NCBI RefSeq assembly: GCF_007991635.1
Contig: NZ_BJYS01000002.1
Span: 124,001-188,000 of the forward strand
DNA from: Adhaeribacter aerolatus
GTDB lineage: Bacteria > Bacteroidota > Bacteroidia > Cytophagales > Hymenobacteraceae
Length of the DNA: 64,000 bases
Direction of reading: 5' to 3'
The first letter of the stretch is position 1; each line of letters begins with the position of its first letter. Below, in pieces: positions 1-64,000 of this stretch. A model generated the notes under the pieces. It did not search any database, was not told the origin of the DNA, and saw only the letters and a list, made by a program, of their open reading frames with translations. The translations under genes and the position numbers were made by a program.

Positions 1-1463
1 TAATTTACGCGGTAAGTACCGTTTTTTTCGTTGCGCTCAAAAGCGCCATGCTCGGCAAAAAAGTTAAACCGCACCATATTAGCCTGTCCGTGCGCACTAG
101 CCGCCCCAAACCTTACCGACCGAAAGATGCCCGCCAGAAAAGTAGTGTAATAATCTTTCATGTCGCCCTGGATTTCGCCTTTCCGGTGCAACTGGTTTAT
201 CATGTACAAGCCCAGAATATCGGCTTTGCCTTCTTCCAGTGCCGAGCCTTTTTCTTTTAAAGCATCGCGCACAGTGCCCCGGCCGTTTACCAAATTTTTA
301 ATACCCAAGCCATGTGCTACCTCATGAAACATAGTAGTGGCAAAAAAAGCATCGAAGGTTACGTGCTGTCGCTGGTCTTCGGCAATAAGGGTATTGGCAA
401 TCGGCTGCATTATTTTATCGAACTTGGCCCGCATGGCATTTTTTAGCTGCAGACGCCGGGTACCTTTTTTCAGTTGTACTTCTTCGTCGTTGGGCAGGTT
501 AATGGCAATGGTTTTGCTGCCGGCATTGCAGTCACCGGCGTAATAAATTACATCGTAGGCGTTCAGGTCGGAGTCGGTACCGGGCTTTTCTTTTTTGTAT
601 TTATCGGGTACGGGCAAGCCGCGCTGCAATTCGGGCAGGAAAGCCGCGTAACGGGCCAATTTTTTACTCCATTCCTGGTCTTTAATTAAAACATACGCTT
701 CGTGGGCGGCTTTGTAGTTAAATAATTTGTCTTCGTACACCTCTATCGGGCCCACCACAAAATCAATGGTGTTTGTTTTCATATCCATCCAGGCCAGGTC
801 GCTGGGCTGGTAGTTATCGGTTAATAAAGCTTCGGCGCGTAAGGTTAAATATTTCTGCAGACCCGCATCTTCGGCCAAACTGGCGGCTTGCCGCAGCAAA
901 TCAGCGGCTTTTTCTACCTGCTCCTTAAATTGCACGTGATAAGGTACGGTAATAAGTTTGCCGTTCTGGTCGCGGCGCAGGAGGGTATACTGGCTCTTTT
1001 TATCTTTCAGGTCGGCTTTCTCAAATTCTTCTTTGGTTATATCGGTCGGGTAAAAATTGGCGCCTTCGGGCTTAGGGCCTACACCTTTAATAAAAGGCGC
1101 GTTGTTGTCCAGCCGGTCCCAGGGGCCGTAATTTATTTGTGCCAACCGGCGGGTGGCGCCGTCTTTAATGGCAGTCAGTAGCGAGTCGCGCTGGCCGTAG
1201 GCTTCGTACCAGAAAATACTATCCATTATTTTAGCCACCTGTATCAGCAACGGAATCATTTGTTTTTCCTTCGCCGTTAGCTTATTTAAATCGGTGGTCA
1301 GGGTTACTTCTTCGTACTTGTTCAGCCGCTGGTGCAAAGGTGCGGCGGTTTCGTCGAGGGTGGCCGTGGTGTCCTCGGTTTGGTGGTCGGTTTTCTTTTG
1401 GTTAGAACAGCCGGCCAGCATTAAACTGCCGACGGCCAGGAATAGCAAATATGTAAGCTTCAT
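1..1463 (-). CDS. M49-like zinc metallopeptidase lipoprotein, partial (C-terminus outside the window)
   Basis: I translated this open frame on the minus strand; 487 codons are visible and the 3' end lies beyond base 1. The N-terminus is a lipoprotein signal with a lipobox ending LAGC (Cys19), so the protein is probably anchored to a membrane facing the periplasm or surface. Residues 379-387 read FHEVAHGLG, a HExxH zinc motif (His380, Glu381, His384). Residues 410-415 read EEGKAD, placed like the second zinc motif of dipeptidyl peptidase III (M49). Classical M49 enzymes have the longer HExxGH form, so this is an M49-like branch. By family, the role would be release of dipeptides from peptide N-termini. 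The fold and motif order are seen; the substrate is inferred. The gene is monocistronic as far as visible, and its start is 465 bp from the start of the rightward 2164 gene. Confidence 0.8.
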   Translation of the reverse strand, partial: MKLTYLLFLAVGSLMLAGCSNQKKTDHQTEDTTATLDETAAPLHQRLNKYEEVTLTTDLNKLTAKEKQMIPLLIQVAKIMDSIFWYEAYGQRDSLLTAIKDGATRRLAQINYGPWDRLDNNAPFIKGVGPKPEGANFYPTDITKEEFEKADLKDKKSQYTLLRRDQNGKLITVPYHVQFKEQVEKAADLLRQAASLAEDAGLQKYLTLRAEALLTDNYQPSDLAWMDMKTNTIDFVVGPIEVYEDKLFNYKAAHEAYVLIKDQEWSKKLARYAAFLPELQRGLPVPDKYKKEKPGTDSDLNAYDVIYYAGDCNAGSKTIAINLPNDEEVQLKKGTRRLQLKNAMRAKFDKIMQPIANTLIAEDQRQHVTFDAFFATTMFHEVAHGLGIKNLVNGRGTVRDALKEKGSALEEGKADILGLYMINQLHRKGEIQGDMKDYYTTFLAGIFRSVRFGAASAHGQANMVRFNFFAEHGAFERNEKNGTYRVN

Positions 1464-1541
1464 ACAAAACAGGTTTAGGGAGTGAGGCTAAATTACAAAT
1501 TTTATCGGGGTATACGCGCCGATTTAACTTTTACCAATGGG

Positions 1542-1928
1542 TTAGCTCTCGTAAAGTTCCAGGGGTAATCCATCGGGGTCCTGAAAAAAAGTAAACTGTT
1601 TACCTGTCAGTTCATCTACCCGGATGGGTTCGGTAATTATTCCTTTTTCGTTTAGTTCAGCCACGGCGGCCTCTAAATCCTTTACCGAAAAAGCCAGGTG
1701 CCGCAGGCCGCAGGCTTCGGGCTGGCTCCGGCGGGGCGGCGGTTCCGGGAACGAAAATAACTCTATCTGGTATAAGCCGTTCAGGGCTAAATCAAGTTTA
1801 TAAGATTGCCTCTGGGCACGATACGTTTCCTGCACTACCTGCAGGCCCAGCTTCCCGACGTAAAATTCTTTGGAAACGGCGTAGTCAGAACAAATAATGG
1901 CAATATGATGAATTTGCTGGAGTTGCAT
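1542..1928 (-). CDS. gloA2: VOC family protein, YaeR/GloA2 type
   Basis: A complete 128-residue single-domain vicinal-oxygen-chelate protein. It opens with a HHIAII strand carrying the first metal-ligand histidine and ends FFQDPDGLPLELYES, which carries the ligand glutamate. The central PEACGLRHLAF segment closely resembles E. coli YaeR (GloA2), from memory of that family. VOC proteins of this type bind a divalent metal; a glyoxalase-like role is proposed for YaeR but the substrate is not settled. The protein is probably cytoplasmic because no signal peptide is seen. It lies 78 bp downstream of the M49-like gene's start, on the same strand, so the two could share a transcript that begins upstream of 1928. 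Confidence 0.85.
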   Translation of the reverse strand: MQLQQIHHIAIICSDYAVSKEFYVGKLGLQVVQETYRAQRQSYKLDLALNGLYQIELFSFPEPPPRRSQPEACGLRHLAFSVKDLEAAVAELNEKGIITEPIRVDELTGKQFTFFQDPDGLPLELYES

Positions 1929-2004
1929 GGTTTAACAGAATATTTTAGATATCGTACAAAGTAAGTCTGGAAAGCCAGGCTATACAAAATTTTTATTTAT
2001 TACA

Positions 2005-2090
2005 GGACTTTCGCAAAATTATCCAAAGTCCCCCTTCAGAGGGGGCAAGGGGGAGGATTTACAATGTAAAAAACCATTTTGCGAAAGTCC
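2005..2090. repeat. MITE-like element with perfect 15-bp terminal inverted repeats
   Basis: GGACTTTCGCAAAAT at 2005-2019 is repeated exactly in inverted orientation at 2076-2090. The 56-bp interior contains C- and G-tracts (2027-2059) that recur in inverted orientation at 39984-40015. The size and perfect ends suggest a non-autonomous mobile element, but I cannot see a convincing target-site duplication. Confidence 0.6.
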
Positions 2091-2163
2091 ATTAGATAAA
2101 GATAGCCACCGTTAAAACGAAAAACTGCATTGCAAAAGGCAAAACGCTGCCGACACACCACGA

Positions 2164-3753
2164 ATGGGTAAAAAAATACTCCTTTTTATTTTAGCCGGCG
2201 TGCTTGTGGTAGGCTTGGTTAAAATATTTTTTTTCTCCGGCATTACCCAAAAAACACCGCCGCCCTCTTTCCGGAAAGCAGCGGAGCCGGGTTTTGTTTG
2301 GGCCAGCGCCGGCGCGCAATATGCCCGGGGCCGGTTAGGAGAGTTTTTGCTGGGGCAGCATTACCGCGATGTTTGGACCACGCCGGTAAAAGCGCCTGTT
2401 TTAAACCTGGCGCAGCTCAATGGGGGCATGCGCGTGGGCAAACTGGGTGGGGGGCAGCAAACCACCAGTTTAAGTTTAATCGCGCCGAACGGGCAAACCT
2501 GGGTAATCCGCTCGTTAGATAAAGACCCGGTAAATATTCTGCCGCCGTTCTGGCGCCGGACTATTTTCGCTGACCTGTTGCACGACCAGATATCAGCTTC
2601 TCACCCGTACGCTGCTTTGGTAGTAGGAAAGCTGGCCGATGCGGCCGGAATTTTCCATACCAATCCGCAGGTGGTTTTTGTTCCGGCGGCAGATGCCCGC
2701 CTGCAACCGTACAAAGCCCGGCTGGGAAATAAATTATTTTTGCTCGAAGAAAAATACGGCGACAGCGCCCAAGTGTGGCCGCAGTTAAAAGGGGCTTCGG
2801 AATTGGTAGATAGCCGCGTTATGCTCGATAGGCGATTCCAAAACCAAAAGCATCGTATCGACGAAAAAGCTTTTGCCCGGTGTCGGCTGTTTGATTTATA
2901 CATTGGCGACTGGGACCGGCACGAAGGCCAATGGACCTGGGCCGCTTACCCCGCTGATTCAACCGTGCTTTACAAGCCCATCCCCAAAGACCGCGACCAG
3001 GCTTTTAGCTTGTACCAGGACGGCCTTGTACCGTGGTTACTTACCCGCGATTTTGCTTTGCCTAAGTTTGGCCATTTCGATTACCAGGTAGCCGATGTTA
3101 GTAGTTATACCGTAAATGCCAGTTTTATAGATGAGCGGGCTCTTACGGAGGTAACATTACCAGAATTTAAAGCATTGGCCCAGCAACTGCAGGTACAACT
3201 TTCCGACTCCGTAATAGAAACAAGCGTAAAATTATTACCTACATCAGTTTATATGTTAACCGGGGCCGAATTGATGAATAAGCTCAAAAGCCGGCGGGAG
3301 AACTTAGTGCAGGTGGCAACCGAATATTATCGGGTGCTGGCGAGCCACGTGATAATTCCGGGCACCGACCAGCGCGAAAAATTTGAAATAAAGCGCCTGC
3401 CGAATGGTCGGGTACTGGTTAAGGTTTATGGATTAACAGATGCCGGCGCCATTCGTGACTTATATTACAGCCGAATATTTACGAACCGCGAAACAATAGA
3501 AATTACGTTGCATGGCCTGGCCGGGGCCGATATATTTGAGGTAAGAGGTAAAGCGGAGCAAAGTATTAAAATAAATATTGTGGGCGGTTTAGGCGAAGAT
3601 ACTATTGCTGATTACGGTCAGGTAGGACCCGGTAAAAAATTAACGGTGGTTTTTGATACCCGCGATGGCAACGATATTACCTGGGGACCCGGCACCGAAA
3701 ACAAAACTACGAACGAATTATCGGTCCACCATTTCGACCGGGAAGGCCTGTGA
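2164..3753 (+). CDS. Secreted or membrane-anchored protein with a FAM20/HipA-like kinase signature
   Basis: 529 residues. Residues 5-25 form a hydrophobic signal/anchor. Around 75-120 is a glycine-rich segment followed by VIRSLDKDP, which could supply the nucleotide-binding lysine. Residues 247-257 read IGDWDRHEGQW (Asp249, Asp251, Arg252, His253), and 274-280 read PKDRDQA, spaced like the catalytic loop and the metal-binding Asp of FAM20/HipA-type kinases. Similar segments occur, as I recall, in large Bacteroidota outer-membrane proteins, between a metallophosphatase domain and an Omp85-like barrel. Here the module stands alone and no barrel follows. What is seen is the motif pattern; kinase activity is inference. 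No partner gene is adjacent: the 2-oxoglutarate dehydrogenase operon starts 297 bp downstream. Confidence 0.6.
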   Translation: MGKKILLFILAGVLVVGLVKIFFFSGITQKTPPPSFRKAAEPGFVWASAGAQYARGRLGEFLLGQHYRDVWTTPVKAPVLNLAQLNGGMRVGKLGGGQQTTSLSLIAPNGQTWVIRSLDKDPVNILPPFWRRTIFADLLHDQISASHPYAALVVGKLADAAGIFHTNPQVVFVPAADARLQPYKARLGNKLFLLEEKYGDSAQVWPQLKGASELVDSRVMLDRRFQNQKHRIDEKAFARCRLFDLYIGDWDRHEGQWTWAAYPADSTVLYKPIPKDRDQAFSLYQDGLVPWLLTRDFALPKFGHFDYQVADVSSYTVNASFIDERALTEVTLPEFKALAQQLQVQLSDSVIETSVKLLPTSVYMLTGAELMNKLKSRRENLVQVATEYYRVLASHVIIPGTDQREKFEIKRLPNGRVLVKVYGLTDAGAIRDLYYSRIFTNRETIEITLHGLAGADIFEVRGKAEQSIKINIVGGLGEDTIADYGQVGPGKKLTVVFDTRDGNDITWGPGTENKTTNELSVHHFDREGL

Positions 3754-4017
3754 TAGAGATATATATAAGACTAAAACCTGCAATAAGCTATTTAAATGCG
3801 GAAATGGACAAACAAAATGGCAGAAAAAAATATCCTTTCGGTAAACCTTGCGTTAATTACTTAATGTGCTGTTTTCATGGTTAAACCCGAATTATCCGGA
3901 TAATACCGGAAAGCTCTCCGGCTCATAAGCAAGTGTAAATAATTATCTGAATATAAGAATTATTCATTACATATTTGCTTATGCGCATATTTATTTTACA
4001 GGGAGTTTATATTTATC

Positions 4018-4025
4018 TATATTTG
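4018..4025 (+). promoter_or_regulatory. Probable -7 box of the sucA promoter
   Basis: TATATTTG fits the Bacteroidota -7 consensus TAnnTTTG and ends 24 bp before the sucA start codon. The -33 element is not clear; the upstream DNA is T-rich. Confidence 0.5.
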
Positions 4026-4049
4026 CCGAATTTTAAATGACGAAATCTG

Positions 4050-6830
4050 ATGGATAATTATTCTTATATCGCAAATGCCCACGCTGCATATATTGATGAA
4101 TTATATAAAAGCTACCAGCAGGACCCGGAATCGGTAGATTTTGGCTGGCGGAAATTTTTTGAAGGCTACGATTTTTCGGTAAAATATGCCGGTAGCAATG
4201 GTAATGGTGGCAACGGCCATGCCGCTGCGGTAGCTGAACCTAAAAAAGAAACCGCTGCTCCTTCCGTTACCAGCGAAGCCGATAAGGAAGTGCAGGTGCG
4301 TAACCTGATTTACGCTTATCGCAGCCGCGGCCATTTGCGTTCTAAAACCAACCCGGTGCGCCCGCGCAAAGACCGCAAAGCGCGCCTGGATTTAGCAGAT
4401 TTCAACCTGACCGAAGCCGACCTGGACACCGTTTTTAAAACCGGCGAAGTAATTGGCATTGGCCCGGCTACCTTACGCGATATTATCTCTGCCCTGAAGA
4501 AAATATACGAAGGCACCATCGGCTTCGAATATATGTATATCCGCGACCCGGAAATACTGGAGTGGTTTAAACAGAAGATTGAACACGAATCGCTGAATTT
4601 TAACCCTTCGATAGAATATAAGAAACGCATTCTTTCTAAACTGAACGAAGCTGTTGTTTTCGAAAACTTCTTGCACACCAAATTCTTAGGTCAGAAACGG
4701 TTCTCGCTGGAAGGCGGCGAAACCACTATTCCGGCCCTGGATGCTATTATTGATAAAGGCTCGGAACTGGGCGTGAAAGAAGTAGTAATTGGGATGGCAC
4801 ACCGTGGGCGGTTAAATGTGCTGGCCAATATTATGGGTAAAACCTACGAGCAGATTTTCAGCGAGTTTGAAGGTACCGCCGTGCCCGACTTAACCATGGG
4901 CGACGGTGATGTAAAATACCACATGGGCTTTTCCAGCGAAGTGCAAACGCCATCGGGCGGCACCGTTAATCTGAAACTGGCGCCCAATCCCTCGCACTTA
5001 GAGGCGGTAAACCCCGTGGTAGAAGGCTTTGTGCGGGCCAAAATAGACTCGATGTACGCCAACGATTACAAGTGCATTCTGCCTATCCTGATTCACGGCG
5101 ACGCGGCTCTGGCCGGCCAGGGCATCGTGTACGAAGTAACCCAGATGTCGAACCTGGATGGTTACAAAACCGGTGGAACCATTCATTTTGTTATAAACAA
5201 CCAGGTTGGTTTTACCACCGACTTTGAGGATGCCCGCTCGAGTATTTACAGTACCGATGTGGCTAAAATTATTGATGCCCCGGTAATTCACATAAACGGC
5301 GACGATCCGGAATCGGTGGTATTTGCCGCGCGTATTGCTACCGAATACCGCCAGCGTTTCCATAACGATATATTTATTGATATGGTGTGCTACCGCCGTC
5401 ACGGGCATAATGAAAGCGACGAGCCGAAATTTACCCAACCGCAACTGTATAACCTTATCTCAAAGCACCCGAACCCGCGCGAGATTTACAACAAAGAGCT
5501 GATTAGCCACGGCGAAGTAGATGCCCAACTGGCCGAAAAAATGGACAAGGAGTTCCGCGATATGCTGCAGGATCGCCTGAACCTGGTTAAGCAGAAACCA
5601 TTGCCTTACACGTTCCAGAACCTGGAAAAGGAGTGGCAGGTATTACGCCGCTCAGAGCCGACCGACTTTGAAAAATCGCCGGATACCAGTGTGAGCCTGG
5701 AAGTAATTCAGAAGGTAGGTAAAGCTTTGAGCACCATACCCAACGGGTTTAAACCGCTGAAGCAAATTGAAAAATTACTGAAAGAGCGGCAGGACATGTT
5801 CTTTAACCAGAACAGCTTAAACTGGGCGGCTGCCGAATTGCTGGCCTACGGCTCAATCCTGCTCGAAAATAAAATTGTGCGTTTATCGGGCCAGGATGTG
5901 CAGCGGGGTACTTTCTCGCACCGCCACGCCGTGTTGCATGATGCTGAAACCAACGAAGCGTACAACAGCTTAAATTATATTGATGAAAGCCAGGAAAAGT
6001 TAAGAATTTATAACTCTTTGCTTTCGGAGTACGGTGTTTCGGGTTTTGAATTTGGTTACGCCATGGCTAACCCCAATGCGCTGGTAATCTGGGAAGCGCA
6101 GTTTGGCGATTTTGCCAACGGCGCCCAGGTCATGATCGACCAGTTTATTACGCCATCGGAAAGTAAATGGCAGCGCATGAACGGTTTGGTAATGTTATTG
6201 CCCCACGGCTACGAAGGCCAGGGGCCCGAGCATTCCAATGCCCGTCCGGAGCGTTTTCTGCAGCTTTCGGCCGAATATAATATTGTGGTGGCCAACTTAA
6301 CCACCCCGGCTAACTTCTTCCATATTCTGCGTCGGCAACTGGCCTGGCCATTCCGGAAACCATTAATTATTATGTCACCGAAATCTATGCTGCGCCATCC
6401 GCTGTGCGTATCGCCGCTCGATGATTTTACCAGCGGTTCTTTCCGCGAAGTAATCGGCGATGCTTTTGCCGAACCAAAAGCGGTTACGAAAATATTACTG
6501 TGCACCGGCAAACTGTATTACGAATTGCTGGAAGATCAGCAGCAAAACAAGCGGACCGACGTAGCCGTTATCCGGGTAGAACAACTGCATCCGTTCCCGC
6601 ATACCCAACTGGACGCCGAATTAAGCAAGTATAAAAACGCTAAGGTTTATTGGGTACAGGAAGAACCCTCTAACATGGGCTATTGGGCTTATATGGTACG
6701 GGCCTTGCGGCACAAAAATATTCTGCAAGATGGAATTTACCGCAAAGCCAGTGCCTCGCCGGCCACCGGTTACCATAAAGTGCACACCAAACAACAGCGC
6801 GAAATCATCGAAAGAGCATTTAGTATTTAA
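4050..6830 (+). CDS. sucA: 2-oxoglutarate dehydrogenase E1 component
   Basis: 926 residues, the usual length. E1 uses thiamine diphosphate to decarboxylate 2-oxoglutarate and passes the succinyl group to lipoyl-E2 in the TCA cycle, in the cytoplasm. The N-terminal 35 residues (ANAHAAYIDELYKSY...) match the E2-docking tail. GDGDVKYHMGFS precedes the thiamine-diphosphate segment HGDAALAGQG (from residue 349). RRHGHNESDEP lies near 448 and the transketolase-like FSHRHAVLHD near 622. The start at 4050 is fixed by the conserved N-terminus. sucB follows after 109 bp, and the E3 gene follows sucB, so all three components of the complex are encoded together. An internal Gly/Asn-rich linker at about 48-58 is a local oddity. 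Confidence 0.97.
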   Translation: MDNYSYIANAHAAYIDELYKSYQQDPESVDFGWRKFFEGYDFSVKYAGSNGNGGNGHAAAVAEPKKETAAPSVTSEADKEVQVRNLIYAYRSRGHLRSKTNPVRPRKDRKARLDLADFNLTEADLDTVFKTGEVIGIGPATLRDIISALKKIYEGTIGFEYMYIRDPEILEWFKQKIEHESLNFNPSIEYKKRILSKLNEAVVFENFLHTKFLGQKRFSLEGGETTIPALDAIIDKGSELGVKEVVIGMAHRGRLNVLANIMGKTYEQIFSEFEGTAVPDLTMGDGDVKYHMGFSSEVQTPSGGTVNLKLAPNPSHLEAVNPVVEGFVRAKIDSMYANDYKCILPILIHGDAALAGQGIVYEVTQMSNLDGYKTGGTIHFVINNQVGFTTDFEDARSSIYSTDVAKIIDAPVIHINGDDPESVVFAARIATEYRQRFHNDIFIDMVCYRRHGHNESDEPKFTQPQLYNLISKHPNPREIYNKELISHGEVDAQLAEKMDKEFRDMLQDRLNLVKQKPLPYTFQNLEKEWQVLRRSEPTDFEKSPDTSVSLEVIQKVGKALSTIPNGFKPLKQIEKLLKERQDMFFNQNSLNWAAAELLAYGSILLENKIVRLSGQDVQRGTFSHRHAVLHDAETNEAYNSLNYIDESQEKLRIYNSLLSEYGVSGFEFGYAMANPNALVIWEAQFGDFANGAQVMIDQFITPSESKWQRMNGLVMLLPHGYEGQGPEHSNARPERFLQLSAEYNIVVANLTTPANFFHILRRQLAWPFRKPLIIMSPKSMLRHPLCVSPLDDFTSGSFREVIGDAFAEPKAVTKILLCTGKLYYELLEDQQQNKRTDVAVIRVEQLHPFPHTQLDAELSKYKNAKVYWVQEEPSNMGYWAYMVRALRHKNILQDGIYRKASASPATGYHKVHTKQQREIIERAFSI

Positions 6831-6939
6831 TAAAGCATAAAAAATTAATAAAGAAGTTAATGTGGTCTGATTGTTCTTTCTAATTTGCAAAGCACAATTC
6901 TTACGAAAATTAATGTCTGATTTATATTAGAGAAAAACT

Positions 6940-8589
6940 ATGGGTCTTGAAATTAAAGTGCCGGTTTTAGGCGAGTCCATTACAGAGGTAACCATTGCTA
7001 AATGGCTTAAAAAAGATGGCGAGCAGGTTGCAATGGATGAAGTTATCTGCGAACTGGAATCGGATAAAGCTACGTTTGAACTACCTGCCGAAGCCGCCGG
7101 CATTTTAAAGATAATCGCCCAGGAAGGAGAAACCATTCCGGTTGGTGCGGTTCTGGCCGAAATTTCCGGTAATGGGGTTGCTACGGCACCGGCGCCAGCC
7201 AGCGGTGCTGCCGCTCCGGCCGAAAATCAACAATCCGGTTACGGCGGTTCCGGTCAGCCTACCAGCAGTGCGCCAGCCCCCGAAGTCGTATCGGGTGCCT
7301 CTGCGAAAGCACCATCAGCCGAAGGCGGTACCAGTGGCACCGGTGAAGTAAAAGAAATAAAAATCCCGGCCGTAGGCGAATCTATCTCGGAGGTTACCAT
7401 TTCTAAATGGCTGAAAAAAGACGGTGATCAGGTAGCTATGGACGAAGTGCTGTGTGAACTGGAATCGGATAAAGCTACCTTTGAGTTGCCCGCCGAAGCC
7501 GCCGGGACTTTAAAAATTATTGCTCAGGAAGGCGAAACCATTCCGGTAGGCGCCGTTATTTGTAATATTCAGGTAGGGGGCAACGGTGCTGCAGGAGCTT
7601 CTGCCCCAACATCGGCACCGGCTGCTCAACCACAAGCACAGGCGGCCGCCGCTCCAACAGGTGGTACTTCGGCGTATGCTGCCGGAACCCCTTCGCCGGC
7701 CGCGGGTAAAATATTAAGCGAAAAAGGTATTAATGCGGGCGATGTGGCCGGTACTGGCCGCGATGGCCGCATTACGAAAGAAGATGCCCTGAAAGCCCAG
7801 TCTAAACCGGCTGCTCCGGCACCAGCACCAGCCGCAACTCCTGCTGCGCCAGCCGCACAACCGGCTAACACTGGTGGCCAAGCTGGCAGCCGCAACCAGC
7901 GTCGCGAGCGGATGTCTAGTTTGCGGAAAACCGTAGCTCGCCGCTTGGTGGCCGTTAAAAACGAAACAGCCATGCTTACTACCTTTAACGAGGTAGACAT
8001 GAAGCCGATTATGGATATCCGGGCCAAGTACAAAGATAAGTTTAAAGAAAAGCACAGCGTAGGTTTAGGCTTCATGTCGTTTTTCGTAAAAGCTTGTACC
8101 GTTGCCTTACAGGAGTTCCCGTCCGTTAACGCCATGATTGATGAAGGCGAAATGGTTTTCAACGACTTCTGCGATATTTCTATTGCTGTATCGGCTCCGA
8201 AAGGTTTGGTGGTGCCGGTAATCCGCAACGCCGAATCATTACCGTTGGATGGCATTGAAAAAGAAGTAATCCGGTTAGCCACCCGCGCCCGCGACAATAA
8301 AATCTCCATCGAAGAAATGACCGGCGGTACCTTTACCATTACCAACGGTGGGGTATTTGGCTCGATGATGTCCACGCCTATTATCAATGCGCCGCAGTCG
8401 GCTATTCTGGGTATGCACAATATTATCCAGCGCCCGGTTGCTATCGATGGCCAGGTGGTCATCCGGCCCATGATGTACGTAGCCTTATCCTACGACCACC
8501 GCATTATCGATGGTCGTGAATCGGTTAGCTTCCTGGTACGGGTTAAAGAATTACTAGAAGACCCAATGCGCTTACTGTTGGGGGTTTAA
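6940..8589 (+). CDS. sucB: Dihydrolipoyllysine succinyltransferase (E2), two lipoyl domains
   Basis: 549 residues. E2 transfers succinyl groups from E1 to CoA. Two nearly identical lipoyl domains are visible: residues 1-77 with the lipoylated Lys43 and about 136-212 with Lys178, both in the motif [15 protein letters not shown]. They are joined by Ala/Pro/Gly-rich linkers. A peripheral subunit-binding domain follows at about 252-285 ([12 protein letters not shown]). The acyltransferase core ends with [11 protein letters not shown], catalytic His520 and Asp524. Most bacterial E2o proteins have one lipoyl domain of this kind and are near 400 residues, so the length is explained by a duplication. 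The order E1-E2-E3 points to 2-oxoglutarate dehydrogenase rather than pyruvate dehydrogenase. Confidence 0.96.
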
Positions 8590-8608
8590 ATAATAATAAA
8601 TTAAAAAG

Positions 8609-8646
8609 AGGGGGGAGGTTTAAAAGTTTCCCTCCTTTATTTTTAT
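8609..8646 (+). terminator. Intrinsic terminator between sucB and lpdA
   Basis: AGGGGGGA (8609-8616) pairs with TCCCTCCT (8629-8636), with one G-U pair, and a T-rich run follows. It lies 20 bp past the sucB stop and may set a lower level for lpdA. Confidence 0.6.
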
Positions 8647-8698
8647 AAGATAAAATAAGTTCTGGATTTAATTTCCGGGATACTTAATAAGATAAAAA

Positions 8699-10102
8699 AT
8701 GAAATACGACGTAACAGTTATTGGTTCCGGGCCGGGTGGGTATGTGGCAGCAGTTCGCTGCGCGCAACTGGGCTTAAAAACGGCTATTATCGAGAAATAT
8801 AACGTTTTGGGTGGTACCTGCTTAAACGTAGGCTGTATTCCTTCCAAAGCCCTGCTCGATTCTTCGGAGCATTACCATAATGCAGCCCACACCTTTAAAA
8901 CGCACGGTATTGAACTGGATAACCTAAAGGTGAACCTGGAGCAAATGATTAAGCGCAAAGCCGATGTTATTAAATCTAACAACGACGGTATCTCTTTTTT
9001 AATGAAAAAAAATAAGATTGATACCTACTTTGGCTTAGGCTCTTTTGTCGATAAAAACTGCATTAAAATAACCGGCACCGACGGCCAAGTGCAGGAAATC
9101 GAAACCGATAAAACCATTATTGCCACCGGTTCCAAACCTACCATTCTGCCCTTTATTCCGGTAGATAAGCAACGCATTATTACTTCAACCGAAGCTTTAA
9201 CCCTGACCGAAGTGCCCAAGCACATGGTTATTATTGGCGGTGGTGTTATTGGCTTGGAGTTAGGTTCGGTATACGCCCGCCTGGGTTCTAAAATTACCGT
9301 TGTAGAATTTCTGGATTCGATTATTCCGACCATGGACCGGGCCTTGGGCAAAGAACTGCAGCGGGTATTAAAGAAAATCTTAGGCTTCGAATTCTTCTTC
9401 CAGCACAAAGTTACGGGCGCTACTAATACAGGTGCCGGCGTAACGGTTACCGCCGAGAACCCGAAAGGCGAAACGGTTACTTTTGAAGGTGATTATTGCC
9501 TCGTATCTATTGGCCGTAAACCATACACTGATGGCTTAGGGCTGGAGAATGCCGGTGTGCAAATGGGTGAGCGCGGTATGATTGCCGTAAACGATCATCT
9601 GGAAACCAACGTACCCGGCATATTTGCTATTGGCGATGTGGTGCGGGGTGCCATGCTGGCGCACAAAGCCGAAGAAGAAGGCGTTTTAGTAGCCGAATAT
9701 ATTACCGGTCAGAAGCCGCACATTAACTACAACCTGATACCGGGGGTAGTATATACCTGGCCCGAAGTAGCCGGCGTGGGTTACACCGAAGAGCAATTGA
9801 AAGAACAAGGCCGCGCTTATAAAACCGGTTCGTTTCCGTTCAAAGCCTCCGGTCGGGCCAAAGCCAGCATGGATACGGATGGCTTTGTGAAAGTACTGGC
9901 CGATAAAGAAACCGACGAAATATTGGGCGTGCACATGATTGGGCCGCGCATTGCCGACTTAATTGCAGAAGCCGTAGTAGCGATGGAGTTCCGGGCTTCC
10001 GCCGAAGATATTGCCCGCATGAGCCACGCGCACCCTACTTATACCGAAGCCATGAAAGAAGCTTGTCTAGCGGCGACCGAGAATCGAGCTATTCATATTT
10101 AA
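8699..10102 (+). CDS. lpdA: Dihydrolipoyl dehydrogenase (E3)
   Basis: 467 residues, normal length for a class I pyridine-nucleotide disulfide oxidoreductase. It reoxidises dihydrolipoamide on E2 and reduces NAD+. The FAD-binding GSGPGG lies at 9-14, and the redox disulfide Cys41/Cys46 is in GGTCLNVGCIPSK. A second GxGxxG for NAD is in IIGGGVIGLELGS (about 179-191). The C-terminal HAHPTYTE supplies the His445-Glu450 pair. The gene is 109 bp past sucB, behind a probable terminator, so it may be transcribed both by read-through and on its own. E3 is often shared with pyruvate dehydrogenase and the glycine cleavage system, which would suit partly separate expression. Confidence 0.97.
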   Translation: MKYDVTVIGSGPGGYVAAVRCAQLGLKTAIIEKYNVLGGTCLNVGCIPSKALLDSSEHYHNAAHTFKTHGIELDNLKVNLEQMIKRKADVIKSNNDGISFLMKKNKIDTYFGLGSFVDKNCIKITGTDGQVQEIETDKTIIATGSKPTILPFIPVDKQRIITSTEALTLTEVPKHMVIIGGGVIGLELGSVYARLGSKITVVEFLDSIIPTMDRALGKELQRVLKKILGFEFFFQHKVTGATNTGAGVTVTAENPKGETVTFEGDYCLVSIGRKPYTDGLGLENAGVQMGERGMIAVNDHLETNVPGIFAIGDVVRGAMLAHKAEEEGVLVAEYITGQKPHINYNLIPGVVYTWPEVAGVGYTEEQLKEQGRAYKTGSFPFKASGRAKASMDTDGFVKVLADKETDEILGVHMIGPRIADLIAEAVVAMEFRASAEDIARMSHAHPTYTEAMKEACLAATENRAIHI

Positions 10103-10123
10103 AATAGCTAATCTTAATAATGT

Positions 10124-10163
10124 AAAAGGCCTAGGTGTATCGCTCCTGGGCCTTTTAATTTTA
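10124..10163 (+). terminator. Intrinsic terminator after lpdA
   Basis: AAAAGGCCTAGG pairs with CCTGGGCCTTTT (one wobble) around an 9-bp loop, followed by TTTTAATTTTAA. It closes the E1-E2-E3 cluster. Confidence 0.8.
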
Positions 10164-10726
10164 ATACCATCGATACAATATAGGCTTATATAAGGTCAGA
10201 TATTCAGCTCTCAGGAATGCAGGTGGATATATTGGGAGCACCATTATTAAAACTAGTTAGTATAAAGGACCTGCCATAGCTGAAAATATAAATCATTCCA
10301 CCCCACCAGTTATTCCGCAGGAATCTTCTGCCTAAAAAGCGTTACAGGCAAATACCAGTCCTGATTTATTACCTGTTTATTCAACTTATGCAGAAGATTC
10401 TTAACAGAATGACTGGTTGAATAAGCTTTTTGTTGTGCTCCTATGGAACCTGGAATTTACTATTTGGTATAATTTACTGGTAAGGTTTAAAAAATTTTGT
10501 GGATTAAGGCAACCTCGTACATCTTAATTGCATCTGAATAATATTCATGCCTTTTAAATTAAAAATCCAGAGGTTTAAAATAAATAGCAGAAGTTTTACG
10601 GTTATATAATAAAAAGAAATAATATAAATAATTTGTATTTATATAAATTAAGCCGCTAATTTGTATTGCATACTACTGGGTTAAACCAACAAGTATTCTA
10701 ATATATTATTTATACCAGAAAGCTTT
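10164..10726. other. Intergenic region with a long imperfect hairpin
   Basis: No gene seen. An imperfect inverted repeat pairs 10300-10335 with 10386-10420, sharing GAATCTTCTGC and CCAGT. Inside it ACAGGCAAATA pairs loosely with TATTACCTGT. It could be a decayed mobile-element end pair or a structured RNA. The last 170 bp are very AT-rich and probably contain the promoter of the ABC cluster. Confidence 0.35.
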
Positions 10727-11419
10727 ATGATTCAGCTAAAAGACATTCATAAATATTATGCGGTCGCCCAGAACAAGCTGCACGTGCTGAAAGGAATTGA
10801 TTTGCATATTCGGGAAGGCGAGTTGGTTTCGATTATGGGTTCGTCGGGTTCTGGCAAATCTACGCTGCTGAATATTTTAGGTATTTTGGATGATTACGAT
10901 AAAGGCGATTATTATTTGGCCGGTACTCATATTAGAAACCTTTCGCAAACGAAAGCGGCCTTTTACCGGAATAAATTTCTGGGTTTTGTTTTTCAGTCTT
11001 TTAACCTGCTTTCTTTTAAGAACGCCATGGAAAACGTGGCTTTGCCGCTTTATTACCAAAAGGTAGGCCGACGCGAGCGCAACAAACTGGCCCTGGAATA
11101 TTTAGACCGGGTAGGACTAAAAGACTGGGCGGAGCACTCCCCGAACGAAATGTCGGGTGGACAACGGCAACGGGTAGCGATTGCCCGCGCGCTCATCAGC
11201 AAACCCAAACTCATTCTGGCCGATGAGCCCACCGGAGCGCTGGATACCCAAACTTCTTACGAAGTAATGGAAATATTTAAAGAGGTAAACCTACAGGGCA
11301 TGACGGTGGTAATTGTAACCCACGAAAATGATATTGCTGCCCAAACGCATCGGGTTATCCGCCTGAAAGATGGTCTGATAATAAATGAAACGGAGAACGT
11401 TGAGCTTTACAACAGTTAA
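10727..11419 (+). CDS. ABC transporter ATPase, MacB/LolD type
   Basis: 230 residues, a single nucleotide-binding domain. The Walker A motif GSSGSGKST lies near residues 38-46, the signature is MSGGQRQRVAIARA, and Walker B is LILADEPTGALD, typical of the MacB/LolD/FtsE group. It hydrolyses ATP on the cytoplasmic face to drive FtsX-like permeases. Two such permeases (12088 and 13896) and a periplasmic adaptor (15252) follow on the same strand, so it very probably powers a tripartite-type export or extracytoplasmic pump. Substrate unknown. The first gene after the ATPase is a small secreted protein rather than a permease. Confidence 0.93.
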   Translation: MIQLKDIHKYYAVAQNKLHVLKGIDLHIREGELVSIMGSSGSGKSTLLNILGILDDYDKGDYYLAGTHIRNLSQTKAAFYRNKFLGFVFQSFNLLSFKNAMENVALPLYYQKVGRRERNKLALEYLDRVGLKDWAEHSPNEMSGGQRQRVAIARALISKPKLILADEPTGALDTQTSYEVMEIFKEVNLQGMTVVIVTHENDIAAQTHRVIRLKDGLIINETENVELYNS

Positions 11420-11459
11420 TATTTAGCTACTATTCAGCATAAATTAAAAACTTAAAATT

Positions 11460-11861
11460 ATGCAGCCCCTCAGGATTTTTTCAGTAGCCTTTTTCTTACT
11501 AACCTTCTCCTGGACGATTGCCTTGGGTCAGGCTGTTAATGAAGATTTAATAATCGGTAAATGGAAGTTTGTTAAAGCAACGACAGGTCAGACGGAAATA
11601 GCGTTCCGATATAATGGTGATCCGCTCCTTACTTTCGAAAAAGGCGGACATTGGATTACGGAAGACACTAATCCGAAATACAGGCAGAGCGGCAGTTGGA
11701 AGATAGAAAATAATCTTTTGATAAGAGATCCGGAAGTATCCGGATTGGGAGATATCGGGTCTTACGCCAGAGTTATAGATAAATTAACCAAAACTGACTT
11801 GGTGTTTTATGCACCTGATAACGGAGACCGTACCTTCACTTTTTATTTTACGAAGTTATAA
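11460..11861 (+). CDS. Small secreted lipocalin-like protein
   Basis: 133 residues. Residues 1-23 form a signal peptide ending ALGQA, so the mature part is extracytoplasmic. The rest has the pattern of short Bacteroidota lipocalin-like domains: IIGKWKFVKAT at the N-terminus, then alternating hydrophobic strands (LLTFEKGGHWI, SGSWKIENNLLIR) and a final FTFYFTKL. Such folds bind small hydrophobic ligands, but no ligand can be read from the sequence. It lies 40 bp after the ABC ATPase and ahead of the permeases, which suggests co-expression with the exporter. A link to the transported substrate is only inference. Confidence 0.6.
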   Translation: MQPLRIFSVAFFLLTFSWTIALGQAVNEDLIIGKWKFVKATTGQTEIAFRYNGDPLLTFEKGGHWITEDTNPKYRQSGSWKIENNLLIRDPEVSGLGDIGSYARVIDKLTKTDLVFYAPDNGDRTFTFYFTKL

Positions 11862-11940
11862 TATTTAATTTTTAGATAATGCTACTTAGTTTTTCATAAT
11901 GAACAAATATTAATATAATGGAGGTATAAGTAACTCACCT

Positions 11941-11999
11941 TTGTCATTCAGGAGGAAACTATTTGGTTGTCTGCTAGATAGTTTCCTCCTGAATGACAA
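11941..11999. repeat. Dispersed palindromic repeat, copy A
   Basis: TTGTCATTCAGGAGGAAACT (11941-11960) pairs perfectly with 11980-11999 over 20 bp around a 19-bp loop. Related copies are at 16481, 47145 and 63508. It lies between the lipocalin-like gene and the first permease and could act as a terminator or attenuator inside the cluster. Confidence 0.85.
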
Positions 12000-12087
12000 G
12001 TGTGAACTCCTATAAGTTATAAGTTATTATTTGAAGTAACCAGCAATTAGCACCTAGCAATCAGCAATAAATATACAGCAATAACCC

Positions 12088-13335
12088 ATGTTTGATTTAG
12101 ATAAATGGCAGGAAATATTAGGCACGATGCGCAAAAACAAGCTGCGTACCTTCCTGACGGCTTTTGGCGTTTTCTGGGGAATATTTATGCTGGTTTTATT
12201 ACTGGGCGTTGGTAAAGGCTTGGAAAACGGCATTTTTAACCGCTTTGGCGATGGGGCTAAAAACAGCATTTTCATCTCGAACGGCCGCACTTCTTTGGCA
12301 CACCAAGGCTTAGCCCCAGGCCGCGAAATAAATTTTACGAACGATGATATTGCGGCTATTGAGCGGGAGGTAAACAATTTAAAAATTATTGCGCCCCGCA
12401 ACCGGCTCTTCGGCGAATTTACCATTAACTACCAAAAGCAAAACGGCTCTTACCAGGTATTTGGCGCTACTGACCAATTCTTTAAACTAAACGGCGAAAA
12501 ACTAAACAAGGGCCGTTTGCTAAACCCCAACGACGATCGCGAAAAACGCAAAGTAATTGTGTTGGGCGAAACTGTCAAGAATGTTTTGTTCGGCGACTCG
12601 GTGAATGCGGTGGGCGAATATGTAAATATTAAAGGTATTTACTTTAAAGTGGTAGGGATATTTAATGCCACCGGCAACAACAAAGGCCGGCGGGAAGAGC
12701 GGGCATATATTCCGTTTACCACGCTGCAAACCGCTTTTAACCAGCCCAACAAAGTGCAGATGCTGGCGTTGGTAGCCCAGGATGGCATTCCGGCCGATGA
12801 AATTGAAAAACGCGTACGCAAAGTACTGGCTACCCGCCATAAATTCTCGGAAGAGGATCCATTGGCCCTGGATGTAAACAACAACGAGCGCGAACTGAAG
12901 CAATTCAATGGCTTGTTCAGCGGCATCCGCACCTTCGTCTGGATTGTGGGCATTGGTACTTTAATTGCCGGCATTGTGGGCGTAAGTAATATTATGCTCA
13001 TTATTGTAAAAGAACGTACCCGCGAAATTGGTGTCCGCAAAGCTTTAGGTGCCACGCCTTTCTCCGTAGTAAGCCTGATTTTACAAGAATCTATTGTTAT
13101 CACGGCTTTTTCGGGTTACCTCGGTTTGCTGGCCGGCGCGGGTTTATTAGATGGCATAAGGTATTTATTAGAGTCAAGTGGGGCCGAGTTGCCCTTTTTT
13201 GCCCGGCCCGAAGTAGATGTGGAAGTTGCCATTGCCGCTACTGTTGTGCTGGTAATTTCGGGTGCTATCGCTGGTTTGGTACCTGCCCTGAAAGCTGCCA
13301 ATATTAAACCTATCGAAGCCTTACGCGCCGACTAA
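12088..13335 (+). CDS. ABC transporter permease, MacB/FtsX type (first copy)
   Basis: 415 residues with the MacB layout: an N-terminal transmembrane helix (about 20-42), a periplasmic MacB-PCD-like domain (about 45-270), then three C-terminal helices of the FtsX domain (about 285-310, 335-360, 375-400). EIGVRKALGATP, near residue 312, is a hallmark of the family. It works with the ATPase at 10727. The permease at 13896 is a paralog starting with nearly the same residues (MFDxDKW), so the pair came from a tandem duplication and may form a heterodimer. The upstream spacer is A/C-rich with no Shine-Dalgarno, usual here. Confidence 0.93.
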   Translation: MFDLDKWQEILGTMRKNKLRTFLTAFGVFWGIFMLVLLLGVGKGLENGIFNRFGDGAKNSIFISNGRTSLAHQGLAPGREINFTNDDIAAIEREVNNLKIIAPRNRLFGEFTINYQKQNGSYQVFGATDQFFKLNGEKLNKGRLLNPNDDREKRKVIVLGETVKNVLFGDSVNAVGEYVNIKGIYFKVVGIFNATGNNKGRREERAYIPFTTLQTAFNQPNKVQMLALVAQDGIPADEIEKRVRKVLATRHKFSEEDPLALDVNNNERELKQFNGLFSGIRTFVWIVGIGTLIAGIVGVSNIMLIIVKERTREIGVRKALGATPFSVVSLILQESIVITAFSGYLGLLAGAGLLDGIRYLLESSGAELPFFARPEVDVEVAIAATVVLVISGAIAGLVPALKAANIKPIEALRAD

Positions 13336-13336
13336 A

Positions 13337-13366
13337 TTGTTGAATTGTTAGATTGTTGGATTGTTG
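13337..13366 (-). repeat. Left inverted 8-bp repeat array beside the four-helix-bundle gene
   Basis: Four 8-bp units; read on the minus strand they are CAACAATC, CAACAATC, TAACAATT, CAACAA. This 30-bp block matches the inverted block at 13811-13840 at 27 of 30 positions. It begins 2 bp after the stop codon of the first permease. Confidence 0.75.
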
Positions 13367-13376
13367 ATTAGTTGTT

Positions 13377-13754
13377 ATGGAGAAAAGATATTTAAGTTTT
13401 GAGGATATTGAAGCTTATAAAGTAGCTTTTCGGTTAAGCAATATGGTGTGGGATATTGTAATACATTGGAATAATTTTTCGAAGGATACGGTAGGAAAAC
13501 AATTTGTGAGAGCAGTAGACAGTATCTCAGCAAATATTGCGGAAGGCTATGGGCGTTATACAAAAAAGGATAAGGTACACTTTTACCGCTATGCGAAAGC
13601 CTCTATTCTGGAAAGCATAGATTGGTTTAAGAAAGCGAAAAGTAGAAAATTGATTTCCGAAGAAGAAGCCAATACGATTGCGTCCGATCTAGAGAAATTA
13701 CCCCGTCTTATCAATTGGCTTATAAAATACACCAACGATAATCTAACAGTTTAA
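13377..13754 (+). CDS. Four-helix-bundle protein (23S rRNA intervening-sequence protein family)
   Basis: 125 residues. The pattern is that of the small four-helix-bundle family (IVP/S23): an early YLSFEDIEAYKVAFRLSNMVW helix region, a central FVRAVDSISANIAEGYGR, then FYRYAKASILESIDW and a final helix ending LINWLIKYTND. The family includes proteins coded inside 23S rRNA intervening sequences and is related to Avd of diversity-generating retroelements; free-standing members have no established function. There is no signal peptide. The gene interrupts a pair of paralogous permease genes and is flanked by inverted arrays of 8-bp repeats, which looks like a small insertion. No reverse transcriptase or variable repeat is nearby. 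Confidence 0.88.
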   Translation: MEKRYLSFEDIEAYKVAFRLSNMVWDIVIHWNNFSKDTVGKQFVRAVDSISANIAEGYGRYTKKDKVHFYRYAKASILESIDWFKKAKSRKLISEEEANTIASDLEKLPRLINWLIKYTNDNLTV

Positions 13755-13794
13755 AAGCACTATTTAACACCACAAGCAACTGAAATTTAATTTT

Positions 13795-13895
13795 CAACCA
13801 TTCAACACCTCAACAATTTAACAATCCAACAATTCAACAATTCAACACTTCAACACTTCAACACTTCAACACTCCAACACTCCAACACTTCAACC
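13795..13895 (+). repeat. Right 8-bp tandem repeat array (CAACAATT/CAACACTT)
   Basis: Twelve consecutive 8-bp units run from CAACCATT at 13795 to a partial CAACC ending at 13895, the base before the ATG of the second permease. Units shift from CAACAATT types to CAACACTT and CAACACTC types. The part 13811-13840 is the inverted partner of 13337-13366. The array also forms the whole 5' leader of the second permease gene. Confidence 0.85.
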
Positions 13896-15146
13896 ATGTT
13901 CGACATAGATAAATGGACCGAAATTTATGCTACGGTTAAGAAGCATAAACTACGTACGGCACTTACCGCCTTTGGGGTATTCTGGGGAATATTTATGCTG
14001 ATTGTGCTGCTAGGTGCTGGCAAAGGCTTGGAGAATGGGGTAGTGAAAGATTTTAACGTAGCGAAAAATGCGGTTTTTGTCTGGACCCAGCGCACGAGTA
14101 TTCCTTACAAAGGCTTAAAAGCGGGCCGCTTTATCCAGATGACGAATGACGACATGGATGCCATTAAACGGGAAATTCCGGAGGTAGCTATTATCAATCC
14201 CAGTACCTCGTTGGGTGGTACTTTTACCGTGAGTTACAAAACCAAAAGTTCTTCTTTTTCGGTGCGCGGCGATTACCCCGAGTTCCGGCAGGTGGAACCT
14301 ATTCTGATTTTAAAAGGCCGTTTTCTGAACCAACTCGATTTAAAAGATAAACGCAAAGTGGCCGTAATCGGGGAGCGGGTAATCGAAGTATTATTTGGGA
14401 AAAACGCGAACCCCATCGGGCAATATATTAATATTAAAAGCGCTTTTTTTAGGGTAGTGGGTGTGTCGCGGGGAACGGGCAAAGGCGAAGACTTAATTCA
14501 GAACGCCCAAACCATTTATATACCCACTACTACCTTGCAGCAAACCTACAACCAGGTAAATAAAATCGGCTACTTTGCCATGACGCCTAAGCCCGGCATA
14601 CCGGCTGCCGTGGTAGAAGAAAAAGTAAAGCAGTTTCTGATGAGCCGACACAAAGTTGACCCCAAAGATTTAAAAGCTTTCGGCTCGGCCAACATCGAAA
14701 AAGAGTTCCGGGAGGTGCAGGGGCTATTTACCGGCATTGCGGCTTTTAGTTGGATTGTGAGCATTGGAACCATTATAGCGGGCATCATTGGCGTGGGCAA
14801 TATTATGCTGATTGTAGTAAAAGAACGCACGAAAGAAATTGGCGTCCGCAAAGCTTTGGGCGCAACGCCCTGGTCCATCATTAGTCTCATTATTCAGGAA
14901 TCGGTGGTAATAACTGGTTTTGCCGGTTACCTGGGCTTGCTGGCCGGCACGGGCGTGGTAGCTTTGATTGATTACCTGATGACGAAATACGAGGTAGATG
15001 CCGGTTTCTTTTCTAACCCGGAAGTAAACGTACCCATTGCCCTGACTGCCGTTTTGCTGCTGGTTTTTACCGGTACACTGGCCGGTTTGATTCCGGCCAC
15101 CAAGGCGGCTCGCGTAAATCCCGTAGAAGCTCTCCGGGATGAATAA
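13896..15146 (+). CDS. ABC transporter permease, MacB/FtsX type (second copy)
   Basis: 416 residues, the same layout as the first permease: one N-terminal helix, a large periplasmic domain and three C-terminal helices. GVRKALGATPWSI marks the FtsX domain, and the C-terminus PATKAARVNPVEALRDE matches PALKAANIKPIEALRAD of the paralog. The start codon directly follows the 8-bp repeat array, so changes in array length would alter leader length but not the reading frame. The adaptor gene follows after 105 bp. Probably works with the ATPase at 10727 and the first permease. Confidence 0.93.
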   Translation: MFDIDKWTEIYATVKKHKLRTALTAFGVFWGIFMLIVLLGAGKGLENGVVKDFNVAKNAVFVWTQRTSIPYKGLKAGRFIQMTNDDMDAIKREIPEVAIINPSTSLGGTFTVSYKTKSSSFSVRGDYPEFRQVEPILILKGRFLNQLDLKDKRKVAVIGERVIEVLFGKNANPIGQYINIKSAFFRVVGVSRGTGKGEDLIQNAQTIYIPTTTLQQTYNQVNKIGYFAMTPKPGIPAAVVEEKVKQFLMSRHKVDPKDLKAFGSANIEKEFREVQGLFTGIAAFSWIVSIGTIIAGIIGVGNIMLIVVKERTKEIGVRKALGATPWSIISLIIQESVVITGFAGYLGLLAGTGVVALIDYLMTKYEVDAGFFSNPEVNVPIALTAVLLLVFTGTLAGLIPATKAARVNPVEALRDE

Positions 15147-15251
15147 ATTGATGATTGCGAATGGTTGAATTGTTAACGACTAATATTTACCTGACCTTTA
15201 ACAACTAACCGCTAAAAACTAACTACTAATAGCTAAACACGAATTACTTCA

Positions 15252-16358
15252 ATGAAAAAGGTTTTATTAGGAATTTTTGGTTTAATTTTTCTGGCTTTGT
15301 CTGGCTGGCTGGGATATTATTTTTATAAAAAATCGAACACCGACCCCATTGTTTATAAAACCGAAAAGCCTTTCGTAACAAATATTATAAAGAAAACAGT
15401 GGCTATGGGTTCTATTGTGCCCCGGCGGGAAGTGCAGATTAAATCACAGGTATCGGGTATAATTGAGGAACTCTATGTAGAGGCGGGCCAGGTAGTTAAA
15501 GCCGGACAACTCATTGCGAAAATCCGGATTGTGCCGAACGTAGTAAATGTAAATAATGCCCAAACTACTTTGCAAACGGCCCGCATCAACTACGCCGAAG
15601 CCCAGAAAGAATTAGCCCGCCAGCAGGGTTTATTCGAACAGAAAGTAATTCCGGAGCAGGAATTTAATCGGTTTCGGGTAGATGCCCGATTGAAAAAAGA
15701 AGCTTTGGAATCGGCGGAAAGTAATTTACAGATTGCCATGCGGGGTGCTTCACGGCGTACCGGTTCGGCTTCCAACTCGGTATATTCTACCGTAGATGGC
15801 ATGTTGCTGGATGTGCCCGTAAAAGCCGGCGGTTCGGTAATTGAACGCAACAACTTTAACGAAGGCACCACCATTGCCACCGTCGCCGATATGAAAAGCC
15901 TTATTTTTGAAGGCAAGATAGACGAATCAGAAGTAGGTAAAATCCGGGAAGGCATGGACCTGGACTTAACCATTGGTGCCATCGAAGGCCGAACTTTCCG
16001 GGCCAAACTGGAATATATTGCGCCCAAAGGCGTACTCGAAGAAGGTGCCATTAAATTTCAGGTGCGGGCCAAGGTGTTGCTCGATGATAAAGATTTTATC
16101 CGGGCCGGTTATAGTGCCAATGCCGATATTGTGCTGGATAAAAAAGACAGCGTACTCGCTATTAAAGAAAGCCTGTTGCAGTTTGGCAAGGACAGCACTT
16201 TTGTAGAAGTAGAAACGGCACCGCAGCAATTTGAGAAACGCCTGGTTAAAACCGGTATTTCGGATGGCATTAATATTGAAGTAGTTTCGGGTATCTCGAA
16301 AGAAGATAAAGTGAAAGTGAAAGAGCCGGAAGCAGATGAAAAAAAAAGTAATACCTAA
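15252..16358 (+). CDS. Periplasmic adaptor (membrane-fusion) protein, MacA/HlyD type
   Basis: 368 residues. An N-terminal membrane helix (about 4-25) anchors it in the inner membrane. A split biotinyl-lipoyl domain begins EVQIKSQVSGIIEELYVEAG. A helical hairpin (about 95-160, with NNAQTTLQTARINYAEAQKE) and then beta-barrel and membrane-proximal domains follow. This is the adaptor that links FtsX/MacB-type permeases to the cell envelope. It is last in the ABC cluster. No outer-membrane TolC-like gene is nearby, so the outer-membrane partner must be coded elsewhere. The C-terminal tail is rich in Lys and Glu. Confidence 0.92.
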   Translation: MKKVLLGIFGLIFLALSGWLGYYFYKKSNTDPIVYKTEKPFVTNIIKKTVAMGSIVPRREVQIKSQVSGIIEELYVEAGQVVKAGQLIAKIRIVPNVVNVNNAQTTLQTARINYAEAQKELARQQGLFEQKVIPEQEFNRFRVDARLKKEALESAESNLQIAMRGASRRTGSASNSVYSTVDGMLLDVPVKAGGSVIERNNFNEGTTIATVADMKSLIFEGKIDESEVGKIREGMDLDLTIGAIEGRTFRAKLEYIAPKGVLEEGAIKFQVRAKVLLDDKDFIRAGYSANADIVLDKKDSVLAIKESLLQFGKDSTFVEVETAPQQFEKRLVKTGISDGINIEVVSGISKEDKVKVKEPEADEKKSNT

Positions 16359-16480
16359 ATAAAGTAGCCGAACAAATAGCAATCGGAAGCTTAATTTCAA
16401 TTTTCTGGATAACTTATTTTAAGTAATATTCATCTGTTTATTTTATTTATACACTGTTTATTAGCTTTTGGAGGCTACTC

Positions 16481-16539
16481 CTGTTATTCAGGAGGAAACT
16501 TTTTGGCAGGTAGCTAAATAGTTTCTTCCTGAATGACAG
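16481..16539. repeat. Dispersed palindromic repeat, copy B
   Basis: CTGTTATTCAGGAGGAAACT pairs with 16520-16539 at 18 of 20 positions, with loop TTTTGGCAGGTAGCTAAAT. It lies 122 bp after the adaptor stop codon. The rest of 16359-16697 shows no gene. Confidence 0.85.
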
Positions 16540-16697
16540 TGGTGGGTTACTTTAACACCTATTCTTTAAGTATCTTCGTAAAGAAGCTTCTGCGTATAAA
16601 CCAAAATCAAGATTTAAATATTGGCGTTAGCTGCGACAATGTATATTGTTCGTGAAATTTGCCAGTAAATCTAATGGCCCAAACCTAGGTCTCACTT

Positions 16698-17783
16698 ATG
16701 ACAAAGAAGGATATTAAACTCATTTTTGATAATAATATTAGTTTTAATGAAGACGGCAAGCACGTACGCGACGGCTTATCGGCGGCTTTCCGGACCGGCG
16801 ATAATTTGTGGCTCAGTTGTGATGAGCGCAGTTCGTTGGAACGTCTGAAACTGACAAACGAAGATAACTTTGCGGAGCACCAATCTATTGACTTAAATAA
16901 ATATTTAAAATTACCAGCTGGTGGAGATTGCGAAGTTGATATTGAAGGATTGGGCCACGGCAATCATTATTTATGGCTGGTGGGGTCGCATAGTTTGGCC
17001 CGCAAAAAGCCCCGGAAAGAAGACAGTCCGGCGAAACAAATAAAAAGGCTGGCCAAACTAAAAGACGATCCTAACCGCTATTTGCTGGCCCGCATTCCGT
17101 TGGTGTTAGATGAAGAAACCGGCAATTACGAACTCCAGAAAAGCTGTCCGCACCCCAAGCACTCCGATAAAATATTAACCGCTGCCCAATTGGTCATGCA
17201 CCAAAAGGGCAACCAACTGATGGAAGCTATGGCGGACGATATTCATTTTAAAGACTTTATGAAAATACCGGGAAAAGATAACGGGTTTGATATTGAAGGC
17301 TTAGCTGTTAGCGGCGATCGGATTTTTCTCGGTATTCGGGGGCCGGTATTGCGGGGCTGGGCTTCTGTTCTGGAAATTCAGGTTAGAGATATAGAAGAAG
17401 GTTATTTTGAGTTAAAGCCCGATGAACACAACCGGTTGTATAAGAAACATTTTCTGCACCTGGAAGGCATGGGCGTGCGCGAACTGCGCGTAAGCGGCAA
17501 CGATTTGCTGCTGCTGGCCGGCCCCACCATGGATTTGGACGGTACCATTGCCGTTTACCGCTGGCCCAACGCATTGCTGCAGGAAGACGAAGCCATTGTG
17601 CACCGCAAGGATCTGGAGCGCCTCATTGATGTGCCGCACGGCTCCGGACCTACTACGGGCAAAGACAAAGCCGAAGGCATGGCCCTGTACGACGAAGATC
17701 ACGTGCTGATTGTACACGATTCGCCCACCGATGACCGTAAAATAGGCGATAACGGGGTAATGGCTGATTTATATACTTTGTAG
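16698..17783 (+). CDS. DUF3616 domain-containing protein
   Basis: 361 residues, no signal peptide. It shows the repeated DIEGLA/DIEGLG pattern of DUF3616, at about residues 74-79 (VDIEGLGHGNHYLWLVGSHS) and about 197-202 (FDIEGLAVSGDRIFLGIRG), and a late KAEGMALYDEDHVLIVHD segment near 334. This regular pattern of short strands around Gly/Asp suggests a beta-propeller-like fold. Function is not established. The GNAT gene starts 53 bp downstream on the same strand, so the two may be co-transcribed. Confidence 0.75.
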   Translation: MTKKDIKLIFDNNISFNEDGKHVRDGLSAAFRTGDNLWLSCDERSSLERLKLTNEDNFAEHQSIDLNKYLKLPAGGDCEVDIEGLGHGNHYLWLVGSHSLARKKPRKEDSPAKQIKRLAKLKDDPNRYLLARIPLVLDEETGNYELQKSCPHPKHSDKILTAAQLVMHQKGNQLMEAMADDIHFKDFMKIPGKDNGFDIEGLAVSGDRIFLGIRGPVLRGWASVLEIQVRDIEEGYFELKPDEHNRLYKKHFLHLEGMGVRELRVSGNDLLLLAGPTMDLDGTIAVYRWPNALLQEDEAIVHRKDLERLIDVPHGSGPTTGKDKAEGMALYDEDHVLIVHDSPTDDRKIGDNGVMADLYTL

Positions 17784-17835
17784 CCAGTTCCGGAAAGTGT
17801 AATTTTGCTTAATAATTAGAATTACACTTTAAATA

Positions 17836-18318
17836 ATGGAAACTACCGCTTCTGCTCCCGAAATATTACCTTATGACCCGGCTTACAAAGAAGCTTTCCG
17901 GCGTTTAAACCACGAGTGGATAAACAAATATTTCGAACTCGAAAACCTGGATAACCAGATTTTGGATAACCCTGAAAGCTATATTCTGGCGCGTGGCGGC
18001 CAAATATTGTTTGCTCGTTACCAGGGCGAAATAGTAGGCACTTGCGCGTTGCTTAAAGTAACAGATTCCTGCTACGAATTAGGCAAAATGGCCGTTACAG
18101 AGAAAGCCCAGGGTTTAAAAATAGGGCAGTACTTATGCCAGGCAGCTATTGCCGAAGCAAAAGCTTTAGGTGCCACTATACTAGAATTATACTCGCACCG
18201 CAGCTTGCAACCGGCTTTGCACGTTTATCGCAAACTAGGCTTCCGGGAGGTATCTTGCCCGCCCAGCGGCTATAAGCGCTCCGATATTAAAATGGAATTG
18301 GATTTAAACGCGGCGTAA
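17836..18318 (+). CDS. GNAT family N-acetyltransferase
   Basis: 160 residues, the size of a single GNAT domain. The acetyl-CoA-binding part is visible as GKMAVTEKAQGLKIGQYL (motif A, with QGLKIG in place of the usual R/QxxGxG/A) followed by a helix and LELYSHRSLQPALHVYRKLGF, the common C-terminal motif B. It transfers an acetyl group from acetyl-CoA to an amine; the substrate cannot be read. Cytoplasmic. It follows the DUF3616 gene closely and converges on the minus-strand gene ending at 18332, only 13 bp away. Confidence 0.88.
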   Translation: METTASAPEILPYDPAYKEAFRRLNHEWINKYFELENLDNQILDNPESYILARGGQILFARYQGEIVGTCALLKVTDSCYELGKMAVTEKAQGLKIGQYLCQAAIAEAKALGATILELYSHRSLQPALHVYRKLGFREVSCPPSGYKRSDIKMELDLNAA

Positions 18319-18331
18319 GCCGCAGACCCGT

Positions 18332-18766
18332 TCAGACCGTAACCCCGTACATTTTGGGGTTTACCCGGCGCACGCTGTCAATCATCCAGCAATCTGTGTA
18401 GGGCTCGGCGTCCTGCTTGGTAAGGGTAAACAAAAAACCGGAGTCCCAGCCTTCTTCGCTGCGGGTAATAATTATTTGCTGGGCGCATTCCCCGTCCGAT
18501 ACCAAATCGCTGGTTTTGTAAGAAGTAAAATTTAATATTGGCTGAAACAAAGGGTTTTTTACCTGGTGTTTATAATTAACCAGCGGGCCGGCCGCCAGTT
18601 TATTAGCCGGTGAAGCAAAGTTAAAGGTTGTTTCTATTCCGGTATCTTCCTTGTCGTTCTGGCGCAAAGATTCCATTATCAAACCGATAACATCTTGCGG
18701 AGATAACTCCGGCGAGGGCATCGGTAAATCAATCGTGTATTGATAGTTTGCCATGTTTTCATTCAT
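18332..18766 (-). CDS. Uncharacterised protein, DUF4864-like
   Basis: 144 residues, no signal peptide or membrane segment. The layout resembles DUF4864 proteins: an initial helix with VIGLIMESLRQND, then TTFNFASPANK, a central VKNPLFQPILNF, and a late strand pair around WDSGFLFTLTKQ and DCWMIDSVRRV. I match this from memory of the family pattern, so the assignment is tentative. A second possible start is Met5 (MANYQYTID). The gene is convergent with the GNAT gene. Function unknown. Confidence 0.55.
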   Translation of the reverse strand: MNENMANYQYTIDLPMPSPELSPQDVIGLIMESLRQNDKEDTGIETTFNFASPANKLAAGPLVNYKHQVKNPLFQPILNFTSYKTSDLVSDGECAQQIIITRSEEGWDSGFLFTLTKQDAEPYTDCWMIDSVRRVNPKMYGVTV

Positions 18767-18980
18767 TAAAAGATTACTAGATAAACAGGCTTATATGTAA
18801 GACGTTTTACGCTTATAGCGCCGCTTCCAAGCCTCTATGTAATTAACATATAGGTACTTCCATCCTGCAGCAAGAAACTGCGTTGCTTTACTTACGGTAA
18901 AACCTCCCTGTCGGGTTTTTGATATTTTAAAACATTTAAAATAAATACGGACTAAAACGCCAAATGGCTGCCTCGGAATT

Positions 18981-19709
18981 TTACTTTTCCCGCTGAAAAA
19001 TCATAACCCCGTTGTGATACGTCAGGTGCCCGTTCTTTTGCGTTTTCCGGTCGAGCAACAGTTTATACCGTTGCTGGCTGGTCTGCATAAAATCCAAAGT
19101 AGCCTGGTGCGGGTCTTTCCAGTTGGTGTCGTCTACCAGTATCAGGCAATTATCCGAGAAGTAAGGCTCGGCTACTTTTAAGCCTTTTAGTTGGTCTTCG
19201 TACTTGTGGCCACCGTCGTAAATGTAAAAACCAATCTTTTGCCGGTGCATGCGCGAGAAGTATTCCTGATAATCCATATCGTAAAAGAAATGGTTATTGC
19301 TTTTTAAGCGGTTAAACCGTTTCAGAAACGCTTCGCGCGGACCGCCAAACTGCGAAAAATTATCTACCCCGATGCAGGTTTTAGTTGGGTTGTGCGCTAC
19401 GCCCGATAAAAACGTAAAGCCGTTCCAAACGCCCACGTTCACAAAAACTTCGTCGGGTGCCATTTGCGCTACCGCCTGGTTTATCATGGCCCCTACGGCA
19501 AACGTAGACATGCGCGGTACTTTGCAAACTTCTTTCAGTTTTTCTTTTAATTCAGCATCCTGCTCGGGCAGTACGGTATTCAGTACATCCAGCGAGATAC
19601 CCAGTTTAGGTAAAGTACGCTTGAGGGTACCCACGCCAATAGGCTGCTTGGTGGTAGGCTGAATAAACCGGAAAGAAATATTATTGACGAAATCGGTGTA
19701 GGGCATCAT
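18981..19709 (-). CDS. Class I SAM-dependent methyltransferase-like protein
   Basis: 242 residues. The region 90-125 (EVFVNVGVWNGFTFLSGVA, then TCIGVDNFS) fits motifs I and II of a Rossmann methyltransferase, although motif I lacks the usual DxGxG. FYIYDGGHKYEDQLKGLKVA near 157-176 and LILVDDTNW near 185-193 are typical of the Methyltransf_24 group, which often acts on sugars or small molecules. The substrate is unknown. It is alone on its strand, with an AT-rich 330-bp stretch upstream. Confidence 0.75.
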   Translation of the reverse strand: MMPYTDFVNNISFRFIQPTTKQPIGVGTLKRTLPKLGISLDVLNTVLPEQDAELKEKLKEVCKVPRMSTFAVGAMINQAVAQMAPDEVFVNVGVWNGFTFLSGVAHNPTKTCIGVDNFSQFGGPREAFLKRFNRLKSNNHFFYDMDYQEYFSRMHRQKIGFYIYDGGHKYEDQLKGLKVAEPYFSDNCLILVDDTNWKDPHQATLDFMQTSQQRYKLLLDRKTQKNGHLTYHNGVMIFQREK

Positions 19710-20041
19710 GGGGTTAATATTTTATAAACGGGTAAAGCTACAAATTGTTATTTATTGCTGATAGGCGATGGATAAATATTAATTTCCCTCAGAATCATAA
19801 TAGCCGACGGCCGGCTAAATTTATTTAACGAATATTATTTTTCCTATTTATGCATTTAGCCCCAGAAGGAGGCCCTTAAAGTAACATTTTAAAATAAAAA
19901 TGACTCTGAACGAAACAAAAAGGCTGTCTTTACCGATAAAAAGTTCTCCCTTAACCTGATACACGGAGCCAATGGGGCCGTTGTTAATAAATTAAGTAGG
20001 GTGTATTTTATTCTGTAACTAATTATTAAACTAAGTGAACT
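19710..20041. other. Intergenic region between divergent genes
   Basis: AT-rich spacer between the leftward methyltransferase gene and the rightward 20042 gene; it must hold both promoters. The only structure I see is a short GC hairpin at 19802-19816 (AGCCG/CGGCT). Confidence 0.4.
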
Positions 20042-20356
20042 ATGGAAAATCAAATGAATAATCCCGGACAAAGCCATATGGGCGGAAATGCTGGTAATAC
20101 TGCTTCTGATAGCCTGATGGATAAAGCTGCTTCTATGTTTGGCAACATGAACCTGAATAATATTCCGGATTCGTTGAAGCAATACGGCAACACCGCTGCT
20201 ACCAAGGTTAAAAATATGAGCACTACCCAAAAAGTAATTGGCGGTGCGTTGTTGGCGGCTGGTGCCTGGTATTTAAGCAACCGCTCTAAAAGCGATTATA
20301 AAACTAATAGTGCAGCCCATGCGGCCCGTCGTAGTAACTCCTACGATCCGTCTTAG
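20042..20356 (+). CDS. Small protein with one membrane segment, unknown function
   Basis: 104 residues. The N-terminal 35 residues are rich in Asn, Gly and Met and look disordered. Residues 36-65 form an amphipathic helix (LNNIPDSLKQYG, then AATKVKNMSTTQ). Residues 66-80 (VIGGALLAAGAWYLS) are a short hydrophobic, possibly membrane-inserted segment, followed by a basic, Ser/Asn-rich tail. No family recognised; it resembles small stress-related membrane proteins in general make-up only. It is monocistronic, ended by a strong terminator 24 bp past the stop, which supports it as a real expressed gene. Confidence 0.6.
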   Translation: MENQMNNPGQSHMGGNAGNTASDSLMDKAASMFGNMNLNNIPDSLKQYGNTAATKVKNMSTTQKVIGGALLAAGAWYLSNRSKSDYKTNSAAHAARRSNSYDPS

Positions 20357-20380
20357 CGGGTTGCGTTTTGCGAACAAAGA

Positions 20381-20412
20381 AGCCCGGCTACCCTAATAGC
20401 CGGGCTTTTTTG
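20381..20412 (+). terminator. Strong intrinsic terminator
   Basis: AGCCCGGCTA (20381-20390) pairs perfectly with TAGCCGGGCT (20397-20406) around a 6-bp loop, followed by T6. Confidence 0.9.
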
Positions 20413-20518
20413 CTGTAAATAGCTGGGTTAGGGAGTGGCCTGCAAATATTAATTGTTCAGCTTAATTAAGTATGGCTGGTCTTGTCATTACAATAGCTTT
20501 TTAACTGTTTCCAGCGAA

Positions 20519-20528
20519 TAACTTTTGC
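20519..20528 (+). promoter_or_regulatory. Candidate promoter box TAACTTTTGC upstream of DUF421 gene
   Basis: Ends 44 bp before the start codon. The same ten bases occur at similar distances before the genes at 22204 and 40523. It differs from TAnnTTTG by one extra spacer base. Confidence 0.4.
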
Positions 20529-20572
20529 CGGTGAGCCCGCGCTTTTCATAACCATTTAATTCTAACAGAAGG

Positions 20573-21067
20573 ATGGAAGATTTATTCCGCGAAATTATAG
20601 GGCCGGATTCTAATGCCATTAACTGGTGGCAAATGAGTATCAGAGGCATTATTATCTTCTCGTTTACCCTTTTGCTCATCAGGTTTGGCGATAACCGCAT
20701 ATTTGGTAAAAGCGCGGCTTTTGATATTGCTTTGGGTGTAATTTTAGGCTCTGTTCTGAGCAGGGGTATTACGGGCAATGCGCCTTTTGTGCCGGTTTTA
20801 GTTTCCAGTTTTGTGCTGGTGTTTATGCATCGTTTTCTGGCACACCTGGCTTGCCGCAGCAGCATCGGTAATTTTATCAAAGGCAAATCTTACCAACTGA
20901 TAAAGAACGGAGAACTATTGCACGACCAGATGAATCACAACCGGATAACGCAGAAGGACTTGGAAGAAGCCATGCGCGAAAACGGCAAAATAAATAACCT
21001 GAAAGAGGTAGAGGCTGCTTTTCTGGAGCGGAACGGCAATATTAGCATTATCAACAAAAAGGGGTAA
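20573..21067 (+). CDS. DUF421 domain-containing membrane protein (YetF-like)
   Basis: 164 residues. Three hydrophobic segments lie at about 24-40 (IRGIIIFSFTLLLIRFG), 52-70 (FDIALGVILGSVLSRGI) and 78-95 (PVLVSSFVLVFMHRFLAHL). They are followed by the soluble DUF421 tail with SYQLIKNGELLHDQMNHNRI and a C-terminal VEAAFLERNGNISII. This matches the YetF-type layout, slightly shorter than most. The family is an inner-membrane protein of unknown function, in spore formers linked to spore behaviour; no role is known here. The ATGGAAGAT start is the first in frame after the candidate promoter box. Confidence 0.85.
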   Translation: MEDLFREIIGPDSNAINWWQMSIRGIIIFSFTLLLIRFGDNRIFGKSAAFDIALGVILGSVLSRGITGNAPFVPVLVSSFVLVFMHRFLAHLACRSSIGNFIKGKSYQLIKNGELLHDQMNHNRITQKDLEEAMRENGKINNLKEVEAAFLERNGNISIINKKG

Positions 21068-21183
21068 AATATAGGTTACCAGGGGTAAATTAGCTAAGTG
21101 CTCCGGCCGGAATAATGCCGTTAGCATAAACAGGAGCCGCATCCCTAATGACAGGCGGAAGTTTTTGCGGATTACGCCTGAAC

Positions 21184-21269
21184 CTGGTATTACCAGCTAA
21201 GGTATTTAAAATTACCTATATTTTGGTATTACCTATCTGTTTAGGTATTACGTATAAACCTAGGTAACC
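21184..21269. promoter_or_regulatory. Cluster of GGTA/TACC half-sites upstream of 21291
   Basis: Within 86 bp there are about eight GGTAT/ATACC-like half-sites, some as inverted pairs: TGGTATTACCA at 21185-21195, AGGTATTT...ATTACCT next to it, and further pairs to 21269. The cluster ends 21 bp before the start codon, which suits an operator for a dimeric regulator. No regulator gene is adjacent except MarR at 22204. Confidence 0.4.
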
Positions 21270-21290
21270 ATCAAGCACCAGATCATAACT

Positions 21291-21794
21291 ATGAAAAAAA
21301 CGAACACGCATTTCCTGAAAAAATCCTTGGTTTCTTTGGCCAGCGGTGTAACCGGAGCCATTGCCTTAACGGTTGTGCACGAAGCAGCCCGCCGGTTTAT
21401 TCCGAATGCTCCCCGGATGGATGTATTGGGTATGCGGGCGATTGCACGTGGCATGTATAAAATGGATGAAAAGCCACCCGAAGAAAATAAATTATTTCAG
21501 TATTCTATTATCGGCGATATTGTATCGAACTCTATCTACTACAGCCTGACCGGTACGGGGCGGAAAGCCTGGTTGCGGGGCGCTACGCTAGGCGCTTTGG
21601 CCGGGGTAGGCGGCGTTTTACTGCCGAGCCCCATGGGATTAGGTACCGAGCCAAGCGGCCGGACTACCCAGACCAAGGTCATGACCATTGCCTGGTATTT
21701 ATTAGGCGGTTTAACGGCGGCGGCTTTGTCGCGCACTCTATTTGAGAAACCAACGGTAGAAGAACTCGACGAAGATGATGTTGCCGTAGTATAA
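21291..21794 (+). CDS. Membrane protein of unknown function
   Basis: 167 residues. Two or three hydrophobic Gly/Ala-rich segments are present, at about 14-28 (LASGVTGAIALTVVHE), 103-118 (LRGATLGALAGVGGVLLP) and 137-154 (MTIAWYLLGGLTAAALS), resembling glycine-zipper packing. The C-terminus is acidic (TVEELDEDDVAVV). No family recognised. The gene stands alone between a half-site cluster upstream and a strong terminator downstream, which marks it as a self-contained transcription unit. Confidence 0.6.
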   Translation: MKKTNTHFLKKSLVSLASGVTGAIALTVVHEAARRFIPNAPRMDVLGMRAIARGMYKMDEKPPEENKLFQYSIIGDIVSNSIYYSLTGTGRKAWLRGATLGALAGVGGVLLPSPMGLGTEPSGRTTQTKVMTIAWYLLGGLTAAALSRTLFEKPTVEELDEDDVAVV

Positions 21795-21828
21795 ACAGAT
21801 ATAGCCGGCAAAATAAAATTACTGCCCC

Positions 21829-21867
21829 AAAGCAGAAGCTTACTGGTTATGCTTCTGCTTTTTCGTT
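21829..21867 (+). terminator. Intrinsic terminator
   Basis: AAAGCAGAAGC (21829-21839) pairs perfectly with GCTTCTGCTTT (21851-21861), followed by TTCGTTTT. Confidence 0.85.
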
Positions 21868-22158
21868 TTACCGGATTAACCAACCCGCTTCTGGCAAAAT
21901 CTGCGTCGCAAACCTTAATAGCTGAGGTCGCTTGCCTAATATTATATTGGCGAGTGCGGATATTATTCTTATGGAATTGGTCCGGTTGTTTTGCAATTTA
22001 GTTAAGCCAGTTTACCGCTCCGGCAGAATTTCTTTAATTTTTTGGTAAATTATTAAAAAAAGCAGGGCTAAGTCTTAATCTATTCAGCTAGCTCATAAAA
22101 AATATAAAATAATTAAGGTAGTTAAGGTATAATTAACAGTCAGATTTATATTTTAGCT
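21868..22158. other. Intergenic region upstream of marR-like gene
   Basis: AT-rich and without coding sequence that I can support. It should carry the promoter and any autoregulatory operator of the MarR-family gene, but I see no clear palindrome. Confidence 0.3.
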
Positions 22159-22168
22159 TAACTTTTGC
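22159..22168 (+). promoter_or_regulatory. Candidate promoter box TAACTTTTGC upstream of marR-like gene
   Basis: Identical to the boxes at 20519 and 40470; ends 35 bp before the GTG start codon. Confidence 0.4.
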
Positions 22169-22203
22169 CCAAAGGGTATTAATCACCTCTTAAGAAATAC
22201 GTT

Positions 22204-22656
22204 GTGAAATTAGAAGATGAATTAAAACAGAAGAAAAGCTTTACAAGCCCCTACCATCGCATGATCGTGAATATTATGTTTACGGGTAACTGGGTGCAGA
22301 AACATATTTCGGTGAAGCTAAGACCTTTTGGCCTCTCGTTGCAGCAGCACAATCTGCTTCGGATTTTGCGGGGGCAATATCCCAAACCCTGTACGTTGGG
22401 TATGATTCAGGAACGCATGATGGATCGTATGTCTAACGCTACCCGGCTGGTAGACAAACTGCTGGATAAAGAACTGGTACAACGTGACCAATGCGCCGAT
22501 AATCGCCGGAAAGTAGATATTGTAATTACACAAAAAGGGCTCAGCTTACTGGCTCAAACCGACTTTATTATCGCCGAATTTGACCAGGAATATAAAACCC
22601 TCAGTCCCGAAGAAGCAACCCGGCTGGGTGAACTGCTAGATAAACTGCGCGATTAA
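22204..22656 (+). CDS. MarR family transcriptional regulator
   Basis: 150 residues starting with GTG. The winged-helix core is visible: SLQQHNLLRILRGQ as the helix leading into the DNA-binding part, LGMIQERMMDRMSNATRLVDKLLDKELV as recognition region, and the wing DNRRKVDIVITQKG. N- and C-terminal helices form the dimer interface. MarR proteins repress genes and release on binding phenolic or oxidant signals. The target cannot be read; the nearest genes are the 21291 membrane protein and the aldo/keto reductase at 23494, neither close enough to prove a link. GTG is chosen because no ATG lies upstream in frame near the promoter. Confidence 0.9.
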   Translation: MKLEDELKQKKSFTSPYHRMIVNIMFTGNWVQKHISVKLRPFGLSLQQHNLLRILRGQYPKPCTLGMIQERMMDRMSNATRLVDKLLDKELVQRDQCADNRRKVDIVITQKGLSLLAQTDFIIAEFDQEYKTLSPEEATRLGELLDKLRD

Positions 22657-23190
22657 TTTCTTCGGATTGGTGCTTCGCCGAACTGAAAATTAAAAATTGT
22701 CACCAAGCAGATGAATAATGTTTTATTGGATAAATGAGTTTTATAAAGGCTAGTTTATCAGTGTATTAGCTTTATACCAAGCCATATCGAATTCGTTGGT
22801 TTTTAACCTCCGATTTGACAGTTAAGGTTCATGCGGCATTAAAGTTAAATATTAAGGATTTACGCAGAATAGTATAACTATCCAGGCGCAGGTTGCCCTT
22901 GCGGCGTATTTTCACCCGCAACTGGCGGGTTTGCCGATGCCGCAAAGGCGGCTATCGGGACAATTTACTTTAGTACTACTATTAAGAGAGGTGTTGTTAA
23001 TAATATAATTATTCTATCAGGAGTATGTTGTGTTGATAGATGAATTTAGGTGATTTTCTTTGTCTATTCAATCTGAAATGCCATAAGTTGTTTAAAGTTA
23101 ATCTATTAATCAGGTAATAAATATTGCTACTTATAAATATATTTACCTAATCTAATAGCCTTGGAAGAAGGTAATTTGTATTTAAATAAT
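22657..23190. other. Intergenic region with two strong GC hairpins
   Basis: No gene seen. A GC-rich island in AT-rich DNA folds as ACCCGC/GCGGGT (22914-22930) and CCGAT-GCCGC/GCGGC-ATCGG (22934-22958). A competing long pairing is possible between 22896-22905 and 22939-22948. There is no T-run after it, so it is not a plain terminator. Confidence 0.4.
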
Positions 23191-23275
23191 GGCAGGATAA
23201 TTGCGATAACTAAACTGTTTTCATAGCTTTTATTCTTTAAGGCAGGAGCGGTTTATGACTGCTCTTGCCTTTTTT
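23191..23275 (+). ncRNA. Candidate small RNA or orphan terminator element, copy 1
   Basis: About 85 bp ending in the hairpin GGCAGGAGC/GCTCTTGCC plus T5. No gene ends nearby upstream: the closest is 530 bp away. It aligns with 24557-24648, sharing GGCAG-ATAATTGC and ACTGTTTTCATA. The two copies flank the aldo/keto reductase gene. Confidence 0.35.
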
Positions 23276-23281
23276 ATACCT

Positions 23282-23289
23282 TATTTTTG
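23282..23289 (+). promoter_or_regulatory. Possible -7 box upstream of the aldo/keto reductase gene
   Basis: TATTTTTG fits TAnnTTTG and follows the hairpin element directly. It would give a leader of about 200 bases, so the link to the gene at 23494 is uncertain. Confidence 0.25.
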
Positions 23290-23493
23290 CGGCAATTCTC
23301 AAATAAATGTAGCGGTGCTTACTTCCCGAGCAACTAGTATTAGCAGTGAAAGCACGCCGTAATATATTAGCCTGCTTTCCCGCAACCAGAGAAAGCCAGA
23401 AATTATTGGCCCAAATAATACCTGGAAAACTTCCGCTACGTACACTAATCTCAGTTTCTTTAAACGCAATTCTAATCTCTATAACTCTGAAAG

Positions 23494-24522
23494 ATGAAAT
23501 ACAATTTATTAGGCGATACAGGTGTATTGGTATCGGAGCTGTGCTTTGGTACCATGACTTTTGGCGGACAAGGTCATTGGGAAGCTATTGGGCGGCAACA
23601 GCAGGATGAAGTGAATGTGTTGATGAAAACGGCCGTGGATGCCGGTATTAATTTTATTGATACCGCTAATGTTTATTCTTTTGGTTTGTCGGAGCAAATG
23701 CTGGGTACCAGCCTGAAGCAGGTAGGCCTGGACCGGCACAACCTGTTTATTGCCACCAAGGTGCGCGGCCGAATGGGACCGGGTATTAACGATTTGGGTT
23801 TATCGCGGTACCACGTACTGCAATCGGTAGAAGAAAGTTTGCTGCGCCTGCAAACCGACCATATTGATTTGCTTTATGTGCACGGCGTAGATGCCGCTAC
23901 ATCGGTAGAACAGGTGGTACACACGTTGCACGATGTAGTGCAGAGCGGTAAAGTACGTTACGTGGGGGTGTGTAATTGGCCGGCTTGGATGGTGATGAAA
24001 GCTTTGGGTATTGCCCGGAAGCAAGGCTGGCACGAGTTTGTGGCCATGCAATATTTTTACGCTGCCGCTAACCGCGATGTAGAGCATGAATTGATACCCC
24101 TGGCGCAAGATCAGCATTTGGCTTTTATGCCCTGGAGCCCGTTGGCCGGGGGCTTTTTATCCGGCAAGTTTACCCGCGATCAAACCAATACCGGCGGCCA
24201 GTCGCGGCGCGATAATTTTGATTTCCCGGTAATAAATAAAGAACGAGCTTACGATATTATTGATGTGCTGCAGGAAATGGCTAATAAATATCAGGTATTG
24301 GCGGCGGAGGTGGCCCTGGCCTGGGTGCGGCAGCAACCAGGGGTAACCAGTACTATTATTGGGGCTAAAACGCCGGAACAGTTACAGGCCAATATTCACT
24401 CAGCCACTTTTAATTTAACCGCTGATGAACTGGGTAGGCTAAATACCGTAAGTCAGCCCGAAAAAATGTACCCCGGCTGGATGGTAGAACGGCAGATGGG
24501 TGATCGTTACCCGACAACATAA
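23494..24522 (+). CDS. Aldo/keto reductase
   Basis: 342 residues, an NADPH-dependent TIM-barrel oxidoreductase of the AKR superfamily. CFGTMTFGGQG marks the first strand. FIDTANVYSFGLSE carries the catalytic Asp and Tyr, the Lys is in FIATKVRGRMG, and the His in HIDLLYVHGVD. The C-terminal STIIGAKTPEQLQANI binds the cofactor phosphate. It reduces aldehydes or ketones; the physiological substrate is not readable. A related repeat element lies on each side of the gene (23191-23275 and 24557-24648), the second acting as its terminator. Confidence 0.93.
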   Translation: MKYNLLGDTGVLVSELCFGTMTFGGQGHWEAIGRQQQDEVNVLMKTAVDAGINFIDTANVYSFGLSEQMLGTSLKQVGLDRHNLFIATKVRGRMGPGINDLGLSRYHVLQSVEESLLRLQTDHIDLLYVHGVDAATSVEQVVHTLHDVVQSGKVRYVGVCNWPAWMVMKALGIARKQGWHEFVAMQYFYAAANRDVEHELIPLAQDQHLAFMPWSPLAGGFLSGKFTRDQTNTGGQSRRDNFDFPVINKERAYDIIDVLQEMANKYQVLAAEVALAWVRQQPGVTSTIIGAKTPEQLQANIHSATFNLTADELGRLNTVSQPEKMYPGWMVERQMGDRYPTT

Positions 24523-24556
24523 TTAATTGCGAAATAAAAGTAACTTTCAGAAGTGT

Positions 24557-24648
24557 GGCAGCATAATTGCTTTAAGATAATTACTGTTTTCATAACTTCC
24601 TTTTTATCAGGCCAGGAGCAATTATTTTCGCTGCTGGCCTGTTTTTTT
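24557..24648 (+). terminator. Terminator-ended element after the aldo/keto reductase gene, copy 2
   Basis: CAGGCCAGGAGCA (24608-24620) pairs with CGCTGCTGGCCTG (24629-24641), followed by T7. The 50 bp before the hairpin are related to 23191-23240, so this is a longer shared element and not just a hairpin. The remaining 220 bp to the next gene show nothing. Confidence 0.7.
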
Positions 24649-24868
24649 ATTTGCTCTTTAAACTGCCTGATTTTTATTCCTTAATTACGGTAAAAATATT
24701 CCTGCCAGCTACCTGCTTACCGCTTATCTCTGCCTAATCCGGAATAATTACTTACTTGCCTGAAAAAGGTGTTTTCTGTATTCCGGGTAAATTGAATTAG
24801 CTACTAAACTGTTTATATTTAATCCAGTTCAGACAGTTGAACTAATCTGGCGCGTAAAATTATGCTGT

Positions 24869-25369
24869 ATGGCCCTTATTCGTTATTCTACACAAATTAA
24901 TAGGTTAGAACACCTGGTGGGCATGCATTACCTGGAGGTACCCCGGCAGGTTGTGCAGCAATTGGGCGGTAAATTTAATCTGCGGTTGTTGTGTACCGTA
25001 AACGATAAGCTTACTTTCCAGGGCGGATTAGTGGCTTTGGGGCAAGGGGATGCTTATATCAGCATTAGTAATAAACGCTTAAAACAATTAGGCTTAAAGT
25101 ATGGCGATTGGGTAAGCGTTTCGCTCGAAGAAGACAAAAGCCAATATGGTATGGCAGTGCCGGAAGAACTCGCCGAACTGTTGCGGCAGGATGAGGCCGG
25201 CCGGCAAAGATTTGAACGGCTTACCCCCGGAAGGCAGCGCTATATAATTCATTACGTTTCGTCGGTTAAGAATACCCAGCTACGCGTAGACCGGGCGATT
25301 ACCTTGATTGAGAACCTGAAAAGGTTACCAGTGGGTAAAGAGTCGTTCCGGGAAATGCTGGGCATGTAG
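24869..25369 (+). CDS. YdeI/OmpD-associated family protein (DUF1905 + YdeI-like)
   Basis: 166 residues in two parts. Residues 1-95 form a DUF1905-like beta domain, with FNLRLLCTVNDKLTFQGGLVALGQGDAYISISNKRLKQLGLKYGD spanning about 36-80. Residues 108-160 form the helical YdeI/OmdA tail, with VPEELAELLRQDE, FERLTPGRQRYIIHYVSS and TLIENLKRL. The combination is common in Bacteroidota. Function is not established; the bacterial name reflects a loose association with OmpD. No signal peptide. The start at 24869 places the domain at the N-terminus; an upstream ATG at 24862 is in another frame. Confidence 0.85.
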   Translation: MALIRYSTQINRLEHLVGMHYLEVPRQVVQQLGGKFNLRLLCTVNDKLTFQGGLVALGQGDAYISISNKRLKQLGLKYGDWVSVSLEEDKSQYGMAVPEELAELLRQDEAGRQRFERLTPGRQRYIIHYVSSVKNTQLRVDRAITLIENLKRLPVGKESFREMLGM

Positions 25370-25767
25370 AAAAGGCCTGAATCTTGAATGTTTTAATATA
25401 TTAACGCAGAGGCGTAAACTTAATAAGTAAGTGGACAGTTTTAAGTTAAAGGTAATAAGTTTTTATGTTTTTGATTATCAGTTTTAAATATAAATAAAAG
25501 TGCAATTTAATTTTGTCTCAGTACTTATAAAAAGTAGGGTATAAGAATCCGGGTTTCAATGGCGCATCAGGTTTAAAAATAAATAAAATTCCTCCGCCTA
25601 TTTAAAACACCTCTTTTTTGCAATTCTACGCGCTGGTAGCAGGTACTAACAAACTGTAGCCAGATAAATTAGGGGCAGCTTCCCGAAATGCTCTGGATTT
25701 TTAATTTTATCTTTGCACCGCCGAAGCCGGCAAGATTAATCAGCCGGTAAAATTGCGTTATTTCAAC
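25370..25767. other. Intergenic region upstream of the S1/P1 nuclease gene
   Basis: No gene seen in these 398 bp; AT-rich, with a promoter box at its right end. Confidence 0.4.
25708..25715 (+). promoter_or_regulatory. Probable -7 box of the S1/P1 nuclease promoter
   Basis: TATCTTTG fits TAnnTTTG and ends 52 bp before the ATG at 25768. Confidence 0.5.
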
Positions 25768-26535
25768 ATGAAAAAATTAATTCTTATTTTATTTTTAGTG
25801 CCTTTGGTGGCGGCGCAGGCGCTGGCCTGGGGCCAAACCGGCCATCGGGTAGTGGGTTTAGTGGCCGAACAGCATCTGAATAACAAAGCCCGCAAAAAAG
25901 TAGCAGCAGTGCTGCAGCAGAACTCCCTCGCCGAAGTTGCCGATTGGATGGATAATATCCGGTCGGATGAAAAATATAACCACACCGCCGATTGGCATTG
26001 GGTAACCATACCGGATGGTATGCAATACGAAGCTACCCAAAAGAACCCGAACGGCGATTTGGTTATGAAGCTGGAAGAAGTAATTGCTGCCCTGAAGGCC
26101 AAAAACCTAACGCCGGATAAAGAAGAAGAATACCTGAAATATTTAATACACCTGGTAGGCGATTTGCACCAGCCGCTGCACGTGGGCGGCAAAGACGACC
26201 AGGGCGGCAACCGGGTGCGCCTGCAATGGTTTGGCGAGAACTCGAACCTGCACCGGGTTTGGGACAGCGATATGATAGAAGGCAAACAGTTAAGCTTTAC
26301 CGAACTGGCCGGCTTCCTGGGGCCCATTTCAAAAGAACAGGTTAAATCCTGGCAGGCCAACAGTATCCGTGACTGGGCGCAGGGCATGATGGTTTACCGG
26401 TCGCAGGTTTACAAGCTACCCGAAGATGGTAAATTAGGCTATGTGTATTCTTACGAAAACTTTGGTACGGTACAGCAGCTATTGTTGCAGGCCGGCATCC
26501 GGTTAGCCGGTTTGTTAAATCAGATTTACGGTTAA
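25768..26535 (+). CDS. S1/P1 nuclease family protein, secreted
   Basis: 255 residues from ATG at 25768; a TTG at 25753 would only extend the signal peptide. Residues 1-20 form a signal peptide ending ALA, so the mature protein starts with Trp21. This free N-terminal Trp, with His26 in WGQTGH, is a zinc ligand in S1/P1 nucleases. Further expected zinc ligands appear in DWHWV, LVGDLHQPLHVGG and NLHRVWDSD. The family cleaves single-stranded DNA and RNA, using three zinc ions, outside the cytoplasm. Likely role: nucleic-acid scavenging in the periplasm or medium. The purine permease gene next door fits that idea, although the two genes are separated by a terminator. Confidence 0.93.
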   Translation: MKKLILILFLVPLVAAQALAWGQTGHRVVGLVAEQHLNNKARKKVAAVLQQNSLAEVADWMDNIRSDEKYNHTADWHWVTIPDGMQYEATQKNPNGDLVMKLEEVIAALKAKNLTPDKEEEYLKYLIHLVGDLHQPLHVGGKDDQGGNRVRLQWFGENSNLHRVWDSDMIEGKQLSFTELAGFLGPISKEQVKSWQANSIRDWAQGMMVYRSQVYKLPEDGKLGYVYSYENFGTVQQLLLQAGIRLAGLLNQIYG

Positions 26536-26568
26536 GATAATAACCAGCAGGCTTAAGCTATTTTAAAA

Positions 26569-26608
26569 TATGCATCGTCTTGGGCTTTGGTCCGGCGGTG
26601 CATTTTCT
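26569..26608 (+). terminator. Intrinsic terminator after the nuclease gene
   Basis: ATGCATCG pairs with CGGTGCAT (one G-U pair) around a 14-bp loop, followed by TTTTCTTTTT. Confidence 0.7.
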
Positions 26609-26732
26609 TTTTATCAGTAATAATTTTAGATTTTGTGGTGTTCCGGAGTAGTTTAGTTATTTGCCTTAATTTCATTTTGAGCCGTACTATTACCTATCAA
26701 ATATTAAACTAGCAAGTTTAACGCCGCGCTGT

Positions 26733-28046
26733 ATGCAATCTTACTTTAAATTAAAAGAAAACGGTACCGATGTTTATACCGAAGTAATTGCGGGTATTTC
26801 TTCGTTTCTGGCAACTGCCTACATTATTGTGGTTAACCCTAATATTCTGAGTCAGGCCGGGTTACCTTTCGATGGCGCCTTAACGGCAACGGTTATCGTA
26901 TGCTTTTTTAGTAGCCTGATGATGGGATTGTACGCCCGTAACCCGATTCTGGTAGCGCCGGGTATGGGATTGAACGCCTTCTTTACTTTTTCGGCAGTTC
27001 TGGGGATGCAGGTGCCATGGCCCGTGGCCTTGGGTGCCGTATTCTGGTCCGGCATCGTATTTCTGCTGCTTTCCGCTTTTAATATCCGCACCTATATTGT
27101 ACGGGCAATTCCCCGACCCTTACGGTACGCAATTGCCGCCGGTATCGGGTTGTATATCACCCTCATCGGGTTTGTTAATGCTAAATTTATTGTGGCCAAT
27201 CCGGCTACTATTATTGGCGTGAGCCCCTTAAACCCAGCATTGCTTACTTTTCTGGCGGGGCTGCTGGTTACGGCGGTTATGGTTACCAAAAACGTAAAGG
27301 GCGGCATATTATTGGGTATAATTTTTACAACATTGGCCGCTTACCCGCTGGGTCGGTGGTGGGCTACCGATAATGCCGCCGCCACGCTCGTAAACTTTAA
27401 TGGCATTTTTGCGGCTCCGGATTTCAGCCTGTTGTTTCAGTTAGATTTAATCAATTCGCTGCAATGGGCGGTAGTACCGGTAATATTTGCTTTTGTTTTT
27501 ACCGATATGTTCGATAGTCTTTCCACGTTGGTGGGTTTGGCCGAAGCCGCCAACTTACTGGACGAAAACGGCGAGCCCAAAAATGTAAAACGCGCTTTAA
27601 TGACCGATGCTGTAGCTACCACCTTAGCTGGCTTGGTAGGTTCCAGCCCCGGCACCGCTTACATTGAGTCGGCGGTGGGGATTGAGGCGGGTGGGCGCAC
27701 CGGGCTTACGGCGGTGGTAGGCGGCTTGTTATTTCTGCCTTTTTTGTTTTTAGCGCCGCTGCTATCGGTTATTCCGGCTATTGCCACCGCCCCGGCGCTG
27801 GTATTGGTGGGGGTATTTATGGTGCGACCGGTAATAAAGATTAATTGGCAACAACTTGACGAGGCCATTCCGGCTTTTCTGGCCATGGTTTTAATTCCGT
27901 TTACCTATTCCATCACCCAAGGCATTATCTGGGGCTTTTTATCCTGGACGGCTTTAAAATTAATAAACGGCAAATCCAAAGAAGTACCCTGGCCCCTACT
28001 GATTATTGATATTTTTTGTATTGCTGCTTTGTTTTTACACCGTTAA
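26733..28046 (+). CDS. NCS2 family purine permease, AzgA/PbuG-like
   Basis: 437 residues, hydrophobic throughout with about 12-14 membrane segments. GMGLNAFFTFSAVLG near 80 and FVFTDMFDSLSTLVGLAE near 250 are signatures of the AzgA branch, as is GSSPGTAYIESAVGIEAGGRTG near 305. The family imports adenine, guanine or hypoxanthine by proton symport across the inner membrane. It follows the secreted S1/P1 nuclease, so a nucleic-acid salvage theme is plausible, though nucleosidase steps are not coded here. It converges with the minus-strand gene ending at 28201. Confidence 0.92.
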   Translation: MQSYFKLKENGTDVYTEVIAGISSFLATAYIIVVNPNILSQAGLPFDGALTATVIVCFFSSLMMGLYARNPILVAPGMGLNAFFTFSAVLGMQVPWPVALGAVFWSGIVFLLLSAFNIRTYIVRAIPRPLRYAIAAGIGLYITLIGFVNAKFIVANPATIIGVSPLNPALLTFLAGLLVTAVMVTKNVKGGILLGIIFTTLAAYPLGRWWATDNAAATLVNFNGIFAAPDFSLLFQLDLINSLQWAVVPVIFAFVFTDMFDSLSTLVGLAEAANLLDENGEPKNVKRALMTDAVATTLAGLVGSSPGTAYIESAVGIEAGGRTGLTAVVGGLLFLPFLFLAPLLSVIPAIATAPALVLVGVFMVRPVIKINWQQLDEAIPAFLAMVLIPFTYSITQGIIWGFLSWTALKLINGKSKEVPWPLLIIDIFCIAALFLHR

Positions 28047-28200
28047 CAGAGAACGGTTATTAGTGAACAATTAACAGCTAAAAAACACTATTAACCAGTA
28101 ACAGATATTAAGCTTAAGAAATTTAATGTTAGCAAGTGTAACATGATGGTGTAAGCTTTTAATTATTTGCCTCCTGATAACTGTTTACTGCTAACTGTAA

Positions 28201-29463
28201 TCAGGTTTTCTGCTTTTTCTTTTTGGCGGCGGGGAATAAAATATTATTTAAGATAAGGCGGTAGCCGGGCGAGTTGGGGTGCAGCGATAGGTCGGTGGGA
28301 TAATCGCTGCCGCGGGGTTGATATGCTTCCGGGTCGTGGCCGCCGTAAAAGGTCCAGGTGCCTTTACCGGCGGTGCCGTTTATGTAACGCACCTCATTGG
28401 CGGCTTTGGTCTCGCCCATAATGGTTGCTTCTGATTTTACCTGGTCTTTCTTAAAAGCAGTAGTCTGGCCCATAAACCCTTTAATGGTTTTCTCGTGGTT
28501 TTGGGTGAGCATTGAGGGGATAGGGTCGTATTTAGCCGAAAATGTAAAGAGCGAAAAGAAGTCGTCCTCGCGCGAAATATTCCGTTCCCACCGCTGGTTA
28601 TCAATGCTGGAGAAGCCCCTTTCGGAAGAATTTAGACTGATAATAAAATTCTTGAAAGCGAAAGTTTTATTGTAATCCAGTTTCTGTTGGGCCTGCGGGT
28701 CTATATCGTCCCCATCAAACACGGCATCCACAATATCTACGCCCTCCGCTGATAAAGCTATATCGTAGGTGTCGGTGGCCGAGCACATGGCAAACATAAA
28801 TCCACCGCCGGCTACAAATTCTTTTATTTTTTTAGCTACTCCCAGTTTCATCTGCGATACTTTGGCAAAATTAAACTTCTGCGCTACCCGTTCGGCTTCC
28901 TGCTTTTCCATTTGCCGCTGGTTGTACCGGCCGCGGCCCATCGATTTACCATACTGTCCGGTAAAATCTTCGTGATGCAGGTGCAGCCAGTCGTATTTGA
29001 GTAATTTCTGGTCCAGTACTTCTTCATCGAACACCACGTCGTAGGGTATTTCGGCGTAGGTGAGCACTAGTGTAACGGCATCTTCGCCGGGAGAAGCAGT
29101 TTTAGGCGAGTACACGGCAACTTTGGGCATTTTCTCCAGTTTCATTACATCCATGTTCACCTCGGGGTTGCTTATCTGGGCCACAATAGCCTGGTACTGG
29201 GCATCCGAAATAACGGAGTAGCTAACGCCCCGCACCGATAGCTCATTTTCCATTTTGGGCGAGTGCACAAAAGCAAAGCTGCCCCCGCGGTAGTTTAGCA
29301 GCCAATCTACTTCCTGCTGGTTTTGCAATACCCAATAGGCTACACCGTAAGCTTTCAGGTGGTCTTTCTGCGTTTCGTCCATGGGCACCAGAATTTCGGT
29401 GGCAGCGGCTTTATAAGCCAGTAAATATATAAAGGCAAAACTGAGGAGTAGTCGGTTACGCAT
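28201..29463 (-). CDS. Secreted protein of the family usually annotated asparagine synthetase B
   Basis: 420 residues with an N-terminal signal peptide (about 1-21). The mature start, TEILVPMDETQKDHLKAYGVAYWVL, is how I remember a Bacteroidota family that databases call asparagine synthetase B. The sequence lacks what that name requires: no N-terminal Cys nucleophile, no glutaminase domain and no ATP-pyrophosphatase SGGxDS motif. Residues about 135-270 instead resemble a class I glutamine-amidotransferase-like or trehalose-utilisation-like fold (VTLVLTYAEIPYDVVFDEEVL, then FVAGGGFMFAMCSATDTYD). The tail is Lys-rich. Extracytoplasmic; function unknown. I would not use the asparagine synthetase name. 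Confidence 0.6.
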   Translation of the reverse strand: MRNRLLLSFAFIYLLAYKAAATEILVPMDETQKDHLKAYGVAYWVLQNQQEVDWLLNYRGGSFAFVHSPKMENELSVRGVSYSVISDAQYQAIVAQISNPEVNMDVMKLEKMPKVAVYSPKTASPGEDAVTLVLTYAEIPYDVVFDEEVLDQKLLKYDWLHLHHEDFTGQYGKSMGRGRYNQRQMEKQEAERVAQKFNFAKVSQMKLGVAKKIKEFVAGGGFMFAMCSATDTYDIALSAEGVDIVDAVFDGDDIDPQAQQKLDYNKTFAFKNFIISLNSSERGFSSIDNQRWERNISREDDFFSLFTFSAKYDPIPSMLTQNHEKTIKGFMGQTTAFKKDQVKSEATIMGETKAANEVRYINGTAGKGTWTFYGGHDPEAYQPRGSDYPTDLSLHPNSPGYRLILNNILFPAAKKKKQKT

Positions 29464-29489
29464 AACGGAAAGCCTTTAACGCATTTAAA

Positions 29490-29497
29490 CAAATATA
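29490..29497 (-). promoter_or_regulatory. Probable -7 box for the 29463 gene
   Basis: On the minus strand TATATTTG fits TAnnTTTG and lies 26 bp before the ATG. Confidence 0.5.
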
Positions 29498-29658
29498 ATA
29501 AACTGAGTTATTTTAACCGTAAGCTGACGAAATATTATGGTATTAATTATTAAGTAATTATAACGAAATAAAGTCTTTTAGGTAGGTGTTTTGACATAAA
29601 TTTATGGAAGTGTTTTCAGCTTGGTATCGCCTTCATTTAATTCTTTAGGTTAAAAGCA

Positions 29659-30402
29659 TTAGGCCTTACTAATGTGGGTAACAAATTCCTGCATTCGCTC
29701 AAAATGTGAGCCTTGCCAGTAAACCCGCCGGCAATTGGGGCATTGATAAAACTGGTTGAAGAATAACCTGGTTTTAGGGGGCAAAAGCTCCCAAACCGAT
29801 TCTTTGGTTACGGTGGTAAGTTCGCCATTGCATTCGAGGCAGCGGGTAAAAGGAGCTAGCTGCCTTTTAAGGTTAAAATATGCTAAAACTTCGGTCAGTT
29901 GTTCCTGGGTGTGTTGGGAGCGCAGCCAGTAGCCCCAGTTTATCTTTTTCTGTTTTAGCAAACCTACATCGCGGGTAAGTACCCGGCGATTATCCCGGGC
30001 AGCTATTTCGGCAATTTCTTTATCGGTATAATTATTCTGGTAACAGGTATTAAAGCCAAGCAGGCGCAGGCTTCTGGCCAGTTTGCCTAAATGTACATCC
30101 AGCACAAAGCCGTTGGCCGGCGCTAACTGGGCCTGTAAAGAATAGGTTTCGGCGTGAAGTAGCCGGTGCCACGCCGGGTAAACTTCTACTTGATCGTGCG
30201 GGTGCAGCGGCTGAAAAAAAACGACTGGCGTATTATTTATTAGGATTCTATCTACTTCGGGGTGGGGAATTCCAATGGCCTCGATTGCATCTTTTACCGC
30301 CGGCGCGCCACTGAAGTTGTACCGAATGCAGGTGTTTCTTTCGCGGGGCCGCAAAAAGTCGTTCAGATTACCGTAAAAAAGGAAATTCGCCCATTCGGTC
30401 AT
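29659..30402 (-). CDS. Mut7-C RNase domain protein with N-terminal ubiquitin-like domain
   Basis: 247 residues. Residues about 1-80 fit the ubiquitin-like (ThiS/MoaD-like) domain that precedes Mut7-C in many bacteria (FLFYGNLNDFL, then VFFQPLHPHDQVEVYP). Residues about 95-165 form the PIN-like Mut7-C core, with FVLDVHLGKLARSLRLLGF (first acidic residue) and NRRVLTRDVGLLKQKK. A zinc ribbon follows, with CLECNGE and CPNCRRVYW (two CxxC pairs). The family is predicted to be an RNase, related to exonuclease Mut-7; its substrates in bacteria are unknown. Cytoplasmic. Nothing nearby hints at an RNA target. Confidence 0.9.
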   Translation of the reverse strand: MTEWANFLFYGNLNDFLRPRERNTCIRYNFSGAPAVKDAIEAIGIPHPEVDRILINNTPVVFFQPLHPHDQVEVYPAWHRLLHAETYSLQAQLAPANGFVLDVHLGKLARSLRLLGFNTCYQNNYTDKEIAEIAARDNRRVLTRDVGLLKQKKINWGYWLRSQHTQEQLTEVLAYFNLKRQLAPFTRCLECNGELTTVTKESVWELLPPKTRLFFNQFYQCPNCRRVYWQGSHFERMQEFVTHISKA

Positions 30403-30477
30403 CGGGTAAACGTTGGCTTGCCACTTGGTGAGCGTACGTAAATAAAAACGGAAAAGAGAGGTTAGCTATTTTGGGTT

Positions 30478-30533
30478 GAAGAATAAATTCTTCGTCAGAG
30501 GGCAGTATTATTTTACAGTAACTGCCTTCTGAC
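30478..30533. other. Two adjacent intergenic hairpins
   Basis: GAAGAAT/ATTCTTC (30478-30493) is followed at once by GTCAGAGGGCAGT/ACTGCCTTCTGAC (30494-30533, 12 of 13 pairs). They lie downstream of the 30554 gene on the minus strand, but the T-run is on the wrong side for a classical terminator. Confidence 0.4.
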
Positions 30534-30553
30534 AAAAAAAGAAAAAGCTCAAA

Positions 30554-30781
30554 TCAGCCGCCGCCTACTTTTTCCTGGTCGGGGTGCTCGTTATAGCTGG
30601 TCATGTCTTCTTTCTTGGTATCGCTTTGCGGCCTGAGTTCGGAGCCTTCAGTTTGGGTATCAGCAGAACCGGTTGAGGTATTGGTGCCTTGGTTTTCATT
30701 ATTTTCTTCGCCTTCGGTTACTTTTGCACCTTCGGTGGTAATATTTTGAGCTGGTTTATTTTCTTCTCTTTCTGGTTGCAT
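30554..30781 (-). CDS. Small acidic, intrinsically disordered protein
   Basis: 75 residues, almost entirely Glu, Asn, Thr, Gln, Lys, Ser and Gly, with no hydrophobic core, so it is predicted disordered. It starts MQPEREENKPAQ and ends GGG. Codon use (frequent third-position variation) and a clear isolated frame make it plausible, but no family is recognised. Proteins of this make-up in related bacteria are often desiccation or stress related; that is only a guess here. It lies between the Mut7-C gene and the ankyrin gene, all on the minus strand with gaps of about 140-150 bp. Confidence 0.5.
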   Translation of the reverse strand: MQPEREENKPAQNITTEGAKVTEGEENNENQGTNTSTGSADTQTEGSELRPQSDTKKEDMTSYNEHPDQEKVGGG

Positions 30782-30923
30782 AATCTGTTTATTTAAAATC
30801 TTAGAATAACTCAGTTTGAATTTCTACTTTATTATAAGTTAAAACCCGCCGGAATGTTTTGGTAGACCAGCATAAACTACCAGTATCCGCCGCAAAGCGT
30901 AACGCACCCTATTAGGAAAGATG

Positions 30924-31421
30924 TTATTCTACGGGGTATTCCTTCAGCAACAGAAAGGCTTCTTCGTTGCCCTGTTGGGCAGCCAGGTCCAGAGCGGTTA
31001 GGCCACGTTGGTCGCGGAGGGTCGTATTGGCGCCGGCTTCCAGTACTAGCTTTACCATTTGGTTGCGGCCAAACAAAGTAGCAAACATCAGGGCGGTGCC
31101 ACCGCTGCCGTTCTGTAAATTTAAATCAGCTCCGTGGGCCAACAACAGGTTGCCAATTTCGGGGTAGCCCTTAAAGCAAACGCCCATTAAAGCGGTATTA
31201 CCGCTGTAATCCTGAATATTTACGTCTGCGCCGGCTTTTAACAAGAGCTCGGTTGCTTCTAAATGACCGTCGTAAGAGGCAATAATCATGGGAGTAAATC
31301 CGCGGCCATCCCGGCAGTTAACGTCTACTCCACTTTGTATCAATTCCTGTAGGTAAGGTAAATCGCCTTTGCGGGCCGCATCAAAAAGTAAGTCTTCGGG
31401 GCGGGAGGAATAAAAAGACAT
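30924..31421 (-). CDS. Ankyrin repeat protein
   Basis: 165 residues with about four and a half ankyrin repeats starting near residue 9. Consensus pieces are LLFDAARKGDLPYLQEL, GRGFTPMIIASYDGHLEATELLLKAG, SGNTALMGVCFKGYPEIGNLLLAHG, SGGTALMFATLFGRNQMVKLVLEAG and a capping QRGLTALDLAAQQGNEEAFLLLKE. There is no signal peptide, so it is cytoplasmic. Similar single-domain ankyrin proteins bind partner proteins (some protect catalase or act in antidote pairs), but no partner gene is visible here. Terminator-like DNA upstream separates it from the DUF4056 gene. Confidence 0.92.
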   Translation of the reverse strand: MSFYSSRPEDLLFDAARKGDLPYLQELIQSGVDVNCRDGRGFTPMIIASYDGHLEATELLLKAGADVNIQDYSGNTALMGVCFKGYPEIGNLLLAHGADLNLQNGSGGTALMFATLFGRNQMVKLVLEAGANTTLRDQRGLTALDLAAQQGNEEAFLLLKEYPVE

Positions 31422-31526
31422 AGTACGTTGGGTTTAGGTTTAGGGGATTGTTTAGCCCAAAGTACGGTAAAAGTCCCAAACAGATTTCATAATTTCGGTT
31501 GCTTTTGCAACGGGTTGCCTTAAATA

Positions 31527-31564
31527 AAAAAAGTCCTTCAGAATGCTGTTCTGAAGGACTTTTC
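31527..31564 (-). terminator. Bidirectional terminator after the DUF4056 gene
   Basis: AAAAGTCCTTCAG (31529-31541) pairs perfectly with CTGAAGGACTTTT (31551-31563); A- and T-runs lie on the two sides. It is 12 bp past the DUF4056 stop. Confidence 0.85.
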
Positions 31565-31575
31565 ACTGTTTATAA

Positions 31576-32646
31576 TTAATTGCGATAATACCACCCGGGC
31601 ATGGTGTATTGGATTTGCGCATGTTGCCATTCTTTGGCTACTTGCTCCAGCAGCAACTGAAAATCGTGTTGGGTAACTACGCGGCGCACTTGGGCCGGAA
31701 ATATTTCGCGGAGCGGAAATTTATAATTAGGTTTAATTACCAATTGGTATAAATCGGCAAGCGCCAAACCAGTGTGGGTGTTTTCGGGAACGGTTAAAAC
31801 ATAGTTATCCGGATTTTCGGCATCCGGGCCGGGTACCAGTAAGGGACGCACCTGCGAGTAAACATCTAATTGCCGTTGCAGCATTATTTTGGGGCTCGGT
31901 AATTTCTTTTCGCGGGTCCACCAGATATTTCGTACCTGTTCCATAGCCACATAAGTGTCGGCTTCGGTGGGTACTGCTTCCAGTCTTTCAAACATCCGGT
32001 CGATTAGTTGGGTCATGGCTTCCTCGTAAGGTAAACTGCTTTGCAGGGCTTCCATCCCAAGGGTTACCCCCAACAGGTTAGAATAAGCATCTTCCACCGA
32101 AAAGCTCGAAAAACGTTCGGTTACCAGCGGAATAGAAGAAGCGCCGAACCAAGTTGCAATTTCGTGCCACACCGATAAATCGTAGGCAATGCGGCCGGCC
32201 AGCAAAATAGCGTCGGTGCTGTCCAAGTTGGCAGGTACGCACAAGTTCAGGGTCCGGATGCCGCCTTCGGCCCCCAGGCGTTGCACCAACGTTTCTTTGC
32301 CTTGCGTTTGCCTGATTAAATTGTATAAATAAGCGGTCCAGTCGGCCTGATCGCGTAGATGCCCCAGGTCTATAAAGCCCCCGTGTTTGGTATATATAAT
32401 ACCGTTGCCTTCCTTTTCGCTACCTAAATATTTATGCGCGCCCAACTTGTCAAGGCTGCTGATATGGGTAATTTTTTTAGTAGGAATAGCCGCTACTTTC
32501 AGGTCGGAGCCAAAAGAGCAGCAAGTCCGGATAATGCGGGGCGGCGGCGACTGTATTTCTTTAGATGGTAAATCCAAAGGTTTGCTGTAAAGCGGAAAGA
32601 AATAACCCGAAAGAAAACTCAGGAAGAATAGCTGCAATAATTTCAT
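31576..32646 (-). CDS. DUF4056 domain-containing protein, secreted
   Basis: 356 residues. An N-terminal signal peptide (about 1-21) precedes PPRIIRTCCSFGSDL, the CC-containing opening of DUF4056. It continues with the typical TKHGGFIDLGHLRDQADWTAYL near 108-130 and a long helical middle containing YDLSVWHEIATWFGAS (about 175-190). The His-Asp pairs in these stretches look like candidate catalytic or metal sites. The family is uncharacterised, periplasmic or lipoprotein-like in other phyla. It is a single transcription unit between a promoter box upstream and a strong terminator downstream. Confidence 0.85.
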   Translation of the reverse strand: MKLLQLFFLSFLSGYFFPLYSKPLDLPSKEIQSPPPRIIRTCCSFGSDLKVAAIPTKKITHISSLDKLGAHKYLGSEKEGNGIIYTKHGGFIDLGHLRDQADWTAYLYNLIRQTQGKETLVQRLGAEGGIRTLNLCVPANLDSTDAILLAGRIAYDLSVWHEIATWFGASSIPLVTERFSSFSVEDAYSNLLGVTLGMEALQSSLPYEEAMTQLIDRMFERLEAVPTEADTYVAMEQVRNIWWTREKKLPSPKIMLQRQLDVYSQVRPLLVPGPDAENPDNYVLTVPENTHTGLALADLYQLVIKPNYKFPLREIFPAQVRRVVTQHDFQLLLEQVAKEWQHAQIQYTMPGWYYRN

Positions 32647-32665
32647 TAGTCCTTAAAAAATTATA

Positions 32666-32673
32666 CAAATATA
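32666..32673 (-). promoter_or_regulatory. Probable -7 box of the DUF4056 gene
   Basis: TATATTTG on the minus strand, 19 bp before the start codon; matches TAnnTTTG. Confidence 0.5.
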
Positions 32674-32922
32674 CAGGGTAAAATCTGTAAAATAAGAGGA
32701 GAATTATTCAGTAGCAGATTTATCTGGTTCAATAACAGATTTATCCGGTTAAAAGCAGATAGGCAATATTTTTACCGGCCTGGAGAGCGTTAGTTCCGGC
32801 GCATTGGAGCGTAATATTAAATTAATTAAGCGTTAGAAAAGACTTGGAAAACCTAAGTAGCAAGTGCTGTAAAAGAAATAGTTTAAGGGCTAAACCAGCA
32901 GCCAAACGCCTTAGGATCGGGT

Positions 32923-33357
32923 TTATTCATCTGCGACTATAAATTCTTGCTGGCATTTTTTCAACCAAACCAGGGCTTGCTCCCGTGTGGGGAAAATACA
33001 AACATCCAGATGCCGGCCAATTAAACTCATTTGCATCACTTCGCCAGCCTTTTCGCCAAAGGAATCCGGGGTCGCCACATGCGCCAGATACCGCACTCCT
33101 GCTTCCATGGCTTGGGGTAACCATTCTTTTTCCAGCCACGCCACTGAGTCGTTCCAGGGGCCAGTAAAGTGAGTGTTATCGTTAAGCTTAAAAGGGCACT
33201 TTACCGCCTGCGTTAATTCCAAACCCAGCGCACAGGCCTTTTTTAAATCGTTTTTAGAAGCATAGCCCTGCCACAACGTATCAATAATGTTTAATTCCGG
33301 ATTATATCTAATAAGGTAAAAGGTCCGGTTAAAAGCATTTTTTGCTTCTTTGTGCAT
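32923..33357 (-). CDS. Small STAS/SpoIIAA-like protein, unknown function
   Basis: 144 residues, cytoplasmic by composition. The order is a beta-strand start (FYLIRYNPELNIIDTLWQGYAS), a helix with LKKACALGLELTQAV, a strand-loop with FKLNDNTHFTGPW, a helix (DSVAWLEKEWLPQAMEAGVRYLAHVATP), and a last helix after ICIFPTREQALVWLKK-like residues. This is the pattern of short STAS-fold-like proteins common in Hymenobacteraceae. There is no sulfate-transporter or anti-sigma partner next to it. Fold by pattern only; function unknown. Confidence 0.55.
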   Translation of the reverse strand: MHKEAKNAFNRTFYLIRYNPELNIIDTLWQGYASKNDLKKACALGLELTQAVKCPFKLNDNTHFTGPWNDSVAWLEKEWLPQAMEAGVRYLAHVATPDSFGEKAGEVMQMSLIGRHLDVCIFPTREQALVWLKKCQQEFIVADE

Positions 33358-33974
33358 AGCTGTAATTTATAAAAAGGCAGTTTTACCTTCAAAACCTGAA
33401 AAGGTAACAAAAGTTAACGTAAACTAAATATTATTTTACAGCTGCTTGTTAAATGCTTTCCCAAAGCAATTTGGTTTGTAAAGGTAATAACAGGGTGCTA
33501 TTTACGAATAATATATTTGAATGAAGCCAACCCACGAAAGCAGAATTTGTAATAGCCGTGCCCGCTTTACAATAACCTGACCAATAATTTATATAGTTTT
33601 TACTGCTGCATTTTACCGGTAAAAGTGCGTTCCGGTTAAGTTTAATCAGACCCAACCAGCACACCTGTCTAACCAATTTTCTCAGAGTTTTGAACCCGCC
33701 ATTACTGGATAATTAGCAGAAAATAGACCAGAAATTTAAAAGTGTAATAAGACGTAACAAATTGACCTCTGCCAATGTAGAGTATAAATATTATTATGAC
33801 AATATGCGGTTTAATAATATTAAAATATTAAATATTTATTATGTGATATAGATAGTACTCCTAACTGCTTTCGTCCGGGTGGCAACTTTAAAATGGCACT
33901 ATATACAGGTTGCTGCCTTTAAACATCAAAATATTCTACCCCGCCTAATTAATCTTAAACTTAAATTTTTTTGT
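33358..33974. other. Intergenic region upstream of the first SusC gene
   Basis: No supported gene in 617 bp. The right 250 bp are very AT-rich and should hold the promoter of the SusC-SusD-GH43 operon. I find no TAnnTTTG box and no nearby sigma/anti-sigma or hybrid two-component regulator gene. A short minus-strand frame at 33449-33676 has no family features. Confidence 0.35.
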
Positions 33975-36900
33975 ATGATCAATTTTACCCTAAAACACAA
34001 TTTTCCGGCCGAAATAGACCTGTGGAAGTTGTTCCGGCTCAAACATTACTTTTCTTTTTTATTAATTGCCTTATTGGTAAATATGGCCAATTTTGAAGCT
34101 TTTGGTCAGGCAACCGTTGCCGGCCGGGTTGTTACCAATAAAAATGAGGCATTGCCTGGTGTAACCGTATTGGTAAAAGGCACCAGCACCGGCACCACCA
34201 CCGATCCTTCGGGTAATTATGCTATTACGCTGCCAACCGGACAGGAAAATGGCGCTTTAATATTTTCTTTTATTGGCTACACAACCCAGGAAGTGCCGGT
34301 AAATAACCGGACTACTATTAACGTAACTTTAGTTGATGATGCCCAGGCCCTGCAGGAAGTAGTGGTAATTGGTTACCAAACCGTTCGAAAGCAGGATTTA
34401 ACCGGGGCGGCTTCGGTTATTACCCCGGAAGCGGCGCAGAAAGTAACCGCTAACTCCATAGCCGAATCTATTCAGGGATTGGCGCCAGGCGTAACGGTCC
34501 GGAATACCGGTAGGCCGGGAGCCGGTGCAGCCGTGGATATTCGGGGGGTAGCCAGCTTTACCAACACCAACCCGCTCTATGTGATTGACGGCATGATTGC
34601 CGATGCTTCGCCTACCCTGAACAACGATGATATTGAATCAATCCAAATATTGAAAGATGCTTCGGCGGCAGCTATTTACGGCTCCCGGGCGGGTAACGGC
34701 GTAATTATTATTACTACTAAAAAAGGAAAAGAAGGTCCCGCAAGAATAGGGGTATCGGTTAAGCAGGGCGTGCAGCAATTGCCAAAATTATGGGATGTGA
34801 TGAATTCGGAAGAATTTGCCGCCACCCAGCGCCAGCAATATATTAACTCGGGCGCTACGCCGCCGGCCAGTGTGGCGCTTACGCCTATTACGGGTCCCGG
34901 TGCTGTACGGCATTATACTGTTACCGATACCGACTGGCAAGACGAAATTACCCAACTCGGTACCTTGTCGGATTACAACCTGACTTTATCGGGTGGCGGA
35001 CAAGCGGGTAATTATTTAATATCAGGCTCTTATTTCACCAACGAGGGCGTGGTAACCGGCAATTCATTCGATCGGGCCAGCGTGCGCATCAATACCCAGG
35101 GCACCAAAGGCCGGATTACTTTCGGCGAAAATCTGGTGTTGAGCCACGCCTGGGAAGAAAGACCCTTACTGGTAAACCCCTTCTACGATATGCCCCAGTT
35201 GCTGCCGGTTATTCCGGTGAGAGATCCCAGTTTAGTGGGGCCTGGCAACCCCGGTGGTTGGGGCCTCGGCGACCCGGTTACGGCCCCGGTTTACGCCTGG
35301 AATTATATTGCCATGACCAATTTATTTAATACCACGCATAAATATTCCAGAGCAGTTGGTAATGCTTACGCCGATGTGAAAATATTTGACTGGTTGACGT
35401 ATCGGTTTAATACCGGTCTGGACGCAGGCTTTGATTTTCACCAGAACATCCGGACACTAGGCAACTGGGTATTGGGGCAGGCTTTTGAGCCCACTCATAT
35501 TTACCAGGATCGGCAGGAATTTCATACGGTATTGTTAGAAAATACGGTTAATTTTAACAAAACTTTAGGTGTTCATAACCTAAACGGGGTAGTGGGTTAC
35601 ACGCAGCAACGCACCCGCCGCGACCGCATGGAAGCCCGGCGCAACGACCTCCAGAGTTTCGGCGGCCAGGATTTAACCACTATTAGTTCGGCAATTGGGG
35701 ACCAGACTTCGGAAGGTCGGGTAATGGAAGATTATCATATTTACGGTACCCTGGGTCGGATAAATTATACCTACAACGATAGATATTTGCTAACCCTGAC
35801 CGGCCGGTACGACCAGGATTCCCGGTTTGGCCCGGATAACCGGAGCAAATTTTTCCCATCCATCGCTTTGGGTTGGCGCCTAAGCCAGGAAAGTTTCCTG
35901 AAAAATTATGATTGGATATCTGACCTGAAATTACGGGCTTCTTACGGCCAGTTGGGTATTGCCACGGTAGGTTCCTGGGATTATATCGGCGTAATAAATA
36001 ATAACCCCCGGGTAGTTTTTGGGGCCGATAACCAAACCATAGCCGTTGGGGCTTACCAGGCCAGCTTAACCAACCCGGATTTACGCTGGGAAATCCGCAC
36101 TTCCCGCAATATTGGGTTAGATGGTACCTTCCTGAATAACCGGGTTTTAGTAACCGCCGAATATTATAATTCCTTATCCGAAGACGTTCTGGTGCGACTG
36201 CCTATTCCATTTTATACCGGTAACCTCGGCGGCGATCCTTTTGTAAATGCCGCCTCTATCCGCAACCGGGGCGTAGAGTTCTCGGCTACTTACCGCAGTT
36301 CCGATAATCCGTTTAAGTGGGATATATCGGCCAACTTTACCACCATTAAAAACGAGGTAGAGGATGTAGGTAACCGGGGCGAAGGCATTAATTACCTGGT
36401 AGCTGGTAACACGCGTTCCCAAATTGGCCGGGGCATCGGCGAGTGGTACGTAGTAAAAACCAACGGTATTTTCCAGACCGAAGAAGAAGTACTAAATCAT
36501 AAAAACTCAGCCGGCCAGGTTATTCAACCCTTCTCCAAGCCCGGCGATATCCGGTTCGTAGATTTAAACGACGATGGACAGATTAACGACGATGACCGTA
36601 CTTTTGCCGGTTCTCCCTGGCCTACTCTGCAAACCGGTGCCCAGTTTAATGCGGCTTACGGCGGCTTTAATTTTAATCTGCAGTTAATAGGCGTATTTGG
36701 GCAAACCGTTTACAACGATGTTAGAAGAATTCTGGACTCTTATGTAAACACCAATTTCCGGCGCGATATTAACCCCTGGACCCCTGAAAACCGGAATACC
36801 AGCGATCCGCGGTTGGGCCGTAATACCGACCCCGGCATAGATTTTAATAACCGGGGCGCCAGCGACCGGTGGCTGGAGAAAGCGTCTTATGTGCGGGTAC

Positions 36901-37121
36901 GTAACGTAGAAATTGGTTATAACCTGCCCGCCACTTTCTTAAGCCGGTTGCATACCAATAATGCCCGCCTATTTATCAGTGGCCAGAACTTACTAACCTT
37001 TACCGATTATTCCGGCTTAGACCCGGATGTTACCGGTAATGGCATTCTGGAGCGGGGCGTAGATGCCGGTAGCTGGCCGGCCAGCCGGGTTTATTCAATT
37101 GGGCTAAATTTTGAGTTCTAG
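33975..37121 (+). CDS. SusC/RagA-type TonB-linked outer membrane protein
   Basis: 1048 residues from ATG at 33975. The open frame extends to 33879, but the internal Met gives a sensible export signal: a basic stretch, then FLLIALLVNMANFEAFGQA. A CarboxypepD_reg-like domain follows (VAGRVVTNKNEALPGVTVLVKG), then the SusC signature LQEVVVIGYQTVRKQDLTGA, a plug with YVIDGMIAD and SAAAIYGSRAGNGVIIITTKKG, and a beta-barrel ending YSIGLNFEF. SusC proteins import oligosaccharides across the outer membrane with a SusD lid and TonB energy. SusD follows after 26 bp and a GH43 enzyme after that, which points to an arabinan- or xylan-like substrate. Confidence 0.96.
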   Translation: MINFTLKHNFPAEIDLWKLFRLKHYFSFLLIALLVNMANFEAFGQATVAGRVVTNKNEALPGVTVLVKGTSTGTTTDPSGNYAITLPTGQENGALIFSFIGYTTQEVPVNNRTTINVTLVDDAQALQEVVVIGYQTVRKQDLTGAASVITPEAAQKVTANSIAESIQGLAPGVTVRNTGRPGAGAAVDIRGVASFTNTNPLYVIDGMIADASPTLNNDDIESIQILKDASAAAIYGSRAGNGVIIITTKKGKEGPARIGVSVKQGVQQLPKLWDVMNSEEFAATQRQQYINSGATPPASVALTPITGPGAVRHYTVTDTDWQDEITQLGTLSDYNLTLSGGGQAGNYLISGSYFTNEGVVTGNSFDRASVRINTQGTKGRITFGENLVLSHAWEERPLLVNPFYDMPQLLPVIPVRDPSLVGPGNPGGWGLGDPVTAPVYAWNYIAMTNLFNTTHKYSRAVGNAYADVKIFDWLTYRFNTGLDAGFDFHQNIRTLGNWVLGQAFEPTHIYQDRQEFHTVLLENTVNFNKTLGVHNLNGVVGYTQQRTRRDRMEARRNDLQSFGGQDLTTISSAIGDQTSEGRVMEDYHIYGTLGRINYTYNDRYLLTLTGRYDQDSRFGPDNRSKFFPSIALGWRLSQESFLKNYDWISDLKLRASYGQLGIATVGSWDYIGVINNNPRVVFGADNQTIAVGAYQASLTNPDLRWEIRTSRNIGLDGTFLNNRVLVTAEYYNSLSEDVLVRLPIPFYTGNLGGDPFVNAASIRNRGVEFSATYRSSDNPFKWDISANFTTIKNEVEDVGNRGEGINYLVAGNTRSQIGRGIGEWYVVKTNGIFQTEEEVLNHKNSAGQVIQPFSKPGDIRFVDLNDDGQINDDDRTFAGSPWPTLQTGAQFNAAYGGFNFNLQLIGVFGQTVYNDVRRILDSYVNTNFRRDINPWTPENRNTSDPRLGRNTDPGIDFNNRGASDRWLEKASYVRVRNVEIGYNLPATFLSRLHTNNARLFISGQNLLTFTDYSGLDPDVTGNGILERGVDAGSWPASRVYSIGLNFEF

Positions 37122-37147
37122 GACTTCATTAACAAAGGATTTTCTTT

Positions 37148-38692
37148 ATGAAAAAGATAATATATTTTTTACTCGCAGCCGGTTTGTTTATTAGCAGTTG
37201 TAAACAAGAGCTGGATATAAATAATCCGAATGCCCCCACCACTACTGTTTTCTGGAAAACAGCTACCGATGCGCAGCAAGGGGTTAATGCTGTTTACAGT
37301 ACCTTACACCGCGATAGAATGGTGCTGTGGCAATGGTTTTACTTAACGGTACGCTCCGATGAAGCCTTTAGCGTGAGCCCCGATATAGCTATTCCGAACA
37401 ACATGGATAAGTTTTTGATCACCAATTATAATTTTGACAGGTCGAATCTTATTTACGGAGATAATTATGTGGGTATTTTCAGGGCCAACCAGGTGCTGGA
37501 AAATGTACCAAATATTCAGATGGATGAAGCCTTAAAAGCCCGTTATTTGGGAGAAGCTAAGTTTTTACGGGCATTCTTTTATTATAATTTGGCCAGCCTG
37601 TACGGCAATGTACCACTTATTTTAACGCCTTCTAAATCTACAGATTTGCCACCCAATGCAACCCGGGCCCAGGTTTGGGAGCAGGCAGCCAAAGACCTGA
37701 CTGAAGCCGCCGCCGCGCTACCCGTCCGGTACTCCGGCACCGATGTGGGGCGTATTACAAAAGGTGCGGCTAATGCTTTACTGGCCAAAGTATATATGCA
37801 GCAAAGGCAATGGGATAAGGCTTTGGCTCCTCTGCAATATTTAGTAGAAGGTGAAGGAAAATCGGTGTATAATTTAGTGCCGAACTACCGCGATAATTTT
37901 TTAAGTACCACCGAGAATAATGCCGAATCGGTATTTGAATGGCAGTTAGCAACCAATCTTTCTGAATTTACGCCCGAAGATACCCAAACCCCCAACCAAA
38001 ACTACGGCTCTCCGCTGGCTCAATTTCTGGCGCCCTTAAACGTTGGCTTCTCCGATGCCGAAATACACCGCTGGGTGGTGAATGAGTTTCATAAAGATAA
38101 AACTACTACGGGTGCCCGCGATCCGCGATTAGCTGCTTCTTTTCTTTATGACTCTACCGATGTGCGCGGCCCGGGATTTACGCAGATTTACGGCCAGACC
38201 TTTGCCCAACGTTACGGCCTGACCGGTGGTAACCGCAACCGGGTTTGGTTACGAAAATTTTCGAACGATGCGGAGCCCGGCCGTACCGGCGAAGGTTTCC
38301 GTTCGGCGAATAATTACCGGTTTATCCGCTACGCCGATGTGTTGCTGATGTACGCCGAAACCCTGAACGAGCTTAACCGCACCGCTGATGCCGTACCGCA
38401 TGTAAACCGGGTAAGACAGCGGGCTGGCCTGGCGCCACTGCCGGCTAACCTAAGCCAGGCGCAGTTCCGCAACCAAATAATGCACGAGCGGGTAACCGAG
38501 TTAGCCGGCGAAGGCCACCGCTGGAACGATTTGGACCGTTGGGGATATTTTGAGAGTCAGGACAAAATAAATGAACTCATTCAGCGCGATCCGGCTTTCT
38601 CGACCTTTAGGCTGGACCGGCACCGGTTACTGCCGCTACCACAACGCGATGTGGATATTAATCCGAATCTGAATCAGAATCCGAATTATTAA
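37148..38692 (+). CDS. SusD/RagB-type nutrient-binding lipoprotein
   Basis: 514 residues, lipoprotein signal with lipobox ISSC (Cys18). N-terminal helices carry the SusD pattern (NPNAPTTTVFWKTATDAQQGVNAVYSTL), with LGEAKFLRAFFYYNL near 135 typical of SusD TPR-like helices. The C-terminal RHRLLPLPQRDVDINPNLNQNPNY is the family end signature. It binds glycans at the cell surface and closes over the SusC barrel. Translationally close to susC (26 bp) and ended by a hairpin before the GH43 gene, which may reduce expression of downstream genes relative to the transporter. Confidence 0.96.
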   Translation: MKKIIYFLLAAGLFISSCKQELDINNPNAPTTTVFWKTATDAQQGVNAVYSTLHRDRMVLWQWFYLTVRSDEAFSVSPDIAIPNNMDKFLITNYNFDRSNLIYGDNYVGIFRANQVLENVPNIQMDEALKARYLGEAKFLRAFFYYNLASLYGNVPLILTPSKSTDLPPNATRAQVWEQAAKDLTEAAAALPVRYSGTDVGRITKGAANALLAKVYMQQRQWDKALAPLQYLVEGEGKSVYNLVPNYRDNFLSTTENNAESVFEWQLATNLSEFTPEDTQTPNQNYGSPLAQFLAPLNVGFSDAEIHRWVVNEFHKDKTTTGARDPRLAASFLYDSTDVRGPGFTQIYGQTFAQRYGLTGGNRNRVWLRKFSNDAEPGRTGEGFRSANNYRFIRYADVLLMYAETLNELNRTADAVPHVNRVRQRAGLAPLPANLSQAQFRNQIMHERVTELAGEGHRWNDLDRWGYFESQDKINELIQRDPAFSTFRLDRHRLLPLPQRDVDINPNLNQNPNY

Positions 38693-38696
38693 AAGT

Positions 38697-38750
38697 AAAA
38701 ACGAGGGATCCGGTGGAAATATTTACTGCCAGAACCCTCAGTTTTTATTA
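38697..38750 (+). terminator. Terminator or attenuator after SusD
   Basis: AAAAC-GAGGG pairs with CCCTC-AGTTTT with a one-base bulge and a 25-bp loop, followed by TATTAG. It may let part of transcription continue into the GH43 gene. Confidence 0.55.
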
Positions 38751-38848
38751 GCTAATATTTAAGCAGCAGGTGAATGGTTGGTTAATAATTTTACAATTAG
38801 TCAACACAAAGAAACTTTACCTAAAGCACCATCATAAAACCTGGTATA

Positions 38849-39934
38849 ATGCGCACCAATCTTTTTCGGAATATATTTTATTCTTTTTGCTGGCTGTTTT
38901 TGGTTTTTACAATTAGCTGCCAGAAAGAAAAAGGAACAGACCTTAGGAAGCCTCCCGGTACCGGACCTGATCCGAACACCGAAACTAACTTTACCAACCC
39001 TATATTGTCCAGCGGTCCCGACCCGTGGGTAATTAAACAAGGTGAATATTACTATTATACCCACACCTTAGGTAACCGCATCGGGCTGGCTAAAACAAAA
39101 GCCGTATCGCGGTTAAGCCAATCGCCGCTGAATACGGTTTGGACTCCACCTGCGGGCACCAGTTATTCTACCAACCTCTGGGCGCCCGAACTGCATTTTA
39201 TAAACGGTAAGTGGTATATCTATTTTGCCGCCGACGATACCCGCGACATCAACCACCGCCTATACGTGCTGGAAAACACGGCTGCCGACCCCACTACGGG
39301 CGAGTGGGTGTTTAAAGGCAAAATTGCTGATACTTCCGATAAATGGGCGATTGATGGTACTGTGCTGGAGTATAACGGACAACTATATTTCATCTGGTCG
39401 GGTTGGCGCGGCGAAAATGATCCCGGCATACAGCAATTGTATATTGCCCGCATGACTAATCCCTGGACCCTGGAAGGAACCCGGGCAATGTTATCGGAGC
39501 CAACTTACGCATGGGAGAAGAACGGGCTGGTAAACGAAGGCCCACAAATATTAAAGAATAGCAGTGGCCGGGTATTCCTGGTTTATTCGGCGAGCGGCTG
39601 CTGGACCGACGATTATGCGTTAGGCATGTTAACCTTAAAAGAAGGCGGTAATCCCTTAATTCCCGGGGACTGGACGAAAAGCCCCAATCCAGTATTTAAA
39701 ACAAAACCTGCTAGCAATGCCTTTGGCCCCGGTCATAACAGCTTTTTTAAATCACCGGACGGCAAAGAAGACTGGCTGATTTACCACGCTAACTCCGTTG
39801 CGAAGCAAGGCTGCGGCGATACCCGTAACCCACGTATCCAACCCTTCACCTGGAATGCCGACGGCACACCCAATCTCGGCGAACCTGTGAGTACCGGTTC
39901 TCCCATTCCCCGGCCATCCGGTGAAGTTCAATAA
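38849..39934 (+). CDS. Glycoside hydrolase family 43 lipoprotein (arabinanase/xylosidase-like)
   Basis: 361 residues. Lipoprotein signal ends FTISC (Cys24), so it is likely surface or periplasm attached. A five-bladed-propeller GH43 domain follows. The catalytic base Asp58 is in GPDPWVIKQGEYYYYTHT, the pKa-setting Asp169 in AIDGTVLEYNGQLYFIWSGW, and the acid Glu230 in VNEGPQILK. The family inverts and cleaves arabinose- or xylose-containing glycans; the exact subfamily is not readable. It follows SusC and SusD, so it probably trims the glycan that pair imports. It is the only GH43 in the window. Confidence 0.9.
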   Translation: MRTNLFRNIFYSFCWLFLVFTISCQKEKGTDLRKPPGTGPDPNTETNFTNPILSSGPDPWVIKQGEYYYYTHTLGNRIGLAKTKAVSRLSQSPLNTVWTPPAGTSYSTNLWAPELHFINGKWYIYFAADDTRDINHRLYVLENTAADPTTGEWVFKGKIADTSDKWAIDGTVLEYNGQLYFIWSGWRGENDPGIQQLYIARMTNPWTLEGTRAMLSEPTYAWEKNGLVNEGPQILKNSSGRVFLVYSASGCWTDDYALGMLTLKEGGNPLIPGDWTKSPNPVFKTKPASNAFGPGHNSFFKSPDGKEDWLIYHANSVAKQGCGDTRNPRIQPFTWNADGTPNLGEPVSTGSPIPRPSGEVQ

Positions 39935-39983
39935 GGTTATAAATATTTATATTGGCAGAGAGATAAATTTCTACTATGCTTAC

Positions 39984-40015
39984 AATCCTCCCCCTACCCC
40001 CTCTAAAGGGGGACT
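39984..40015 (-). repeat. C/G-tract dispersed repeat, second copy
   Basis: On the minus strand it starts AGTCCCCCTTTAGAGGGGGT and matches 2027-2059 with two substitutions and one gap. Here the flanking 15-bp inverted ends of the 2005-2090 element are missing. Confidence 0.65.
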
Positions 40016-40469
40016 ATTCATGGTCCTTGTTTAATATTGTATTTTACCCAAGTAGATGTTATGGCTTAACACTTATTTTAGCTTAAGTCGGAAGAGACAA
40101 CAGCTACGAAGCAACCTACATCAGTTTGGGCGATGAGGGCCTTTCAGGTTTCCGGTGCCGAGGTACGAGGCATTCCGACGAAGGAGGAAAGGAAAGATGA
40201 GCAGCCCGAATGACCAAACGGGGCCCCGCGGCCTGGAGCAAACTTAGACTTATGAATTCAGTTAGCACCTACGCCTTGAAAGATGGAATCTTTCAAAAGA
40301 CAAAGCCTACGCACAGCCTTTTCATTTCTCTTACCCCTTTAACCACCTAAAATTTACAGCATCATTATATTGCCTGAATAAAAGTTATTGGTTATAAGAA
40401 TTTTACTTTCTTTCCGCTTCTGGTTCTATTCCAAAACAGCAGGAGTTTTTTATTTATAGATTATTAGAC

Positions 40470-40479
40470 TAACTTTTGC
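40470..40479 (+). promoter_or_regulatory. Candidate promoter box TAACTTTTGC upstream of the GH2 gene
   Basis: Same ten bases as at 20519 and 22159, 43 bp before the start codon. It suggests the GH2 gene has its own promoter. Confidence 0.4.
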
Positions 40480-40522
40480 GCCAGTAAGCAATCCACCAAG
40501 AATATTTAAATTTTTAACCAAC

Positions 40523-42379
40523 ATGAAGAAAGCTTATCTTCTTTTACTCCTCGGCTTGTGGCTGCAAACCGGTTTGGTACAAGCACAGCGCACCGACTGG
40601 AAAATAGTAACGGGCAAAATAACCTCGCCTTGGGCCGAAAAAGTAAACCCTGCTAAACCATTACCCGAATATCCGCGCCCCCAAATGGTGCGCGAAAACT
40701 GGCTTAACCTGAACGGTTTGTGGGATTACGCCTTACAGCCCAGAACACAGCAGGATAATGCTCCAAACGCATTCGCCGGCAAAATATTGGTGCCCTTTCC
40801 GGTAGAATCGGCTTTGTCGGGGGTAGGTAAAACGGCCGGGCAGGAAAACGTATTATGGTACCGCAAATCCGTAACCATTCCGGCTAAACTCCGCAAGCAA
40901 AACGTATTGCTGCACTTTGGCGCCGTAGACTGGCTGGCCGATGTATTTGTAAACGGACAGAAAGTAGGTACGCACCAGGGCGGCTACGACCCCTTCTCTT
41001 TTGATATTACCAGCGCCCTGAAAGGCAGCGGTGCCCAGGAAATAACCGTACGAGTTTGGGACCCCACCAACGATGGTCCGCAGCCCCGGGGCAAGCAAGT
41101 TAAGAAGCCGGAATCTATCTGGTACACTCCCGTAACCGGCATCTGGCAAACGGTTTGGCTCGAAGCGGTACCCAAAACCTACATTGCCGCCACCAAGCAA
41201 ACGCCTGATATTGACCAGCAAAATCTTACCGTAACGGCCAAAGTGCAAAACTTGGGTACCAACGATCGGTTAAGAATATCGGCCTGGAGCGGTAAAAACA
41301 AGATATCGGAAAAAGAAGTAGCCGCTAACGCCGAAGCGGTGTTGCCAGTGAACGATCCTAAACTGTGGTCGCCGGAGAACCCGTTTTTATACGATTTACG
41401 CGTAGCGCTGGTGCGCAACGGTAAAGTAGTAGACGAAGTAAAAAGCTATTTTGCCATGCGGAAAATCAGCATGGCACCCGATGCTGCCGGTGTGCAGCGG
41501 ATGTTGCTGAACAATAAATTTGTATTCCAGTACGGCCCCTTAGACCAGGGCTGGTGGCCCGACGGCTTGTACACGGCCCCAACCGACGAAGCCTTGTTGT
41601 TCGACATCGAGAAAACAAAAGAAATGGGCTTTAACATGATTCGGAAACACGTGAAAGTAGAGCCGGCCCGCTGGTATTACCATTGCGATAAACTGGGTAT
41701 GCTGGTGTGGCAAGATATGCCCAGCGGCGACATGGGCAACCGTTGGGAGCAGCGCCCGGGTATAATTGGCAAAGGCACCGAGAAAGACCGGACCCCCGAA
41801 TCAGAAAAAATATTCCGGACCGAATGGCAGGCGATTATGGATGCTAACCATAATTTCCCTTCGATAGTGGTTTGGGTGCCGTTTAACGAAGCCTGGGGCC
41901 AGTTTAAAACCGAAGAAATTACCAACTGGACCATGAAACACGACCCATCGCGGTTGGTAAACAGCGCCAGTGGCGGTAATTTCCACCCGGTAGGCCATAT
42001 TATAGATTTACACAATTACCCCGAACCCGTTATGCCGGCGCCCAGTTTGTTCGGAGCCAAGCAAATTATTGTACTCGGCGAATTTGGCGGCTTAGGTTTA
42101 CCCGTTGAAGGCCACACCTGGCAAGACAAAAACAACTGGGGTTACCAGAATTTTAAAAGCGCTGATGATTTAATTAAACGGTACCGCCCTTTTATGGATA
42201 CCATGACCGACTTGATTCGCCAGGGCTTATCGGCAGCCGTTTATACCCAAACCACCGACGTAGAAATAGAAACCAACGGCCTCATGACCTACGATCGCAA
42301 AATAATTAAAATACCTACCGCAGAATTAAAGCAAATGCATGCGAAGTTGTATAGCCCATCGTTGGTTACGCTGAAGTAA
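40523..42379 (+). CDS. Glycoside hydrolase family 2 enzyme, secreted
   Basis: 618 residues. A signal peptide (about 1-21, ending VQAQ) precedes the GH2 layout: a sugar-binding jelly-roll (about 45-215, with RKSVTIPAKLRKQNVLLHFGAVDW), an immunoglobulin-like domain (about 220-320), and a TIM barrel. The acid/base Glu456 is in VWVPFNEAWG and the nucleophile Glu520 is in VLGEFGGLG. It retains configuration and cleaves beta-galactosides, glucuronides or similar; specificity is not readable. The C-terminal domain is short compared with E. coli LacZ (1024 residues). Genomic position after SusC/SusD/GH43 suggests it finishes degradation of the same glycan. Confidence 0.92.
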   Translation: MKKAYLLLLLGLWLQTGLVQAQRTDWKIVTGKITSPWAEKVNPAKPLPEYPRPQMVRENWLNLNGLWDYALQPRTQQDNAPNAFAGKILVPFPVESALSGVGKTAGQENVLWYRKSVTIPAKLRKQNVLLHFGAVDWLADVFVNGQKVGTHQGGYDPFSFDITSALKGSGAQEITVRVWDPTNDGPQPRGKQVKKPESIWYTPVTGIWQTVWLEAVPKTYIAATKQTPDIDQQNLTVTAKVQNLGTNDRLRISAWSGKNKISEKEVAANAEAVLPVNDPKLWSPENPFLYDLRVALVRNGKVVDEVKSYFAMRKISMAPDAAGVQRMLLNNKFVFQYGPLDQGWWPDGLYTAPTDEALLFDIEKTKEMGFNMIRKHVKVEPARWYYHCDKLGMLVWQDMPSGDMGNRWEQRPGIIGKGTEKDRTPESEKIFRTEWQAIMDANHNFPSIVVWVPFNEAWGQFKTEEITNWTMKHDPSRLVNSASGGNFHPVGHIIDLHNYPEPVMPAPSLFGAKQIIVLGEFGGLGLPVEGHTWQDKNNWGYQNFKSADDLIKRYRPFMDTMTDLIRQGLSAAVYTQTTDVEIETNGLMTYDRKIIKIPTAELKQMHAKLYSPSLVTLK

Positions 42380-42410
42380 ATCAGTGGCGTAGCTGTTATC
42401 AGAAAATATT

Positions 42411-42474
42411 AAAACAGAAACTACATTTAATGGGTTTTAAATATTCAAACCGATTTAAATGTAGTTTTTGTTTT
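42411..42474 (+). terminator. Terminator after the GH2 gene
   Basis: AACTACATTTA pairs with TAAATGTAGTT around a 26-bp loop; an A-run precedes and TTTGTTTT follows, so it may work in both directions. Confidence 0.8.
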
Positions 42475-42534
42475 AGTTGACTATTGAATTAAAACGTACC
42501 AGTATAAACGGGTTACCTGCTTAAACTTACAGCC

Positions 42535-43449
42535 ATGGAAAAAGATTACTGGCCCGAATTATCGTTTGAAGAAGCAAAAGCAACTTACCAGACTATTCAT
42601 CTGTGGACCCAGATAGCTGGTAAAATAAAATTAAGTAAAATGCCCTGGATTAACCATTCCTGGCATGTTACCTTATCTGTTTCTCCTTCGGGCCTAACCA
42701 CCGGCAGTATACCCGACCAGCAGCAACATTTTCAGATTAACTTCGATTTTATTAAACATCAGTTACAAATTATTACCAGCAGCGGCGCAGAAAGAAGTTT
42801 TGCCCTTACTAATTTATCGGTTGCCGCCTGTTACCGAAATTTGCTGGGAGCTCTGCAGGAACTAGGCATCGAAGCTAATATTAATACGATGCCTAATGAA
42901 CTGGTAGATCCAATTCCATTTCATCAGGATGAGCAGCATCATACTTACCAGCCTTTGCATGCGGCTAATTTACACGAGGCCTTATTACGCGCCAACGAAG
43001 TATTAAACCGGTTTCGAGCCGAATTTATTGGCAAGTGTAGTCCTGTTCATTTCTTCTGGGGTAGTTTTGATTTAGCTGTCTCCCGTTTTTCCGGCCGCAA
43101 AGCACCGGCGCATCCGGGCGGCGTGCCTAACCTGCCAGATTGGGTTGCCCGGGAAGCCTACTCCCATGAAGTAAGCAGCTGCGGTTTTTGGCCAGGCAAC
43201 GAAGCTGTACCTTATGCCGCGTTTTACAGCTATATTTATCCGGAGCCGCCCGGCTACAAAAGCTTTCCAATCAAACCTTCATCCGGATTATATCATAAAA
43301 ATTTGGGCGAATTTATTCTTCCGTATAAAGAAGTGCAGCAAGCTGTCAATCCCACCCAAACCTTATTAGATTTTCTGCAAAGCACCTACGAAGCGGCTGC
43401 CGAAACGGCAAACTGGGACCGGGAAAGTTTAGAAAAAACAAAGGAATAA
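42535..43449 (+). CDS. DUF5996 family protein
   Basis: 304 residues, no signal peptide. The start WPELSFEEAKATYQTIHLWTQIAGKI, the PWINHSWHVTLSVSPSGLTTG stretch and the later CSPVHFFWGSFDLAVSRFSGR are the pattern I associate with DUF5996. GYKSFPIKPSSGLYHKNLGEFILPY near 250 is also typical. The conserved His, Trp and Arg residues in these stretches suggest an enzyme, but none is known. It lies 27 bp before a HAD hydrolase gene on the same strand, so the two are probably co-transcribed. Confidence 0.8.
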   Translation: MEKDYWPELSFEEAKATYQTIHLWTQIAGKIKLSKMPWINHSWHVTLSVSPSGLTTGSIPDQQQHFQINFDFIKHQLQIITSSGAERSFALTNLSVAACYRNLLGALQELGIEANINTMPNELVDPIPFHQDEQHHTYQPLHAANLHEALLRANEVLNRFRAEFIGKCSPVHFFWGSFDLAVSRFSGRKAPAHPGGVPNLPDWVAREAYSHEVSSCGFWPGNEAVPYAAFYSYIYPEPPGYKSFPIKPSSGLYHKNLGEFILPYKEVQQAVNPTQTLLDFLQSTYEAAAETANWDRESLEKTKE

Positions 43450-43476
43450 AGTTTGCCGGATTAAAAATCAGAAAAG

Positions 43477-44097
43477 ATGAAGAAGAAAGCCCTGATTTTA
43501 GATTTAGATAATACCATTTACCCTGTTTCGTCTATTGGCGAGGCATTATTTAAGTCATTATTCGAACTTATTAAGCAGAGTGGCGAATATTTCGGTGACT
43601 TTAAAGAAATCAAGCAGGAAATTATGCGGACGCCCTTTCAGAAAGTTGCTGCCGATTTTAAGTTTAGTAGCCAATTAACCGCAGCGGGCACCGAATTATT
43701 ACAAGATCTGACTTATGATGAACCGATGTTTGCTTTTGAAGATTACACTGAGATTAAAAATATACCCTGTACAAAGTTTTTAGTTACTACCGGTTTTATT
43801 AAGCTGCAGCGAAGTAAAGTAGAACAACTCGGTATAGAAAAAGACTTTGCCGAAATTCATATCGTCGATCCCCGGACATCAAACAAAACGAAGAAAGATA
43901 TTTTTCAGGATATATTAAACAGGTATAATTATAACCAGGCCGATGTACTGGTGGTAGGGGATGACCGGAATTCCGAAATAAAAGCAGCGACTGAATTAGG
44001 CATCGATACCGTGTTATACGACAAATTGAATTTCAATCCGGATATTACGTCGCCGAATAAAATATCTGATTTCAGGCAGCTCAAAGATTTTGTTTAA
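43477..44097 (+). CDS. HAD family hydrolase (pyrimidine 5'-nucleotidase-like)
   Basis: 206 residues. Motif I DLDNT (Asp9 nucleophile, Asp11), motif II Thr in LVTTGF, motif III Lys near NKTKKDIF, and motif IV VVGDDRNSEI are all visible, with a small helical cap at about 20-80. HAD enzymes of this type dephosphorylate nucleotides or sugar phosphates. The substrate is unknown, and the annotated subclass is only a best guess. It is 27 bp after the DUF5996 gene and 75 bp before the toxin-antitoxin pair. Confidence 0.88.
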   Translation: MKKKALILDLDNTIYPVSSIGEALFKSLFELIKQSGEYFGDFKEIKQEIMRTPFQKVAADFKFSSQLTAAGTELLQDLTYDEPMFAFEDYTEIKNIPCTKFLVTTGFIKLQRSKVEQLGIEKDFAEIHIVDPRTSNKTKKDIFQDILNRYNYNQADVLVVGDDRNSEIKAATELGIDTVLYDKLNFNPDITSPNKISDFRQLKDFV

Positions 44098-44172
44098 TCA
44101 GGGTAGCATGAGGGTGATAATTTAATAGACGGTTGAGTAAAATAGTATTATCAGGATTTTAAAGTTCCTTAT

Positions 44173-44466
44173 ATGTTAACGGCGCAAGACTTAGAAAGAA
44201 AGTTGAAAGAAATTAGACCTTACCTGAGAGAAAGATTTCAGGTAAACGAAATTGGTTATTTTGGTTCATTCGCCGAGAATAAACAAACGGAAGAAAGTGA
44301 TATAGATATTTTGGTTAATTTCTCTATAACTCCTGGATGGGAGTTCTTTACTTTGGAAGAATATTTAGAAAATACCTTTAACCGGAAGATTGATTTAGTA
44401 ACAAAAGCAGCTCTGAGGAACCAGCTTAAAGAACGAATATTAAAACAGGTTAAGTACATTGACTAA
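44173..44466 (+). CDS. mntA: MntA-type nucleotidyltransferase antitoxin
   Basis: 97 residues. The minimal nucleotidyltransferase motif GSX10DXD is intact: GSFAENKQTEESDIDILV near residues 35-52. The tail FNRKIDLVTKAAL, with its Asp, is the third acidic strand. MntA proteins inactivate the HepT toxin by adding AMP to a Tyr next to its RX4H site. The stop overlaps the possible TTG start of the hepT reading frame, the usual coupling for this pair. The antitoxin is intact although the toxin gene is interrupted. Confidence 0.88.
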   Translation: MLTAQDLERKLKEIRPYLRERFQVNEIGYFGSFAENKQTEESDIDILVNFSITPGWEFFTLEEYLENTFNRKIDLVTKAALRNQLKERILKQVKYID

Positions 44467-44827
44467 GCAGCGCAGTTATATCTTATACTTGGAAGATATT
44501 CAAATTTCTATGATTCGCATCTAGGAGTACATTGCTAACCTTGATGTTAATTCGTTTAAGGAAGATTATAAAACTGTTGATGCGGTAATCAGAAACTTTG
44601 AGATTATTGGTGAAGCAACTAAAAATTTGCCTAAAGAAGTAAGAGGCAGGTATCCGGATACTCCCTGGGAAGAGATGTACAGATTGCGGAACAGAATAAG
44701 TCATGAATATTTTGGTATTGATTATCAAATTATATGGCGCATTGCTACAGATTATCTTCCTAAGAATTTAAAACAGATCAACAAAATATTAATCAAAGAA
44801 CGAGCACGTACCCCTGATAATAACTAA
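44459..44827 (+). pseudogene. hepT: HepT-type toxin (DUF86) gene with an in-frame TAG stop
   Basis: Reading from a TTG at 44459, which overlaps the mntA stop, gives a HepT-like sequence of 122 codons interrupted by TAG at 44522-44524 (codon 22). Past the stop, the frame continues without shift as EYIANLDVNSFKED and VDAVIRNFEIIGEA, typical HepT helices. RNRISHEYF then carries the RX4H active site and adjacent AMPylated Tyr. Everything else looks intact, so the loss is a single nonsense change. It could be a recent mutation, a sequencing error or rescued by read-through. A shorter product could start at TTG 44627, but it would lack half the helical bundle. Confidence 0.8.
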
Positions 44828-44924
44828 AAGCAGATGACTAAAAGAGTGCTTATAAATGCAAATTGAGTTCAATAATTTTAATAATAGAGAGTTGCCAGCA
44901 AACTTGTTAAATATTTTCCCTTAC

Positions 44925-46988
44925 ATGATTAAAAACCAATTCCTTCGGCCAGTAAAAAACTGGCTTTTGTTATGCCTTTTCTTAACAGGTAATCTGCACC
45001 TGGCTGCCCAGGGGCTGGAGGCTGAACTCCAGAATAATCTCAGTTACCAATTATTAATAAAATCGCCGGGAAACCCGGCCGAAGTATTTAACTTGAAAGT
45101 TGCTGCGGGGCAAAACCAATTGCAGATTGATAAAAATATGCCGGTGCGCGTAAGCCGGGAAGTGCGTGCCGTGGATGGTGGTGCGGAGTTAAACTTAACG
45201 GTAGAAGCCTTGTCTGATACTTATTTTAGTTTGCAGGGTAAGTTTCAGGTGCAGGGATTTAACTATGATACTTCTTACACGTTTTTGCCGGGTTTCTGGT
45301 ACCGCAAAAATTTGCGGTCGCCGGATAAAGCGCCTTCAGTAAGGGTTAGCAAAAACTGGATGGTGCGGGAAGACCGGTTAAGTGCGCCACTGGCCGGTAT
45401 ATTTGACCGGGAAAAACAAATGAGCTATTCGCTGGCCCGCCTGGACAAGGTAGATGAAATTGCCCTTGCGCCGCTGAACCAGGGCGAAGTAATATTAAGC
45501 GGCCGCACAGAACTGGGGGCCGTAGGATTTGGCGAAGAAAATGGGCAGCCTTACCTGGCTTTTGCCTACCCGTACCAGGAAGCGCCGCATACTTATTTTC
45601 GGAAACTTACTTTAGGACCGCCGGTAACCAGCTTCTTGTCCTTGAAAAAAGGGGAACGGGTTACGTTGCGCTACCGCCTGATGAAGTTTGCCGCCACCGA
45701 TTACGCCGATTACATGCGGCAGATCTGGACCCGATCTTACGATTTGTATCAGCCCAAACCCGTAACAGAAAATAAATTTTCGGATACCGAGGTAAAAAAT
45801 ATTCTGGCCAAATTTTACAAGCAGTCGTTCGTAACGGCCGGTAACTTAAAAGGTTTTTCGGGAATTCATTTGCAAACGCATGTGGTAGAGAAAAAGCCGG
45901 TGCTGGAGGTTGGCTTTATTGGCCGGGTGCTGCTGAATGCTTTTAATGCTCTGGAATACGGCGAGCAGCACCAGGATCAGGAATTAAAGAACATAGCCTA
46001 CGACGTAATGAACAGCTACGAGCAAAATGGCTTTGCCCCAACCGGGTTTTTCCGGGAGGTAGTGGATGCGGAGAAAAATACCGAAGCTACCACTTATTCT
46101 ATCCGGCGGCAGTCGGAGGGTGTATACGCGGCTTTGCTCTACCTCGATTATGAAAAACAGAAAGGACGGCACCATAAAGTGTGGGAAGAGAAAATCCGGC
46201 GGTTACTGGATATTATGTTGCAGTTGCAGTCCCGGGACGGCAGCTTCCCGCGTAAGTTTAAAGGCGACCGGCAATTGGTTGACGCTACCGGCGGCAGTTC
46301 GCCTTCGGCGGTTCTACCCCTGGTAATGGGCTTTAAATATTTCGGCGATACCAATTACCTGAACGCGGCGCGGCAGGTGATTGATTACCAGGAACGGGAA
46401 ATTATTTCTAAATCCGATTATTTTTCGTCTACCCTCGATGCGGACTGCGAAGACAAAGAAGCCTCGTTGTATGCGGCTACCGCACTTTATTACATGGCCA
46501 TGGTAACCAAAGGCAAGGAGCAGGAACGCTACGTAAACTTAGCTCGTCAGGCGGCTTATTTTACGTTGTCGTGGTATTATCTCTGGGATGTGCCATTTGC
46601 GCCGGGTCAGATGCTCGGCGACGTGGGTTTAAAAAGTCGCGGCTGGGGCAACGTATCCGTAGAAAATAACCACATCGATGTTTTTATTTTCGAATTTGAT
46701 GAGGTGCTGAAATGGCTGGCCCAGGAAACCAAAGAGCAGCGTTTTACCGATTTTGCCAACGTTATCCGAACATCGATGCGCGAACAATTATTGCCTTACC
46801 AGGGCCACATGGTAGGCATTGCCAAAGAAGGTTACTACCCCGAAGTGGTGCAGCACACGCAATGGGATTACGGCCATTTTGGTAAAGGCTTTTATAATTT
46901 ACACTTCGCGCCCGGCTGGACCGTCGCTTCAATCTGGGAACTCCTCACCGATGAACGGGCTAAGACTTATTTAACCCGGAAGCGTTAA
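44925..46988 (+). CDS. Large secreted protein with a helical-toroid-like C-terminal half, unknown function
   Basis: 687 residues from ATG at 44925. The open frame begins at 44856, but the later Met gives a clean signal peptide (MIKNQFLRPVKNW, a hydrophobic core, then LHLAAQG). Residues about 25-290 are rich in beta-strands (SYTFLPGFWYRKNL, ARLDKVDEIALAPL). Residues about 300-680 are helical with repeated aromatic/Gly pairs (GFIGRVLLNAFNALEYG, YSIRRQSEGVYAALLYLDYE, LDADCEDKEASLYAATALYYMAM). This resembles an (alpha/alpha)6 barrel found in many glycoside hydrolases, lyases and epimerases. I do not recognise the family. It may work with the neighbouring glycan locus. Confidence 0.55.
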   Translation: MIKNQFLRPVKNWLLLCLFLTGNLHLAAQGLEAELQNNLSYQLLIKSPGNPAEVFNLKVAAGQNQLQIDKNMPVRVSREVRAVDGGAELNLTVEALSDTYFSLQGKFQVQGFNYDTSYTFLPGFWYRKNLRSPDKAPSVRVSKNWMVREDRLSAPLAGIFDREKQMSYSLARLDKVDEIALAPLNQGEVILSGRTELGAVGFGEENGQPYLAFAYPYQEAPHTYFRKLTLGPPVTSFLSLKKGERVTLRYRLMKFAATDYADYMRQIWTRSYDLYQPKPVTENKFSDTEVKNILAKFYKQSFVTAGNLKGFSGIHLQTHVVEKKPVLEVGFIGRVLLNAFNALEYGEQHQDQELKNIAYDVMNSYEQNGFAPTGFFREVVDAEKNTEATTYSIRRQSEGVYAALLYLDYEKQKGRHHKVWEEKIRRLLDIMLQLQSRDGSFPRKFKGDRQLVDATGGSSPSAVLPLVMGFKYFGDTNYLNAARQVIDYQEREIISKSDYFSSTLDADCEDKEASLYAATALYYMAMVTKGKEQERYVNLARQAAYFTLSWYYLWDVPFAPGQMLGDVGLKSRGWGNVSVENNHIDVFIFEFDEVLKWLAQETKEQRFTDFANVIRTSMREQLLPYQGHMVGIAKEGYYPEVVQHTQWDYGHFGKGFYNLHFAPGWTVASIWELLTDERAKTYLTRKR

Positions 46989-47028
46989 GCAACCTATTCT
47001 AATCAGAGAAAAGTACTTCTAGTAACAA

Positions 47029-47085
47029 AAAAGAGGAGGAAGCAGACTAAAAAATATTAGCCTGTTTCCTCCTCTTCTTTATTTT
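47029..47085 (+). terminator. Terminator after the 44925 gene
   Basis: AAAGAGGAGGAAGCAG pairs with the segment ending TTTCCTCCTCTT over 11-12 bp, followed by TTATTTTAT. Confidence 0.75.
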
Positions 47086-47144
47086 ATTACCGGAAAATAT
47101 TCGGTTCTGGTAGAACCCAGTGTTAAAAAATATTAAGTCCGAAT

Positions 47145-47221
47145 AATCCAACCCTGTCATTCATGAGGAGCCTATCTAGCATTAAGCCAATAAGTTGCCT
47201 CCTGAATGACAAGGTTGGATT
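47145..47221. repeat. Dispersed palindromic repeat, copy C (longest)
   Basis: Inverse orientation relative to copy A. The palindrome reaches outward to AATCCAACC (47145-47153) and GGTTGGATT (47213-47221), so the element is at least 77 bp. It lies between convergent genes. Confidence 0.85.
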
Positions 47222-47249
47222 GCTTGTACAAAAGCCTCTTCGGCTCTCC

Positions 47250-47978
47250 TTAAGTCCGCGGGGCTGGGTAATTATCCCATGTCATTATTTGGCCGCGTTC
47301 TTCATTTTTGAGGCATTGGGCGAGGGTTTTCTCGTCATAGGCCAAACTATATTGTTTCAGGACCTCATCTGGCACACCATCCCAGGCGTTAGGGTTATTG
47401 CCTTTGTATTCCATGTCTTCAATGCCCATTTTGCTGGAGAAAAACCCGGTAGCGGTTAAGTTGCGCATCTGGTTAAAAAAAGCAACGCCTTGGGTATTCT
47501 CGGGTTTGGCTTGCTCCGGGTAGGCAATCATATCAACCAGTTCTAGGCGCTGTTCTTTGCTGGCATCTACAAACGATTTACCAAACAGCTTGTTTGATTT
47601 AATATCTAACCAGCGCAGACCGCCCCGCATGGGTGTCTGAAGTTCCGGCCGGTCTTTAACAATAAACTCTATAAAGGCGGGTACACCGGCATCGGAAGCA
47701 CTACCCGAGCGGTTATCAGCCGGAATAATAATATCGCCTAATACCGTAATGGTCGCCAGTTCAGCTTCCGTTAAAAATTTCTCTTCCATTAAGCGGGCAT
47801 CCCGCTCTTTTTCTTCCGGGGTACGGCCGTAGAGGTCCGACTTAGCATCGCGCTTAACAGACTGGGTGCTTTTTTCGTCGGTTTTTTTATCGCAGCCTAC
47901 CAGCAGGGTACCCGCTCCCAGCGTACCGGCACCCAGGGTACCAATCGCCAGCGCTTTCAGGGATTCTCTTCTATCCAT
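47250..47978 (-). CDS. Gluconate 2-dehydrogenase subunit 3 family protein (Tat lipoprotein)
   Basis: 242 residues. The N-terminus has twin arginines (DRRESLKALAIG), a Gly-rich hydrophobic core and a lipobox LVGC (Cys29), so it is exported folded and then lipidated. A charged linker follows and then the subunit-3 domain (LTEAELATITVLGDIIIPADN, GVPAFIEFIVKDRP, KQYSLAYDEKTLAQC). This small subunit is needed for export and stability of the partner dehydrogenase. The GMC oxidoreductase gene ends 18 bp upstream, so the two form an operon with the large subunit first. No cytochrome c subunit is coded here. Confidence 0.92.
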   Translation of the reverse strand: MDRRESLKALAIGTLGAGTLGAGTLLVGCDKKTDEKSTQSVKRDAKSDLYGRTPEEKERDARLMEEKFLTEAELATITVLGDIIIPADNRSGSASDAGVPAFIEFIVKDRPELQTPMRGGLRWLDIKSNKLFGKSFVDASKEQRLELVDMIAYPEQAKPENTQGVAFFNQMRNLTATGFFSSKMGIEDMEYKGNNPNAWDGVPDEVLKQYSLAYDEKTLAQCLKNEERGQIMTWDNYPAPRT

Positions 47979-47996
47979 AATATATTATTCGTAATA

Positions 47997-49742
47997 CTAG
48001 GTTACAATATTTCTCTTTTTAACCTCATCCAGCAGGTATTCCGAAGCCCGCATCGATAAAGCCATAATGGTCCAGGTTGGATTTTTATCGGCTTGCGATA
48101 CAAACGGCCCGCCATCCACTACAAACAGGTTGTTAACTTCGTGCGCCTGGCAGAATTTATTTAATACCGAGCGTTTCGGGTCGTTGCCCATGCGGGTAGT
48201 ACCCACTTCGTGAATAATGCGTCCCGGTGCTTCCAAACCATATTTTTGATCGGCACCTGGTTTATTGCCCATAGCTACGCCGCCCATGGCATCAATAATT
48301 GCCTCGAAGGTATCCTGCATGTGCTTGGCCTGTTTAACTTCGTGGTCGCTCCAGGTGTAGTTAAAACGCAGAACCGGAATACCGTATTTATCTACCACGT
48401 TCGGGTCTATTTCGCAATAATTATCTTCGCGGGCAATACATTCGCCGCGGCCGGCAAAGCCTACATTAGCGCCGTAAAAACGGCGGTAATCGTCTTTGAG
48501 CGAAGCACCGTAGCCACCAGCCGCTTTCATTTTACCGTCGCGGCCCGGATATTTACCGTTTAATCTTTCGATACCACCGCCAAAGCCGTACGATGGCATA
48601 CCCATGCCGCCGCCGTATTCAATGTGATAGCCCCGCGGGAAATCCAGTTTTTTGTTATCGAGCCACCACGGCGAATACACGTGCATACCGCCTACGCCAT
48701 CTTCGTTGTAGCGCTTACGATCCATCAGGTGCGGAATAAAAGCACTCCGGGAAGCACCGGTAGAATCGTGTAAATATTTACCAACCACGCCACTGGAATT
48801 AGCTAAACCGTTCGGGTGTGCTGCGGATTTGGAATTGAGTAAAAGCCGTGCCGATTCGCAGGCGCTGGCCGCCAGTATAATTACTTTACCGTTTACCTGG
48901 TAATCCTGCAGATCATCCCGGTCGGTATACAAAATACCCGTAGCTTTACCTGCTTTATCGGTAAGCACTTCGCGGGCCATGGCATTGGAATACAACGTTA
49001 CATTACCGGTGTTACGGGCTGGTTTTACCAGGCAGGTGCCCGCCGAGAAATCGGCATGAACCGAGCAAGCCCGGCCACACTGGCCGCAAAAGAAACAAGA
49101 ACCCCGCTCTTTGTTAATGGGGCGTGTGAGCATCGACTTGCGGGCTGGAATTACGGGAATGCCAATGCCGGTAGCCGCTTTTTTTATCATGAGCTCGTGC
49201 AAGCGCGGCTTCGGTGGCGGTAGAAAATAACCATCCGGATCGTTAACCAAGCCTTCGTTGGTGCCAAATACGCCTACCAGTTTATCTACCCGGTCGTAAT
49301 AAGGTTTTACATCTGCGTAAGAAATCGGCCAGTCGTCGCCGAGCCCGTCTACGCTTTTGTGTTTAAAGTCGTTAGGTCCGAAACGAAGGGCTATACGACC
49401 CCAGTGGTTGGTGCGGCCACCCGTCATGCGGGCCCGGAACCAGTCGAATTCGGTGCCGTTTTTGCGGGTGTAAGGTTCACCGTCTATTTCCCAGCCCCCG
49501 TAAGCGGCGTCAAAATCGCCGAAGGCCCGGGTAGTGCCGGCGCCACGCCGTGGCGATTGGTAAGACCATTTTAACTGGGTTTGCTGCTCCGGATTGGCCG
49601 GATCGTAATCGGGACCGGCTTCGAGCAAGGCTACTTTAACGCCGGCTTCTGCTAAAACTTTGGCCGCCATACCGCCTCCTGCGCCGGAACCTACAATTAC
49701 TACATCGTAAACCTCGCCCTTCTTTTTAATTTGAAATGCCAT
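47997..49742 (-). CDS. GMC family oxidoreductase with a possible Fe-S motif
   Basis: 581 residues, no signal peptide of its own. The FAD-binding VIVGSGAGGGMAAKVLAEAG starts at residue 15 and the family C-terminal HEVGTTRMGNDPKRSVLN and VVDGGPFVSQADKNPTWTIMA contain the catalytic His-Asn pair. An unusual stretch SCFFCGQCGRACSV has cysteines at 216, 219, 222 and 226 in a CxxCxxCxxxC spacing, as in ferredoxins. FAD glucose dehydrogenases of this branch carry a 3Fe-4S cluster in a similar place, so a cluster is likely. Export probably relies on the partner's Tat signal. Substrate: a sugar or sugar acid, unproved. Confidence 0.92.
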   Translation of the reverse strand: MAFQIKKKGEVYDVVIVGSGAGGGMAAKVLAEAGVKVALLEAGPDYDPANPEQQTQLKWSYQSPRRGAGTTRAFGDFDAAYGGWEIDGEPYTRKNGTEFDWFRARMTGGRTNHWGRIALRFGPNDFKHKSVDGLGDDWPISYADVKPYYDRVDKLVGVFGTNEGLVNDPDGYFLPPPKPRLHELMIKKAATGIGIPVIPARKSMLTRPINKERGSCFFCGQCGRACSVHADFSAGTCLVKPARNTGNVTLYSNAMAREVLTDKAGKATGILYTDRDDLQDYQVNGKVIILAASACESARLLLNSKSAAHPNGLANSSGVVGKYLHDSTGASRSAFIPHLMDRKRYNEDGVGGMHVYSPWWLDNKKLDFPRGYHIEYGGGMGMPSYGFGGGIERLNGKYPGRDGKMKAAGGYGASLKDDYRRFYGANVGFAGRGECIAREDNYCEIDPNVVDKYGIPVLRFNYTWSDHEVKQAKHMQDTFEAIIDAMGGVAMGNKPGADQKYGLEAPGRIIHEVGTTRMGNDPKRSVLNKFCQAHEVNNLFVVDGGPFVSQADKNPTWTIMALSMRASEYLLDEVKKRNIVT

Positions 49743-50174
49743 AAGTTGGTTTAATTGATTTTAGAGCTTTTAAATGGTGGATAGTTATTTTGTATCCGTG
49801 GTAAAATATTCAAGACTTTTTGAAATTATTCTTGGGATAAGCAGCAGCAGAAAATAATTCAGAATCAATCAGAATAACTATTTGTCCGCCTTATCAACCC
49901 GGATAAACCGGCAGGTGCTTCCAAAAAAGTTGTATTTCCCTCTTAATGCCTAACAGAAAAATTGCCAGTTTAAGTATACAAAATTTTTCCTGATATTTTA
50001 TTCCAGGACTTGATAATTCAGTAAATACCCAAAAATGGTAATATTTATTTTGTAAAAATTATGTTTAAAGATTCCTGACCGGAATTAGCTGCAGAAAGTA
50101 ACCGGAATAATTAAGGGGGTATCAGTGCCCCGGCCAGGTTTATGATGAGCCGGGGCGCTGTAAAATATAGCGCA
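49743..50174. other. Intergenic region between GMC and Gfo/Idh/MocA genes
   Basis: 432 AT-rich bp with no supported gene. It should hold the promoter of the GMC operon; I see no clear TAnnTTTG box. No terminator hairpin after the Gfo/Idh/MocA gene stands out. Confidence 0.3.
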
Positions 50175-51641
50175 TTAAACGCCTAAGCTCCAGCCCTGGC
50201 GGTAATTACGTTTTACAAACTGGTTCACGTCATCAAAGTTGGTTACGCGCATATTCTGGTTATCCCACAACATTTTAAGGTTGCTGCCGGGGTAATCAAA
50301 GCCATTACCATTGGCCCGCGGTTTCGGTAGATCCGCACCCCGGATAGCCAGGTTAGCCATTAAAATTGCTTCGGTTAACGGACCAGCCATTTCAAACGGC
50401 GAGCTCATTTCTTTTTTACCGTAGCCGGCTATGGCGCCTTCTACCCACTGGGCATAATGGCCGTCGGCACTACCCGGTACGCGCGCGTAGGTTTGTTTTA
50501 CCTGTACTTCCTGCATGCGGGTAAGGGGTAGCAGACGTGGGTTAGCGGCATACTCGCTGGCCATCATTTTGCCTTTGGTGCCAACAAATAAAATACCGCT
50601 GTTGCCATCGCCAAATAATTCATTCGGGCCTAATTCCTCGGGTCGCTCGGGCTTAATGCCGCCATCCATCCAGTGCATGGTTATGGGGCCTTTGGTTTTG
50701 CTGGTTTTCGGGAAGGTTAAAGTAGCATGGCTGGAAGGCGGCGGACTATCCTGGAAAGTTCCCCGCTTGCCCCAATCTACAAAAACACTGCCTACACTGG
50801 CCTGCACATCAGAAGCGTATTTCAGGTCGAGTATTCTAAAAGGCGCTTCCATCAGGTGGCAACCTAAATCGCCGAGGGCACCGGTGCCGTAATCCCACCA
50901 GCCCCGCCAGCTGCGCGGTACTACTTTATCTACGTATTCTTTATAAGGCGCCGTACCCAGCCATAAATCCCAGTTCAGTTCTTTCGGAACCGGTGCGGTT
51001 GTGCTGGGCCACGGCACGCCCTGGGGCCAGATGGGCCGGTTGGTCCAGAGATAAACCGATTCCACGTCGCCAATAATGCCGGCGTTAAACCACTCGTGCA
51101 GTTGCCGGACGCCATCGCCGGAAGCGCCCTGGTTACCCATTTGGGTTACTACTTTGTAGCGCTTGGCCGCTTCGGTTAACTTACGGGCTTCGTAAATATC
51201 GTGGGCCATGGGTTTTTGCACGTACACGTGTTTGCCTAATTGCATGGCGGCCATGGTTACTACCGCGTGCGTATGGTCGGGCGTAGATACGGATACGGCA
51301 TCGAATTTTTTGGCCTCTTTATCAAACATCTCCCGCCAGTCTTTGTAATATTTGGCTTTGGGGAAATTTGTAACGGAAGTGGCGGCCTGGCGGTCATCTA
51401 CATCGCAGAGATAAGCAATATCGGCTTTCCCGCTTTTGTAGAAAGAGTCGATATCGGAACGGCCTTTACCACCCACGCCAACCGCTGCAATTACCAACTT
51501 GTCGCTGGGGGCTAAAAAGCCTTTGCCGCCCAAAACGTGGCGGGGTACAATCATAAAGCTGGCGGCGGTTACCGCAGCGGCTTTTATAAAATCCCGGCGG
51601 GTAGGTGCCGATTTTTCCTGGTTTGTAAAGTCTTTTTCCAT
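50175..51641 (-). CDS. Gfo/Idh/MocA family oxidoreductase, Tat-exported
   Basis: 488 residues. A Tat signal is seen at 15-42 (TRRDFIKAAAVTAASFMIV). The NAD(P) Rossmann domain starts with AAVGVGGKGRSDIDSF near 52-68. Instead of the usual EKP, the loop reads VYVQKPMAHD, common in this exported branch. A GFO_IDH_MocA C-terminal domain follows (about 210-400). Such enzymes oxidise or reduce sugars or derivatives; exported members may carry a tightly bound cofactor. It stands between SusCD (upstream, with terminator) and the GMC pair, which makes a common periplasmic sugar-oxidation theme likely. Substrate unknown. Confidence 0.92.
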   Translation of the reverse strand: MEKDFTNQEKSAPTRRDFIKAAAVTAASFMIVPRHVLGGKGFLAPSDKLVIAAVGVGGKGRSDIDSFYKSGKADIAYLCDVDDRQAATSVTNFPKAKYYKDWREMFDKEAKKFDAVSVSTPDHTHAVVTMAAMQLGKHVYVQKPMAHDIYEARKLTEAAKRYKVVTQMGNQGASGDGVRQLHEWFNAGIIGDVESVYLWTNRPIWPQGVPWPSTTAPVPKELNWDLWLGTAPYKEYVDKVVPRSWRGWWDYGTGALGDLGCHLMEAPFRILDLKYASDVQASVGSVFVDWGKRGTFQDSPPPSSHATLTFPKTSKTKGPITMHWMDGGIKPERPEELGPNELFGDGNSGILFVGTKGKMMASEYAANPRLLPLTRMQEVQVKQTYARVPGSADGHYAQWVEGAIAGYGKKEMSSPFEMAGPLTEAILMANLAIRGADLPKPRANGNGFDYPGSNLKMLWDNQNMRVTNFDDVNQFVKRNYRQGWSLGV

Positions 51642-51748
51642 TTTATATCGTTATAAATTTTACCTGAATAATGGTACAAATAGGTTTGCGTAGCATACTA
51701 ACCTAAATGCCGCTTAATATCTTAAATATAAGGCTTTAAATAAAAATT

Positions 51749-51779
51749 AAAAACCTGGTACGCATTGTACCAGGTTTTT
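51749..51779 (-). terminator. Terminator of the SusC-SusD operon
   Basis: AAACCTGGTAC (51751-51761) pairs perfectly with GTACCAGGTTT (51767-51777), flanked by A- and T-runs, 12 bp past the SusD stop. It separates SusCD from the Gfo/Idh/MocA promoter. Confidence 0.85.
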
Positions 51780-51791
51780 ATATTACATCCG

Positions 51792-53354
51792 TTAAAACTC
51801 AGGATAGCCTGGGTTCTGCGGACTCAGGTTAGGATTATTGCGGCGTTCGGGGGTAGGTAACGGGAACAGCAAATGTTTTTCCTGCAAAGGCTTATTCGAG
51901 TTCTTATTTACGTGACCAACAAAATTATCGAAGCCTTTTGTTGTTTCATTAAATACTTTCCGCAGCCGCACCATATCGAACCAGGTAATCTGCTCGTAGG
52001 CCAGTTCGTACCAGCGCTCGCGCCAAACGGCTTCCCGGAAGCTGGTCTGGTTAAAAGTGCCCATCGCGGGAGTTGCTAACTTGGCGCGGTCCCGTACTTT
52101 TTTCAGCGCATTGTAAGCCTCCATGTTAGGACCGGTAACCTCATTCTGCGCTTCCGCGTAAATCAGCAACACTTCGGCGTACCGGATAACCGGTACATTC
52201 AGGTTGTTGTTGCGGGTAGGCGTAAGGCCGGGAGCACCCGCCGAAGTTTGATTAAAGTGCTTAAAAATATAAGGAGCACCTAATTGAAATTCAGCACCTG
52301 TGCCATTGGTATAATACGTGGTATAAAAATAGCCTTCCTGGTTTTTGGCCCGTAAATCGCCGGTTTCATAAGAGTTGTAGAATGCAACCGTAGGAATGGT
52401 GCTGCCCGTGCCACCCGGACCGGAATACGTAACCGGTTTAAAGTTGGGGTACATGTTTTCCATGGGGTTACCGGCTACTAAGTTGTTGTACTGAATCATA
52501 AAAATATGCTCTAACCGGTTTTCGGTACTTTCTTTGTGTACGTCGAGGTAGGTAGGGAACAAATTAATGGTACCGGGATTGGCATTGGCGTAAGACACCA
52601 CCTCAAAGGCTTTATCGGCAGCCAGTTTGTAATGCGAGGCACCTTTTTGCAGCGGAAAGCCGGCCATAGTTAAGTAAACCTTAGCCAGCATAGATTTAAC
52701 AGCTGCCTGCGATGCCCGACCCGTGGCATCCATCCAGGGTAAACCGGCTGCTTCGGCTTCTTTTAAATCCTCTACAATTAAATTATAGACTTCTTCTTTT
52801 GGCGCCCGACTAGGTAGAAAATCTTCTGATTCAATGGTCTGCGGTTTAGTAATTAAAGGAACATCGCCCCATAACTGTACGGCCCGGAAATATGCCCATG
52901 CCCGCAGAAATTTGGCTTCACCCAATATTTTCTTTTTCTGGGCTTCGTCCATTGGCGTAATAGCAGGCACCCGATCCAGCAATAGGTTAGACTGGGCAAT
53001 CAGCCGGTACAAGCCATTCCAGTAGTTAGCGATATGGCCGGTGTTGCCATCGTAAATTAAACCATACAAGTTGTTCAGGTCCGAGTTCTGGCCGGTTTCA
53101 GTAGTAGAGATACCGGTAGGGGCCTCCAGCATTTGCCACGTAGACGAGAATATACCGGAGCCATCATACACCAGGCGGGTATCGGCATAAACAGCGGCCA
53201 AAGCCGCTTCGGCATGGTCCGGAATGGTATAGAAGTTATCCGGCGTTAAGTTAGAAGGCGGCGCTTCATCCAGGTGATCTTTACAACCAGCACCCAGCAG
53301 CATTACGCCGCACAGAAAAACTTTTGTTAAATTTCTTAATTTATAAATCTTCAT
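51792..53354 (-). CDS. SusD/RagB-type nutrient-binding lipoprotein (second pair)
   Basis: 520 residues with lipobox LGAGC (Cys24) and the following KDHLDEAPPSNLTPDNFY, the usual start of SusD lipoproteins. LGEAKFLRAWAYFRAVQLWGDVPL near 140-165 is the hallmark helix. WRERWYELAYEQITWFDMVRLR (in two parts, near 445-468) and the end LFPLPTPERRNNPNLSPQNPGYPEF are family signatures. It partners the SusC gene 30 bp upstream. The sugar it binds is unknown. It has low similarity to the SusD at 37148 outside the signatures, so the two loci likely take up different glycans. Confidence 0.96.
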   Translation of the reverse strand: MKIYKLRNLTKVFLCGVMLLGAGCKDHLDEAPPSNLTPDNFYTIPDHAEAALAAVYADTRLVYDGSGIFSSTWQMLEAPTGISTTETGQNSDLNNLYGLIYDGNTGHIANYWNGLYRLIAQSNLLLDRVPAITPMDEAQKKKILGEAKFLRAWAYFRAVQLWGDVPLITKPQTIESEDFLPSRAPKEEVYNLIVEDLKEAEAAGLPWMDATGRASQAAVKSMLAKVYLTMAGFPLQKGASHYKLAADKAFEVVSYANANPGTINLFPTYLDVHKESTENRLEHIFMIQYNNLVAGNPMENMYPNFKPVTYSGPGGTGSTIPTVAFYNSYETGDLRAKNQEGYFYTTYYTNGTGAEFQLGAPYIFKHFNQTSAGAPGLTPTRNNNLNVPVIRYAEVLLIYAEAQNEVTGPNMEAYNALKKVRDRAKLATPAMGTFNQTSFREAVWRERWYELAYEQITWFDMVRLRKVFNETTKGFDNFVGHVNKNSNKPLQEKHLLFPLPTPERRNNPNLSPQNPGYPEF

Positions 53355-53384
53355 ATTAAATTTCTTTTTAGATGAAAAGACTAA

Positions 53385-56300
53385 TTACAAGCCAATCTGC
53401 AGACCCATTAAAAAGGTTCTGGGCTTAGGGTAGCCGTGCCAGTTTTGTCCTTGGGAGAACACGTTTTGGGCATCTCCATCCCGGATACCAACAGTTTCTG
53501 GGTCACCAATCAGTTCATCATCCACTAATAAAAATAAGTTCTGAGCGGAGGTATAAATCCGCAGACGGTTTAGTTTAATTCTTTCGGTTACTGCCGCTGG
53601 GAAGGTATAACCTAACATAATATTCCGGCCCCGGATAAAAGAACCATCTTTAATCCAGTGGGTATCTACGTTAGTGATATAGCCGGCTTGGGTACCACGT
53701 ACTTCCGCGATCATAGTATTTTGGTTTTGTGGCGTCCAGGCATTCAGCACGGTTTTGTAGCTATTAGCCAAAGCCTGGCGGTCTTCGCTGGAGTGCAGCG
53801 TCATGTCCAGTACATCGTTGCCGTAAGAATATTGTAAGTCAACTAATAAGTCGAAATTTTTGTAGCGGAAGGTGTTGGTGAGGGCACCCCAGGCTTTCGG
53901 GCTACCATTACCAATAATACTCCGGTCGGCATCGGTAATGGCTTTGTCACCGTTTACATCCAGGTATTTAATATCGCCGGGTAATAAAGTCTGGCCCGGG
54001 CGGTAGCTGGTAAAGGCAGCTGCTTCATCTCTTTCGGCTTCGCTCCAGATTCCCAGGCGGGTAAGGCCCCAGAAAGAACCTACTGGCTCACCGATGCGGA
54101 TAATATTAGTTTGGTTCGTAAAGTTAGGACCACCTACCCCAAAAATATCGGCCGGAGAAGCTAAAGTAAGCACCTTATTCCGGTTTACGGAAACGTTGAA
54201 GCCTGTACTCCAATGGAAACCACCCGACTCAATGTTAATCGTATTCAGCGATAACTCTATCCCTTTATTTTCCATTGAACCTACGTTTTTCCGGATGGTG
54301 CTGTAGCCGGTGGTACGCGGTACAGGAGCATCCAGGAGCATATCGGTGGTTTTGCGGTAATAATAATCAGCTTCCAGGCTAACGCGGTTACCAAGCAAAC
54401 CTACTTCCAGACCCACATCGAACTGGGCTGTTTTTTCCCATCTTAATTCAGGGTTCGCCAAACGGGTAAGGCCAGTTCCGCCAACCCGAATATCGCCCAA
54501 TACAGCGGCGTAGTTAGAGCTTAATAGCGCCAAAGAAGAGTAGGCTGGGATTTCGGAGTTACCGGTCAGACCATAGCTGCTGCGCAGTTTCAGGTTGGTC
54601 AATGTGTTGTTACCTTTCAGGAAGCTTTCTTCGGATACGCGCCAGGCCAATGCCGCAGATGGGAAGAAGGCAAACTTGTGGTTTTCACCGAAGCGCGAAG
54701 AACCATCAGCCCGGCCGGTAAAAGTAACCAGGTATTTATCCATTAATCCGTAATTAATACGGCCGAAATAAGAGTTGTAAGCTGTACGGGAAGCACCTGA
54801 ACCCACTGCCGGCGAAGTACTACCTGCACCTAAGTTATTATACAGGAAATAATCGGTAGCAAAGTTGCGGACGGTAGCATCTACGTTAAAAGTATTTGTT
54901 TCCTGCCACGAAATACCTAGTAAACCAGTAAAGGAATGAATCTCATTAAAAGTTTTGTTGTAAGTCAGGTAATTTTCCAGCGACCAGAAATTTTCGCGCC
55001 GATTACGGGAGGCCGCATTACCGCGGTTACCTATATCCAGGGTACGGGTAGTGGCATCGTTGTTTTCCTGGGTAAGAATATTGGTACCCAAAACAGTACG
55101 CATCTCCAGCCCTTCGGCAAATCTAATATTAGAATATAAGCTACCAATAGCGGTTTGGGTATTCAGGATAAACTTACGACCGTACAAGCGGTGCATAGAG
55201 CTCATGGTACCTTCGGCATTTGGGTAATCGCGGTTGTTGGCGAAAGTGCCATCTGCATACCGTACCGGCAAAAACGGAAAATCTTCAACAATTTGCCGGG
55301 CTACCTGGTCGCTGATATCCACCAGGTTCTCAGTTTGATAGTTGTAGCTTAACGTACCGCCCACTTTCAGCCATTTTTTAATTTGGTCGTCGATGGTAAA
55401 GCGGCCAGAGTACCGTTTCATGTAAGAATTCACCAAATAACCTTGGTCATCGCGGTAACCCATGGATAGGGAATACTGGGTACGCTCACTACCACCGCTA
55501 AAGCCTAACTGGTGATTTTGCGATATTTTAGATTGGGTGGTTTCTTCCAGCCAATCAGTATCGTAGAGGGGATTTAGGTTGTCATCAAAAATACCCGGAA
55601 ATGATTGACTATACTTTTTTCTTCTTTTTGCAGGTTCTAAGTCCGCCCATTTGCCAGCGGCCCAACCGGCCGGATCGTATTTCTCCATGTTGCGCCAGGC
55701 CAGTTCTTCTACCGCTAAATATTCCTTAGCATTAAGTACTTCCGTGCTATTTGGTCCTTTGGTAGTAGTACTAAAGTCTACGTTGTAGCTAATCTGGCCT
55801 TCGCCGGATTTACCTTTTTTAGTAGTAACCAGAATAACGCCGTTGGCGCCCCTGGCTCCGTAAATGGCTGTAGAAGAGGCATCTTTTAGTACTTCCACCG
55901 ATACAATATCATTCGGGTTAATAAAATCTATGGGGTTGCTGGATTGGGCCAAATTACTCTGCGGCATCATTACCCCATCAATTACATACAAGGGATTGTT
56001 AGAAGAGTTAATAGAGCTGAAACCCCGGATACGGATGTTAGTACGGCCACCCGGACGTCCGGAGTTGGTATTTACCTGCACCCCGGGCATTTTTCCGGCC
56101 AAGGCCTGGTTCAAGGAAGGAGCCGCCCGCTCTTTTATCTGTTCTTCTTTAACCGATGCAACCGCTCCGGTTAAATCAGATTTCCGGGCGGTACCATAAC
56201 CAATTACCACTACTTCTTCTAAAGCTTTGGCATCGGTTTGGAGGATTACGTTAACCGTACCGGGGCTGGAAAAGTTTTTTTCGGTGGTAGTATAACCAAT

Positions 56301-56576
56301 AAATGAAAATACCAGGGTACCACTCGTTCCCGGCACACTTAAAGTATAGCCACCATTAACATCGGTGGTAGTACCATTATTCGTGCCTTTCAAGAGCACC
56401 GTAACGCCCGGTAAACCTTCATTGGCTGAGGAAGTAACTCTACCGGTAATTTGGTTCTGCGCATAAGCTATGCTCGATACGCATAGTATCAGAGTTAAGA
56501 GTAAGGCTTTTTTAAGATAATGAACCGGGTAAAAGGTTTTATCAATTTTACCTTTTATCTGTAAATAACTGTTCAT
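53385..56576 (-). CDS. SusC/RagA-type TonB-linked outer membrane protein (second pair)
   Basis: 1063 residues from ATG at 56576, chosen because the signal peptide (ending SIAYAQ) starts there. The frame is open to 56651, but the extra 25 residues look like leader noise. CarboxypepD_reg-like domain ITGRVTSSANEGLPGVTVLLKG, SusC signature LEEVVVIGYGTARKSDLTGA, plug with YVIDGVMMP and DASSTAIYGARGANGVILVTTKKG (in parts), and a barrel ending FLMGLQIGL. It forms an outer-membrane importer with the SusD downstream. No glycoside hydrolase lies in this operon, so the substrate may be a small oligomer or sugar derivative handled by the oxidoreductases that follow. Confidence 0.96.
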   Translation of the reverse strand: MNSYLQIKGKIDKTFYPVHYLKKALLLTLILCVSSIAYAQNQITGRVTSSANEGLPGVTVLLKGTNNGTTTDVNGGYTLSVPGTSGTLVFSFIGYTTTEKNFSSPGTVNVILQTDAKALEEVVVIGYGTARKSDLTGAVASVKEEQIKERAAPSLNQALAGKMPGVQVNTNSGRPGGRTNIRIRGFSSINSSNNPLYVIDGVMMPQSNLAQSSNPIDFINPNDIVSVEVLKDASSTAIYGARGANGVILVTTKKGKSGEGQISYNVDFSTTTKGPNSTEVLNAKEYLAVEELAWRNMEKYDPAGWAAGKWADLEPAKRRKKYSQSFPGIFDDNLNPLYDTDWLEETTQSKISQNHQLGFSGGSERTQYSLSMGYRDDQGYLVNSYMKRYSGRFTIDDQIKKWLKVGGTLSYNYQTENLVDISDQVARQIVEDFPFLPVRYADGTFANNRDYPNAEGTMSSMHRLYGRKFILNTQTAIGSLYSNIRFAEGLEMRTVLGTNILTQENNDATTRTLDIGNRGNAASRNRRENFWSLENYLTYNKTFNEIHSFTGLLGISWQETNTFNVDATVRNFATDYFLYNNLGAGSTSPAVGSGASRTAYNSYFGRINYGLMDKYLVTFTGRADGSSRFGENHKFAFFPSAALAWRVSEESFLKGNNTLTNLKLRSSYGLTGNSEIPAYSSLALLSSNYAAVLGDIRVGGTGLTRLANPELRWEKTAQFDVGLEVGLLGNRVSLEADYYYRKTTDMLLDAPVPRTTGYSTIRKNVGSMENKGIELSLNTINIESGGFHWSTGFNVSVNRNKVLTLASPADIFGVGGPNFTNQTNIIRIGEPVGSFWGLTRLGIWSEAERDEAAAFTSYRPGQTLLPGDIKYLDVNGDKAITDADRSIIGNGSPKAWGALTNTFRYKNFDLLVDLQYSYGNDVLDMTLHSSEDRQALANSYKTVLNAWTPQNQNTMIAEVRGTQAGYITNVDTHWIKDGSFIRGRNIMLGYTFPAAVTERIKLNRLRIYTSAQNLFLLVDDELIGDPETVGIRDGDAQNVFSQGQNWHGYPKPRTFLMGLQIGL

Positions 56577-57335
56577 AAATTTTTGATTTTGTTTGTGTAA
56601 AGCAGTTAGTGTTAAGTTTGCAGCCATACCATGGCTACCAACACCAGACATTCTGGAAGCTTGGGCAATAGTTTTCCCTTAATTTTTCGGAATGAAAAAT
56701 TTTGCCATCAAGCCTTTGCTGAAAAAAAAAATTAGGCTGGGAAATAGCATGAGAGCCGCTATTCCGGTGGGGTAATTCTGTACGCTTGTTTCATTTACTC
56801 AGTTTTAGGTGGATTATGGTATTAATAGTTCAATGGTAATCAATCTTTTGGCAGGCAGTCAAAGACGGGGTGCTTTGGCTGCAAATTAAAGATTCAATCG
56901 GAGAAATATTTTGGCACTTTTCTGATTGAAGCAATGCACCGCTTTTTACAGCCAGTTAAATGCAATTTGTAATACGTACCTGAAATATTTTTATTTAAAT
57001 TAATACGCTTTTGGTAACTGATTAGTAATGAAATGTTTATCAAAAATTCGGATGTACTTTCAACAATAATTTACAAAAGTTTAGGCCAAATTAAAATAAA
57101 AAACGCAATCAAAATTATTTTTAATTAATTTCTAACTCAAGTGAGATTTCTGTTTTTCGATTTTATATTGTGTAATCACATATATTATTTAAATATATAT
57201 TGTAAAAAATTATAAATAAAGTAATGAAATAACATAAGTGTTTATACTTTTCTAATTTTCAGATTGTAGAGTCTTTTTGTATATTGCTCTATTCAGGCCT
57301 AATATATCTATCCTTTTTAATCACCACCATTCATT
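56577..57335. other. Long AT-rich divergent promoter region
   Basis: 759 bp between the leftward SusCD operon and the rightward cytochrome operon. The stretch 56980-57260 is extremely AT-rich with A- and T-runs, probably curved DNA and both promoters. No gene seen and no clear TAnnTTTG box. Confidence 0.4.
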
Positions 57336-58733
57336 ATGTCGGAGAACCTGTTATTGTTTTTTGGCCGTTTACACCCGCTCCTGGTGCACTTGCCCATTGG
57401 TATTTTAATGCTGGCCATTTGTCTGCATTTTCTGGCCCGTCGGCCAAAGTTTGCTTCTTTCGGTTTATTAATGCCAGTGCTTTGGTTTGCCGGGGCAGTA
57501 TCGGCGGTGCTGGCCTGCGTGGCTGGTTTTTTGCTAAAACTTAGCGGTGGCTACGATCAGGGATCTGTAGATACCCACCAATATTTAGGCATCGGTCTGG
57601 CAATATCTTCGGTTTTATTAGTTGTGTTTGGAAATAAAGCAATCTTTAAAAAACTGCAAACCCCGGCCGTGCTGGTGGTAATTATTTTACTAACAGCTAC
57701 CGGGCACTACGGCGGTAACTTAACCCACGGCGATGATTATTTAACCCAGCCGGTTTATGCCTTAATCGGTAAAGGTCCCGGTAAAAAAGAACGCCCACCC
57801 ATTACCAATGTAAACGAAGCTTTGGTATACCAGGATTTGGTAGAGCCAGTGCTGGAGCAGAAATGCTGGCAGTGCCACAGCAGCAAAAAACAAAAAGGCG
57901 ACTTACGCCTCGACACAGAAGAATATTTACTTAAAGGCGGCGAAAATGGCGAAATATTGGTGGCCGGCAATGCCGACAAAAGCGATTTATACAAACGCCT
58001 GGTTTTACCTCTGAACCACGACGACCGGATGCCGCCAAAAGGCAAACCCCAGTTAACCGAAGCCGAAGTGCAATTAATTCATTGGTGGATTACGGCCGGC
58101 AAAGGCGACTTTAAGAAAAAAGTTGCCCAGGTAGATAAAGACCAGAATATTGACGAAATTATTGCCGAAGTTAGCCAGCGAAGCGGGCAGAATACCGAAA
58201 GCACCCAGCCTTCGGAAATACCGGATGTGAAAGTTGCGCCGGCCAACCCGGAACATGTGCGGCAACTGCAAAATAAAGGCGTGGTACTCATGCCCGTAGC
58301 CAAAGACAGCCCCTTCCTGACTGCTAATCTTGTAAACGCCAAAAGCTTCTCCAATGCCGATATGCAACTGTTGGCTAACCTGCGCGAGCAGATTCTGTGG
58401 CTCGATATGTCGGGTTCTACTATTTCGGATGCCGGTTTGCAGCCTTTAGCAGGCTTTAAAAACCTCACCCGCCTGAGTTTGGATAATACAGCGGTAACCG
58501 ATGCGGGCCTGAAGCACCTGGCCCCGCTGACTAATCTGCATTACTTAAACCTGTACGGTACCCAGGTTTCTGATGCGGGGCTTAAGAGTCTGACGGCTTG
58601 TAAGAGCTTGAAATCGTTGTATCTGTGGCAAACGCAGGTTACCCCGCAAGGCGTAGCAGCCCTCCAGAAAGCCCGTGGTAATGGCCTCCATGTTAATTTC
58701 CAAAGCACCACCGACACGACTGGCACGTTATGA
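57336..58733 (+). CDS. DUF2231 membrane protein with planctomycete-type cytochrome c domain and LRR
   Basis: 465 residues in three parts. Residues about 10-145 form the DUF2231 membrane domain with four helices (GRLHPLLVHLPIGILMLAIC at the start). Residues about 165-250 form a planctomycete-type (PSCyt1) cytochrome c domain with the haem motif CWQCH (Cys177, Cys180, His181) and a later DDRMPPKGKP, with Met possibly the second ligand. Residues about 320-455 hold leucine-rich repeats (LTRLSLDNTAVTDAGLKHL). The stop overlaps the start of the next gene by 4 bp, ATGA, so translation is coupled. Function unknown; a membrane electron-transfer or sensing module is plausible. Confidence 0.88.
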   Translation: MSENLLLFFGRLHPLLVHLPIGILMLAICLHFLARRPKFASFGLLMPVLWFAGAVSAVLACVAGFLLKLSGGYDQGSVDTHQYLGIGLAISSVLLVVFGNKAIFKKLQTPAVLVVIILLTATGHYGGNLTHGDDYLTQPVYALIGKGPGKKERPPITNVNEALVYQDLVEPVLEQKCWQCHSSKKQKGDLRLDTEEYLLKGGENGEILVAGNADKSDLYKRLVLPLNHDDRMPPKGKPQLTEAEVQLIHWWITAGKGDFKKKVAQVDKDQNIDEIIAEVSQRSGQNTESTQPSEIPDVKVAPANPEHVRQLQNKGVVLMPVAKDSPFLTANLVNAKSFSNADMQLLANLREQILWLDMSGSTISDAGLQPLAGFKNLTRLSLDNTAVTDAGLKHLAPLTNLHYLNLYGTQVSDAGLKSLTACKSLKSLYLWQTQVTPQGVAALQKARGNGLHVNFQSTTDTTGTL

Positions 58734-61700
58734 AAGGCAAAATAAAATATTCCGGTTTACTGGTTGTGCTGCTAGCGCTTTGGAGTTGCAGCGAACCCGA
58801 ACTGCCCCGGGAAGTGGAATTGGCCCTGGCAAAAGTGCCGGAACAAATAGATTATAACCGGCACGTAAAACCTATTTTATCGGATCGGTGTTTTGCCTGC
58901 CACGGACCCGATAAAAATAAAGTAGAAAACGACCTCCGGCTGGATTTACCAGCCGCCCACGAGAAAAAGGCGGAGAGCGGGCGGTTTGCCCTGGTAGGCG
59001 GGAACCTCGCGAAAAGCGAAGTTTTTCACCGTATTATCAGTACCGATCCGGAATTTATGATGCCCACGCCGGAATCGCACCTGACGTTAACCGCCGAAGA
59101 AAAAGCAATCTTAATTAAGTGGATAAAAGACGGGGCCGAATACCAGCCACACTGGTCGCTGGTGGCCCCGAAAAAGCCGGAATTGCCAAAAGTTAAAAAT
59201 ATTGCCTGGGTTAAAAACCCGATTGACCGGTTTGTGTTGGCGAAGCTGGAAGAGAAAGGCCTGAAGCCAAACCCGGAAGCCAGCCGCGAAACATTAATCC
59301 GCCGCCTTTCCTTCGACCTCACCGGCTTGCCACCCACCATTGCCGAAATAGATGCATTCCTGGCCGATAAATCGCCGAAGGCTTACGAAAAGGTAGTAGA
59401 CCGGCTGCTGCAGTCGCCGCATTTTGGCGAACGGCTGGCGGTGGATTGGCTGGACGTGGCCCGCTACGCCGATACCCACGGCTACCAGGACGATGGCCTG
59501 CGCAACGCTTACCCCTGGCGCGACTGGGTGATAAATGCCTTCAATAAAAATCTGCCCTACGATAAATTTATTACCTGGCAACTGGCCGGCGATTTATTAC
59601 CAAACCCTACCCGCGAGCAAATAATGGCTACCTGCTTTTTGCGCAACCACCCGCAAAGCCAGGAAGGCGGCATTGTAGACGAAGAGTACCGCACCGAGTA
59701 CGTGGCCGACCGGGTAAACACTTTTGGCAAAACTTTCCTGGCCCTTAGTACCGAATGTGCCCGTTGCCATGACCACAAGTACGATCCCATCTCGCAGAAA
59801 AATTATTATCAACTGAGCGCTTTCTTTAATAACAACAACGAATCCGGCGAAATACCTTACACCGGCGAAGCCAGTCCTTCCCTGATATTGACCACACCCG
59901 AAGCCGAAAAAATACTGTCCTATATCCGCACCAATATTAAACCGCTGGAAGAAAAAGCACAAAATACCGGGCCTTATGAGCAAAGCTTTCGGCAGTGGTT
60001 AGCCACGGCGGCAAAAAAAACCGAAAAAACAGTAGCGGCTAAACCGGGTTTAATTGGCCATTTTACTTTCGACGAGAAAGAGCCGAAGAACGCCCTGAAA
60101 ACACCTTTAACCGCGGCTTACCGGAGTGGGGAAGAAGGCAAAAGCCCGGTGGCCGTACCGGGGCAATTCGGGCAGGCCGTCCGGGTAGACGGCGACATGG
60201 GCATTGAGTTTAACGAACACCTGACATTTGACCGGCACCAGCCCTTTAGCATCAGCCTTTGGGTAAATAGTGGTAACGTAGGTGAAGAAGGGCCGCTGTT
60301 TAACCGCACCAACGGCATATTAGATAACTGGCGGGGTTACTCCTGCGACCTGAACAAAGACGGAACGCTTAGCATCCGGCTGACGCACGTTTACCCGGCC
60401 AACGGCATCGAACTGGTAACCCGCCAGAAAATTTCCCCCAAAAAATGGCGCCACCTGGCCCTAACGTATGATGGCAGCAGCAAAGCCAAAGGCATTCAGT
60501 TTTATATTGATGGCCGGAAGACGAATTTAAAAGTAATCAACGATAACCTGCAGCAAAGTATGCTTTACGCCAAAGATAAAGCTAACTGGGGGCTTCATCA
60601 TTTCCGGCTGGGGCAAGGTTCCGTCAAATCAATCAATAACGTTGCTTTCGATGAATTCCAGGCGTATAACCGGCAATTATCGCCGTTGGAGGTAACGCAG
60701 TTGTCCGGGCAGCCAAATATTATTACGGATCTGTTGAAAACGCCGGTGGCTGATTTATCTAAAACGCAGCAGGAACAATTATTCCAATATTATTTACTGG
60801 CTTTCGACAAGCAATACGCGCAGGTGCAGGCGCAATTAGCAGCTCAGCGCGCGAAAGAAAACGAGCTCCTGACGAATCAGGAAGAGGTAATGGTGTATAA
60901 AGAATTACCCCAACCCCGGCCGGCTTTTATCCTCGATCGCGGCGCTTACGATGCCCCCGGAGAACGGGTAACACCCGCTACGCCCGAAAATGTATTGGCT
61001 TTAAATAAAAATATGCCGCAAAACCGCCTGGGCCTAAGCCGTTGGTTATTGAGCGAAGAGCAGCCCTTGTTTAGCCGCGTAGCTGTAAACCGGTTCTGGC
61101 AACAGTGCTTTGGGCAGGGCATTGTAAAAACGGCCGAAGACTTTGGCAACCAGGGCGACTTACCCACGCACCCCGAATTACTCGATTGGCTAGCGGTTAA
61201 TTTTCGCGAAAGTGGCTGGAACGTAAAAGGCCTCCTGAAGACCATGGTGATGTCAGCTACCTACCGCCAATCTTCTGTGGCTACAGAGCAAAGCAGAACC
61301 TCAGACCCGGATAATAAATTATTCAGCCGGGCACCCTCGTACCGGCTATCAGCCGAAATGATCCGGGATAACGCCTTGGCAGCAAGTGGCTTGCTGGTGA
61401 AAAAAGTAGGTGGCAAGAGCGTGTTTCCTTACCAGCCAGCCGGCGTTTGGGAAGCCTTGGCCGTGCGCAATGCCGTAAAATACGAGCGGGGTAAAGGCGA
61501 AGATTTGTACCGCCGCAGTTTGTACACCATCTGGAAACGCAGCTCGCCGCACCCGGCCATGATTAACTTCGACGTGCCCGACCGCTACATGTGCAGCATC
61601 CGCCGGCAAAAAACCAGTACACCTTTGCAGGCCCTGGTTCTGCTGAACGATGTACAATTTGTAGAAGCCAGCCGGGTATTGGGTGAACAAATGCTAAAAA

Positions 61701-61966
61701 CCGGCGGCAGCACCCCGGAAGCCCAAATTACCTACGCGTTCCGCGCCCTGACCAGTCGTTTTCCTCGCCCGGATGAACTGAATATCCTAAAAAATCTTTA
61801 CCAGGAAGAACTACAAAGTTTTAAGCAGCATCCGGACCAGGCCGAGAAGCTTCTGCAGGAAGGGGAAACCAAAAGAGACAAAACCTTGCGGTCGGCCGAG
61901 TTGGCAACCTGTGCCGTAGTGGCCAATACCCTGATGAATTTTGATGAATTTGTGATTAAGCGATAA
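58730..61966 (+). CDS. Planctomycete-type cytochrome protein: PSCyt1-DUF1549-LamG-DUF1553
   Basis: 1078 residues. Signal peptide/lipobox at the start (ALWSC, Cys20), then a PSCyt1 haem motif CFACH (54-58), then DUF1549 (about 145-350, PIDRFVLAKLEEKGLKPNPEA and VDWLDVARYADTHGYQDDG) with a second CARCH motif (343-347). A LamG-like domain lies at about 440-650 (FTFDEKEP to DEFQAYNRQLSPLEV), and DUF1553 at about 730-1050 (NRFWQQCFGQGIVKTAEDFG, then SSPHPAMINFDVPDRYMCSIRR). This is the classical order in planctomycetes. Role uncertain; it is often found with sulfatases and glycan-use genes. DUF1501 follows after 10 bp. Confidence 0.92.
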   Translation: MKGKIKYSGLLVVLLALWSCSEPELPREVELALAKVPEQIDYNRHVKPILSDRCFACHGPDKNKVENDLRLDLPAAHEKKAESGRFALVGGNLAKSEVFHRIISTDPEFMMPTPESHLTLTAEEKAILIKWIKDGAEYQPHWSLVAPKKPELPKVKNIAWVKNPIDRFVLAKLEEKGLKPNPEASRETLIRRLSFDLTGLPPTIAEIDAFLADKSPKAYEKVVDRLLQSPHFGERLAVDWLDVARYADTHGYQDDGLRNAYPWRDWVINAFNKNLPYDKFITWQLAGDLLPNPTREQIMATCFLRNHPQSQEGGIVDEEYRTEYVADRVNTFGKTFLALSTECARCHDHKYDPISQKNYYQLSAFFNNNNESGEIPYTGEASPSLILTTPEAEKILSYIRTNIKPLEEKAQNTGPYEQSFRQWLATAAKKTEKTVAAKPGLIGHFTFDEKEPKNALKTPLTAAYRSGEEGKSPVAVPGQFGQAVRVDGDMGIEFNEHLTFDRHQPFSISLWVNSGNVGEEGPLFNRTNGILDNWRGYSCDLNKDGTLSIRLTHVYPANGIELVTRQKISPKKWRHLALTYDGSSKAKGIQFYIDGRKTNLKVINDNLQQSMLYAKDKANWGLHHFRLGQGSVKSINNVAFDEFQAYNRQLSPLEVTQLSGQPNIITDLLKTPVADLSKTQQEQLFQYYLLAFDKQYAQVQAQLAAQRAKENELLTNQEEVMVYKELPQPRPAFILDRGAYDAPGERVTPATPENVLALNKNMPQNRLGLSRWLLSEEQPLFSRVAVNRFWQQCFGQGIVKTAEDFGNQGDLPTHPELLDWLAVNFRESGWNVKGLLKTMVMSATYRQSSVATEQSRTSDPDNKLFSRAPSYRLSAEMIRDNALAASGLLVKKVGGKSVFPYQPAGVWEALAVRNAVKYERGKGEDLYRRSLYTIWKRSSPHPAMINFDVPDRYMCSIRRQKTSTPLQALVLLNDVQFVEASRVLGEQMLKTGGSTPEAQITYAFRALTSRFPRPDELNILKNLYQEELQSFKQHPDQAEKLLQEGETKRDKTLRSAELATCAVVANTLMNFDEFVIKR

Positions 61967-61976
61967 TTAAACAGCC

Positions 61977-63425
61977 ATGTGTTACCATCACCACCACGAA
62001 GAAGTAGCCAAACAGATGAACCGGCGCGAATTCCTGACTCGCACCAGCCTGGCTGGGGTAGGATTGGCTGCGTTATCGTCGCTGTTGCCCCAGCAATTGT
62101 TTGGGGATACCAACCCCAAACCGGTGCTGCCGCACTTTGCCCCCAAGGTTAAACGGGTAATTTATTTGTTTCAGAGCGGGGCGCCGTCGCAACTAGAGCT
62201 TTTCGATTACAAGCCCAAACTGAAGGAGCTATTCGGGCAGGAGTTGCCAGCCTCCATCCGGGGCAATCAGCGCTTAACCGGCATGACCTCGAACCAGAAA
62301 TCGTTTCCGTTAGCCATGGGTAAATTTGAGTTTAAGCGGCACGGCAAAAGTGGGGCGGAGTTATCGGAATTATTGCCGCACATTGGTAAAGTGGCCGATG
62401 AACTGTGCTTTATTAAATCGATGTTTACTGAAGCCATTAACCACGACCCGGCCGTTACTTTTTTCCAGACGGGCAGCCAGCAGGCGGGCCGGCCCAGTAT
62501 GGGATCCTGGTTGAGCTACGGCTTGGGCAGCGAAAACCAGAATTTGCCGGCCTTTGTGGTATTATTGTCGCGGGGCCGCGAAGGCGACCAGCCGCTTTAT
62601 GCTAAATTGTGGGGCAATGGTTTTCTGCCTTCGGAACACCAGGGGGTTATTTTTAGGTCGGGCGAGAACCCGGTATTTTACCTGAACAACCCCAACGGCA
62701 TAGACAAAATGAGCCGCCGCCGGGTACTTGATCACCTGGCCAAACTGCACGAAGCGCAGTACCAGCACGTGTACGACGAAGAAATAAATTCGCGGATTGC
62801 CCAGTACGAAATGGCTTACCGGATGCAATCGTCGGTGCCCGAAACGCTGGATATTAGCCGCGAACCGGATTATATTTATGATATGTACGGCGAAGATTCT
62901 AAAAAGCCCGGCACCTTTGCCGCCAACTGCCTGCTGGCCCGCCGCTTAATTGAGAAAGACGTGCGTTTTGTGCAGCTTTACCACCAGGGCTGGGACCAGC
63001 ACGGCAACCTACCCAACGATATCCGGCACATGGCTAAATCGGTGGACCAACCATCGGCGGCGTTGATTAAAGATTTAAAGCAACGGGGTTTATTGGAAGA
63101 TACGCTGGTAATCTGGGGCGGCGAATTTGGCCGTACCAATTATTCGCAGGGCAAACTTACGCCCGATATGTACGGCCGCGACCACCACCCGCGGTGTTTT
63201 ACTATTTTCATGGCTGGCGCGGGCATCAAAAAAGGCATTACTTACGGCCAGACCGATGACTTCGGCTATAACATTGTAAAGAACCCGGTACACGTACATG
63301 ATTTCCAGGCTACCATGCTGCATTTAATGGGCATCGACCACGAGCAACTAATATTTAAGCACCAGGGCCGCCGCTACCGCCTGACGGATGTAGCCGGGAA
63401 AGTAGTAAAAGGGGTTCTGGCTTAA
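61977..63425 (+). CDS. DUF1501 domain-containing protein, Tat-exported
   Basis: 482 residues. The N-terminus [20 protein letters not shown] contains a His-rich run and then a Tat signal, [23 protein letters not shown]1501 proteins have a sulfatase/phosphatase-like fold; here [20 protein letters not shown] near 62-81, [21 protein letters not shown] near 148 and [15 protein letters not shown] near 375-389 are visible, with [18 protein letters not shown] close behind. It is always found next to DUF1549/DUF1553 genes in this type of cluster and the three are co-transcribed here. Biochemical activity is not established. Confidence 0.93.
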
Positions 63426-63507
63426 ATTGTTCTTGCATAAATATTCATTTATGACTTTAGAAAACCTTATGTAGCGGTAGAAAATTTTTGGCATCTGAAA
63501 TTCAAGT

Positions 63508-63566
63508 CTGTCATTCAGAAGGAAACTTGTTGGCTACCTGCTAAATAGGTTCCTCCTGAATGACCG
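63508..63566. repeat. Dispersed palindromic repeat, copy D
   Basis: CTGTCATTCAGAAGGAAACT (63508-63527) pairs imperfectly with 63547-63566, with loop TGTTGGCTACCTGCTAAAT. It lies between two convergent genes. Confidence 0.8.
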
Positions 63567-63630
63567 ACTGGATTACTTAAACCTAGTGCTATCCGAGTAC
63601 TTCTTTTTATCAGAACATTCTAAATAACTT

Positions 63631-64000
63631 TCATTTGGTAACCGGTTGGGTCCAGGCGGTTTCCAAATCGCCTTCCTGAAAAGGATTCTTCTGGCGTTTA
63701 GAAGAAATAACTTTTGCCCGCACGTACAGGTCTTTTGCCTGAAGTTTGTAGGTGGCTTTGGTGCCTTTTACTTCTTTTAATACCCGGCCGGCCTGGCCAT
63801 TGCCAGATGCATTGGGCCCCCAGAACTGAATGGTGTAGTTGATGCCGGATTCTGGTTTTACCTGTACGGCCAGTTGGCCTTTTTTGTAGGTTACTTCTTC
63901 CAGTTCTACGCCCGTGGTGGCGTAAAAATCACCGGCTTCCATGGCTTCGATTAAGGCAGCGGGTGTAAGTTCTTTCGCCCGAACCATAATCCAGCCCCGG
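63631..64000 (-). CDS. PHP-domain-like hydrolase, partial (N-terminus outside the window)
   Basis: Only the last 122 or so codons are visible; the frame stays open to base 64000 (RGWIM before the apparent Met at 63987). LTPAALIEAMEAGDFYATTGVELEEV is the pattern seen at the end of PHP-type phosphoesterases. It is followed by a beta-rich tail (LAVQVKPESGINYTIQFWG, YKLQAKDLYVRAKVIS). The catalytic histidines would lie in the missing part. The strand opposes the DUF1501 operon. Identification is moderate because the core domain is absent. Confidence 0.6.
   Translation of the reverse strand, partial: RGWIMVRAKELTPAALIEAMEAGDFYATTGVELEEVTYKKGQLAVQVKPESGINYTIQFWGPNASGNGQAGRVLKEVKGTKATYKLQAKDLYVRAKVISSKRQKNPFQEGDLETAWTQPVTK

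What the first reader, a model, noticed from the sequence alone, without database searches (positions are those of the whole stretch)
13337..13895. Four-helix-bundle gene bounded by inverted 8-bp repeat arrays inside an ABC exporter operon
A 125-residue IVP-family protein gene lies between two paralogous permease genes. On the left are four 8-bp units, on the right twelve 8-bp units in opposite orientation, with a 30-bp core matching 27/30 as inverted repeats. The left array begins 2 bp after the stop of permease 1 and the right array ends directly at the ATG of permease 2. This looks like a roughly 560-bp insertion unit, possibly a mobile element that uses simple arrays as ends. The right array also forms the leader of permease 2, so copy-number slippage could tune its expression. 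IVP proteins are related to Avd of diversity-generating retroelements and to rRNA intervening sequences, but such a packaged free-standing unit is not familiar to me.
Basis: partly seen in the sequence, partly recalled or inferred. Interest (0 to 1): 0.7.

Follow-up and report, generated by a model that had tools for sequence, protein, structure and literature searches.

The report
Operon-junction IVP elements with coevolving ends
A small helical-protein gene wedged between two transporter genes, bracketed by mirror-image short-repeat arrays, turns out to be one copy of a widespread family of about 450-base insertions that sit between the stop and start codons of neighbouring genes in bacterial operons and whose two ends change sequence together.

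Summary
In detail: a 125-aa IVP gene (PF05635) lies between inverted 8-bp arrays, between two MacB/FtsX permease genes. It is not a one-off. All five IVP genes of this genome sit at gene junctions beside inverted short-repeat arms, each with its own unit. Of 175 IVP loci (not a random draw), 123 have left/right flanks more complementary than all 40 of their own shuffles. The arms are mostly heptamer arrays (lag-7 identity 0.67; other lags 0.25-0.30). 108 of those 123 are called in sense between co-directional genes, starting a median 3 nt after the upstream stop. At the window's junction, four genomes of the genus (own included) carry three distinct IVP types, and a fifth, close relative has an empty 13-nt spacer. 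mraY-murD and fadA-acd junctions show full, arms-only, other-insert and short-spacer states. Unit sequences turn over faster than the protein, yet the two arms of one element stay matched; the pairs tested show purifying selection, though some copies are broken. Best reading: an mRNA counterpart of 23S rRNA intervening sequences, mobile or once mobile. Selection for an RNA stem is not shown (no G-U bias); movement, processing and IVP function are inferred.

The parts
12088..13335 (+). upstream host gene, MacB/FtsX-type permease 1
13335..13374 (+). left arm: G/T-rich octamer array (about 4-5 units), begins at the permease 1 stop codon
13377..13754 (+). IVP (four-helix-bundle, S23p-like) gene, 125 aa, pI 9.2; AlphaFold model pLDDT 94.8
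13793..13894 (+). right arm: inverted C/A-rich octamer array (about 12.8 units) ending next to the permease 2 ATG; about four units pair with the left arm in the predicted RNA fold, those nearest the ATG are mostly unpaired
13896..15146 (+). downstream host gene, MacB/FtsX-type permease 2 (52% identical to permease 1)

Best explanation
The feature is one copy of a family of about 450-nt elements made of an IVP gene between two inverted arrays of 7-bp (here 8-bp) units. Elements occupy the short stop-to-start spacer between co-directional, probably co-transcribed genes, mostly in sense orientation, so the IVP is expected to be expressed from the host operon. They are gained, lost, reduced to arms only, and replaced by other IVP types at the same junction, while often persisting vertically for long times. 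In the host transcript the arms are predicted to pair into a stem (usually 20-40 nt per arm) with the IVP message in the loop, the same layout as the IVP-coding intervening sequences of 23S rRNA, which RNase III cuts out. Proposed working: the stem is processed, so the element is silent or nearly so for its host operon, and the basic helical IVP binds its own arms or RNA. SHOWN: anatomy, prevalence, junction placement, orientation, occupied/empty/replaced sites, arm co-divergence, purifying selection in the pairs tested. INFERRED: mobility as the cause of site turnover, stem formation in vivo, RNase III cutting, IVP binding to the arms.
For: Recurrence: 5 of 5 own-genome IVPs at gene junctions with inverted repeats by eye, 4 of 5 beating all their shuffles; 123 of 175 loci overall. 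Specificity: 99th percentile 27 over 316 ORFs of the same genome, own IVPs 51, 52, 48, 24, 24. Period 7: lag identity 0.67 and 0.69 at lags 7 and 14, 0.25-0.30 at other lags. Placement: 108 of 123 sense between co-directional genes; upstream stop to arm median 3 nt (n=112), arm to ATG median 12 nt (n=112) (neighbour calls are longest-open-frame heuristics). Same junction with three IVP types plus an empty site. mraY-murD (30 loci read, of 60 genomes matched): 6 with an IVP gene or remnant, 3 arms-only, 6 with 5-18 nt spacers, 15 other. fadA-acd (30 read, of 59 genomes matched): 14 IVP, 4 GIY-YIG units, 8 short spacers, 3 other inserts, 1 unread. Arm co-divergence at fadA-acd: native pairs 30.1, swapped 17.1, best of 5000 permutations 22.7. 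The same arm in two species scores 22 at 50-60% IVP identity, while the two arms of one element average 30. dN/dS 0.02-0.12 in 15 hand-picked close pairs. Arms pair in the minimum-energy fold of 87 of 108 sense elements. Fold like 2GSC, 2RLD and Avd. rRNA IVS excised by RNase III: PMC4990558, passages read.
Against: No target-site duplication (native mean 3.68, permuted mean 3.58, maximum 3.78). No G-U preference among arm mismatches (103 G-U-compatible against 92 A-C, p 0.47) and no sense/antisense difference in duplex energy (p 0.94), so selection for RNA pairing is not demonstrated. 52 of 175 loci do not beat their own shuffles, and in the first test only 34 of 103 exceeded the 99th percentile of swapped pairs (77 of 103 the 95th). 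At mraY-murD the swap test is weak (p 0.02, n=7). Most site labels cluster on the IVP tree (34 changes, shuffled mean 73), so vertical inheritance dominates. Some IVP copies carry an in-frame stop: 12 of the rows listed, among them 4 of the 14 at fadA-acd. Heptamer arrays also occur without IVP next to start or stop codons. No expression, processing or movement data were generated.
Confidence: 0.66

Rival explanations
1. Resident regulatory module (partly compatible with the best reading): the IVP and its arrays are a domesticated part of the operon, the arms acting as a processing, attenuation or differential-stability site between the two genes and the IVP as its binding protein. No current mobility.
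For: Vertical persistence at fadA-acd (26 of 29 rows of one supported clade), dN/dS 0.02-0.12, placement at junctions of core operons such as fad, sdhA-sdhB, nuoC-nuoD, sucB-lpd, trpE-trpG and mraY-murD.
Against: A close relative lacks it at the same junction and three IVP types share one junction; the same junction can instead hold a GIY-YIG gene or other inverted-repeat inserts; some copies are broken.
Confidence: 0.3
2. DNA-level element (partly compatible with the best reading): the arms are DNA ends (inverted iteron-like binding sites or foldback ends) used by IVP or a trans-acting enzyme for transposition; the RNA stem is a by-product.
For: No wobble bias and no strand asymmetry; arms-only forms at the same junctions resemble non-autonomous copies; left arms are consistently G-rich and C-poor.
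Against: IVP has no nuclease or transposase match; no target-site duplication; units differ between elements; a strong sense bias, 108 of 123, is not expected of a DNA transposon with its own promoter.
Confidence: 0.3
3. Array background: short heptamer/octamer arrays arise by slippage at gene junctions in these genomes (as the TAACTGA arrays of PMC4679880) and the IVP merely sits between two of them; the inverted match has no role.
For: Own-genome sample of 444 kb: 10 period-7 and 5 period-8 intergenic arrays (3 of the 5 belong to the window element), against 1-2 each for periods 5, 6, 9 and 10; several are solo; all three junctions from permease 1 to the HlyD-like gene carry arrays.
Against: Non-cognate arms do not match (all 175 loci: native mean 27.0, permuted maximum 15.3); within one site native pairs exceed all permutations; ordinary genes of the same genome lack such pairs. 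Register match (0.81 against 0.68 one unit away) points the same way but is biased, because the arms had been chosen by the full match.
Confidence: 0.12
4. Invertible (phase-variable) cassette flipped by recombination between the inverted arms.
For: Inverted arms; IVP antisense to both neighbours in 5 of 123, including two orthologous loci, L028 and L038.
Against: Sense orientation in 108 of 123; arms only about 88% identical.
Confidence: 0.04

Closest known systems
23S rRNA intervening sequences (IVS) of Coxiella, Leptospira and others
   Same: S23p/IVP ORF inside an insert bounded by complementary ends; Coxiella has a 28-bp terminal stem and a 428-nt insert (PMC4990558, passages read); similar size here (median 454 nt).
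   Different: Here the host is a protein-gene junction, not rRNA; the arms are heptamer arrays with element-specific units; the IVP pairs tested are under purifying selection, whereas Coxiella S23p is described as undergoing reductive evolution; RNase III cutting not tested.
IVP- and homing-endonuclease-coding insertions in CPR rRNA genes
   Same: GIY-YIG and IVP ORFs are both found in such inserts (PMC11270868, one passage read); here both kinds occupy the fadA-acd junction.
   Different: Host is a protein operon, and the IVP units end in repeat arrays.
Avd of diversity-generating retroelements
   Same: Same fold (4DWL, TM 0.72); weak hit of a related IVP to the NCBIfam Avd model, below cut-off.
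   Different: No reverse transcriptase on the contig of any of the five own IVPs (the single RVT_1 match is on contig C5); IVP rather than Avd model fits.
Intergenic heptamer arrays such as TAACTGA in Beggiatoaceae, Cyanobacteria and some Bacteroidetes
   Same: 7-bp units close to start codons; other heptamer arrays noted in Bacteroidetes (PMC4679880, abstract and passages).
   Different: That paper follows one unit in direct arrays and holds no occurrence of 'S23' or 'intervening'; here units are element-specific and inverted around a gene.
REPIN/RAYT and other gene-plus-MITE systems
   Same: A form with a gene and a form with arms only (comparison recalled; a REPIN paper was seen only in a search listing).
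   Different: IVP shows no nuclease match; units are not shared between copies.

Membership tests
PF05635 / TIGR02436 IVP (S23p) protein family | profile score over the curated cut-off; four-helix bundle | tested here: met
   85.3 bits against 33.8; 86.3 against 24; model pLDDT 94.8, best PDB match 2GSC, TM 0.85
rRNA intervening sequence (IVS) | IVP ORF between complementary ends able to form a stem | tested here: met
   32-bp predicted stem in the window; arms pair in the predicted fold of 87 of 108 sense elements
rRNA intervening sequence (IVS) | located inside a 23S rRNA gene | tested here: not met
   lies between two permease genes; the recurrent junctions of other members are protein genes
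rRNA intervening sequence (IVS) | excised from the precursor by RNase III | not testable with these tools
   no RNA data
DNA transposon with terminal inverted repeats | target-site duplication | tested here: not met
   longest shared flank word: native mean 3.68, permuted mean 3.58, maximum 3.78; arm borders are approximate
DNA transposon with terminal inverted repeats | transposase gene with a catalytic fold | tested here: not met
   only gene is a four-helix bundle; no nuclease or transposase match
Diversity-generating retroelement | reverse transcriptase gene nearby | tested here: not met
   single RVT_1 match of the genome on contig C5; own IVPs on C2, C3, C9, C16, C41
Invertible phase-variation cassette | both orientations common | tested here: not met
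   108 of 123 sense, 5 antisense to both neighbours; read data not available

The most novel reading that the evidence does not exclude
A phylum-wide class of mobile elements whose ends are defined not by a conserved sequence but by mutual complementarity: each element carries its own heptamer 'code' in two inverted arrays, the two arrays co-evolve while turning over faster than the protein, and a catalytically inert four-helix-bundle protein together with host transcription lets the element live in the stop-to-start gaps of core operons. It would be an mRNA intervening sequence, with arms-only non-autonomous relatives.
Probability: 0.4. Interest if true: 0.9.

Novelty: new variant of a known kind. 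Interest (0 to 1): 0.8.

Why it matters
IVP/S23p proteins have been known mainly as riddles inside rRNA insertions and as 'four helix bundle protein' annotations. This gives them a consistent genomic address (gene junctions in operons), a consistent architecture (inverted heptamer arms) and natural experiments (empty, occupied, arms-only and replaced sites in related species), so their function and movement become directly testable. It also points to widespread inverted structures inside core metabolic operons of Bacteroidota, and possibly to a new way for element ends to be specified.

Tried and rejected
Rejected: chance arrays; target-site duplication; DGR membership; phase-variable inversion as the general rule; known Rfam RNA over the element (only an E 0.52 miRNA match over a palindrome at 11942-12001). 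The sigma-70-type promoter scan gave no more sites than shuffles (13 against 13.1) and is not made for these bacteria. I expected a G-U excess as proof of RNA-level selection and did not find it, nor a sense/antisense energy difference.

Literature: eight searches ran; none listed a paper on IVP genes between heptamer arrays in operons. The library holds only open-licence PMC papers, so this is not proof of absence. Papers were seen as search listings only, except passages of PMC4679880, PMC4990558, PMC10053308, PMC5787105, PMC10910872, PMC11270868 and PMC5524665.

Sampling limits: loci were not a random draw. L034-L062 and L063-L091 are the best HMM matches (one locus per genome at most); L092-L111 follow down the list; L112-L131 were picked by hand from lower in that list. 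L151-L230 are the best 80 of 570. 183 loci were collected; 2 duplicates and 6 with short flanks were dropped. Loci counted had already passed the shuffle test, and arm borders are those of the best ungapped match. The register test is therefore not truly held out. Junction classes were partly assigned by eye; G006 was mis-flagged by my script and is counted as other; of the 6 mraY-murD copies, G002 has an in-frame stop and G037 looks incomplete. The three arms-only copies were checked by score afterwards (28, 48, 46 against shuffle maxima 21, 25, 24); two longer spacers checked as well, G009 and G014, did not pass. On filing again I lowered the main confidence slightly, because of the broken copies and the biased register test.

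Full report
OBSERVATION. The window holds an IVP gene (13377-13754, +) between two MacB/FtsX permease genes. The left array (13335-13374) and right array (13793-13894) are octamer arrays in opposite orientation. The left/right complementarity score of 51 exceeds all 40 dinucleotide shuffles (maximum 24) and is the highest of 316 ORFs of at least 100 aa (itself included) in 444 kb of the same genome (99th percentile 27). The next highest, 47, belongs to a 483-aa ORF whose flanks share a different inverted repeat that is not an array.

THE SAME ARRANGEMENT RECURS. The genome has five IVP genes over the Pfam cut-off. They lie at a permease junction (window), mraY-murD, thiolase-acyl-CoA dehydrogenase (fadA-acd), trpE-trpG, and an ABC-ATPase/HlyD junction where the IVP is antisense. 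By eye each has inverted short repeats at both sides, each with a different unit. Four of five beat all their shuffles; the trp copy scores 24 against a maximum of 25. IVP genes are common: 89 of 100 genomes of the family and 113 of 148 of the phylum have a match over the cut-off. In a first test of 103 loci the native median was 30, swapped pairs 16; 77 exceeded the swapped 95th percentile and 34 the 99th, the swapped set containing relatives that share a unit. Over 175 loci (selection and losses are told under Tried and rejected) the native median is 29, shuffles 16, and 123 of 175 beat all 40 of their own shuffles: 61 of 74 in the family set, 14 of 29 in the phylum set, 48 of 72 in the named set. 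Of 9 analysed records labelled as outside Bacteroidota (Fodinibius and Balneolaceae counted), 6 pass; several are metagenome bins, so labels may be wrong. That the window's family is Hymenobacteraceae is inferred: loci of that family's code coincide with contigs of Adhaeribacter soli and Pontibacter pamirensis.

ANATOMY. Within arms of at least 20 nt from the 123 loci, identity at lag 7 is 0.67 and at lag 14 0.69, against 0.25-0.30 at the other lags from 3 to 15; 16 arms have best lag 8, the window's form. Left arms read 5' to 3' are G-rich and C-poor (814 G, 324 C). In 108 of 123 loci the IVP is in sense between two co-directional genes; 5 are antisense to both neighbours (neighbours were called by longest open frames, which can miscall single loci). 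The left arm starts a median 3 nt after the upstream stop codon (n=112, 90th percentile 15) and the right arm ends a median 12 nt before the next ATG (n=112). Median length of sense elements is 454 nt, median arm 25 nt, arm of at least 20 nt in 79 of 108.

SITES. Clustering by both neighbouring proteins gives 21 junctions seen at least twice; the largest are fadA-acd (35 loci), fadB-fadA (18), mraY-murD (7), sucB-lpd (6) and trpE-trpG (4), with nuoC-nuoD, sdhA-sdhB and mutA-mutB among the smaller ones (these gene names are my reading of the translated flanks, not profile-checked). The window's own junction was found in 5 of 8 genomes of the genus. In G019, whose permease 2 is 97% identical, the junction is empty: 13 nt between TAA and the in-frame ATG. 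G000 and G003 carry the window-type IVP (89 of 126 positions identical) with TTGTTGAA-like units. G014 carries a NIAEG-type IVP with GTTGTTA units. G024 carries a GTSIGAN-type IVP with CATTTACC units. On the IVP tree the three types lie apart: L046 (G014) and L122 (G024) each sit inside starred sets from other junctions; the window protein is a very long branch of unsure place (a quick tree on 120 columns with many open forks).

JUNCTION STATES. mraY-murD: 60 of 60 family genomes matched, 30 loci read: 6 with an IVP gene or remnant, 3 with inverted arms but no IVP (G019, G007, G001; scores 28, 48, 46 against shuffle maxima 21, 25, 24), 6 with 5-18 nt spacers, 15 other. fadA-acd: 59 of 60 matched, 30 read: 14 with an IVP, 4 with a GIY-YIG gene between a different inverted repeat, 8 with 24-69 nt from stop to the protein match, 3 with other inserts, 1 not readable. 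Thus such junctions accept unrelated small inserts.

CO-EVOLUTION OF ARMS. Within fadA-acd (35 loci, unselected) native arm pairs average 30.1, swapped pairs 17.1, and the best of 5000 permutations 22.7. At fadB-fadA (18) the figures are 24.7, 15.3 and 20.2. At mraY-murD (7), where units are alike, the effect is weak (37.1 against 31.4, p 0.02). Over all 175 loci native is 27.0 and the permuted maximum 15.3. In near relatives (IVP identity over 80%) each arm resembles its counterpart in the other species far more (64-91) than the two arms of one element resemble each other (30 on average), so arms are not homogenised quickly. At 50-60% IVP identity the same arm in two species scores 22. So units turn over, but together, as selection for pairing or a coupled copying process would give. 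A register chosen on the first half of an arm gives 0.81 identity in the second half, against 0.68 one unit away, but the arms had been chosen by the full match, so this figure is inflated.

RNA OR DNA? The window transcript folds with a 32-bp long-range stem with one interruption, z -2.7; in 87 of 108 sense elements at least half of the left arm pairs with the right arm in the predicted fold. Against RNA-level selection: arm mismatches are G-U compatible 103 times and A-C 92 times (p 0.47), and sense and antisense duplex energies do not differ (p 0.94). The level at which complementarity is kept is therefore open.

PROTEIN. dN/dS is 0.02-0.12 in all 15 hand-picked close pairs (NG86, dS saturated in several). 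Not every copy is intact: 12 of the rows listed have an in-frame stop, among them 4 of the 14 fadA-acd copies (G003, G014, G024, G056). The window IVP is basic (pI 9.2; median of 174 IVPs 8.6). Its model (pLDDT 94.8) matches 2GSC, 2RLD and the DGR protein Avd. A transcriptome table lists an IVP gene of Flavobacterium psychrophilum as differentially expressed (PMC5787105, one passage), so such genes can be transcribed.

READING. The layout equals that of IVP-coding rRNA intervening sequences, excised by RNase III in Coxiella (PMC4990558, passages), but at protein-gene junctions. The proposed chain is: host operon transcription, arm stem, RNase III cut, IVP translated, IVP binding to arms. Only layout, distribution, site turnover and selection are shown. 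Arms-only units and solo arrays beside start or stop codons may be remnants, non-autonomous copies, or the substrate into which IVP genes enter; I cannot order these events.

VERDICT. Real, not chance, not unique, and not found in the open-licence papers searched (eight searches, listed under Tried and rejected). New variant of a known kind (IVS). Interest 0.8.

Noticed in passing
window 12035-12087: Solo heptamer array (AGCAATT AGCACCT AGCAATC AGCAATA) just before the ATG of permease 1, right-arm type without an IVP.
   Followed up: partly
window 15146-15251: The junction from permease 2 to the HlyD-like gene also has a short left-type stretch after the stop and a right-type 7-bp array before the ATG, without an IVP.
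   Followed up: partly
window 11936-11999: Long palindrome (TTTGTCATTCAGGAGGAAAC and its complement) resembling the inverted repeats that flank GIY-YIG genes at the fadA-acd junction of relatives.
   Followed up: no
L280, L282, L283, L291 (fadA-acd junctions): A GIY-YIG gene (PF01541 tested for the L282 protein only) between inverted repeats of the TTTGTCATCCTGAAAGGATCT kind sits where other genomes have an IVP element; in L280 and L291 a leftover heptamer stretch precedes it.
   Followed up: partly
L299, L300 (fadA-acd junctions): Another inverted repeat without a recognised gene (GTCCCCCTTTGAAGGGGG) fills the same junction.
   Followed up: no
L150:6200-6279 (junction read as nuoD-nuoE, own genome): Solo octamer array of the window's own unit AATTGTTG directly before a start codon, with no inverted partner or IVP.
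   Followed up: partly
L028 and L038: These two orthologous antisense IVP elements have 61 and 79 nt between left arm and start codon (sense median 17.5), perhaps room for an own promoter; other antisense loci (L128 27, L220 25) do not.
   Followed up: no
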